This document shows positions 1 through 34,782 of a DNA stretch of 34,782 bases, piece by piece. Below the pieces are notes generated by a model. That model searched no databases and was not told the origin of the DNA. It saw nothing but the letters and a program-made list of their open reading frames with translations. The translations under genes were made by a program, and so were the position numbers. The stretch lies in contig JAGXGB010000040.1 in the NCBI GenBank assembly GCA_024636955.1, positions 1 to 34,782 on the forward strand, in the 5' to 3' direction. Position 1 is the first letter of the stretch; the number at the start of each line of letters is the position of its first letter. The stretch is from Bacteroidales bacterium (lineage in GTDB: Bacteria; Bacteroidota; Bacteroidia; Bacteroidales; Lentimicrobiaceae).

Positions 1-1
1 A

Positions 2-886
2 ATCACCCGCTATAGCCTGATAATTAAAAAACTCAGAAAACATCCTGCTACCTTTGACGAAATAGCTGATTATCTCGACCAGCAATCAGAATTGGAAGAA
101 TATAATTTCAATATCTCGAAAAGGACCTTTCAGCGGGATCTTAATGATATCAGAGAAGTATATAAGATTGATATTCAATATGACAGGTCACAGCAACATT
201 ACTATATCAGCGATGATGAGCATCCGGAGATCAATGAGCGCATACTTGAAGCTTTTGACACTTTTAATGCCCTTAACATGAGTGACAGGTTATCAAATGC
301 CATCTATTTTGAAAAGCGCAAACCGCAGGGCACAGAAAACCTGAATGGAGTATTACATGCTATAAGAAATGAGAAAAGGCTGAGGTTCAATTATCATTCA
401 TTTTGGGAAGAAGAACTCACAGACCGCATTGTTGAACCATATGCACTTAAAGAATTCGGGCATCGCTGGTACATTGTGGGGAACGATTCAAAGGATAATA
501 AGATAAAGACTTTTGGGTTGGACAGGTTGACTGATATGGAAATCTTAAAACAAAAGTTTGATTTTCCTTCAGATTTCAATGTAAACGAGTATTATCGCCA
601 TTGTTTTGGTATTATTAGTCCAAATTCGCCTAAACCATTTAATATTGAATTATGGTTTAATCCTGTACAGGGTAAGTATATTAAATCTCTACCCCTGCAT
701 GAATCACAGAAAGTACTAAGTGATTCAGACCAAGGTCTTACCATTGAACTTGAGTTATTCCTTACACATGATTTTCTTATGGAACTGCTTTCTTATGGTG
801 GTAATGTAAAAGTGATAAAACCAAAGGAACTGATAAACCTTGTAAAGTCAGCCTATCATGAAGGATTAGCTTTATATAGTGAATAA
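2..886 (+). CDS. WYL-domain transcriptional regulator, 5' end outside window
   Basis: The reading frame is open from the window edge, so the gene starts upstream. An internal TTG at 92 is not a convincing start, because the residues before it (ITRYSLIIKKLRKHPATF, then DEIADYL) look like the usual N-terminus of this family and continue into a DeoR-like helix-turn-helix (SKRTFQRDLNDI). The C-terminal half is the WYL ligand-sensing domain: a region around RLRFNYHSF, then GHRWYIVG (a WYI variant of the W-Y-L signature), then the conserved GLDRL. A WCX-like C-terminal extension follows. Proteins of this family are DNA-binding regulators that sense nucleic acid or nucleotide ligands. The target is unknown; the next genes lie on the other strand. 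The family call is firm, the role is not. Confidence 0.88.
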   Translation: MTRYSLIIKKLRKHPATFDEIADYLDQQSELEEYNFNISKRTFQRDLNDIREVYKIDIQYDRSQQHYYISDDEHPEINERILEAFDTFNALNMSDRLSNAIYFEKRKPQGTENLNGVLHAIRNEKRLRFNYHSFWEEELTDRIVEPYALKEFGHRWYIVGNDSKDNKIKTFGLDRLTDMEILKQKFDFPSDFNVNEYYRHCFGIISPNSPKPFNIELWFNPVQGKYIKSLPLHESQKVLSDSDQGLTIELELFLTHDFLMELLSYGGNVKVIKPKELINLVKSAYHEGLALYSE

Positions 887-944
887 TAAGTCAGAATAAA
901 ATCTGTGCAAGGAGGTGTCAGGGGAATTTGATACTGAGATCAGT

Positions 945-1283
945 TTAAACTAAGTCCTTTTTACCGATATTTTCAATTTTTAGTTTAAATACTTTTTTCC
1001 TCTCGTCAGATATCTCTATTTCATCTACAAATGTTTGGTCTTTAGTAACTTTGTTATTGAACGAAACATAAAGCCTGTCGAGATTGAGTTCAGGATGAAT
1101 ATCTGCAAATTGTCGGGCTAATTTCATAAGTTCCTTGGCCCTTGATTCAAGTGCGCTGGTATCACATAACCATTGGTGGAAATTCCAATACCCTTCTTCG
1201 TTGATGTTTCCATCGGGTGCTACAATTATTCCTTTTTTGCTGAAGGCTTCCAGCTGCTGATTCAACGATATTTTGAATGACAT
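945..1283 (-). CDS. hypothetical protein, 112 aa
   Basis: Not recognised. The frame can be extended to a TTG at 1310, but the ATG at 1283 (MSFKISLNQQ) is preferred because it gives a normal start and a sensible N-terminus. The product is soluble and mixed alpha/beta: a segment around GIIVAPDGNINEEGYWNFHQW, a helix rich in Ala, Lys and Leu, and a charged beta-like C-terminus (VDEIEISDERKKVFKLKIENIGKK). There is no signal peptide or membrane segment. It stands alone between the convergent WYL gene and the ergothioneine operon on its own strand, about 110 nt downstream of the methyltransferase gene, so it could be co-transcribed with it. No function is proposed. Confidence 0.6.
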   Translation of the reverse strand: MSFKISLNQQLEAFSKKGIIVAPDGNINEEGYWNFHQWLCDTSALESRAKELMKLARQFADIHPELNLDRLYVSFNNKVTKDQTFVDEIEISDERKKVFKLKIENIGKKDLV

Positions 1284-1392
1284 GGCAAGTGGCTTTGTTG
1301 TATTAGACAATACAAAAAAACACGTAGAATGTTCTGGCTGTTTCTCGTTTTTTTAGAGAATTTAAAATTTTAGGTTGAGTTGAAATAAAAAT

Positions 1393-2361
1393 TTATTCCT
1401 TGATCCACAATGAATTAGCAAAATAGCGCCGATTGTCAAAAAAGTGTCCATTAATAGCGAATCCATATTTGTTAGCAAGCTGTTCAATGCTCTCAATATC
1501 AAATTTCCGGGACACTTCCATGAATATCGGTTCCCATTGACTAAACTTAAATCGGCTATCTAAAGCTTTAATGTGCACTTCATGTTCGCTGTTTGAAACC
1601 AAAAAGCTTTTAACCTCTCCTGTATGTGGATCATAATTAGTATAATGCTCAAACCTGTGAATTTCAAAATTTGCATCAAGTTCACGGTTGATACGAGTTA
1701 AGAGGTTCAAGTTGAATTGTGCAGTGCGGCCATGTGGATCTTCATAGGCTGGCATGATCACAGCAGGAGACTTTTTGAGATCGAAGCCAATGAGGACTTT
1801 GTCGCCTTTATTTGCAATAGATAATAGTTGCATCATGAACTTATGTAATTCATCATCTGGGAAATTGCCGATATTAGAGCCAAGAAACAATATGGCCTTG
1901 CGAATACCAGCATGACCATTGAGTTGTTTAATGATACTGAAATAATCTCCTGTTCGTGGTTCCACATTAAGAGTTGGCATTTCCTGCTTTAAACTTTTTA
2001 CCAACAACTCATTCGCTTTTGAGCTAATGTCAACCGGTATATAGGTAAATTTTATTTGCGAAGCGAGAAGTTCTCTTAGTAATACCTTGGTTTTAAGTCC
2101 GTCGCCCGATCCTAATTCTATGATTTCAAGATTGTGAGGATTGCCATAATTAAACGCATTTGCCAGAGCTTCAGCATGAATATTAAAAATCTCTTGCTCA
2201 CATTGGGTCAGATAGTATTCCGGCATCTGCATTATTTGTTGGAAAATCCTGCTCCCCGCATCATCGTAAAAATATTTGGGAAGCAAGAATTTTGGCCTTG
2301 AATTTAGCCCTCTGAGCGTATCGGTGGCAATATTGGAAATTATATCAGTTTGTTTTATCAT
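1393..2361 (-). CDS. egtD: L-histidine N-alpha-methyltransferase (EgtD/EanA family)
   Basis: SAM-dependent enzyme expected to trimethylate histidine to hercynine, the first step of ergothioneine synthesis. The family signature is clear: PKYFYDDAGSRIF near residue 28, PEYYLTQ near 47, the SAM-binding loop ELGSGDGLKT (82-91), FLGSNIGNF (159-167), AYEDP with FNLNLLTRIN (205-225), and FMEVSRKF (280-287). Asn166, Tyr206, Glu282 and Ser284 fall where, from memory, histidine-contacting residues of the mycobacterial enzyme are numbered. The length of 322 aa is normal. It starts 2 nt after the stop of the rhodanese gene, so the two form an operon. No EgtB-type oxygen-dependent sulfoxide synthase is in the window; the partner suggests the anaerobic route (EanA). 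Confidence 0.92.
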   Translation of the reverse strand: MIKQTDIISNIATDTLRGLNSRPKFLLPKYFYDDAGSRIFQQIMQMPEYYLTQCEQEIFNIHAEALANAFNYGNPHNLEIIELGSGDGLKTKVLLRELLASQIKFTYIPVDISSKANELLVKSLKQEMPTLNVEPRTGDYFSIIKQLNGHAGIRKAILFLGSNIGNFPDDELHKFMMQLLSIANKGDKVLIGFDLKKSPAVIMPAYEDPHGRTAQFNLNLLTRINRELDANFEIHRFEHYTNYDPHTGEVKSFLVSNSEHEVHIKALDSRFKFSQWEPIFMEVSRKFDIESIEQLANKYGFAINGHFFDNRRYFANSLWIKE

Positions 2362-2363
2362 AA

Positions 2364-3641
2364 CTATTTTGATTTGCCAGTTTCATATGGATTATTAGGA
2401 TCATTACTCCATTCAAACCAGCCGCCGTCAAATACAGCAATATCGGGCCAACCCATGAGCCAGGCATTGTAGAATGCTTCACTGCCACGCCATCCTGTAC
2501 CACAATAGAAAGCCAGACGTTTATCAGGTGTTATTCCTGACTTAAGCCATATTTCTTCAATTTCATGATATTCACGCGTAGTATGATCATTATTCCTGTA
2601 ATTTTCCATGTGATATGCATCGGTTCCACAGTCAGCAAATACAGCACCCGGTATTCTTCCTTTCTTCTCAATGTAGTTGTATCCACTAACTTCGCCTAAA
2701 AATTCAGGAAGACTTCTAACGCAAACGAGTTCTGCCTTTTCGGATAAAAGCAGTCTTTTTGCTTCCGTAATATCTACTGCAAGACCAGGCTTAACAGGAA
2801 TGGTTGCCCCGAAGTTAGTCGCTGGTTTTCGTGGCACGTCTTCGGTATAGATTTCGTAACCAGCATTTTGCCAGGCGAGGAATCCACCATTAAGCACTCT
2901 TACATCCTTTACACCAGCATAAAGCATTATGAAAGCACAGCGGATAGCGGCGATATCACCGGCTGCACTGCCCGGAAAATCGTCAGCATTATCAGGAAAC
3001 ATAAATTTACCATAAAGTACAATAGTGCTTTCGGAAGTAATGCCATGTTGCAACAAAGCATGCTCAAGTTCTTCAGGCGAGCGGCGATTCCATGTTTCAG
3101 GGGCTTCAAGAGCAAGGGTATCAATATCAATTGCTCCTGATATATGACCACTAAGATATGCATCACGATTACGGTAATGCGCGTGGCAGATAATGATATC
3201 ACTAAGTGGCGATTCAGAAACCTCAAGTCCTTGAATAGCCGCATTCAGCCAGTTAGGATATACCAGGTTTTTATATCTGGGAAGGAATTCCATGGGGTAA
3301 GAGTCATTGGCCGACCATTCGGTAAGAAATAGTGGATATGTGCTGATATTGTCATATCCCGCTCTTATAAAGTAATCACCTAAAATGTTCAGATCATTAT
3401 CAGGATACCCATACAGTATGATTTTATGGTCAGGTAGAATGTTCTTTGACCTGACAATCTCAATCCAATCAATATAAGTAGTCCATTCATGAGGAAGGCT
3501 TTTTGCCCCTTTAATGTGCCCGCCCCTTTTTTCTTCTTTTAATTTCCAGCCGTTATAGGCCTCAACAGGGCGTACATCTATGACCATGACATCTGGATTA
3601 GCCAGAGACTGGTATAATTCATGCGTGGTTATTTGCTTCAT
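2364..3641 (-). CDS. eanB: EanB-like rhodanese, hercynine sulfurtransferase (anaerobic ergothioneine synthesis)
   Basis: 425-aa protein made of three rhodanese-like domains (about 1-115, 130-265 and 285-418). The first two have no cysteine at the catalytic-loop position (YGYPDND near 77; YGKFMFPDN near 210). The third has the loop CGTGWR with Cys380. In Chlorobium EanB, the enzyme that inserts sulfur directly into hercynine, the catalytic loop is, from memory, the same and its cysteine is Cys412 with Tyr353 as proton donor. The same 59-residue spacing here lands on Tyr321 (SGYNYIEKKG). It lies 2 nt before the EgtD/EanA gene, which makes the assignment much stronger than a generic thiosulfate sulfurtransferase call. 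It is probably cytoplasmic, as no signal peptide is seen. Sulfur donor and activity are inferred. Confidence 0.82.
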   Translation of the reverse strand: MKQITTHELYQSLANPDVMVIDVRPVEAYNGWKLKEEKRGGHIKGAKSLPHEWTTYIDWIEIVRSKNILPDHKIILYGYPDNDLNILGDYFIRAGYDNISTYPLFLTEWSANDSYPMEFLPRYKNLVYPNWLNAAIQGLEVSESPLSDIIICHAHYRNRDAYLSGHISGAIDIDTLALEAPETWNRRSPEELEHALLQHGITSESTIVLYGKFMFPDNADDFPGSAAGDIAAIRCAFIMLYAGVKDVRVLNGGFLAWQNAGYEIYTEDVPRKPATNFGATIPVKPGLAVDITEAKRLLLSEKAELVCVRSLPEFLGEVSGYNYIEKKGRIPGAVFADCGTDAYHMENYRNNDHTTREYHEIEEIWLKSGITPDKRLAFYCGTGWRGSEAFYNAWLMGWPDIAVFDGGWFEWSNDPNNPYETGKSK

Positions 3642-3643
3642 CT

Positions 3644-3681
3644 ATACTCCATTTAAGTTTTAAACTTAATATATGGAGTAT
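3644..3681. promoter_or_regulatory. long inverted repeat directly before eanB
   Basis: The left arm reads ATACTCCAT then TTAAGTTT. The centre is a single T at 3661. The right arm reads AAACTTAA, three extra bases TAT, then ATGGAGTAT. All 17 positions of each arm match apart from the 3-nt bulge. It ends 2 nt from the eanB start codon, so it is either an operator overlapping the leader or an RNA hairpin that would bury the ribosome-binding region. There is no T-run to suggest a terminator. Confidence 0.6.
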
Positions 3682-3746
3682 TGTTTAAGCAGCGTTTACA
3701 ATAAAGGAATTTGAGTAGTTGTAGAGGATAAGATGAGATAGGATAT

Positions 3747-3953
3747 TTACTTTCTCTTGTCGAGTTCCCTTAAAGTATCAATAACGGCCTGAACATGTGT
3801 AATCGCTTCGTCAGCTTTTGCTCCTTCTTCAGGAGTTGTTTCCAAAGGGGAATTACCTGTTGATAGCCGTGATTGCAGCTGCCTTTTAAGATTTTCCAAC
3901 TTGTCAATGTGTTTGGCGAATGGATTGGTATAAAACCTGTTAAAAGTGTACAT
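3747..3953 (-). CDS. small hypothetical helical protein, 68 aa
   Basis: Not recognised. It has an ATG start at 3953 and a clean stop. The N-terminus is aromatic (MYTFNRFYTNPFAKHI), followed by two predicted helices (DKLENLKRQLQSRL and KADEAITHVQAVIDTLRELDK) joined by a Pro/Thr-rich loop. It is soluble and has no cysteine. It lies upstream of eanB on the same strand with about 105 nt between. Coding-like composition and the ordered helical pattern support a real gene, but its function is unknown. Confidence 0.5.
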   Translation of the reverse strand: MYTFNRFYTNPFAKHIDKLENLKRQLQSRLSTGNSPLETTPEEGAKADEAITHVQAVIDTLRELDKRK

Positions 3954-4114
3954 AATTGATTTCTTTATTTATATCCAATTTGCAAAGATAATATATATAT
4001 TCGCAAGAAAGTATATTATGATAAAAATATTTTTGAAAGAATTCATGAAAACCTTGATGCTGTAATTAATTCTCTTTCAGACAAACTTATTTGTTTCTTG
4101 TTAATACTTTTGTG

Positions 4115-4534
4115 ATGACAAAAAATAAAAAACCTGAAATATATAGTACAAAAGTCACATACTCGCTCTTGATTCTTCGAGTAATAAGCGGTGGATTTAT
4201 GCTTACACACGGTATGCCTAAGCTCCTAAAATTTATGAATGGACCACCTTTTGAGTTTAGCGATCCAATTGGAATTGGAGTCACTGCATCTTTAGTACTC
4301 ACTATTTTTGCCGAGGTTATTTGCGCTGTATTAATTATAGGTGGATTATACACAAGACTTGCATCTGTTCCACTAATTATCACCATGGCGGTGGCTGCTT
4401 TTATCGTTCATGCGCAAGACGCATTCTTTGCTAAGGAAATGCCATTGCTATACCTTTCAATTTTTATTGTTATTGCCATAGTTGGACCTGGTAGGATTTC
4501 AATTGACAGGTTAATTGAATCGAAAAAGCGTTGA
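4115..4534 (+). CDS. DoxX family membrane protein
   Basis: 139-aa integral membrane protein with four predicted membrane helices. It matches the DoxX pattern: LLILRVISGGFMLTHGMPKL in helix 1, a loop with Gly-Pro-Pro-Phe, FAEVICAVLIIGGLYTRLASVPL in helices 2-3, MAVAAFIVHAQDAF, and a final helix LYLSIFIVIAIVGPG. The frame extends back to a TTG at 4091, but the ATG at 4115 (MTKNKKPEIYS) is the likely start. Family members are quinone- or redox-linked inner-membrane proteins whose precise role is mostly undefined. It stands alone, 49 nt before the ligase gene on the same strand. Confidence 0.85.
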   Translation: MTKNKKPEIYSTKVTYSLLILRVISGGFMLTHGMPKLLKFMNGPPFEFSDPIGIGVTASLVLTIFAEVICAVLIIGGLYTRLASVPLIITMAVAAFIVHAQDAFFAKEMPLLYLSIFIVIAIVGPGRISIDRLIESKKR

Positions 4535-4583
4535 ACGACAAACCACTTGTTTCTAACGTTTAAATAGATAGAAGATACTTTCT

Positions 4584-5885
4584 ATGGTAAAAAAGCAAAA
4601 AACTCCTGTTGAAAAGCGAATAACTCTTGTTGAAAAGCGAATAACTCTTGTTGAAAAACAAAAAACTCCTGTTGGTAGTAAGCTGTCGACATTACTTAAA
4701 AAGGGAAGCAAGCAACAATTTTATACAAGTGTAAAGCCCATGCTGGCATCATTGGTTGATAAACCTTTCGACGCTGACGGTTGGGTTTATGAAGTTAAAT
4801 GGGATGGTTATCGTGCTGTTGCTTTTCTAAAAGATGATCAGATAGAATTAAAATCAAGAAATAATAAATCACTCAATGTGAAATTCTACTCTATAAGTAA
4901 AGCGCTGGCTGAATGGAGTGTAAATGCAATAGTTGATGGAGAAATTGTTGCGGTAGATGAAGATGGTTCAGCAAATTTCAGTGCCTTGCAGAATTGGAGG
5001 AGTGAGGCTGATGGAGAATTGGTGTATTATTTATTTGATATACTTTGGTATGATGGTATCGATGTAAAAGGGCTTCCCTTAACAGAAAGAAAAGAAATAC
5101 TTAACAGCATTATTCCTGAGGACTCCATTATCAGGGTAAGTAATGACTTTCAAACATCGGGTATTGAATTCCTTGAAGTAGCTAGAAAAATGGGTTTGGA
5201 AGGAATTATGGCTAAAAGGGACAGCAGCATATATCAACCCGGAAACAGAAATAGAGATTGGCTTAAGATAAAGGCTAATTTTAGGCAGGAGGTTGTAATA
5301 GGTGGTTACACCTTAAATGAAGGAAGTCGTAAACCCTTTAGTTCGTTGCTGGTTGGGGTATTTGAAAAAGGTAAGTATATATACACAGGTCATATTGGTA
5401 CAGGATTTAGTACTAAGACCCAACGCGATATGTTGGAGCAGTTTAATCCCCTTATCATTGATAAATCACCTTTTGATGAAAAGCCAGATGTAAACAAGCC
5501 AAGTCGGTTTCGCCCTAATCCCCCTAACGCAACTGCAACATGGCTTAAGCCTGAACTTGTTTGCGAGGTTAGTTTTACAGAGATGACTAATGATGGGGTA
5601 ATGCGACATCCTTCGTTTAAAGGAATGAGGAGCGATAAATTGGCTAAAGAAGTAGTTCTTGAAACCGAAACCGAGACAACTGAAGTTTTAAAAAATGAAT
5701 CGGAGGTAATCACTGCCGATAACAAAGCGTCCGGCAAAAGTAAAAAACAGTCAAAACAGGAAATTCATAAAGAACTGTCAGAACAGGAAATTCATAAAGA
5801 ACTGTCAGAACAAACAGAGGGGAAAGAGTTACCTGTTAAAATTTTAAAGCCCAGAGGAAAGCTAAAAAAAAAGAACCCTGCTTAA
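4584..5885 (+). CDS. ligD: ATP-dependent DNA ligase, LigD ligase domain only
   Basis: 433 aa. The nucleotidyltransferase core runs about 45-240: motif I EVKWDGYR with nucleophile Lys72, SRNNKSLN near 91, DGEIVAVD (118-125), motif III YYLFDILWYDG (148-158), motif IV EGIMAKR (206-212) and motif V WLKIK (226-230). The OB fold follows (241-355) with FTEMTNDGVMRHPSFKGMR. This is the ligase module of LigD, the bacterial end-joining enzyme. Usual LigD in this phylum also has phosphoesterase and polymerase modules. Here the N-terminus is a short lysine-rich repeat with no phosphoesterase domain, and the C-terminus ends in charged repeats right after a run of nine A bases, with a polymerase-domain remnant in another frame behind it. 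The ligase module itself looks intact. No Ku gene is in the window. Confidence 0.88.
   Translation: MVKKQKTPVEKRITLVEKRITLVEKQKTPVGSKLSTLLKKGSKQQFYTSVKPMLASLVDKPFDADGWVYEVKWDGYRAVAFLKDDQIELKSRNNKSLNVKFYSISKALAEWSVNAIVDGEIVAVDEDGSANFSALQNWRSEADGELVYYLFDILWYDGIDVKGLPLTERKEILNSIIPEDSIIRVSNDFQTSGIEFLEVARKMGLEGIMAKRDSSIYQPGNRNRDWLKIKANFRQEVVIGGYTLNEGSRKPFSSLLVGVFEKGKYIYTGHIGTGFSTKTQRDMLEQFNPLIIDKSPFDEKPDVNKPSRFRPNPPNATATWLKPELVCEVSFTEMTNDGVMRHPSFKGMRSDKLAKEVVLETETETTEVLKNESEVITADNKASGKSKKQSKQEIHKELSEQEIHKELSEQTEGKELPVKILKPRGKLKKKNPA
4590..4673 (+). repeat. 21-bp tandem repeat, four units, inside ligD
   Basis: Four consecutive 21-bp units code for seven-residue repeats of the type VEKRITL / VEKQKTP at the very start of the ligase. 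Units 2 and 3 are identical (GAAAAGCGAATAACTCTTGTT in parts); units 1 and 4 are variants of each other. Length change in whole units keeps the frame. Confidence 0.9.
5757..5810 (+). repeat. 27-bp perfect tandem duplication inside ligD
   Basis: Two identical adjacent 27-bp units (5757-5783 and 5784-5810) code for two copies of QEIHKELSE in the hydrophilic C-terminal tail of the ligase. Perfect identity indicates a recent duplication. Confidence 0.92.
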
Positions 5886-6015
5886 TCCAAAAGATAAAAC
5901 CCAGGTTAGGAATGTAGGTGCGTTTGAGCTTAAATTTACAAACCTCCATAAAATGTATTGGCCCGATGAAAAGGTAACCAAACGTGACTTGATAAACTAC
6001 TACTATAGGGGTTAG
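5872..6015 (+). pseudogene. ligD: remnant of LigD polymerase domain, frameshifted and truncated
   Basis: In the frame one base off from the ligase gene, translation after the A9 run (5864-5872) gives LLNPKDKTQVRNVGAF, ELKFTNLHKMYWPDEK, VTKRDLINYYYRG and then a stop (TAG at 6013-6015). LTNLxKxYWPxExxTKxDLIxYY is the hallmark start of the LigD primase/polymerase module. The rest of that roughly 300-residue domain is missing. A length change in the A9 tract would join it to the ligase frame. So an ancestral ligase-polymerase fusion was cut short by a deletion and then frameshifted, or these events happened in the other order. What follows it is a decayed copy of the rmuC 3' end. Confidence 0.78.
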
Positions 6016-6096
6016 TTCTCCGACAATCTGCATTTTACAGTTGCTATCATGATGGCCGGATCAATTATCTGACCAACTTTTACTTCGGTTGTCGGG
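6009..6096 (-). repeat. two decayed tandem copies of the rmuC 3' end
   Basis: Read on the minus strand, the end of rmuC (from about 6130 to its stop at 6098) is followed by two diverged copies of the same stretch. One is centred near 6056-6096 (shared CTGACC at 6069-6074 and 6107-6112 on the plus strand). One is near 6009-6050, with GGGTTAGTTCTCC matching GGATTAATTCTCC and keeping a TAA stop preceded by Glu-Asn. Offsets are about 38 and 86 nt, about 43 nt per copy on average. Confidence 0.6.
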
Positions 6097-6097
6097 A

Positions 6098-7684
6098 TTA
6101 ATTCTCCTGACCAGCTTCTATTTCAAGTTGGCCGGTAAGAGCATTAGTAAGTTCATCAGTATCATCTGCTTCAATTCCTGATAATTCCTGAGTTGTATCT
6201 AAGTCCTTTTTTGTTTTGAGGCCTAAGTCTTTCAGTTTTTTAGCTTGACCTACAAGGTTGTCATTACCACTAGCGAGTTGCTTATGTGCATCAGTATACT
6301 TTTTCTTAGCCTTATCAAGCTGCACACCAATATCCTCGAGGTTTGAAACGAAACCAACGAATTTGTCAAACATTTTAGCTCCACGCTCAGCAATTTTCAT
6401 GGCGTTCTGGTTTTGATATTCTCTTTTCCAGAGGTCAACTATTAATTTTAGTGAAGTAATCATGTTGGTGGGGTTCATCAGGAGTATCCTTCTCTTGTAG
6501 GCATATTCCCAAAGCCCTGAATTACCTTGCATTGCAGCAATATAGGCTGGTTCACTGGGTATAAACATCATAACAAAATCAAGCGAATTGCTGTAATCAT
6601 CATATCCTTTTTTGCTTAGGCTGTCGATATGGTTTTTGATAGCCTTCACATGATTCTGTTGTTCAACTTGCTGTGTTTCGACATCGCCTGCCTCGAGATA
6701 TCTTAAGAAAGAGTTTAACGACACTTTTGAATCGATTATTACACTACGATTATCAGGATACTTTATAATTGCGTCAGGTCTCATTTTTTTATCTTCTGAA
6801 TCAGAGCGCATTGGATTGCCATTTAGATCAAGCAATTGCTCCTGCATAAAATACTCATGGTCTTTACGTAACCCTGACATTTCAAGTATGTGCTCAAGTA
6901 TCATCTCACCCCAATCGCCCTGAGTCTTAGCTTCACCCTTCAGCGCCTTTGTGAGGTTTTGTGCATCTTCACTTATCTTCTGATTGAGGTCGGCCAGTTC
7001 TTTTACCTTTTCCCCTAAAGAGAATCTCTCTTTAGATTCTTTGATATAAACATCCTCAACCTTCTGTTTGAAATCGGCAATATTTTTTCCAAGTGGCTCA
7101 AGTATAGCTGAAAGGTTAGTTTTATTCAGTTCCGTAAACTTTTGTGTCTTAGTATCCAGTATCTTGTTGGCTATGTTTTCAAATTCAAGATTGAATTTTT
7201 TCATTAGAAGCTCCATTTCAGTTTTCTGAGTTTCGAGCTTTTCATTCAAAGCTTTATTATTAGCAATTTCTGTGGCAAGTTTATTATTAATGCTATCAGA
7301 TGATTCTTTAATGCTCCGCATCTCTTTATTAAGGTTCCCAATTTCTGTATTCTTTTCTAATAATGTATTATTTGCAGATGTGAACCTGGCTTCAGATGTT
7401 GCCAATTGATTGTAAGTGTTCTTCAGGTCTTCTGTTACGCATGTAAGTTTTTCTTCCAATTGCAGTATCTGATTTTGTTTTTCTTTTTGCAGATTTTCTA
7501 AGTGCTGCAATTGTGTGTCACTTGAAGCTTTATGCGATGCAAACATCCGATCAAGATCATTATACTTACTTGAAGAGTCTTCAAGCTCTTTTTTACCCGA
7601 GGATGTTGACCTAAGTCGTGCTGTTAACCATCCTAATAGAACTCCCAGTATTAGTCCAGAGAAAATGTAGATCAATATCATCAT
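6098..7684 (-). CDS. rmuC: DNA recombination protein RmuC
   Basis: 528 aa. An N-terminal membrane anchor (about 2-24, ILIYIFSGLILGVLLGWL) is followed by a long coiled coil (about 30-200, rich in Glu, Lys, Asn and Leu) and the RmuC domain (about 210-480), which includes GDWGEMILEHILEMSGL, the basic stretch MRPDAIIKYPDNRSVIIDSKVSLNSF, DFVMMFIPSEPAY and RRILLMNPTNMITSLKLI. RmuC is a predicted nuclease-fold protein that limits DNA inversions or rearrangements at short inverted repeats. The length fits the family. The gene converges with ligD, and its last codons are the source of the decayed copies between the two genes. The 294 nt upstream is shared with the divergent Rrf2 gene. Confidence 0.92.
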   Translation of the reverse strand: MMILIYIFSGLILGVLLGWLTARLRSTSSGKKELEDSSSKYNDLDRMFASHKASSDTQLQHLENLQKEKQNQILQLEEKLTCVTEDLKNTYNQLATSEARFTSANNTLLEKNTEIGNLNKEMRSIKESSDSINNKLATEIANNKALNEKLETQKTEMELLMKKFNLEFENIANKILDTKTQKFTELNKTNLSAILEPLGKNIADFKQKVEDVYIKESKERFSLGEKVKELADLNQKISEDAQNLTKALKGEAKTQGDWGEMILEHILEMSGLRKDHEYFMQEQLLDLNGNPMRSDSEDKKMRPDAIIKYPDNRSVIIDSKVSLNSFLRYLEAGDVETQQVEQQNHVKAIKNHIDSLSKKGYDDYSNSLDFVMMFIPSEPAYIAAMQGNSGLWEYAYKRRILLMNPTNMITSLKLIVDLWKREYQNQNAMKIAERGAKMFDKFVGFVSNLEDIGVQLDKAKKKYTDAHKQLASGNDNLVGQAKKLKDLGLKTKKDLDTTQELSGIEADDTDELTNALTGQLEIEAGQEN

Positions 7685-7918
7685 TTTTGTTTTTTCGTGC
7701 TTAGAATTACATAAAACCTTGGAGACAAATATAATGACTTAGATGGTCAGAATATGTCGTTAGCCATTAAATTTTAAATCTCTTGTAATTTTAATGATTT
7801 TCCCTTTCTGCAGCATTTAGCTTTAAAAAGACTTTCTGTTGCAAATACTCAGATAAGTTTAATTATTTGCAGTTCTGTATGATGCTGATGGTCAGTAATA
7901 AAAAACATTAGATTAATT

Positions 7919-7959
7919 CGGACAAAACTGTCCGTTATTCAACTATTTGCTTATCTTTG
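7919..7959 (+). promoter_or_regulatory. promoter and palindromic operator of the rrf2-ric operon
   Basis: A perfect inverted repeat CGGACA-AAAC-TGTCCG (7919-7934) is followed by TATCTTTG (7952-7959), an exact match to the Bacteroidota -7 box TAnnTTTG, 19 nt before the start codon at 7979. The palindrome covers the place where the -33 box would be, and no clear TTTG is seen there. This layout suits repression, most simply by the Rrf2 protein itself. The rest of the 294-nt gap before the gene shows nothing else clear. Confidence 0.6.
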
Positions 7960-7978
7960 CAATACAAAACTACTGGTT

Positions 7979-8425
7979 ATGTTTTCTAAAGCTTGTGAAT
8001 ATGGAATAAAAGCAATGATCTATATTGCCTTAAAGTCAAAGCAACAATCAAGGGTAGGTTTAAATGATATTGCTGAGCAGATAGATTCGCCGGTTTCTTT
8101 TACTGCTAAGATTTTACAGAAACTAGTAAAAGATAATCTCATTAATTCACTTAAAGGCCCCACGGGAGGATTTTTCATACGTGAAGAAGATGCAAGAGAT
8201 ATTAAATTAAGTAGGATTGTATCATCAATTGACGGTGATTCAATTTATAAGGGATGTGGCATGGGTTTCAGTGAATGCAATGAAATGAGACCTTGTGTGT
8301 TGCATCATCGGTTTAAGATTATAAGAGAAGAATTAAGACATATGCTTGAAGAAACAACACTGGATGAACTTACAAAGGACATCCACTACGGCATATCATT
8401 TTTAAAAAGTAAGATTAATAATTAG
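7979..8425 (+). CDS. Rrf2-family Fe-S-type transcriptional regulator
   Basis: 148 aa with the Rrf2 winged helix: SKACEYGIKAMIYIA at the start, the recognition region LNDIAEQIDSPVSFTAKILQKLVKDNLI (28-56) and the wing SLKGPTGGFFI (58-67). Three cysteines, Cys93, Cys100 and Cys106 (spacing x6 and x5), sit where IscR/NsrR-type proteins bind a [2Fe-2S] or [4Fe-4S] cluster. It is likely a sensor of nitric oxide, oxidative stress or cluster status. The 21-nt gap to the Fe-S repair gene downstream suggests that gene is its main target, as known for several RIC genes. A palindrome in its own promoter points to autoregulation (inferred). Confidence 0.9.
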   Translation: MFSKACEYGIKAMIYIALKSKQQSRVGLNDIAEQIDSPVSFTAKILQKLVKDNLINSLKGPTGGFFIREEDARDIKLSRIVSSIDGDSIYKGCGMGFSECNEMRPCVLHHRFKIIREELRHMLEETTLDELTKDIHYGISFLKSKINN

Positions 8426-8446
8426 CAAACTAAAAAACAGATAATA

Positions 8447-9181
8447 ATGGGAAACACTAAGAAATCAACTGTTGGTTCTTTTGTAGCCAATGATTACCGG
8501 GCTGCATCAGTATTTCAAAAGTATGGTATAGATTTTTGCTGTAGAGGAGGTATTTCAATTGAAGAAGTTTCGCATAATAACAATATTGATACTGAAGTGC
8601 TACTTTCAGAATTACAAGAAGCAGTTAATCAGCCCAACAACGAAGGAATTGATTTTAGGACCTGGCCACTCGACTTGTTAGCTGATTATATTGAAAAAAC
8701 TCATCACAGGTATATTGTTAGAACTGTGCCTGCAATCAACCAATATCTTGATAAACTATGTGAAGTCCATGGTGAGAATCATCCGGAACTATTCCCGATT
8801 GCTGCGGAATTTGCTAAAGCCGCAAATAACCTGGCTGCTCATATGGTAAAAGAAGAAAAGTTGCTTTTCCCTGTGATAAGGCAAATGGTTGAAGCAAAGA
8901 GTAACGGTGAAACATTAGCTAAGCCTGAATTTGGAACTGTAGAAAATCCAATTGCAGTTATGATGCAGGAGCATGATGCAGAAGGTGAGCGTTTCAGGAC
9001 AATTGCGGGCTTCAGTAATAATTATACTACACCCGCTGATGGATGCAGGACTTATCAGGTTGCATTTGAGACTCTAAAGGAATTTGAAAGTGATCTCCAT
9101 AAGCATATTCATCTTGAAAATAACATTCTTTTCCCAAAAGCCGTATTACTTGAAGCGGAATTCAACCGTTTGGCTAATTAA
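8447..9181 (+). CDS. ric: iron-sulfur cluster repair di-iron protein RIC (ScdA/YtfE family)
   Basis: 244 aa. An N-terminal ScdA_N domain (about 7-65) carries the typical ANDYRAASVFQKYGIDFCCRGG with the Cys31-Cys32 pair. A hemerythrin-like four-helix domain (about 75-240) follows. Candidate iron ligands are visible in the right order: His86 or His87, His132 with Glu136 (AHMVKEEKLLFP), His176 (EHD), and His220 with Glu224 (HKHIHLENNILFP). RIC proteins donate or restore iron to damaged Fe-S clusters after nitrosative or oxidative stress. It is co-transcribed with the Rrf2 regulator, and a strong hairpin follows the stop. Full length, no anomaly. Confidence 0.94.
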   Translation: MGNTKKSTVGSFVANDYRAASVFQKYGIDFCCRGGISIEEVSHNNNIDTEVLLSELQEAVNQPNNEGIDFRTWPLDLLADYIEKTHHRYIVRTVPAINQYLDKLCEVHGENHPELFPIAAEFAKAANNLAAHMVKEEKLLFPVIRQMVEAKSNGETLAKPEFGTVENPIAVMMQEHDAEGERFRTIAGFSNNYTTPADGCRTYQVAFETLKEFESDLHKHIHLENNILFPKAVLLEAEFNRLAN

Positions 9182-9202
9182 TTAACAAGCTGACTGATAC
9201 AT

Positions 9203-9243
9203 ACAAACAAGGCATGGTTCTAATTCTACCATGTCTTGTTTGT
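9203..9243. terminator. bidirectional terminator between ric and the metal-binding protein gene
   Basis: 16-bp stem (9203-9218 with 9228-9243, one G-U pair) around a 9-nt loop. It lies between two convergent genes, 22 nt after the ric stop. It has T-rich flank on the right and A-rich sequence within the stem, so it could serve both strands. Confidence 0.8.
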
Positions 9244-9256
9244 GTTTCTGAATCTT

Positions 9257-9529
9257 TTATTTTGCAACAAGGTGCATTCCGCACACCGGACAATTGCCAG
9301 GTTGATCATAAATTTTCTCACCTTCACATTTCATGGGGCAGTAGTAAACCGGCTTTGTAATTTCAGTTTCCGGGTTATTACCTTCGGATAATTCATCTCT
9401 TCCAAAATCCATATCTCCCCCTGTTGCAGGACTGTCAATAGGAATGGGTGCGGGTTCTGTAGGCAGGAATGCTGGAGTTTCTTCAGGAGCTCCTGCACTA
9501 TCATGCCTTTTAATATTGTTGTTTTCCAT
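9257..9529 (-). CDS. heavy-metal-binding domain protein, 90 aa
   Basis: The C-terminal 30 residues form the small heavy-metal-binding domain often found at the ends of CusB/CzcB adaptors and P-type ATPases: YYCPMKC (Cys64, Cys68), a short loop with Asp-Gln-Pro-Gly, and CPVCGMHL (Cys80, Cys83). The N-terminal 60 residues are a disordered acidic Pro-rich tail (ETPAFLPTEPAPIPIDSP). No signal peptide or membrane helix is seen, so it is probably cytoplasmic. It may buffer copper or another thiophilic metal. It faces the RIC gene and shares its terminator. Confidence 0.8.
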   Translation of the reverse strand: MENNNIKRHDSAGAPEETPAFLPTEPAPIPIDSPATGGDMDFGRDELSEGNNPETEITKPVYYCPMKCEGEKIYDQPGNCPVCGMHLVAK

Positions 9530-9831
9530 GTCAGATGTTTAGAAACTAACAAAATAAATGGATTAAATGTTGCCCAATAATTAAGTGAACTTGCATGAAC
9601 TTGCAATTTTGTATTCATCAATATTGCGAATTTTTGCAAATAATCATTCATGTAACTGTATCCTTTGAGTAGTTATTTCAGGAAACATATCGTGCTTCAA
9701 AATGTTAGATTTAGCAGACAAAGGATTTTGCAGATATAGTTGGAAGACATTTAAGATCTTGCCATTACTTCTGCATGAACCTCGAATATTGAAAGTCTAC
9801 TGATAGTTAATATTTAAATGCATATACCTAT
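9530..9831. other. 302-nt divergent intergenic region
   Basis: Separates the metal-binding gene (minus) from the first GT4 gene (plus). It holds a perfect 10-bp tandem repeat TGAACTTGCA at 9586-9605, about 57 nt before the start of the minus-strand gene, and a TTGC/GCAA half-palindrome near 9625. No small ORF with convincing coding character and no clear TAnnTTTG box were seen. Confidence 0.5.
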
Positions 9832-12057
9832 ATGAAAAGTATATTTATTGGGACTTATCCTCCTCGCGAATGTGGCATTGGTACATTTACGCGTAACCTG
9901 TTTTACGCTATGCAGGCAGGGTTGGAGAGCAACGACCCGAATGGGAGCTTTGTAGTTGCAATGAATGATTATGATCAGGAATATAATTATCCTGAAGAGG
10001 TTCACTTCACCATCAGGCAAGAATCGCAGGAAGACTACATTTCAGCAGCAAGGTATATAAATCTAAGCTATGCTGAATGTTGTATTCTGGAACATGAATT
10101 TGGAATATATGGAGGCCAAAATGGTATTTACATTCTGCCTTTATTATATCGGCTTGAAATTCCACTTGTGGTCACTTTGCACACAATTGTTAAAACACCA
10201 TCTTACAATGAAAAGGCGGTTCTGCAAGAGATATGCAAGATGGCAAACAGAGTTGTTGTAATGAGCCATAAAGCCATTGGATTCCTGATTGACATTTATG
10301 ATGTTCCGGAGGAAAAAATTGTTTTTATTGAGCATGGTGTTCCTGATTTTAAGTTTAATCAGGAAGAGGCTAAACATGAATTCCGACTGCGGAATAAAAA
10401 GGTAATGTTAACCTTTGGTTTCCTGAGTCGCAATAAAGGCATTGAAACTGTCATAAAGGCTCTACCTGCCGTTATTAAAAAGCATCCTGATATACTTTAT
10501 ATAGTTCTGGGAAAAACACATCCTAATGTTCTTCGTCATTCAGGAGAAGAATACAGAGTATACTTGACCACAATGGTTAATGATCTTCATTTGGAGAGAA
10601 ACGTAATACTATTAAATAAATTCGTTAGCCAAAAGGATCTATTTAAGTACCTGCATGCATGTGATATCTATATTACTCCATACCTTAATGAGGCGCAAAT
10701 TACTAGTGGAACACTGTCATACGCAGTTGGTGTAGGAGCAGCAGTTGTATCTACCCCTTATTGGCATGCATCAGAATTGTTGGATGATGGTAAAGGTGTG
10801 TTGTTTAATTTTAATGATTCCAATGAACTTTCAGAGATTTTATCTGACTTGTTTGATGTTCCTGAAAAGAGGATGCAGCTCAGGCAGAAAGCCTATGAGT
10901 ATGGTAGAGGGATTACATGGCCTAAAATAGGTGTAAAGTATAATGAACTGGTTCAGATAATAGTAAAAGAAGACATGAAAATTATCAAAAAGGAGATTAT
11001 ACCTTTTGATATCATGCAGTTGCCGCCATTTTCCCTGGCACACTTTCAACGAATGACTGATGACACCGGGATTATTCAACATGCCAAGTATGGGATACCA
11101 AATTTGAAGGAAGGCTATTGTCTTGACGACAATGCACGTGCTCTGCTTTTAGCTGTTCTGGTTATCAATCGTAAAAAGGATCCCAGGGTTTTAAAGCTTT
11201 GCCCTATATACTTGAGCTATATTCATTACATGCAGAACAAGGATGGCTCATTTAAAAATTTTCTGAGTTTCAACCGAAATTTTCTTGATGAAGTAGGTTC
11301 CGAGGATTCATTCGGACGTACCATCTGGGCTTTAGGGTATATGCTTGCAAATGCTCCAAATGATTCCTATTATCAAATTAGTAGGATGTTGTTCTTTAAT
11401 GCATTGCCAATATTTGAAAAGCTTAAATCCATAAGAAGTATAGCTAAAACAATAATTGGAATAAGCTATTATTTAAGAAGCAACCCCTCTGATGAGAATC
11501 TGATGGAAGTATTGCGAAAACTTACAGACAAAATGATTGAGTTGTATGATGAGAACAGTTCAGATGACTGGAACTGGTTTGAGCAGATGCTAACATATGA
11601 CAATGCGATTTTACCGCTCGCAATGCTACATGCGGCTCAATTATTCTCTGATGAAAAAATACTCGATATAGCTATGGCTTCAATGAATTTTCTTGTTGGT
11701 GTAACCTTTAAGGAAGGTTATCTCTCAACAATTGGCAATGAAGGCTGGTATCGTAAGGATGGTGAGAGAGCACGATTCGCCCAGCAACCCGTTGACGCTA
11801 TGGCAATGATTCTTATGTTTCATCAGGCATTTATAATTACTCAGGACAACAAATATCTGGATAAATTATTTACATCCTTCATGTGGTTCCTGGGAGAAAA
11901 TGATCTAAGAATCAGCTTATATGACTACGAAACCAAGGGATGTTGTGATGGGCTTGAAAGCTACGGTGTTAACAGGAACCAGGGGGCTGAGAGCATACTT
12001 GCTTACTTGATTTCGTACCTCACTGTTTTAGAAGTATACGAAGAGTACTACAAGTAA
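9832..12057 (+). CDS. GT4 glycosyltransferase with large C-terminal helical (six-hairpin-like) domain
   Basis: 741 aa, no signal peptide. Residues 1 to about 380 are a GT-B fold, family 4: the N-terminal Gly-rich loop GTYPPRECGIGTFTRNL, LTFGFLSRNKGIETVIKALP (start of the C-lobe), and a donor-site region near ACDIYITPYLNEAQITSGTLSYAVGVG. The canonical E-x7-E is present in altered form (E at 287, with Gly/Ser following). Residues about 400-741 are all-helical with repeated hallmarks: GIIQHAKYGIPNLKEGYC, LDDNARALLLA, FAQQPVDAMAMI and GVNRNQGAESILAYL, which suggest an (alpha/alpha)6 barrel like those of carbohydrate-processing enzymes. It starts a four-gene GT/GH130 cluster. Activated-sugar donor and acceptor are unknown; mannose is suggested by the neighbours. 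Confidence 0.8.
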   Translation: MKSIFIGTYPPRECGIGTFTRNLFYAMQAGLESNDPNGSFVVAMNDYDQEYNYPEEVHFTIRQESQEDYISAARYINLSYAECCILEHEFGIYGGQNGIYILPLLYRLEIPLVVTLHTIVKTPSYNEKAVLQEICKMANRVVVMSHKAIGFLIDIYDVPEEKIVFIEHGVPDFKFNQEEAKHEFRLRNKKVMLTFGFLSRNKGIETVIKALPAVIKKHPDILYIVLGKTHPNVLRHSGEEYRVYLTTMVNDLHLERNVILLNKFVSQKDLFKYLHACDIYITPYLNEAQITSGTLSYAVGVGAAVVSTPYWHASELLDDGKGVLFNFNDSNELSEILSDLFDVPEKRMQLRQKAYEYGRGITWPKIGVKYNELVQIIVKEDMKIIKKEIIPFDIMQLPPFSLAHFQRMTDDTGIIQHAKYGIPNLKEGYCLDDNARALLLAVLVINRKKDPRVLKLCPIYLSYIHYMQNKDGSFKNFLSFNRNFLDEVGSEDSFGRTIWALGYMLANAPNDSYYQISRMLFFNALPIFEKLKSIRSIAKTIIGISYYLRSNPSDENLMEVLRKLTDKMIELYDENSSDDWNWFEQMLTYDNAILPLAMLHAAQLFSDEKILDIAMASMNFLVGVTFKEGYLSTIGNEGWYRKDGERARFAQQPVDAMAMILMFHQAFIITQDNKYLDKLFTSFMWFLGENDLRISLYDYETKGCCDGLESYGVNRNQGAESILAYLISYLTVLEVYEEYYK

Positions 12058-12108
12058 CCCAAGCAACAAAGTAACTGGAATAATTACGTCAAACCAAAAC
12101 ATACTGCC

Positions 12109-13035
12109 ATGCTCATAACAAGATATAAAAATAATCCTATCCTGACAAAGGATGATGTACCATACCCTGTAGCCACTGTTCATAATGCTGGGATTGTTAA
12201 ACATGATGGGAAGTATATCATGATTTTCAGATCACATAAAATGAATGGCCGTAGTATTTTAGGCAAGGCTATAAGTGATGATGGTTTTAATTTTACGGTG
12301 GACAAAGAGCCATTCATGATACCTGCCACAGATGGGATTTTTAAGGATTATGAAGAATATGGGATTGAAGACCCCCGCATTGTGCTAGTTGAGGGTGAAT
12401 ACTTAATAACATATAGTGCCTATTCACGTTATGGAGTAAGAATAGGATTAGCAAAGACCACTAACTTTAAGGAAATTGAGCGGTTTTCGCTAATTACCGA
12501 GGCCGATTATCGCAATGTAGTGATCTTTCCTGAAAAATTCAACGGGTTATATGCCCGGCTTGACCGGCCACATTCGGAGATATCACCATGGGCAATATGG
12601 ATATCCTATTCTCCTGATCTGAGGTTTTGGGGTGAATCAAAGATGATAATGAAACCTATGCAATATCATTGGGATGAAATGAAAATAGGCCCGGGTGCTC
12701 CACCTATTAAAACATCACGCGGCTGGTTGAACATCTATCATGGTGTTTTCCCAACAATGGATGGTAGCGTTTACCGCCTGGGAGTAGCTTTGCATGATCT
12801 CCTCGATCCTGCAAAGATTATTGCTGTAGGTGATGACTGGATACTCCAACCTGATGAACCGTATGAAATTACAGGTTATGTGCATAACGTAGTGTTTACT
12901 TGTGGTGCTGTACCCGAAAACGACGGAACACTAAAATTATATTGGGGAGGTGCAGATAAAGTAATGTGTGTTGGTGAAGCAAACATTGAGGAATTGGTTG
13001 ATGCCTGCTTAAATAACTCACGTAACCCCCTATAA
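12109..13035 (+). CDS. GH130-family beta-mannoside phosphorylase-like protein
   Basis: 308 aa, five-bladed propeller family. Signatures: NNPILTKDD near residue 8, HNAGIVKHDGKYIM near 25, GIEDPRI (85-91) with candidate catalytic Asp88, FPEKFNGLYARLDRP (140-154), KIGPGAPPIKTSRGWLNIYHGV (192-213), YRLGVALHDLLDP, and GYVHNVVFTCG near 256. Arg150, Lys192 and His211 occupy positions associated with phosphate binding in GH130 phosphorylases, so a reversible phosphorolysis of a beta-mannosyl linkage, giving mannose 1-phosphate, is plausible. There is no signal peptide, so it acts on cytoplasmic material. It starts 51 nt after the first GT4 and ends 2 nt before the second. The linkage cannot be read from sequence. 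Confidence 0.88.
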   Translation: MLITRYKNNPILTKDDVPYPVATVHNAGIVKHDGKYIMIFRSHKMNGRSILGKAISDDGFNFTVDKEPFMIPATDGIFKDYEEYGIEDPRIVLVEGEYLITYSAYSRYGVRIGLAKTTNFKEIERFSLITEADYRNVVIFPEKFNGLYARLDRPHSEISPWAIWISYSPDLRFWGESKMIMKPMQYHWDEMKIGPGAPPIKTSRGWLNIYHGVFPTMDGSVYRLGVALHDLLDPAKIIAVGDDWILQPDEPYEITGYVHNVVFTCGAVPENDGTLKLYWGGADKVMCVGEANIEELVDACLNNSRNPL

Positions 13036-13037
13036 TA

Positions 13038-14060
13038 ATGAAGATTGCAATTCTTGCACCCATAGCCTGGCGTACACCCCCTGAGAAATATGGCCCATGG
13101 GAGCAGGTTACATCTAATATTACAGAAGGACTGGTGAAACAAGGGTTGGATATTACATTGTTTGCTACCGGAAACTCACGAACCTCTGCAAAGCTTCAGT
13201 ATATTTCAAATACTGCTTATGCAGAAGACCCGGGCATTGAGCCCAAAGTGTGGGAATGCCTGCATATAAGTAACCTAATGGAACAAGCTGATAAGTTTGA
13301 TTTAATCCATAATAACTTTGACTTTCTGCCACTTACTTATTCCCGGCTTATTAAAACCCCAATGCTTACCACTATTCATGGCTTCTCCTCTCCTAAGATT
13401 ATACCTGTATACAAGAAGTATAATAGCACCAATTATTACGCTTCTATCAGTAATTCCGACCGAAGCCCTGAGCTAAATTATATTGCAACAGTCTACAACG
13501 GTATCAACACACAGGAATTTACTTTTAATGATACACCTGATGATTATTTACTTTACTTTGGCAGGATACATCCTGAAAAAGGTACCTATGAGTCCATTCA
13601 AATAGCAAAGAAAACTGGCAGGAAACTGATTATATCAGGATTGATACAGGATGAGGTATACTTTAACATGATGGTAAAACCTCATATAGATAATAATGAC
13701 ATAGTTTATGTTGGTAATTCAGGTCCTGTTGATCGTGACAAACTTCTCAAACAAGCCTATGCATTATTACACCCAATCAGCTTTGATGAGCCTTTTGGCT
13801 TAAGTGTTGCTGAAGCAATGATTTGCGGCACACCGGTTATTGCTTTTAACAGAGGATCAATGCCTGAACTAATAAATGATGGGGTATCGGGCTTTTTGAT
13901 TAATAACATTGATGAGGCAATAGAAGCCGCTAATGGAATAAAAAATATTAATAGACACCATGTAAGAGATTGGGCGATCTCACAGTTTAGCCAAGAAAGC
14001 ATGGTCAATAAATACATTGAAATTTATAAAATAATAATGGATCATGGAAAAAAGGCCTGA
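13038..14060 (+). CDS. GT4-family glycosyltransferase
   Basis: 340-aa GT-B enzyme. The N-lobe begins MKIAILAPIAWRTPPEKYGPWEQ, a variant of the Gly-rich acceptor loop. The C-lobe begins YLLYFGRIHPEKGTYESIQIAKKTG. The donor-binding signature is DEPFGLSVAEAMICGTPVIAFNRGSMPELI (E-x7-E motif), with a Gly-rich loop after it. It is cytoplasmic, retaining, and sugar-nucleotide dependent by family. It starts 2 nt after GH130-1 and overlaps GH130-2 by 17 nt if the upstream start of that gene is used, so translation is probably coupled. It is shorter than the first GT4 because it lacks the helical domain. Confidence 0.88.
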   Translation: MKIAILAPIAWRTPPEKYGPWEQVTSNITEGLVKQGLDITLFATGNSRTSAKLQYISNTAYAEDPGIEPKVWECLHISNLMEQADKFDLIHNNFDFLPLTYSRLIKTPMLTTIHGFSSPKIIPVYKKYNSTNYYASISNSDRSPELNYIATVYNGINTQEFTFNDTPDDYLLYFGRIHPEKGTYESIQIAKKTGRKLIISGLIQDEVYFNMMVKPHIDNNDIVYVGNSGPVDRDKLLKQAYALLHPISFDEPFGLSVAEAMICGTPVIAFNRGSMPELINDGVSGFLINNIDEAIEAANGIKNINRHHVRDWAISQFSQESMVNKYIEIYKIIMDHGKKA

Positions 14061-15540
14061 TTATAGCATGTCGCAAACTATAAGTATTAAGAATTTTGTA
14101 AGGAGAAGGAAGACCAGAATAATGCGTGACACATCGCGTGTTATTACACGTGCTCATATTCCTACTAATCTCGAGCGTATTAGCAGACTAATTGAAAGGG
14201 TTCTGGACCTATCAGAAGATGTCGCTGAATTATTACTTGAAGAAATTAATGATAACTTCTCTGATAGGCATCGTGATATAAAACAGCAGTTTGCGCTCAA
14301 CTTCTCAAAGGTTTCAGAGTATATAACACGAAATATTCAAATCAGTAATGTGAAGCAGGCTTTAATAGGTGCATACTTTACAATGGAGTATTCTATTGAA
14401 TCAGCAGCACTTTTCAATCCTTCAATTGTACCTCACCCTGACCAAAGTGGTTTGAGCGATGGAGATTTAAGATTCATCATGAGTTTACGGGCTACGGGTG
14501 AAGGTCACATATCATCAATTGCTTTCCGAAGTGGTATAGTTGAGGAAAATGGTTCAATTCATTTTGATACCATTACTGATTTTGTTGAGACTCCTAAAAT
14601 GTTGCATGATCCATTCTATGTAAAACGCCTCATGAAATTGCGATTAAAGGATATGGAGAGTTGGGATGAAACCAGTATCAATGTATTCGATCTGCTACCA
14701 GATGTATTTACTTACAGTGACCTCAAAAATAGTATTCATAAATTATACCTCAGTCCCGAATTCGAAACTAATGACAAAACCCTTATAAACATCAATTGGT
14801 TGGCTAATTCAAACTATAAAGTAGGCTTTGATGAAAGTAGCAAGATATCCGAACGTGTTATATTTCCTGTTTCAGAAAACGAAAGCAGGGGAATTGAAGA
14901 TGCACGTTTTGTAAGATTTGAAGATGACAATGGTGAAGTCACCTACTATGCTACCTATACAGCATATAATGGGTTCAAGATTCTGCCTCAGCTTATTGAA
15001 ACACGTGATTTCGTTTACTTCAATGTAATTACCCTGAATGGGAAAGCTGTTCAAAATAAAGGAATGGCTCTCTTCCCTAGAAAAATTAAAGGTAAGTATG
15101 TTATGTTGTCAAGGCAGGATGGAGAGAACAACTACATAATGTTTTCTGATAATCTACATTTCTGGCAAACCGCAAAGCTCATTCAGGAGCCTGAGCAACC
15201 ATGGGAATTTGTACAAATCGGTAACTGCGGATCGCCAATTGAATTAAATGAAGGGTGGCTGGTTCTTACACATGGAGTAGGCCCAATGCGGCAATACTTT
15301 ATCGGGGCTTTACTGCTTGATAAAGAGAAACCCGATAAGGTAATAGCAAAGCTTGATGAACCATTACTTTCACCAAATGAAGAAGAACGTGAAGGCTATG
15401 TCCCAAATGTTATATATTCCTGTGGTGCTTTAGTTCATAAAGGAAGACTTATTCTTCCTTATGCAATGTCAGATATTAAATCTGGTCTCGTTACTGTGCA
15501 AATTAATGACCTTATAAAATGCATGCGATTTGTTAAATAA
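14044..15540 (+). CDS. second GH130-family protein with helical N-terminal extension
   Basis: 498 aa. Residues 1 to about 125 are a helical, basic extension; residues about 140-498 are the GH130 propeller. Visible marks: RGIEDARF (282-289) with candidate catalytic Asp286, MALFPRKIKGKYVMLSRQDG (341-360), QIGNCGSPIELNEGWLVLTHGVG (391-413), YFIGALLLD, and GYVPNVIYSCGAL (451-463). Compared with GH130-1, Lys of KIGPG is Gln391, so phosphate or leaving-group handling may differ; the Arg and His positions remain (Arg357, His410). The start at 14044 overlaps the GT4 gene; an ATG at 14068 (MSQTISIKNF) is an equally good start. It is the last enzyme of the cluster, with a 138-nt gap after it. Confidence 0.82.
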   Translation: MEKRPDYSMSQTISIKNFVRRRKTRIMRDTSRVITRAHIPTNLERISRLIERVLDLSEDVAELLLEEINDNFSDRHRDIKQQFALNFSKVSEYITRNIQISNVKQALIGAYFTMEYSIESAALFNPSIVPHPDQSGLSDGDLRFIMSLRATGEGHISSIAFRSGIVEENGSIHFDTITDFVETPKMLHDPFYVKRLMKLRLKDMESWDETSINVFDLLPDVFTYSDLKNSIHKLYLSPEFETNDKTLININWLANSNYKVGFDESSKISERVIFPVSENESRGIEDARFVRFEDDNGEVTYYATYTAYNGFKILPQLIETRDFVYFNVITLNGKAVQNKGMALFPRKIKGKYVMLSRQDGENNYIMFSDNLHFWQTAKLIQEPEQPWEFVQIGNCGSPIELNEGWLVLTHGVGPMRQYFIGALLLDKEKPDKVIAKLDEPLLSPNEEEREGYVPNVIYSCGALVHKGRLILPYAMSDIKSGLVTVQINDLIKCMRFVK

Positions 15541-15678
15541 GCCTCTATTTTAGGTTTCATTAACAATAACCTGTCAGAATACATAGAAACATGTAAAATT
15601 ATCTTAAGATTCAGAAAGACAGATACTTACAATTATTATGACCTTTGCAGCTAACATTATAATTAAAAAGCGAATGTC

Positions 15679-16398
15679 ATGACAGAGATAAAAATTGAAA
15701 AGAGAAAACCAATTTGGCCTTGGGTATTAGCAGGCCTTGTAGTAGTTGCACTTGTAGGGTATTTTATGTTTACCGGAGATGATAATACTAGATCTGACAG
15801 GCAGGAATCAGCCTACGGTGTAGAATCGGATATTGACAATGAGACCCGCACACAGTACGGCGATGACAATGATAATAGAGGCATGGCTATAATTGATGGT
15901 AATGAGGACGGTGCTGATATTGACAGTCGCAATAGAACTGGCAATGAGAGCAATGGTCAACGAAATCAAGCTGTTGCATCATACATTGAATTTGTGAACA
16001 ACAGAGTTGAAAATAGAGACCTTGATCATCAAACTGTTAGCCAGGCTTTTAAACAGTTAACTGATGCAACTAACGCAAAAGCATCTGAAGTAGGTTACCA
16101 AACTACCAGTGATTTGCAAAATGCAAAACAGAACATTGATCAGATAACTAACGATCCATTTGAAACTACACACGCTGATAAGATCAGGAAGACTGCAGAT
16201 ATTTTATCTAATGAACTGATGAAAATTCAGGAAGCTAAATATCCTAACCTGAAGAATGAGGCATCAAATGTACGTGATGCATCTAACTCAATAGAGCCAG
16301 AAGAAATGGCTTTCGATCAAAGTGACGCTATCAAGAATTTTCTGACTGAGTCAGCAGATTTGCTTGAAGAAATGGATGTAGAAGAAGATAACCGTTAA
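15679..16398 (+). CDS. single-TM acidic protein, function unknown
   Basis: 239 aa. It has a short basic N-terminus, one membrane helix (about 11-31, PIWPWVLAGLVVVALVGYFMF), then a low-complexity Asp/Asn/Gly/Arg-rich linker (32-95) and a helical region (95-239) rich in Asn, Ala, Asp and Glu. The likely topology is an anchored protein with the body in the periplasm. No enzyme motif is seen. It is 13 nt upstream of the PRC-barrel gene, so the two are one transcription unit ending at the hairpin at 16952. The pair follows the GT/GH130 cluster and may share its promoter or have its own in the 138-nt gap. Confidence 0.7.
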   Translation: MTEIKIEKRKPIWPWVLAGLVVVALVGYFMFTGDDNTRSDRQESAYGVESDIDNETRTQYGDDNDNRGMAIIDGNEDGADIDSRNRTGNESNGQRNQAVASYIEFVNNRVENRDLDHQTVSQAFKQLTDATNAKASEVGYQTTSDLQNAKQNIDQITNDPFETTHADKIRKTADILSNELMKIQEAKYPNLKNEASNVRDASNSIEPEEMAFDQSDAIKNFLTESADLLEEMDVEEDNR

Positions 16399-16411
16399 AA
16401 ACTAAAACATT

Positions 16412-16924
16412 ATGGCAGACGAAAATAAAGAAAAAGTTCTCTTTTATCTTGATGAACTATCAGGTTACAAAGTTGATTCTGATTACAGCGATATCAGAGG
16501 CTGGGAAGTAGTAGATGCTGATAATCGCATAATAGGCGAGGTTGACAACTTATTAGTAAATAAAAATTCTGAACGCGTTGTTTATCTTGATGTAGAAATT
16601 GATGAAAGCCTTGCTACTGAAGCCCGAAAAATGCAGGAACTACCTGCAAATGAAGGTGCTCATGGCTTCATGAACGAGGAAGGAAAAAATCATCTGATTA
16701 TTCCAATAGGTGCGGTTAGTCTCGATGAGGATAACAAAAAGGTCTTTACAAAGGACATTGCGCATGACAAATTTGTCAGAACCCAATGGATTAATAAAGG
16801 AGCACACATTGATAGGGATTATGAAATGAAGACTTTTAAGAACTATTTTCCTGATGGTACTCTTGATGATTCCCACAACAGAGACTTTTATAACCGTAGA
16901 GAATTCGGTCACAATAGAATCTGA
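16412..16924 (+). CDS. PRC-barrel domain protein
   Basis: 170 aa. Residues about 10-115 fit the PRC-barrel fold: LDELSGYKVDSDYSDIRGWEVVDADNRIIGEVDNLLVNKNSERVVYLDVEID, with the conserved turn of a Gly, an Asp and a hydrophobic strand, and later HLIIPIGAVSLDEDNKKVF. The C-terminal tail has Asn/Arg/Phe-rich repeats (HNRDFYNRREFGHNRI). PRC-barrel proteins bind partner proteins or RNA and are often stress-linked in bacteria. No signal peptide, cytoplasmic. Co-transcribed with the one-TM protein before it. Confidence 0.85.
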   Translation: MADENKEKVLFYLDELSGYKVDSDYSDIRGWEVVDADNRIIGEVDNLLVNKNSERVVYLDVEIDESLATEARKMQELPANEGAHGFMNEEGKNHLIIPIGAVSLDEDNKKVFTKDIAHDKFVRTQWINKGAHIDRDYEMKTFKNYFPDGTLDDSHNRDFYNRREFGHNRI

Positions 16925-16951
16925 TTAGAATAAGACTATGATATATTGAAT

Positions 16952-16983
16952 AAAAAAAGAGACGCTATCGTGTCTCTTTTTTT
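16952..16983. terminator. bidirectional rho-independent terminator
   Basis: 12-bp stem (A7 plus GAGAC, 16952-16963, with GTCTC plus T7, 16972-16983), an 8-nt loop and T/A tracts on both sides. It lies between the PRC-barrel gene and the convergent receiver gene, whose stop codon begins at 16985 and touches the hairpin. Confidence 0.9.
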
Positions 16984-17438
16984 TATATAACGGAAAAGTC
17001 TTTAAATAATATATCAGTCGCATAAGGTTTTCGTCTCCTCCAGTCAAGTGTGACCAGATAGTTAACCAGGCGGTAAAGTGCTGATATTTCCTTAGGTTTT
17101 ACTACATAAAGGTTAGCTCCATTTCTTGTTGCTTCTATAAGGTCATCTTCATTGGACGATGTACTGTAGATAATTACCGGAAGATCTTTCCAATTTTCTG
17201 ACTCCCTTATTTGTTTCAAACATTCCAATCCCGACAGTCTGGGCATGCTAATATCTAAAATAACCAGGTTAGGCTTAGGGTTCGGATTACTTTCAAGATA
17301 ATCCATAAAATTTACCCCATCGTTTACAGCTGTCAGTCGAATGGCAGGTGAGGTATTCCGCACTGCCATAGTAAAGAAATTACGGTCGTCTTCATCGTCA
17401 TCCGCGAGGATCATGCTTATCTGGTGATCTTTTATCAT
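16983..17438 (-). CDS. stand-alone CheY-like response regulator receiver
   Basis: 151 aa, receiver domain only. The acidic cluster is Asp13-Asp14-Asp15, the phosphoacceptor is Asp62 in LVILDISMP, the Thr/Ser switch lies in YSTSS (Ser92/Thr93), and Lys114 is in VVKP. The C-terminal 30 residues (LVNYLVTLDWRRRKPYATDILFKDF) are a family-type tail without a DNA-binding domain. It probably acts by protein-protein contact in a phosphorelay. No histidine kinase is in the window. Confidence 0.92.
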   Translation of the reverse strand: MIKDHQISMILADDDEDDRNFFTMAVRNTSPAIRLTAVNDGVNFMDYLESNPNPKPNLVILDISMPRLSGLECLKQIRESENWKDLPVIIYSTSSNEDDLIEATRNGANLYVVKPKEISALYRLVNYLVTLDWRRRKPYATDILFKDFSVI

Positions 17439-17779
17439 AAAACCTATTCGTCAATTTGTGACTTCAATATAACGTGTTAAGCATAAAAGTGTTTATCTCC
17501 AGCTTTAAATGGCAGCGTCAAAAATCCTATTGACATATTAGATACATGAGTATCTTGTACGAGCAATGTGAATTGCTATTGTGGCTACTTTTTTAAAGAT
17601 CGGATGATTAATTCTGAATAAGAAATGATTCATCTTTTTTATCTTAAAGATAAGTTATATATTTGGCTTGAACTTAATTCGGTACACGTTGTGCTGTAAT
17701 TTACAGTAATATAAGAAGCATCCAAATTATTATTGACAAAGGCTTAATTGATTGCTTCCATACATTATAATTGACTTTT
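17439..17779. other. 341-nt divergent intergenic region with several palindromes
   Basis: Separates the receiver gene (minus) from the C_GCAxxG protein gene (plus). It contains two adjacent 6-4-6 palindromes (17540-17577), a perfect TTATCTT-A-AAGATAA palindrome (17639-17653), and TATATTTG (17658-17665), a match to the TAnnTTTG -7 box, 114 nt before the downstream gene start. No small gene was seen. Confidence 0.5.
17540..17577. promoter_or_regulatory. pair of 16-bp palindromes, 22 bp apart
   Basis: AGATAC-ATGA-GTATCT (17540-17555) and AGCAAT-GTGA-ATTGCT (17562-17577) are both perfect with 6-bp arms and a 4-bp spacer. Their centres are 22 bp apart, so they lie on one face of the helix. The shared frame AG....(A/G)TGA....CT suggests a dimeric regulator bound in tandem. 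No T-tract follows, so they are not terminators. Confidence 0.45.
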
Positions 17780-18256
17780 ATGACGAATTCATCCTTTGCA
17801 AAAGACTTGTTTGATAGCGGATTCAATTGTGCCCAGGCCGTATTTGTAAGCTATGCAAGAGATTATTTTAAATTTGAGGAAGATGCATTTAAACTAGCTT
17901 CACCTTTTGGAGCAGGAATATCATACCGGGGAGGAATGTGTGGTGCTGTAAGCGGTGCACTGATGGTGATTGGATTGCATTATGGATATACAGAAGCTTC
18001 ATCACTTCACGAAAAAGAGATGAATTATAAAATTTCTAAGGAATTTATGACGCTTTTCAGCGAAAGGAATGGATCACTTGCCTGCAATAAGCTACTAAAT
18101 TTTCGCATTGACACACCTGAAGGTTTAAAACAGGCACGTGAAGAAGATGCATTTCAAGCATGCACTACCTTTGTTGAAAGTGCTTGCGATATTCTGGATA
18201 GTCTTTTTCTGAAGTATCCTACCAGTATGCCAAAAGCCGACGCTTCCGGCTTTTAA
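17780..18256 (+). CDS. C_GCAxxG_C_C family cysteine protein
   Basis: 158 aa counted from the ATG at 17780 (the frame also has a TTG at 17771, which is less likely). The family pattern is complete: GFNCAQAVF (Cys17), RGGMCGAVSGALMVIG (Cys54), SLACNKLL (Cys102), ACTTFVESACDIL (Cys128 and Cys136). These proteins are thought to be redox or metal-linked, but no reaction is established. It has no signal peptide and is probably cytoplasmic. It is followed, almost stop to stop (2 nt), by the convergent DUF302 gene. Confidence 0.88.
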   Translation: MTNSSFAKDLFDSGFNCAQAVFVSYARDYFKFEEDAFKLASPFGAGISYRGGMCGAVSGALMVIGLHYGYTEASSLHEKEMNYKISKEFMTLFSERNGSLACNKLLNFRIDTPEGLKQAREEDAFQACTTFVESACDILDSLFLKYPTSMPKADASGF

Positions 18257-18257
18257 G

Positions 18258-18731
18258 CTATTTTATAACAGCTTTTATAAATTCTTCTGACTCAGTGTAG
18301 GCTCTCATCACTGATTGTGATGCCTCACCACCAATCATATCTGCAAAAAGAGGAATATTCATCCGTGAAATATACGTTTTCCCGTCTAATTTCTCATATA
18401 CTGATAATCTGCATGGAAGCATGGGTGACAATGAACGGTGAGCATCATTTGAAAGTATTGTATACGCTATTTCAGGATTACATAACTCTAAAATCTTTAT
18501 CCGGGAAACATCTTTTCCGTTCTTTTTCATTGTTTCCTGCATATTGTGCGTTGTAATCAATTTCCAGTTTTTACCTGATAGCGAGGCGGTAAGCTTCTCA
18601 ACTGTTTCATCAAAACCATACTCACTGGCACTTTCAATCATAATATCAGTGGTTAATTTTTCTGTATTCTGCGCGGCACCGGTATACGCTAATATTATAA
18701 ACAGAGTTGTGATAATATAATTGTATCTCAT
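18258..18731 (-). CDS. secreted DUF302 domain protein
   Basis: 157 aa. The N-terminus is a signal peptide (MRYNYIITTLFIILAYTGAAQ). The rest fits DUF302: ESASEYGFDETVEKLTASLSGKNWKLI, ILELCNPEIAYTIL (conserved Cys-Asn-Pro), MLPCRLSVYEKLDGKTYIS, and an Ile-Pro-Leu-rich end. DUF302 proteins are small single-domain proteins of unknown chemistry, often beside sulfur or redox genes. The sequence supports the export and the domain only. Confidence 0.88.
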   Translation of the reverse strand: MRYNYIITTLFIILAYTGAAQNTEKLTTDIMIESASEYGFDETVEKLTASLSGKNWKLITTHNMQETMKKNGKDVSRIKILELCNPEIAYTILSNDAHRSLSPMLPCRLSVYEKLDGKTYISRMNIPLFADMIGGEASQSVMRAYTESEEFIKAVIK

Positions 18732-18817
18732 GACGATGTGTTTTTTATATAAGCAACGTAACAGATATCACGTATTAAAGTTCATGCAATAAAATGTGTA
18801 CATGGGTAAAATCGTGC

Positions 18818-18851
18818 GGGGAATTGTTCCCCACAGGCGTGGAATGTTTCC
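18818..18851. promoter_or_regulatory. tandem GGGGAA-N3-TTCCCC palindrome in a divergent region
   Basis: The first site is perfect: GGGGAA-TTG-TTCCCC (18818-18832). A weaker second copy, GGAA-TGT-TTCC, is at 18841-18851, centred 21 bp away. It sits between the divergent DUF302 gene and a small secreted protein gene (about 290 nt apart). The same paired arrangement recurs at 27459-27493. It is probably an operator; the regulator is unknown. Confidence 0.5.
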
Positions 18852-19020
18852 TTTTAATTCCCTTTTAATTAGATAATTAGTGATGAGTTTTTTATGATAA
18901 ATGCTATTGTCGAAATCCTTGATAAGTAAGTAAAACCCAAGGAAATATCATACTCGTCTGGGGCTGAAAATTTCACTTTATAAATTCGTGGCATTATCTT
19001 TCTTTATTGAGCAGTAAATA

Positions 19021-19320
19021 ATGAGAATTACTCAATTTATTAAACTGCTAAAGATGAAAATCACTCTCACACTTGCACTACTAATGATGAGTTCAATAAT
19101 GGTTTACAGTGCACCTTCATTTCCAGTTTGTAATTCAAAATGTACAACTGAACAATCTGTTTCAAATTCTAATGTAACGATATTGCCATCTTCAAAAGAA
19201 GTAGATTCAGATGGTCAAAATGACAATATCAAGAGTGAGAGTGATCAATGCTCATGGAACTCTCGAATTGAACTTAGGGGACGTTTGATTTTAGAAAGAA
19301 AATATAAATTGTTTACTTAG
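19021..19320 (+). CDS. small secreted protein, 99 aa, unknown
   Basis: Not recognised. Two possible ATGs, 19021 and 19054; the second gives a tighter signal peptide (MKITLTLALLMMSSIMVYSA). The mature part is short, with three cysteines (FPVCNSKC and DQCSW), a Ser/Asn/Asp-rich hydrophilic middle and a basic end (RIELRGRLILERKYK). It has no detectable domain. It is followed 93 nt later by the T9SS protein gene on the same strand. It could be a truncated remnant of a larger protein, since the abrupt basic end does not look like a folded C-terminus. Confidence 0.5.
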   Translation: MRITQFIKLLKMKITLTLALLMMSSIMVYSAPSFPVCNSKCTTEQSVSNSNVTILPSSKEVDSDGQNDNIKSESDQCSWNSRIELRGRLILERKYKLFT

Positions 19321-19413
19321 AGAGTTGCCTGACTTAATAAGTGATAAGTCACTTGCCCTATTGGGAGCTGATAAAAGAAGTTTCAATTATATTTGCTGCC
19401 TAATACTCTGATT

Positions 19414-20169
19414 ATGCGAGGATATATCCTAATGATTGTTTTGGCGGTTACTTCCTGCTTTGCCTCTGCCCAGCAGTTGCTTATATTGGATCGGTTTAAT
19501 GGTAACAAGATTGTTAATGATTCTACACTCACTGTTTACAGTAGTGATCCAACCACTATAGAGCTTACTCAATATTTTACACTTAAGAATAATACTGATA
19601 AGCCACTAGCCCTTTTTCTTAGAAAATCAATTAATTCGATTAATGACAGCACAATCGATTATTTTTGTTTCGGTATAAAGTGCTGGCCTGATACCTACCT
19701 CACTGACGTTCCTGACAGCATTCAACCCGGAGCATCTGATTCAACATTCGCTTCGCATGTCGTTCACTATCGCCGATTTGAAAATCCACCTTTACCACCC
19801 GGGAGTTCGTCTATTACATATACAATATTTGACAATACTACCTTCCCTGATCCGGTAAAAGCAAAAGTAACCGTAGTTTATCACCTTTCGAGCTTGAGTA
19901 TAGAAGAACACTCTCAAAAGGTCATAGGTGTATGGCCTAACCCAACATCCAGGAACATTACTTTTCGCACAAACCCGATTGGCCCAGTCAATTCCATGAG
20001 AAAACTAGCTATTTACAATAGCATGGGATCGTTAATAGATGAATCAGTGGTTCGGCTTGAGAATTACCAGGCCACATACCCTGTTGAAATTCTAAATGCC
20101 GGTTTTTACTTTGGATTATTATCTGGTAGCAAGGGTGAAAAAGTCTTTTTCAAGTTCCAGGTTCTATAA
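19414..20169 (+). CDS. secreted protein with C-terminal T9SS-type sorting domain
   Basis: 251 aa from the ATG at 19414 (the frame extends to TTG 19393, less likely). Signal peptide MRGYILMIVLAVTSCFASAQ. The central part (about 25-165) is beta-rich, with TIELTQYFTLKNNTDKPLALFLRKSIN resembling an immunoglobulin-like fold. The last 80 residues fit the type A sorting domain: VIGVWPNPTSRNITF, a middle strand with LAIYNSMGSLIDES, and a hydrophobic strand NAGFYFGLLSGSKGEKVFFKFQVL. It is therefore likely exported by the Sec system and carried across the outer membrane by the T9SS. The cargo function is unknown. Confidence 0.75.
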   Translation: MRGYILMIVLAVTSCFASAQQLLILDRFNGNKIVNDSTLTVYSSDPTTIELTQYFTLKNNTDKPLALFLRKSINSINDSTIDYFCFGIKCWPDTYLTDVPDSIQPGASDSTFASHVVHYRRFENPPLPPGSSSITYTIFDNTTFPDPVKAKVTVVYHLSSLSIEEHSQKVIGVWPNPTSRNITFRTNPIGPVNSMRKLAIYNSMGSLIDESVVRLENYQATYPVEILNAGFYFGLLSGSKGEKVFFKFQVL

Positions 20170-20346
20170 GATTCCAATTACGAAAATACGATAAGCTAGT
20201 AAATAGACATTTTTTCTTGGACAATCAGATATACCAGCTGAGGACATCTGATTGAAAAGGTATGAGTCGGGCTTTTCAATTACTGACTTTAAATAACCTT
20301 CTTCGCCGGTTTTATTAACAAGCTTTTGCATTTTTTCCAAAACATT

Positions 20347-20381
20347 CCTAATAGCTAACTGCTTCACCTAATAGCTAACTG
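20347..20381. repeat. 15-bp direct repeat, period 20
   Basis: CCTAATAGCTAACTG occurs at 20347-20361 and again at 20367-20381. It lies 47 nt before the small membrane protein gene, and GTTACATT also repeats 16 nt apart just after it (20381 and 20397). A direct repeat of this length with two-helical-turn spacing could be an operator or a slippage product. Confidence 0.55.
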
Positions 20382-20427
20382 TTACATTTATAGAAAGTTA
20401 CATTAACGAACATAATATTTTGAGTTT

Positions 20428-20706
20428 ATGGAAACTATCACAAAAGACATCAAATCAAAAATTGATCAGACTAACCCGAATCAAAGAGAGGGATACGTTG
20501 CAACTATGATTGAAGAGCAAACAGCTAAAATTCCATCAGATGTATACCTATGGGTTGCATTGGGTGCAATGGCTGCATCTCTTACATTAAAGATCTTAAG
20601 AAAAGATGACACATCTCTTTTCGTAGGACATTGGGCACCTTCTCTTTTAATACTAGGTGTTTATAATAAACTGGTTAAGCAATTAGGTCACGATTCAATA
20701 TCTTAA
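20428..20706 (+). CDS. small membrane-associated protein, 92 aa
   Basis: Not recognised. A hydrophilic N-terminus (METITKDIKSKIDQTNPNQREGYVATMIEEQTAKIPSDVY) is followed by two hydrophobic segments (about 41-58 LWVALGAMAASLTLKIL and 66-81 GHWAPSLLILGVYNKLV) joined by a short polar loop, so a two-helix hairpin is likely. No cysteine. The gene has its own terminator 30 nt downstream, so it is a single-gene transcription unit, which suggests regulated, perhaps abundant expression. Confidence 0.72.
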   Translation: METITKDIKSKIDQTNPNQREGYVATMIEEQTAKIPSDVYLWVALGAMAASLTLKILRKDDTSLFVGHWAPSLLILGVYNKLVKQLGHDSIS

Positions 20707-20736
20707 ATATAAATAGCATTCATGGGCATTAACGTT

Positions 20737-20775
20737 AAACGCCTCTGCACTTCAAGTGCGGGGGCGTTTTTTTTT
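20737..20775 (+). terminator. strong rho-independent terminator
   Basis: 15-bp stem (20737-20751 with 20755-20769, two G-U pairs), a 3-nt loop TCA and a T tract to 20775. It closes the small membrane protein gene. Confidence 0.93.
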
Positions 20776-21235
20776 GTTATTATGCCCTACAAATGGTCAA
20801 TTATACAAATGTAGTAATTGATAACTTTCGATGAACACGATTTATTAGGTGAATTGAAAGTTTTATTTTAGTTTTGCTCATGACTATATTAAACCTATGA
20901 CATTACTATCTCATCGCTATGTAAAACATAGAGATGAGATAGAGATAAGATAGAGATGACATAGAGATGACATAGAGATGATAGTAACTAAGCGCAAAGT
21001 TTTACTCCATTAGGATTCTTATGAAGTGTTTTTAAGGCAGGTTTAAAAATCTAAATTTGATGCCACTTATCAATGCTTTAAGCTATTTTATTGCTTTATT
21101 CTTTGTTGAAATGGTTCTTAACTTTTCACTGTGAATAAAATTATTTTGGATATTCACTTTAAGTATAAAGTTTTGCTATTTTCACGAAACTTTTATTCGA
21201 TTCTGTGATAAATAATCAAACTTAAAACCAATACA
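20776..21235. other. 460-nt intergenic region before the OmpA-like gene
   Basis: AT-rich. It holds a minisatellite with flanking inverted repeats (20903-20987). The last 200 nt before the gene contain only short AT-rich stretches. No clear TAnnTTTG box and no small gene were seen. Confidence 0.5.
20903..20987. repeat. 11-bp minisatellite inside an inverted repeat
   Basis: Five units of 11 bp, type ATAGAGATGAC, run from 20928 to 20982 (last three bases vary). Upstream, 20906-20922 (CTATCTCATCGCTATGT) is the inverted form of 20926-20942 with one mismatch in 17 and a 3-nt loop, so one unit forms a hairpin with the array. The whole block is bounded by TTACTATC (20903-20910) and GATAGTAA (20980-20987), which are exact reverse complements. 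Confidence 0.85.
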
Positions 21236-23593
21236 ATGAAGAGACTTGCAATTACCATTGCAATGATAATGAGTGTCCTCATTTTCAGCAACAAACAATC
21301 TTTCGGTCAGGAGTATATGCCCTTTGCCCAGAGCAATTATGCCGGTGTAAGCGGTATTGTGTTACAGCCGGCTTCAATTGTTGACTCAAGGTATATCTTC
21401 GATATGGCATTATTTGGTGGCGATTTTTCGGCCTCAAATAACTACCTTGCCTTAAAAAGAGGTGCCATGTATAAACCCAGTGTGTGGGATGAACCAAATT
21501 TTGGGAAAGAATACATTTACAGGCATTTCAACGGGAAGGACAAGTCAGGCGCTATAAATTTGTCAATGATGTTGCCTTCTTTTATGGTAAACATTTCTGA
21601 TAACACCGCCATTGCTTTATCATCCAGAATGCGTGGGGTAGTAAATTTCGACAATGTTAACGAAGATTTTGCTTTTTTCCTCTCAGAGAGCTTTGATTAT
21701 AAGCCATTGTACCATCAAACTCTTACTAATTCTAATTTAAATATACAAGCACATCTATGGTCGGAATTTGGCTTAACATTTGCCAACGTCATTCCATTAA
21801 ACACTGAAGAGCATTTCTTAAAAGGTGGTATTACATTAAAATACCTTCAAGGACTTGCATCAGGGTATGCATTTGTGAAAAACCTCAGTTTCAGGCTCGA
21901 TGGCAGCGATACGCTCTCACTATTCCAGTCTGACATTAACTACGGGCTTTCAGGGAACTTCGATGATGGAGCTGACCCATTTAATTTCGTGTCTGATCCT
22001 GGCTTTGGCATGGATATAGGATTTGTTTATGAGTATCGTCCGAATATTGCCAAATATAAGTATAATATGGACGGAAGAGAAGGATTGCTAAGGCCTGATA
22101 TGGATAAATACTTATTACGTATTGGCATTTCACTTCTTGATCTTGGAAAAATTAATTATCAGAAAGGGTTCTACAGTCAGGACTTTACAGCTGATGTAAG
22201 AAACTGGGATCTTGCTAATGTTGAAATAAATTCAGTAGAAGCTCTAAATGACACATTGAGGAACCGCTTCAATTTCAGCGATTTAAAAAAAGAATCATTT
22301 TCAACACGGATGCCTACTGCCTTAAGCCTGCAAATTGACTATAATGTGGTAGAGAGATTTTATGTTAATTTCAGCCCATTTATAGCTTTAAGAAAAGGTA
22401 CTAGTGTTATTACTAAAGCACACTACTTTACCACTTTCAGTCTTACTCCACGATATGACCACAAGTGGTTTGGTGCTTCGCTTCCAATCCAGGCTGATGA
22501 ATTCGGTAGGTTAAGAGCTGGATTGGCATTTAGAGTCGGGCCGATATGGGTTGGTTCAAACAGTTTTATCACAAATTCTTTAGCATCAAAAACATACAAC
22601 ACTGATGCGTATTTTATGGTTAAAATTCCTGTTTTCAGGCATATTCCAAGGGATTCAGATAATGATGCGGTTAGCAATAAAGTTGATTTATGTCCTGACA
22701 TTCCAGGTATCTGGGCAATGAAAGGCTGTCCTGATAGCGATTCTGACGGTATAACTGATGATATGGATGAGTGTCCTTCACAACCTGGTCCTGTTGAATT
22801 AAACGGTTGCCCTGATAGAGATGGTGATGGAGTTGCTGATAAGGACGATCGCTGTCCTGATCATCCAGGTATTATTTCACTTGGAGGATGTCTGGATACA
22901 GACAATGATGGTGTTTTTGATCATGAGGATGAGTGCCTTGATCAGGCAGGTACTGCAGCTATGAAAGGTTGCCCTGACCGTGACAATGACGGAATTGCTG
23001 ACAAGGATGACAAATGTCCGGATGTGGCTGGAAAACCTGAGCATGGCGGATGCCCGTTCGCTGATTATGATAAGGATGGAGTTGCTGATGAAATGGATAA
23101 ATGCCCTGCAACACCAGGCCCCGTGGAATATGAAGGTTGCCCTGATACTGACGGTGATGGAGTTCATGATGGTATAGATTTATGCCCAAAAACTCCTGGA
23201 ACAGTCGCGAATAACGGTTGTCCTGAAATGGAAAAAGAAGAGGAAGAAGTCATAGCCAGGGCATTCTCTGATTTAGAGTTTGAAACAGGTAAATCTGTAA
23301 TAAAAGCAGTTTCTTATCCTTCATTAAATGAACTTGCTAATCTACTAAAAACAAAAGAAGGCTGGAATGTTATGCTGTCTGGACATACTGATATCACAGG
23401 AACTCCTGCTAATAATATGGAACTTTCTAAAACCAGAGCACAAGCAGTTAGGGATTACCTAATTGGTCAGGGCGTTGCAAGTATTAAGATCAAGACAGAA
23501 TGGTTCGGTCAGGAAAAGCCAGTTGCTGATAATAAAACAGCTGAAGGCCGTCAGAAGAACAGGCGAGTGGAAATGAAGATATTTTTCGACTAA
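21236..23593 (+). CDS. OmpA-family outer-membrane protein with DUF5723-like barrel and TSP3 repeats
   Basis: 785 aa. Signal peptide 1-25 (MKRLAITIAMIMSVLIFSNKQ). Residues about 26-460 resemble the DUF5723 N-terminal region (FAQSNYAGVSGIVLQPASIVDSRYIFDMALFG near 33), a beta-rich, barrel-like part. Residues about 473-665 hold seven thrombospondin type-3 repeats with the calcium-binding pattern DxDxDGxxDxxDxCP. Residues about 672-785 are an OmpA domain binding peptidoglycan: SGHTDITGTPANNMELSKTRAQAVRDYL and NRRVEMKIFF. It would link the outer membrane and the cell wall. Full length. Tandem decayed copies of its last codons follow the stop. Confidence 0.88.
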   Translation: MKRLAITIAMIMSVLIFSNKQSFGQEYMPFAQSNYAGVSGIVLQPASIVDSRYIFDMALFGGDFSASNNYLALKRGAMYKPSVWDEPNFGKEYIYRHFNGKDKSGAINLSMMLPSFMVNISDNTAIALSSRMRGVVNFDNVNEDFAFFLSESFDYKPLYHQTLTNSNLNIQAHLWSEFGLTFANVIPLNTEEHFLKGGITLKYLQGLASGYAFVKNLSFRLDGSDTLSLFQSDINYGLSGNFDDGADPFNFVSDPGFGMDIGFVYEYRPNIAKYKYNMDGREGLLRPDMDKYLLRIGISLLDLGKINYQKGFYSQDFTADVRNWDLANVEINSVEALNDTLRNRFNFSDLKKESFSTRMPTALSLQIDYNVVERFYVNFSPFIALRKGTSVITKAHYFTTFSLTPRYDHKWFGASLPIQADEFGRLRAGLAFRVGPIWVGSNSFITNSLASKTYNTDAYFMVKIPVFRHIPRDSDNDAVSNKVDLCPDIPGIWAMKGCPDSDSDGITDDMDECPSQPGPVELNGCPDRDGDGVADKDDRCPDHPGIISLGGCLDTDNDGVFDHEDECLDQAGTAAMKGCPDRDNDGIADKDDKCPDVAGKPEHGGCPFADYDKDGVADEMDKCPATPGPVEYEGCPDTDGDGVHDGIDLCPKTPGTVANNGCPEMEKEEEEVIARAFSDLEFETGKSVIKAVSYPSLNELANLLKTKEGWNVMLSGHTDITGTPANNMELSKTRAQAVRDYLIGQGVASIKIKTEWFGQEKPVADNKTAEGRQKNRRVEMKIFFD

Positions 23594-23682
23594 ACTTGAA
23601 TAACAGACGAGTTGAAACGGAGATTATTTTCGACTAGACTGTTATTCAAGGCGAGTAGAAATGAAGTTTTTTTTCGACTAGA
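23555..23682 (+). repeat. tandem copies of the ompA-like 3' end, 44-nt period
   Basis: The last codons of the gene, coding for RRVEMKIFFD and a stop, are followed by two diverged copies. Copy 2 is at about 23602-23640 and reads RRVETEIIFD then TAG. Copy 3 is at about 23647-23682 and reads RRVEMKFFFD then TAG. Stops begin at 23591, 23635 and 23679: exactly 44 nt apart both times, so each copy is in a different frame from its neighbour. A 9-bp inverted repeat TTGAATAAC (23596) / GTTATTCAA (23641) flanks copy 2. Confidence 0.88.
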
Positions 23683-23684
23683 CT

Positions 23685-26600
23685 TTATTCTTTTACGAAC
23701 TTTATAAAGTAAGTGTAATTGCCATCGTTGATTATTACCAGGTATAATCCCGGGGAGTAGTCACTGGTGGCAATTACTCTTTTATCTGTGAAGGTTCCCT
23801 TAAGTATTGTTTCACCGGTAGCTTTAATGATCTTATACTCAAGTGTTGACAAATTGCCTTGTTTCTCAAGAGTAAGCTCATTAGAAACTGGATTAGGATA
23901 TGCAATAACCTTGGACTCATTGTTAATATGCAACACTTCTGAAACGATTACCTGAAGTACATTAGAAGTGTCAGAAACACATCCATTGAGGGTTACAATA
24001 GTATAATAATAATCATCCCAGGTAACAACGTAATCCTGACCAATTGCCCCTTCAATTATACCGGCGAAAGTATGCCATTGATTTCCTTCAGGAGAATCAG
24101 AGTGGAGATCGTGACCATTTTGTGTGATAATTGGTGTGGTAGGCATTTGTTTTACTTCAACAGGTAGTGTTGATTCTGCTCCGTTACCACAATTATTTTC
24201 ACCTGATACTGTAATTATTCCTGATGTTGAACTATTGCTGTAGTTCACAACTATGATATTGGAATTACTCAGCCCCAAAGCACCTTCGGGAAGTACCCAC
24301 TCATAGCTGGTTGCACCTTCAATTTGTGGAACACTGTAAATAACACCCTGATCACCTTGGCATACGGTTACAGGCCCATCTATGCTCCCTGCACTTGATG
24401 GCAATACATTTACAATAACTTGTGAGTTGGATGGTTCCCCATTTCCGCAGGTATTATTACCATATACTGAGATTATGCCGGTTGTGGCAGTAGAGCTATA
24501 ATCAACAGATATTGTGTTTGTATTGCTTGTTCCGGATGCTCCAGGAGGCAATGTCCATTCGTAGATGGTTGCACCGGGTATTTCAGCAACAGAATACATA
24601 ACTGACATTTGTGACTGGCACACTTCCATAGCACCGGATATAGTGCCGGCAGTTATGGGCACAGCTGTAACAGTAATGAATAATGACGACCCAATTCCAT
24701 TTCCATAAGCATTGACTCCATATACACTTATCTCTCCGGATATTGCATTTGTGCCAAAGCTAACAATAATGCTTGCTGAATCACTTACACCTGTTGCTCC
24801 TTCAGGCAATGTCCATACATAAGAGGTTGCACCCGTAATTTCTTCAACGCTATAAACAACTTGCATTTGTAATTCACAAATGGACTGAGGACCACTGATA
24901 GCGCCTGCTGGTGCAGGTGGTGCAGTGTTTAATAAAGGTGATGTCCACAAACCACGACCAAATGTGCCGGCACGCAAAACATCTAACTGAGGGTTGCTGT
25001 CGTAATATATCTCTAACTCAGTTACCCACACTGCTGCAGGTAAACCGGTAGAGTATTGTATCCACTGAGAATTAACCGCATCACGGTAAAATACACCAAT
25101 ATCAGTACCCAGATACAATCCTTCATTGCTACTATGGTAATTCACCAATGTATGCATCTGAACGTCAGGTAGGTTTCCTGTGATATTTGTCCATGATGAG
25201 CCTTTGTTTTGAGACTTAAATACCTGGTTCTGCTGAACCAGATACACTATGTTCTCATCTGATGGGCTGGTTTCGATTGCAGTTATGGTGTTACCTGATA
25301 GGAGGGAGCCTGTTATATTGGCCCATGCAACGCTGGTTGCCTTAACATTATCGCTTCGATAAAGACTTGAGCCGTTTGAAACATACAAAATATTTGTATT
25401 AGCATCAGATTGCGTCATCTCCTCAAAATTGTTTATGTTGAGGTTTGAGATCTTTGTCCATGCTACATTGCCAGAGTTTGGTGCTTTGATATTTGTGCTG
25501 CGCCATACATTATCATAGCCTATGAACATGATGTTACCATCATTGTGGTCAATCACGAAAGGTGTAACCCAGCCGCCACTTTCATTAATTCCGTTTACGC
25601 CGTCGCCTGCTATCTGATTTCCATCTCCTTGGTTTATGTGCCTATAAACAGGACCATAATATAAAGTTGAATAACTATAATCATTATTGGTGGGATCAAA
25701 TGCGCACTGCATTCCATCGCCCCCATTAACATTCACCCACTCGGGACCTGCAATTGTTGAAGTGCCATTGTCCTGATAACCGTTGATTACATAATCCTTA
25801 TTGGTAGCGCTTTGGCCTATTTTATATGCCTGGCTGATCACAAGTCCATTACTTATCTCATTCCATGAAGCTCCTCCGGTATTTGTCCAGTAAACTCCAC
25901 CATCATTTCCGGCATAAAGCCTGTTATTTATAGGGTTATACTCCAATACGTGCAAATCAGCATGAACAGAAGGAACACCACAATCACCCCACCAATGTGA
26001 GTTAATTGCCCATGTTTGACCGCCATTAATTGATTTAAAGCAATTTACACCTCCGGCATAAATTATATCAGCATTCGTTGGATCACACGCGATATCAAGG
26101 TCATACCATGCCTGGCCTCCTGAACCGCCGGTACACCCCCAGCTCATGATGTTTGGTGTTGTTGAACGAACTGTAAAAGAAAGGCCGCTGTCAATTGATT
26201 GGTAAAGTCCTTTAAAAGAATCATCATTGGTGATAATGAAATAAACAACTGAAGGATTTGCAGGAGAAACTGCTATAGCACCCCGACTGGATGTTGGAAG
26301 GCCATTAGTTATTTGAGTAAATGATTGACCGTTATTAGTAGACCGATAGAAATTCCCAGATCGAGTAGCATATACAATGTTTGGATCATCAGGCTTAAGC
26401 ACTATATCCTTGAAGTTGCCGGTGCTAACATTTGTCCAGCTAACCCCACCATTAACAGTGCGAAAAATGCCACTGCTGGTGGCGGCTAATAATTTCATGT
26501 TATCGATTGGATGCATTATCATCTTTCCAACTGTTGCTGTAGTCATTCCTGCATTTGAAGGCTGAAACGAGAATCCTCCATCTGTACTCTTCCACACGCC

Positions 26601-27251
26601 CGCACCAGGTGCATCACCATGGTCACGATCTCCAGTGCCAATAAATATTATATCAGGGTTTAAGTGATCAACAATAATTGATGAAATACCCAGAGTTGGC
26701 AAATTGTCTGTGAATGTAGTCCATGTGCTGCCGCTATTATTAGTAACCCACAGTCCTCCTGCCGGAGCACCTGCATATATTGTAGTGGCATCTGTTGGAT
26801 GGAATGCAATTGCATTAACTCTTCCTAGCCCCCTATAACCATTATAACCTGAAGGAACAGAAGCCGGACCTAGCGTAGTCCAGTCACCATTGCTTCGTGA
26901 ATTCAGGTTCCTATTCGATTGATGCTGTATATTATCGACTTGAGAAAAAGACTTAAGTGATTCAATTGCATTTATATTACGTTGAGGGGATGGTTTAGTG
27001 CCATCGGGTGATACCTTCCTACCCATCCAATATTCCCATCTTTTGTAAGCTTTAAAGCCATTGCCTCTGGTAACTTCCCTGTCCTCCCAATATTCATTAA
27101 AGGCCTTCTGGGTTTCAAAGAAGTTAGCATCAGGATCTTGCATCATTTCAATCCAATAAGGATATGACTTAAAATCGCGGGCTGTATCCTGCGCTTTTAT
27201 TCCAATTGATAATGCAAATGCAAAGAACAAAGCAAGTGTAGTTAATCTCAT
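23685..27251 (-). CDS. large T9SS-secreted protein: BNR-type propeller, PKD-like domains, sorting domain
   Basis: 1188 aa. Signal peptide 1-21 (MRLTTLALFFAFALSIGIKAQ) and a propeptide-like region to about 110. Then a beta-propeller region (about 115-770) with many Asp/Asn-box type motifs such as STDGGFSF, TVNGGVSW, STNNGQSF, SINGGQTW and SQNKGSSW, typical of sortilin/BNR proteins. Then three PKD-like domains (about 780-1040, each starting G.I.GP..IC or similar with Y.V..I.GATSYEWTLP) and a C-terminal type A sorting domain (about 1106-1188, VIAYPNPVSNELTL to YFIKFVKE). Exported, cell-surface or released. No catalytic residues are obvious, so a binding or adhesin role is as likely as an enzyme. 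Convergent with the ompA-like gene; the stop is 4 nt from the third 3'-end copy. Confidence 0.85.
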   Translation of the reverse strand: MRLTTLALFFAFALSIGIKAQDTARDFKSYPYWIEMMQDPDANFFETQKAFNEYWEDREVTRGNGFKAYKRWEYWMGRKVSPDGTKPSPQRNINAIESLKSFSQVDNIQHQSNRNLNSRSNGDWTTLGPASVPSGYNGYRGLGRVNAIAFHPTDATTIYAGAPAGGLWVTNNSGSTWTTFTDNLPTLGISSIIVDHLNPDIIFIGTGDRDHGDAPGAGVWKSTDGGFSFQPSNAGMTTATVGKMIMHPIDNMKLLAATSSGIFRTVNGGVSWTNVSTGNFKDIVLKPDDPNIVYATRSGNFYRSTNNGQSFTQITNGLPTSSRGAIAVSPANPSVVYFIITNDDSFKGLYQSIDSGLSFTVRSTTPNIMSWGCTGGSGGQAWYDLDIACDPTNADIIYAGGVNCFKSINGGQTWAINSHWWGDCGVPSVHADLHVLEYNPINNRLYAGNDGGVYWTNTGGASWNEISNGLVISQAYKIGQSATNKDYVINGYQDNGTSTIAGPEWVNVNGGDGMQCAFDPTNNDYSYSTLYYGPVYRHINQGDGNQIAGDGVNGINESGGWVTPFVIDHNDGNIMFIGYDNVWRSTNIKAPNSGNVAWTKISNLNINNFEEMTQSDANTNILYVSNGSSLYRSDNVKATSVAWANITGSLLSGNTITAIETSPSDENIVYLVQQNQVFKSQNKGSSWTNITGNLPDVQMHTLVNYHSSNEGLYLGTDIGVFYRDAVNSQWIQYSTGLPAAVWVTELEIYYDSNPQLDVLRAGTFGRGLWTSPLLNTAPPAPAGAISGPQSICELQMQVVYSVEEITGATSYVWTLPEGATGVSDSASIIVSFGTNAISGEISVYGVNAYGNGIGSSLFITVTAVPITAGTISGAMEVCQSQMSVMYSVAEIPGATIYEWTLPPGASGTSNTNTISVDYSSTATTGIISVYGNNTCGNGEPSNSQVIVNVLPSSAGSIDGPVTVCQGDQGVIYSVPQIEGATSYEWVLPEGALGLSNSNIIVVNYSNSSTSGIITVSGENNCGNGAESTLPVEVKQMPTTPIITQNGHDLHSDSPEGNQWHTFAGIIEGAIGQDYVVTWDDYYYTIVTLNGCVSDTSNVLQVIVSEVLHINNESKVIAYPNPVSNELTLEKQGNLSTLEYKIIKATGETILKGTFTDKRVIATSDYSPGLYLVIINDGNYTYFIKFVKE

Positions 27252-27705
27252 CTTCTTTTATTTACGATTAATAATACTAAGAACTTACTCTTCATGTCAA
27301 TTAGCTCTCCAATAAATCTAAGCAATGATTTTCCGACAATAACAATTTCACATCCGGGTCAAAGCATAGCTGTATAGGAATGCAGATGTAACATCCTGAA
27401 TAACTGTGAAGCGGATACAAAGATAATGGAGTTGTAATAAAGTTATTCAACAATTGATGGGGAAAGTTTCCCCGCGACGGGGCATTGTTACCGGGGAATG
27501 AAGTGAATATCAGGTAATTACATATAGTCTTAAAAATTTATCCCAATTACTTAATAATGTGCTGCAGTCCTTGATATTGCTACAATCAAGTGCATGATCG
27601 AATCTATGTAAATGATCGTTTCCTAAGATAATGTAACCAACGGCATCATTTTTCAAATAGAGTGAGTGATCTCGAAAAAATTATAACCACAAAACTAATA
27701 CTGAA
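27252..27705. other. 454-nt divergent intergenic region
   Basis: Lies between the 1188-aa T9SS gene (minus) and the beta-helix gene (plus). It holds the paired GGGG-type palindromes at 27459-27493. No small gene and no clear TAnnTTTG box were found on either strand. Confidence 0.5.
27459..27493. promoter_or_regulatory. tandem GGGGAA-N3-TTCCCC palindrome, second occurrence
   Basis: A perfect site GGGGAA-AGT-TTCCCC (27459-27473) is followed by a weaker copy GGGGCA-TTG-TTACCG (27479-27493), centred 20 bp away. The first copy is the same length and pattern as the one at 18818, and both occurrences have a weaker second copy two helical turns downstream, in a region between divergent genes. It is 208 nt from the minus-strand gene start and 233 nt from the plus-strand one. 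Confidence 0.55.
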
Positions 27706-29433
27706 ATGATCACAAGAAACTCAACTTCAGAACATAACAGTTCGCTCATTACAGCGCAACCAGAATATAATTCACGAAAAAGATTCGTGTTTTTAACCGT
27801 TTTCTTATTGGCGACCTATTTTACAATCTCAGGTTTGCTTTTTGCTGCTACCATATATATTGATCCAACCTATAACTCATCATATCAGAATGGATCAATG
27901 AGTAATCCATACAATTCATGGTCGAAATTTACTATTTCCAGTGGAAACATATATTTGCAGAAAGCGGGTACCACCTTTACAACTAATAGTGGCATCTCTG
28001 TGAGTGGGAAATCAAACGTTACTCTCGGAACCTATGGTACCGGCAATAAAGCAAAGATAGTTGCATCAGGAAGCGGGAACCATATAATTAATGTTTCCAA
28101 CTCGTCAGGAGTAACAATCAAAGATCTGGAGGTGTATTCAACAGGAACATGGGTCTCTGGTATCATCATCCAAGGTAATAATGCAGGAAATAACACAGTT
28201 AATAACTGTATTGTTCGTAAGACCGAATGGGGTATCAGGTTGATTACTACTGCAGGTGGTAACAAAATATTACATTCTACAATAAATGACATTCGCGACG
28301 ACGGTATTTATGCAAAAGATGTTAGCTCAATTGAGATTGGCTTCTGCACTATCTATGATATTAACAAAAAATATCTTGTTAACACCAATCAAAGCTATTC
28401 AGCAGGAGATGGCATTCAACTTGCTTCAACCAATAATATGTACTTTAACATTCATGATAATATCATTGACCACTCCTCAATGGGTAATAAGTTCTGTATC
28501 ATTGCATGGGGAAATAACTATAGTGGTATAATTGAGCGCAATACTATCATTGCGCATACCACCAAAAATGTTAGTGGAATATATTTATCGCCAACAACCA
28601 AAACAGTTACTGTACGCTATAACATGATTAAGAATGGCAAGAATGGAATATATTCTTATGCTAAGGTTGATGCATACTATAATGCTTTTGCTAACAACCT
28701 AATAGGAGTATATACAAACCCAAACTACTCACTCAATGCACGTAATAACGTCTTCTACAATAATTCACAATATGCTGTTTATTCAACTTCCAGCACAACT
28801 GTAACACTTCGGAATAACATCTTTAATATGGGTTCTTCGTCACACAAGGCTATAAAGACAGGTGGTTCCATTTCTTCGAACAATAATGTTTTCAATACTC
28901 AGCACTCTGGTTTTATTAACAACTCTTCAAGTCTCACAGCCTGGAGAAATGCATCGGGAAATGATCAAAATTCATTGGTAGGAAACCCAAGTTTCATGAA
29001 TGCAGGTGCTCTCGACTTTCATTTGAATTCCAACTCTGTAGCAATCAACAAAGGGGCACATGTAAGCCTTAACAAGGACTATTATGGTGGACTGGTTCCA
29101 GTTGCCGGAAATCCTGATGCAGGAATGTCAGAATTTAACAATGGAAAATCAGGTGAAATTATAGCTGATAATGATTCAATTGGTGCAGTAAAAGAGATGG
29201 TGCTTTATCCTAACCCATCAGTTGATGGACGATTTGCAGTTAAGCTTGGTAAAATGTATGAGAAAACTGATATGGAAGTGTTTGATATGTCAGGTCGTTT
29301 AGTAAAGCAAGTAACCGTATTAATGACAGCCGAAGGTAATGTTGACATGAGTACTTTGCCTGATGGAGCTTACCTTATAAGAGTTGATACCGGTGTTGAG
29401 AAAAAGACACTGAAAGCAATTAAGAATAATTGA
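27706..29433 (+). CDS. secreted parallel beta-helix protein with T9SS sorting domain
   Basis: 575 aa. The N-terminus is unusual: about 27 polar residues (ending RKRF) precede the hydrophobic segment VFLTVFLLATYFTISGLLFAA, a long signal peptide or signal anchor. The body (about 80-490) is a right-handed beta-helix of PbH1-type coils: HIINVSNSSGVTIKDLEVYS, GIIIQGNNAGNNTVNNCIVR, GIYAKDVSSIEIGFCTIYDI, with many Asn stacks. This fold binds or cleaves polysaccharides. The end (about 495-575) is the type A sorting domain, MVLYPNPSVDGRFAVKLG to KKTLKAI. No catalytic triad is clear, so lyase activity is not claimed. Confidence 0.85.
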   Translation: MITRNSTSEHNSSLITAQPEYNSRKRFVFLTVFLLATYFTISGLLFAATIYIDPTYNSSYQNGSMSNPYNSWSKFTISSGNIYLQKAGTTFTTNSGISVSGKSNVTLGTYGTGNKAKIVASGSGNHIINVSNSSGVTIKDLEVYSTGTWVSGIIIQGNNAGNNTVNNCIVRKTEWGIRLITTAGGNKILHSTINDIRDDGIYAKDVSSIEIGFCTIYDINKKYLVNTNQSYSAGDGIQLASTNNMYFNIHDNIIDHSSMGNKFCIIAWGNNYSGIIERNTIIAHTTKNVSGIYLSPTTKTVTVRYNMIKNGKNGIYSYAKVDAYYNAFANNLIGVYTNPNYSLNARNNVFYNNSQYAVYSTSSTTVTLRNNIFNMGSSSHKAIKTGGSISSNNNVFNTQHSGFINNSSSLTAWRNASGNDQNSLVGNPSFMNAGALDFHLNSNSVAINKGAHVSLNKDYYGGLVPVAGNPDAGMSEFNNGKSGEIIADNDSIGAVKEMVLYPNPSVDGRFAVKLGKMYEKTDMEVFDMSGRLVKQVTVLMTAEGNVDMSTLPDGAYLIRVDTGVEKKTLKAIKNN

Positions 29434-29586
29434 TAAAAAGAACTGTGAATACTTTGTGATTGAGTTTAAACAGGTTTTGTGATTACAATAGTTGACTGAA
29501 ATTGGATTTTGATGATTGGTTAATATGATTAAAATTAGATTTTGGTTAATGGATTAAATAACCTTTTTCATGCAACTGCATAAACC

Positions 29587-29618
29587 AACGGGTTGTCACT
29601 CAATGACAACCCGTTTTT
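29587..29618 (+). terminator. rho-independent terminator after the beta-helix gene
   Basis: 12-bp stem (29587-29598 with 29604-29615) around a 5-nt loop, then five T bases (29614-29618). It is about 154 nt after the stop. The region before it has imperfect direct repeats (TTTGTGATT twice, and AATTGGATTTTG / AATTAGATTTTG). Confidence 0.85.
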
Positions 29619-29671
29619 GCTCTTTAGTTTCAACATGCATTGCGAGGCGACACTTTTGGTATCCACTGCGC

Positions 29672-32449
29672 CTACGAACTAATTCTATTGCAAATTTGCT
29701 GAAAATTACAGAATTTACAATGCTTTAGATCGGCTTGTTCGAAATTTATTGAAGTATTAAAGATGTTTTCAAACAAAGCTACAAGATTGGACTCAAAATC
29801 ATTATCACTGATTTCAGATTCAAGTGGCATAAATCCTTTTGACAGTGATTTGAATGCTATAATCCCGGGTTTAAGGTTGTGACCTGAAGCAATTGGGTTT
29901 TCAGAGATAAGATATTTATAAAGCGACAATTGCAATTGTTTGTCTTTGGCTTTATTGGCATCAAATAATTCTTCAGCTGAACTTACTTTCAGGTTTTTAT
30001 CTTCAACTTTACCGCTCTTGTAGTCAATTACCCGCATAAACCCACCATGAATGTCAAGGCGATCGATCATTCCATAGAGCTTAACCTCAAGTGGGTGATT
30101 ATCGGCAACATTAATTAACAGATTTCGGCTCAATTGATACTCAACGCCAGCAATTGTAGGTGCATTATTTTGTTTGATTGCATTAAGTTCATCGTTAAGG
30201 AATCGTCTGAGCCATGTTTCTGCAACTTTTACAAAGAGTAGATTCTTCCCGGAATCAATTCTATGTTCAGGGAAATATTCGCCGGTTTTTTTGGCTATCA
30301 ATTCCGGAATGTGCTTTATTGCTTCCTCCAGAATTTCCTTTTTCATTGTTGTACCAATGGAACCCTCATACAGATCCTGCAGTATAGCATGCAGTATAGT
30401 ACCCATTGTTTGTGTTGAAATTTCTTCCTCAACTTCTTCAGTCTCCTGAAGTTTAAGAACGTAAGAAAAGTAAAACGACAGTGAGCAATTAATATATTTC
30501 TTAATCGAACTAAATGAAAACCCCTTTTCTGCTTTTTCATACAGGGCCTTCATAACTTCGGGTTCCTTGGGAATACTAATAGGGGTAGAAATGCCTGAAT
30601 TAGAAGCTTCAAAAAGGTTTAACTTTTTTACCGACATTCCACTGCGAGGAAGCTCCCATTCAAGTTGGCTGAGATACCTGCTTTTTTCTCCGCCACCCAA
30701 CACATCGCCATCTTCATTATATACCAACCACACATTACTGCATCGCTGAATTAATCGATAGAAATGATAAGCAAATACAGCCTGTCGCTCGCTATGGGTT
30801 GGCAATCCGGATTGCAATCTTATATCAAAAGGAATAAATGACCTGTTGCTTTTTGCAGATGGGAGAATGTCCTCATTTAATGAAAGTAATATGACATTTT
30901 CGAAATCAAGCACCCGGGTTTCAAGCATCCCCATTACCTGAATACCCTGAAGCGGTTCTCCATAAAAAGGAACCTTTGCTGTGGCTGCTATCTCCCTGAA
31001 GAAACTATACAGAGTATTAAGCGATTCAATTTGAATATTTTGCTCTGTTAAGCACTGGTTGAGACTTGAAATTTTATCATAAAGGCAGTATAAAACTTCA
31101 GTGTCAGTATCAGAATTTGCTCTGCTAGCGAATGTCTGCCTTAAAAGTTCAAGTACCCGACCAATGGTTTCAAGGAGTGAGTTGGTGCTAATAGATGCTG
31201 AGAATATTAAATCAAGGGCATCAGATTTCGTTTCCTTAACAAGCGAATAGATTTCTTTAAGTGAAATGTATGAGTAATTGTTTTTCTTAATGTCTCTTAT
31301 TAGTCTGTCAGTTAAATTTTTATCAACAAGACTGTGCAGATAACTGTTCTGAAGGACTGAGCTTACGTCTTTATGATAAAATGATGCGTTGCCTGATCCG
31401 TTGTTTGATGCATTAATGTGAAGCTTAAATAAACTATCAACCAGTGAATACAAGGGGGCTTGTACCAATGGGAAACCCATTGTTACATTGAATTTACTTA
31501 ATTCGGCAGGTAGGGCATTAAGTAGCGGCAACAAGAGCGATTCATCAGCCAGAACTACGGCTGTATTATGATGTTTTTCAGGTGGTATACTTTGAAGTAT
31601 TTTACCTGCTATGCGCGCCTGACCTGTTATACCCGGTATTCCACAACTATATATTTTACGCTCAGGATTCGTGAATTCTGCTGATACTTGTTTGAATTTT
31701 CCAAGATCGCTATCTGCCTTATATTTACGTAAGAATAGCCCGGCTTCCATGGCAGGATTATCCAAATAATATGAGTCGCTGTCGAAGATTATCTCTGCTT
31801 TTTCCTTTTTTACCAAATACTTGATTATGGTATGCTGTGCAGGAGTGAGGGCATTGAAACCCGCGAAAATAACTTTCGTCCATGGTAAACTATCCAGATG
31901 TTGTTCCGGATTTTCAGCAATACGTCTGGTGGCAAGTCCCTGATAAGCGCTGTTGTTTAGAAGAAGGATATCTTTTAACTTGTGATAGTGATCAGCCAGA
32001 GATTCAAAGAAGGTGATATAGTTTAATTCAAACTCGGTAGGTTTTTCACCAGGCTTCCATAAATCTATTTCTTTGGCATCGCGTATGTAGTGGAAAAGCT
32101 GAGTAGCATTCACCATATATTGATCGATCTCTTCAAAATCGCGAAGTATCTGACTGCCCCAACTCAGAAAACTGTCGAACGAAACAGCATCCGGATTAAA
32201 ACTGCAGTGTGCTTTGTAAAGCATTGACAGCAGTGCAACACTATCAGGTTCTTTAAGGCGGCTTGTGCTGAAAACAAAATCTTCAATTGATATTATCTGA
32301 GGCACCCATCTTGGTTTTCCGTTAGTTGGTATCAATTTACGCCTTAGAAAGAGGCCTGCACGTCTATTAGGAAAGACAATGCATAGCTCGTTTTCAGGAA
32401 TCTTTTGCTCATTGATCAGCTCTGCTATATTGTCAATAAATGCTTTCAT
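29672..32449 (-). CDS. AddB-like PD-(D/E)XK nuclease
   Basis: 925 aa. The N-terminus has the helicase-like fold of AddB (CIVFPNRRAGLFLRRKL near 22) but no intact Walker A motif, as usual for AddB. In the middle are DILPSAKSNRSFIPFDIRLQSGLP and PSGMSVKKL-type segments. The C-terminus (about 650-925) is a RecB-type nuclease: GMIDRLD with Asp796, VIDYKSGK with Asp809 and Lys811, and KQLQLSLYKYL. A [4Fe-4S] cluster is suggested by a cysteine near 655 (YINCSLSFYF) and Cys911-x2-Cys914-x5-Cys920. It is likely the AddB partner of an AddA helicase-nuclease in double-strand break repair. No AddA is in the window. It is 63 nt downstream of the nucleotidyltransferase gene on the same strand. Confidence 0.85.
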   Translation of the reverse strand: MKAFIDNIAELINEQKIPENELCIVFPNRRAGLFLRRKLIPTNGKPRWVPQIISIEDFVFSTSRLKEPDSVALLSMLYKAHCSFNPDAVSFDSFLSWGSQILRDFEEIDQYMVNATQLFHYIRDAKEIDLWKPGEKPTEFELNYITFFESLADHYHKLKDILLLNNSAYQGLATRRIAENPEQHLDSLPWTKVIFAGFNALTPAQHTIIKYLVKKEKAEIIFDSDSYYLDNPAMEAGLFLRKYKADSDLGKFKQVSAEFTNPERKIYSCGIPGITGQARIAGKILQSIPPEKHHNTAVVLADESLLLPLLNALPAELSKFNVTMGFPLVQAPLYSLVDSLFKLHINASNNGSGNASFYHKDVSSVLQNSYLHSLVDKNLTDRLIRDIKKNNYSYISLKEIYSLVKETKSDALDLIFSASISTNSLLETIGRVLELLRQTFASRANSDTDTEVLYCLYDKISSLNQCLTEQNIQIESLNTLYSFFREIAATAKVPFYGEPLQGIQVMGMLETRVLDFENVILLSLNEDILPSAKSNRSFIPFDIRLQSGLPTHSERQAVFAYHFYRLIQRCSNVWLVYNEDGDVLGGGEKSRYLSQLEWELPRSGMSVKKLNLFEASNSGISTPISIPKEPEVMKALYEKAEKGFSFSSIKKYINCSLSFYFSYVLKLQETEEVEEEISTQTMGTILHAILQDLYEGSIGTTMKKEILEEAIKHIPELIAKKTGEYFPEHRIDSGKNLLFVKVAETWLRRFLNDELNAIKQNNAPTIAGVEYQLSRNLLINVADNHPLEVKLYGMIDRLDIHGGFMRVIDYKSGKVEDKNLKVSSAEELFDANKAKDKQLQLSLYKYLISENPIASGHNLKPGIIAFKSLSKGFMPLESEISDNDFESNLVALFENIFNTSINFEQADLKHCKFCNFQQICNRISS

Positions 32450-32512
32450 TTCTCAGTGTTCCGGTTAAGTTATAATAGTGCGCAAAGGGCTGATCAATAA
32501 TAAGATTACAAG

Positions 32513-33244
32513 CTACAACATTATTTCTGCGGCAATACGTCCGGCTTCAGCTAAACTATCAGGTTTCCCAGCATCAGCAAAAAGCGTGCTTTCATCCACA
32601 TAACCAACAATTCTGTGATTTTTTGCTATTTCAAGGTATGCATCAATTATAGAGAAGGCTTCAGTATGAGGTAGTAGACTAAATATTTCAGGACTAATAA
32701 CATGAATACCACTAAATGCAAAAGCTTTGGGCGGTTTATTAGTAATCCTGACTATTTTACTTAATCCTTTTTCCCTGTTTTGCCATTCAGTAAGCTGCAT
32801 CAGTTCATCAAATAAAAGATAGCGTGATGTTTCGCGACGTCGTACAACAAGTGTAGCAAGTCCTCCTGTTTGAAAATGGTATTCATATAGTCGTAACAGG
32901 TCAATGTTGCTAATGATATCAGCATTATAAACGATAAAAGGCTCATCATCATTCAGAAAGTGTTCAGCTTTCCTAATTGCACCGCCTGTATTTAGCAAAC
33001 GGTTGGTTTCATCTGATATGGTTATATTGCTCCCGAAATTATCATGCTCTTTAAGGTACTCAATTATCATACTTCCACAATGATGAATGTTTATGATGAG
33101 GTCAGTGAAACCGTACTTTTGAAGTTTCTTAATAGCAAATTCAAGCAGGGTATATTGACCTGCATGAAGCAGAACTTTTGGTGTATGATCAGTAAGAGGC
33201 TTTAATCGGGTACCAAGTCCCGCGGCCAGTATCATGGCTTTCAT
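32513..33244 (-). CDS. MurU-like nucleotidyltransferase
   Basis: 243 aa. The fold is the NTP-transferase family: MKAMILAAGLGTRLKPLTDHTPKVLL (signature G-x-G-T-R-x6-PK, Lys23), LNTGGAI (84-90) and the metal-binding FIVYNADI with Asp109. The layout is like MurU (N-acetylmuramate 1-phosphate uridylyltransferase), which makes UDP-MurNAc from recycled wall. The neighbouring kinase-like gene would fit AmgK, its usual partner. Other sugar-1-phosphate nucleotidyltransferases (glucose, mannose or heptose type) cannot be excluded. The start ATG follows the stop of the upstream gene directly (TAAATG). Confidence 0.75.
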   Translation of the reverse strand: MKAMILAAGLGTRLKPLTDHTPKVLLHAGQYTLLEFAIKKLQKYGFTDLIINIHHCGSMIIEYLKEHDNFGSNITISDETNRLLNTGGAIRKAEHFLNDDEPFIVYNADIISNIDLLRLYEYHFQTGGLATLVVRRRETSRYLLFDELMQLTEWQNREKGLSKIVRITNKPPKAFAFSGIHVISPEIFSLLPHTEAFSIIDAYLEIAKNHRIVGYVDESTLFADAGKPDSLAEAGRIAAEIML

Positions 33245-33622
33245 TTATTCGGGAAGATCTTTTAGTTTGTAATTCTTGTAGTAATTCCTGAAAATCACCT
33301 TTTGAAGCTCGCGATAGATCAGCAGTTCAGTTATAACTTCCGATCTTGTAAGTTCGGGGTGATTTTCCCATGCTTCAACAATTTTCTTTTCATCAATATC
33401 CACCTGATAAAGTAAAGCGCTTAGTTTTTGTAAGTTGCCTGTAAGCAGGGTTTCAATATGAGCTCCTACAAATCTTACCAAATCGTTGTATACCATTGAG
33501 AAATTCAATGGGAAGTCAATATCGAGACCAAACATCCCAAAGTCTTTCTTTATCTGCTGAACTGTTTGCCTGATAACCAATTCCTCAGCTTTGAAGGGTT
33601 CTATATCGAAGGGTACTTTCAA
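33245..33622 (-). CDS. conserved small helical protein, 125 aa, unknown
   Basis: Not recognised as a characterised family. It is soluble and mostly helical: FKAEELVIRQTVQQIKKDFGMF, then DIDFPLNFSMVYNDLVRFVGAHIETLL, a middle LSALLYQVDIDEKKIVEAWE, and LTRSEVITELLIYRELQKVIFRNYYKNYK. No cysteine and no membrane segment. Its stop codon touches the start of the MurU-like gene (TAAATG), so the two are translationally coupled and probably work together. It may be a partner or regulator of the nucleotidyltransferase, but this is inference only. Confidence 0.7.
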   Translation of the reverse strand: MKVPFDIEPFKAEELVIRQTVQQIKKDFGMFGLDIDFPLNFSMVYNDLVRFVGAHIETLLTGNLQKLSALLYQVDIDEKKIVEAWENHPELTRSEVITELLIYRELQKVIFRNYYKNYKLKDLPE

Positions 33623-33833
33623 TGGTTCTAATGGTTAATTAATAGTGAATTGTATTTAAATGCGGACTTTATTCTTTTTATTTAATGGCTTTATTAATTT
33701 TTAGTATTGGCTTTATTTTTTTCGTTTCCTGAATTTAAGACTTCTGAGTGCTGACTATCTGTTTTATAAGCATTGACTCTTTTACTATTAGGTACTGCCT
33801 TTCACTCTACTTAATTCCTTTTATTTATGGGCC

Positions 33834-33971
33834 TTACTCCTTAATAATTGGTTTTGGCTTACAAACTTGCTTTTCCTTTTTAACGAGGGCGCCACATTTT
33901 TTGCATGCATATTTTGGATCGTCAGTATCCTTTTCACCTTTCTTTCCTTTTTCGCACATTGTTTTTGACAT
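33834..33971 (-). CDS. 45-residue zinc-ribbon-like protein
   Basis: Not listed by simple length cutoffs. ATG at 33971, stop at 33834-33836. The sequence begins MSKTMCEKGKKGEKDTDD, continues YACKKCGALVKKEKQVC and ends PKPIIKE. Cysteines are at 6, 23, 26 and 37: a CxxC knuckle (C-K-K-C-G-A-L) plus two more. The very high lysine content suggests RNA or protein binding. It starts 3 nt after the kinase-RapZ gene stop, so it belongs to the same transcript. The codon pattern is coherent; a function is not proposed. Confidence 0.72.
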   Translation of the reverse strand: MSKTMCEKGKKGEKDTDDPKYACKKCGALVKKEKQVCKPKPIIKE

Positions 33972-33974
33972 AAT

Positions 33975-34782
33975 CTACCAGTTTAATTTTTCATGGTGTT
34001 CAGGTACTATAGTCAGACCAAATTTCTCTTTGAGATGGACTGTAAGTTTTTCAGCGCAATACACTGAGCGATGTCTTCCACCTGTACAGCCAAAACTTAC
34101 CATTAGGTTTTTAAAGCCTCGTTCGGTGTAGTTTTTCACGGCTGCATCTACCAACCCATATACGCCTTCGAGGAAGTTTGTTACCTCAGAGTATGCCTTA
34201 AGGTATGTAATTACCGGTTCATCCAGTCCTGTTTGAGATTGGTATTGTTCAATTCTCCCGGGATTAGGCAATGCACGGCAATCGAAAACAAAACCGCCTC
34301 CATTGCCTGAGGCATCATCAGGGATTCCTTTTTTAAACGAGAAGCTTGACACTCTTACAGAAAGATTGGATTTCACGGGCTGTTTCAACTCATCTTCTGT
34401 AATTCGATGCCGCAACAATTTCATCAGTTCAGGTAAGTGCAATGTGAATGATGGTTGTGAAAACAGATATTTTAGATTCTTCATTGCATACGGAATACTT
34501 TGCAGAAAATGTTCCTTTTTCTGGTAATATCCCCTGAAACCATAAGCTCCCAATGCCTGTAGAATGCGCATTAGGACAAATCCGTCAAAGTACTTTAAGA
34601 ATGCATTTCTGTTGAAATCACCGTTCATTATATGATTACCGGAATCAATATCACCGTGGGTTTCAAATAGTGATTCAAGCTTAGTCAGATATGTTTCAAG
34701 CAGTTCATCTCTGAAGTTTGGAGGAAGATTAGCTTTTGCATCATAAAGAAGAGAAGCAACATCATATTGCAGGGGCCCCAGG
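33975..34782 (-). CDS. phosphotransferase (AmgK-like) fused to a RapZ C-terminal domain, 5' end outside window
   Basis: The frame runs off the right edge, so the N-terminus is missing. An internal ATG at 34628 is not the real start, since the codons before it give GPLQYDVASLLYDAKANLP, the typical C-terminal part of an APH/AmgK-type kinase. The kinase part continues with RILQALGAYGFRGYYQKKEHFLQSIPYA. From about residue 120 of the visible part, a RapZ C-terminal domain follows: SFSFKKGIPDDASGNGGGFVFDCRALPNPGR, then LMVSFGCTGGRHRSVYCAEKL (GCTGGxHRSV signature). In E. coli this domain senses glucosamine 6-phosphate. An aminosugar kinase with a built-in aminosugar sensor, next to a MurU-like gene, points to cell-wall sugar recycling. 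Confidence 0.82.
   Translation of the reverse strand, partial: LGPLQYDVASLLYDAKANLPPNFRDELLETYLTKLESLFETHGDIDSGNHIMNGDFNRNAFLKYFDGFVLMRILQALGAYGFRGYYQKKEHFLQSIPYAMKNLKYLFSQPSFTLHLPELMKLLRHRITEDELKQPVKSNLSVRVSSFSFKKGIPDDASGNGGGFVFDCRALPNPGRIEQYQSQTGLDEPVITYLKAYSEVTNFLEGVYGLVDAAVKNYTERGFKNLMVSFGCTGGRHRSVYCAEKLTVHLKEKFGLTIVPEHHEKLNW

Follow-up and report, generated by a model that had tools for sequence, protein, structure and literature searches.

A predicted oxygen-independent ergothioneine operon in a Bacteroidales genome pairs an EanB-type rhodanese with a methyltransferase lineage apart from Chlorobium EanA

Two adjacent genes in a Bacteroidales genome are predicted from sequence comparison, with a probability of roughly 0.85, to form an operon for O2-independent ergothioneine synthesis. 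They lie in the window, the whole 34,782-base stretch of DNA analysed, which is a complete contig of genome G000 (assembly of 3.22 Mb, 93.2% complete, 0.19% contamination); as the assembly is 93% complete, gene absences in G000 are provisional. The methyltransferase would convert histidine to hercynine by trimethylation, Cys380 of the EanB-type rhodanese would carry a persulfide, and Tyr321 would protonate and deprotonate the imidazole. Passing the sulfur onto hercynine C2 would yield ergothioneine in a single step that requires neither EgtB nor O2. For EanB, the available parts of PMC9103826 and PMC10903977 describe the transfer of polysulfide sulfur via a Cys412 persulfide to hercynine C2; in this reaction Tyr353 serves as both acid and base, the substrate is oriented by Thr414, and Arg417 stabilises an intermediate. 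We infer the same reaction for the window protein, with ergothioneine as product; by analogy, polysulfide would be the direct sulfur donor. The rhodanese is of a known type, and the gene pair belongs to a known pathway, as an ordinary and well-supported case. Since its methyltransferase is not orthologous to Chlorobium EanA, the operon appears to serve the same function with a first enzyme recruited from another lineage. Of the initial annotation, which had read the pair as an EanB-EanA operon, the EanB type and the lack of a detectable EgtB in G000 stood, but the argument from loop and spacing and the orthology with Chlorobium EanA did not.

Both ORFs start with ATG and were recovered at exactly the positions, 2 nt apart, where a rhodanese and an EgtD-type methyltransferase had been reported (Table 1). 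The rhodanese stop codon TAG is followed by TT and then by the ATG of the methyltransferase gene. This spacing fits translational coupling, and the two genes are probably co-transcribed. The pair is flanked on one side by a 121-aa ORF (945-1310, minus strand) without Pfam or NCBIfam match and a WYL-domain protein (92-886), and on the other by a DoxX protein and a ligase of the NHEJ (LigD) type, all of them unrelated in kind to the gene pair.

Table 1. Features of the predicted ergothioneine operon (window positions)
Feature	Position	Strand	Evidence
Methyltransferase gene: EgtD-family histidine N-alpha-methyltransferase, 322 aa, lineage apart from Chlorobium EanA	1393..2361	-	Pfam, TIGR03438, tree and AU test, pocket residues
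2-nt gap separating both genes	2362..2363	-	ORF coordinates
eanB-type gene, 425 aa, three rhodanese domains, probable ergothioneine synthase (hercynine sulfurtransferase)	2364..3641	-	638 bits, 266/422 identities to 6ktv
Cys380 codon, equivalent of catalytic Cys412 of C. limicola EanB	2502..2504	-	alignment; Cys in 97/97 relatives
Tyr321 codon, equivalent of Tyr353 of C. limicola EanB (Tyr also in YnjE)	2679..2681	-	alignment
Imperfect 22-nt inverted repeat over the eanB start	3634..3691		repeat search and hairpin folding

Pfam places three rhodanese stretches in the 425-aa protein. Among its five cysteines (152, 235, 307, 338 and 380), Cys380 is the sole one at a rhodanese active-loop position as judged by eye, in agreement with the earlier description of a three-domain rhodanese with a catalytic cysteine in its last domain only, a feature common to YnjE. 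Cys380 is part of a CGTGWR motif, and Tyr321 lies 59 residues N-terminal of it. The best solved matches (630-639 bits) were eight entries listed as ‘Sulfurtransferase’, 6ktv among them, which we take to be Chlorobium limicola EanB and its variants; the EanB match reached 638 bits (E = 5e-191), followed lower down by YnjE with 287 bits and two-domain rhodaneses with at most 65 bits. Identity amounted to 63.0% (266/422) with C. limicola EanB and 39.6% (160/404) with YnjE. The published EanB numbering corresponds to the 6ktv SEQRES numbering minus 3 (415 becomes Cys412), and on this basis Tyr353, Cys412, Thr414 and Arg417 are equivalent to Tyr321, Cys380, Thr382 and Arg385 in the window protein. 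The four equivalents are kept in all 97 EanB-type relatives; they are necessary for membership in the EanB type, not sufficient.

In a tree of 21 rows (11 EanBs, YnjE and nine two-domain sulfurtransferases of relatives), the EanB rows and YnjE were split from the nine two-domain enzymes with 100/100 support. The comparison with EanB and ordinary sulfurtransferases suggested by the initial annotation thus produced no grouping with the latter. Placement of the window protein inside the EanB family is preferred, not forced, since constraining the ten other EanBs together without it gave p-AU 0.074. Taken by score, identity, tree position and the family-specific columns considered below, the window rhodanese is EanB-type at the sequence level.

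EanB and EgtD-family genes go together in the genomes compared. Among 149 genomes, G000 included, EanB, either full-length or cut by a contig end, was present in 21 at 475 bits or more, the next match scoring 70 bits. An EgtD-family gene was found in 27 of the 149, namely in 20 of the 21 genomes with EanB versus 7 of the 128 without it (one-sided Fisher p 5.6e-18, kinship uncorrected). The single EanB genome devoid of an EgtD-family match, G049, has its EanB cut by a contig end, and two of the seven EgtD-positive, EanB-negative genomes have weak matches (G034, 95 bits; G116, 26 bits). G026, G068, G110, G119 and G143 carry an EgtD-family gene with neither EanB nor an EgtB over cut-off. Public loci were taken as the best 80 of 332 relatives from a pattern scan. 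In 54 of these best 80, an EgtD-family gene scoring 90 bits or more against the window protein was located within 4 kb of EanB or fused to it; a 55th locus, L007, has a 73-bit match cut by a contig end. When the 25 remaining EanB genomes were searched whole, 22 had an EgtD-family gene elsewhere, so that 77 of these best 80 contain one somewhere and in three none was found. Fusions of EanB and methyltransferase occur as single 749-aa ORFs in L011 (5992-8241) and L034 (5983-8232), and a third, in L082 (5989-8019), is cut by a contig end. At several loci a pyridine nucleotide-disulfide reductase gene is inserted between EanB and methyltransferase (L020:3497-4873, L048:2765-4126, L051:7308-8678; the L048 copy was typed), possibly a candidate disulfide recycler or supplier of reduced sulfur.

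The 322-aa methyltransferase matched Methyltransf_33, the EgtD family, with 316 bits over residues 12-319 (Pfam cut-off 23), and the EgtD equivalog model TIGR03438 with 283.4 bits, just under the cut-off of 290.9. Since C. limicola itself was not recognised among the 61 genomes drawn, the closest of these, G209 (locus L169), served as Chlorobium-type reference; its EanB shares 92% identity with that of C. limicola, and the methyltransferase gene follows 55 nt downstream. The window methyltransferase showed 28.6% identity over 315 residues to that of L169, 32.2% over 276 residues to Mycobacterium smegmatis EgtD, and 46% to methyltransferases adjoining EgtB (L128, L155); its lineage can elsewhere be found next to EgtB. 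In a tree of 102 methyltransferases the Chlorobium type falls into the 36-row clade I (100/99) and the window protein elsewhere, in a 37-row clade (97/97). The deepest split of this tree has 32 EanB-linked rows on one side and 33 on the other; forcing these 65 rows into one clade gave p-AU 0.0004, and a single clade of the window methyltransferase and clade I was rejected with p-AU 0.002. Identification of METHYLTRANSFERASE as Chlorobium EanA is ruled out by the identity of ~29% to L169, the placement in the other clade and this rejection, and the initial annotation has to be corrected in this respect. One functional test of a Bacteroidales methyltransferase is described in the available portion of PMC11767532, for a protein reported to be 49% alike to C. 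limicola EanA; because of this likeness we regard the tested protein as Chlorobium type. In the partial texts returned by our literature search, apparently no functional test of a window-type methyltransferase beside EanB was found.

The features by which EanB was originally recognised leave room for a different reading of the pair, in which the rhodanese would work like YnjE or as a general sulfurtransferase, delivering sulfur for example to a carrier, with a methyltransferase as chance neighbour. E. coli YnjE (2wlr, 3ipo) has the same three-domain build, the CGTGWR motif, Tyr326 59 residues before Cys385, and the same loop Thr and Arg. Loop and spacing are present in the window protein as had been claimed, but they are not diagnostic of EanB because YnjE has both; likewise, Tyr321, Thr382, Arg385 and CGTGWR do not prove a hercynine substrate, since all of them recur in YnjE. 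In the 21-row tree, moreover, YnjE joins next to a divergent EanB-like row, but its own branch is very long and its placement therefore unsure. What separates the two types is the remainder of the protein. When the window protein, YnjE and C. limicola EanB were aligned with 97 other EanB-type sequences, 121 columns proved at least 97% invariant. YnjE departs from the family at 35 of these 121, and the window protein matches the family in 34 of the 35, deviating at Ala231; in total it is off consensus at four invariant columns (168, 207, 231 and 424). The 34 shared columns include an insertion in the middle domain that is missing from YnjE. The EanB assignment therefore holds up at the level of residues, in the four catalytic as well as in the family-specific positions. 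Together with an identity to C. limicola EanB 23 percentage points above that to YnjE and the occurrence of EgtD-family genes in nearly all EanB genomes, this renders the YnjE-like reading quite improbable.

The product may also be questioned from the side of the methyltransferase, which could act on another amino acid or trimethylate incompletely, the rhodanese then thiolating the result to a related sulfur compound. The score under the TIGR03438 cut-off is in line with this, as is one change in the substrate pocket, for which we relied on an assumed list of the residues forming the M. smegmatis EgtD pocket and on 4uy6 and 4pim, which presumably derive from that organism. Eight of the nine positions checked are kept (Y39, F47, Y56, G161, N166, Y206, E282 and S284), and at position 252, an EgtD numbering which we take to be one above that of the solved chain, the window enzyme has Ser in place of Met. 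This position marks the clade split: Met occupies it in 35 of 36 clade-I rows and Ser in 35 of 37 rows of the window clade, the remaining rows having gaps and one Asn. Ser252 is, however, also found in methyltransferases adjoining EgtB (L128, L131, L155, L163), and for this reason it is compatible with an ergothioneine pathway. Within the same family, the window enzyme differs from M. smegmatis EgtD in its overall identity, in Ser252 and in having EanB instead of EgtB as partner. For some EanB-like enzymes, sulfur transfer to other heterocycles is suggested as a possibility in the available part of PMC9516567. Given the eight unchanged pocket positions and the EgtB-adjacent enzymes with Ser252, a related compound is a most improbable product, and ergothioneine is the preferred one.

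The histories of sulfurtransferase and methyltransferase are separate, which implies that EanB, not EanA, is the component diagnostic of the pathway. A tree of 99 EanB rows was built by a careful method whose bootstrap was not fully settled. Labels of unlinked partner genes, taken from the genome searches, count a single gene for each genome, also for G070 and G141, which have a second; 93 rows were labelled I or II, four were unlabelled, and two with partners outside both classes were set apart. Among the 93 labelled rows the methyltransferase class changes 13 times, at least 6 changes being forced by well-supported EanB branches alone, and EanBs with clade-I partners as one clade obtained p-AU 1.3e-5. 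By these sequence data, EanB has switched between methyltransferase lineages repeatedly, and the switch is supported at the class level. We considered, and rejected, that the window and two relatives of the same genus, G007 and G002, had exchanged partners locally: the three methyltransferases form one clade (94/97) and the three EanBs are not united in the best tree, but a tree uniting them is allowed (p-AU 0.401). L029 is labelled Patescibacteria, yet both its EanB and its methyltransferase cluster tightly with their counterparts in the Bacteroidales loci L028 and L043, probably a binning error.

The initial annotation proposed a search for EgtB elsewhere in the genome, and none was found in the 93%-complete assembly of G000. 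Its two PF03781 proteins were typed as GldK (593 bits, cut-off 350) and GldJ (491 bits, cut-off 458) and are ruled out as EgtB, OvoA or SenA; the EgtB model TIGR03440 gave no match over cut-off in G000. At E <=0.001 this model has some match in 145 of the 149 genomes, over cut-off only in G031 and G147, both of which contain EanB. In 25 EanB genomes searched at E <=1e-60, six had EgtB over cut-off and one a partial match below it. EanB and EgtB are hence not mutually exclusive, as eight searched genomes have both, and their joint presence implies that some EanB homologues may serve another purpose. An EgtD-family gene stands beside EgtB in six of these eight, and the other two, G160 and G167, lack an EgtD-family gene altogether.

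The label ‘anaerobic’ was retained in part. The chemistry needs no O2, yet a gene for cytochrome c oxidase is present in the host. G000 has three PF00115 proteins, which were examined by their matched stretch only. The first is a cytochrome c oxidase subunit I, with 608 bits to TIGR02891 over a stretch of 444 of 547 aa against a whole-protein cut-off of 671, and with cytochrome c oxidases as best solved matches (412 bits). The other two match nitric oxide reductases, which we assume to be quinol-type, with 539 and 305 bits. The oxidase suggests that the host probably respires O2 and is probably no strict anaerobe. Furthermore, all eight Salinimicrobium genomes examined contain EanB and no EgtB match at E <=1e-60; these organisms are aerobes. 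‘Anaerobic’ suits the reaction, for whose chemistry the label should best be kept, and not so much the organism. Predicted oxygen-free ergothioneine synthesis in Bacteroidota is thereby extended to a genome with cytochrome c oxidase, an argument against taking EanB to mark strict anaerobes.

Apart from the methyltransferase gene, the commonest neighbour of EanB in the 90 loci compared encodes a DUF427 protein (PF04248, ~93 aa). In 27 of 80 loci (best 80 of 332) it lies no more than 1.5 kb from EanB or the methyltransferase gene, and loci where it lies beside one of the two include L006, L012, L017, L044, L047, L049, L073, L144-L148, L150, L151 and L179. Among the 149 genomes, DUF427 was detected in 10, comprising 10 of the 21 EanB-positive versus none of the 128 EanB-negative ones (Fisher p 3e-10, kinship uncorrected); one of these ten matches, in G134, is weak and partial. 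It adjoins the methyltransferase gene in seven of the eight Salinimicrobium genomes and lies near EgtB in L155, L160 and L177. In G000, searched at 93% completeness, DUF427 is absent and consequently cannot be essential. The family is widespread elsewhere, being present in 271 of 72,556 plasmid records; no annotated ergothioneine gene adjoined DUF427 in two plasmid regions inspected, or the EanB-like gene in a third. The only solved relative found is the uncharacterised protein 3djm, and our literature search returned no paper mentioning both DUF427 and ergothioneine. The association makes DUF427 a concrete candidate for an accessory gene. It is conceivable, although we would put it forward as a tentative and somewhat doubtful generalisation, that ergothioneine synthesis in Bacteroidota is modular, with EanB re-paired with non-orthologous EgtD lineages (fusions included), in O2-respiring hosts too, and with DUF427 as an unrecognised accessory component.

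A fusion of permease and binding protein, together with a second gene product of 223-249 aa that looks by eye like an ATPase, is encoded near EanB in L014 (10453-12742), L018, L022, L048 and L073. The L073 fusion had its best solved match (296 bits) in 8dp6, listed as an osmoprotection protein, which we take to be the ergothioneine-binding EgtU. An EgtU-like ABC transporter is accordingly located near 5 of 80 EanB loci (best 80 of 332), with L014 belonging to the window's genus and only the L073 protein typed. At E <=1e-60 it was found in two of the 149 genomes and was absent from G000; as EanB is present in only one of the two, the transporter was discarded as general support.

The closest characterised system is that of C. 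limicola, where EanB is paired with an EgtD-family EanA (Clim_1148 and Clim_1149 in the available parts of PMC11767532 and PMC9103826). The window resembles it in EanB, catalytic residues and an EgtD-family partner, but differs in the lineage of this partner and in a host with cytochrome c oxidase. Another O2-independent route of hercynine sulfurization, by MES of Caldithrix abyssi, is described in the available part of PMC9516567; this enzyme is a fusion of metallopterin and desulfurase parts with more than 1,100 residues, and the two PF00384 proteins of G000, in open frames of 749 and 567 aa, are shorter. Our literature search returned no paper joining ergothioneine biosynthesis, rhodanese and Bacteroidetes.

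An inverted repeat spans the eanB start (Table 1). The hairpin folded from minus-strand RNA of this segment pairs the GGAG preceding the start codon, with a stability of -19.7 kcal/mol (z -4.36) that was reached by 0 of 200 shuffles. The repeat might possibly act as an operator or in translational control. Its exact core pattern had no match in 196 of 198 loci, the two matching loci being those of the window's own genome, and we make no regulatory claim because the repeat is not common to other loci. Next to the gene pair, another frame stays open beyond the stop of the LigD-type ligase (ORF 4584-5885) for ~50 codons (5885-6010) before it ends; by eye it resembles the start of a LigD polymerase domain and is possibly the remnant of a longer gene.
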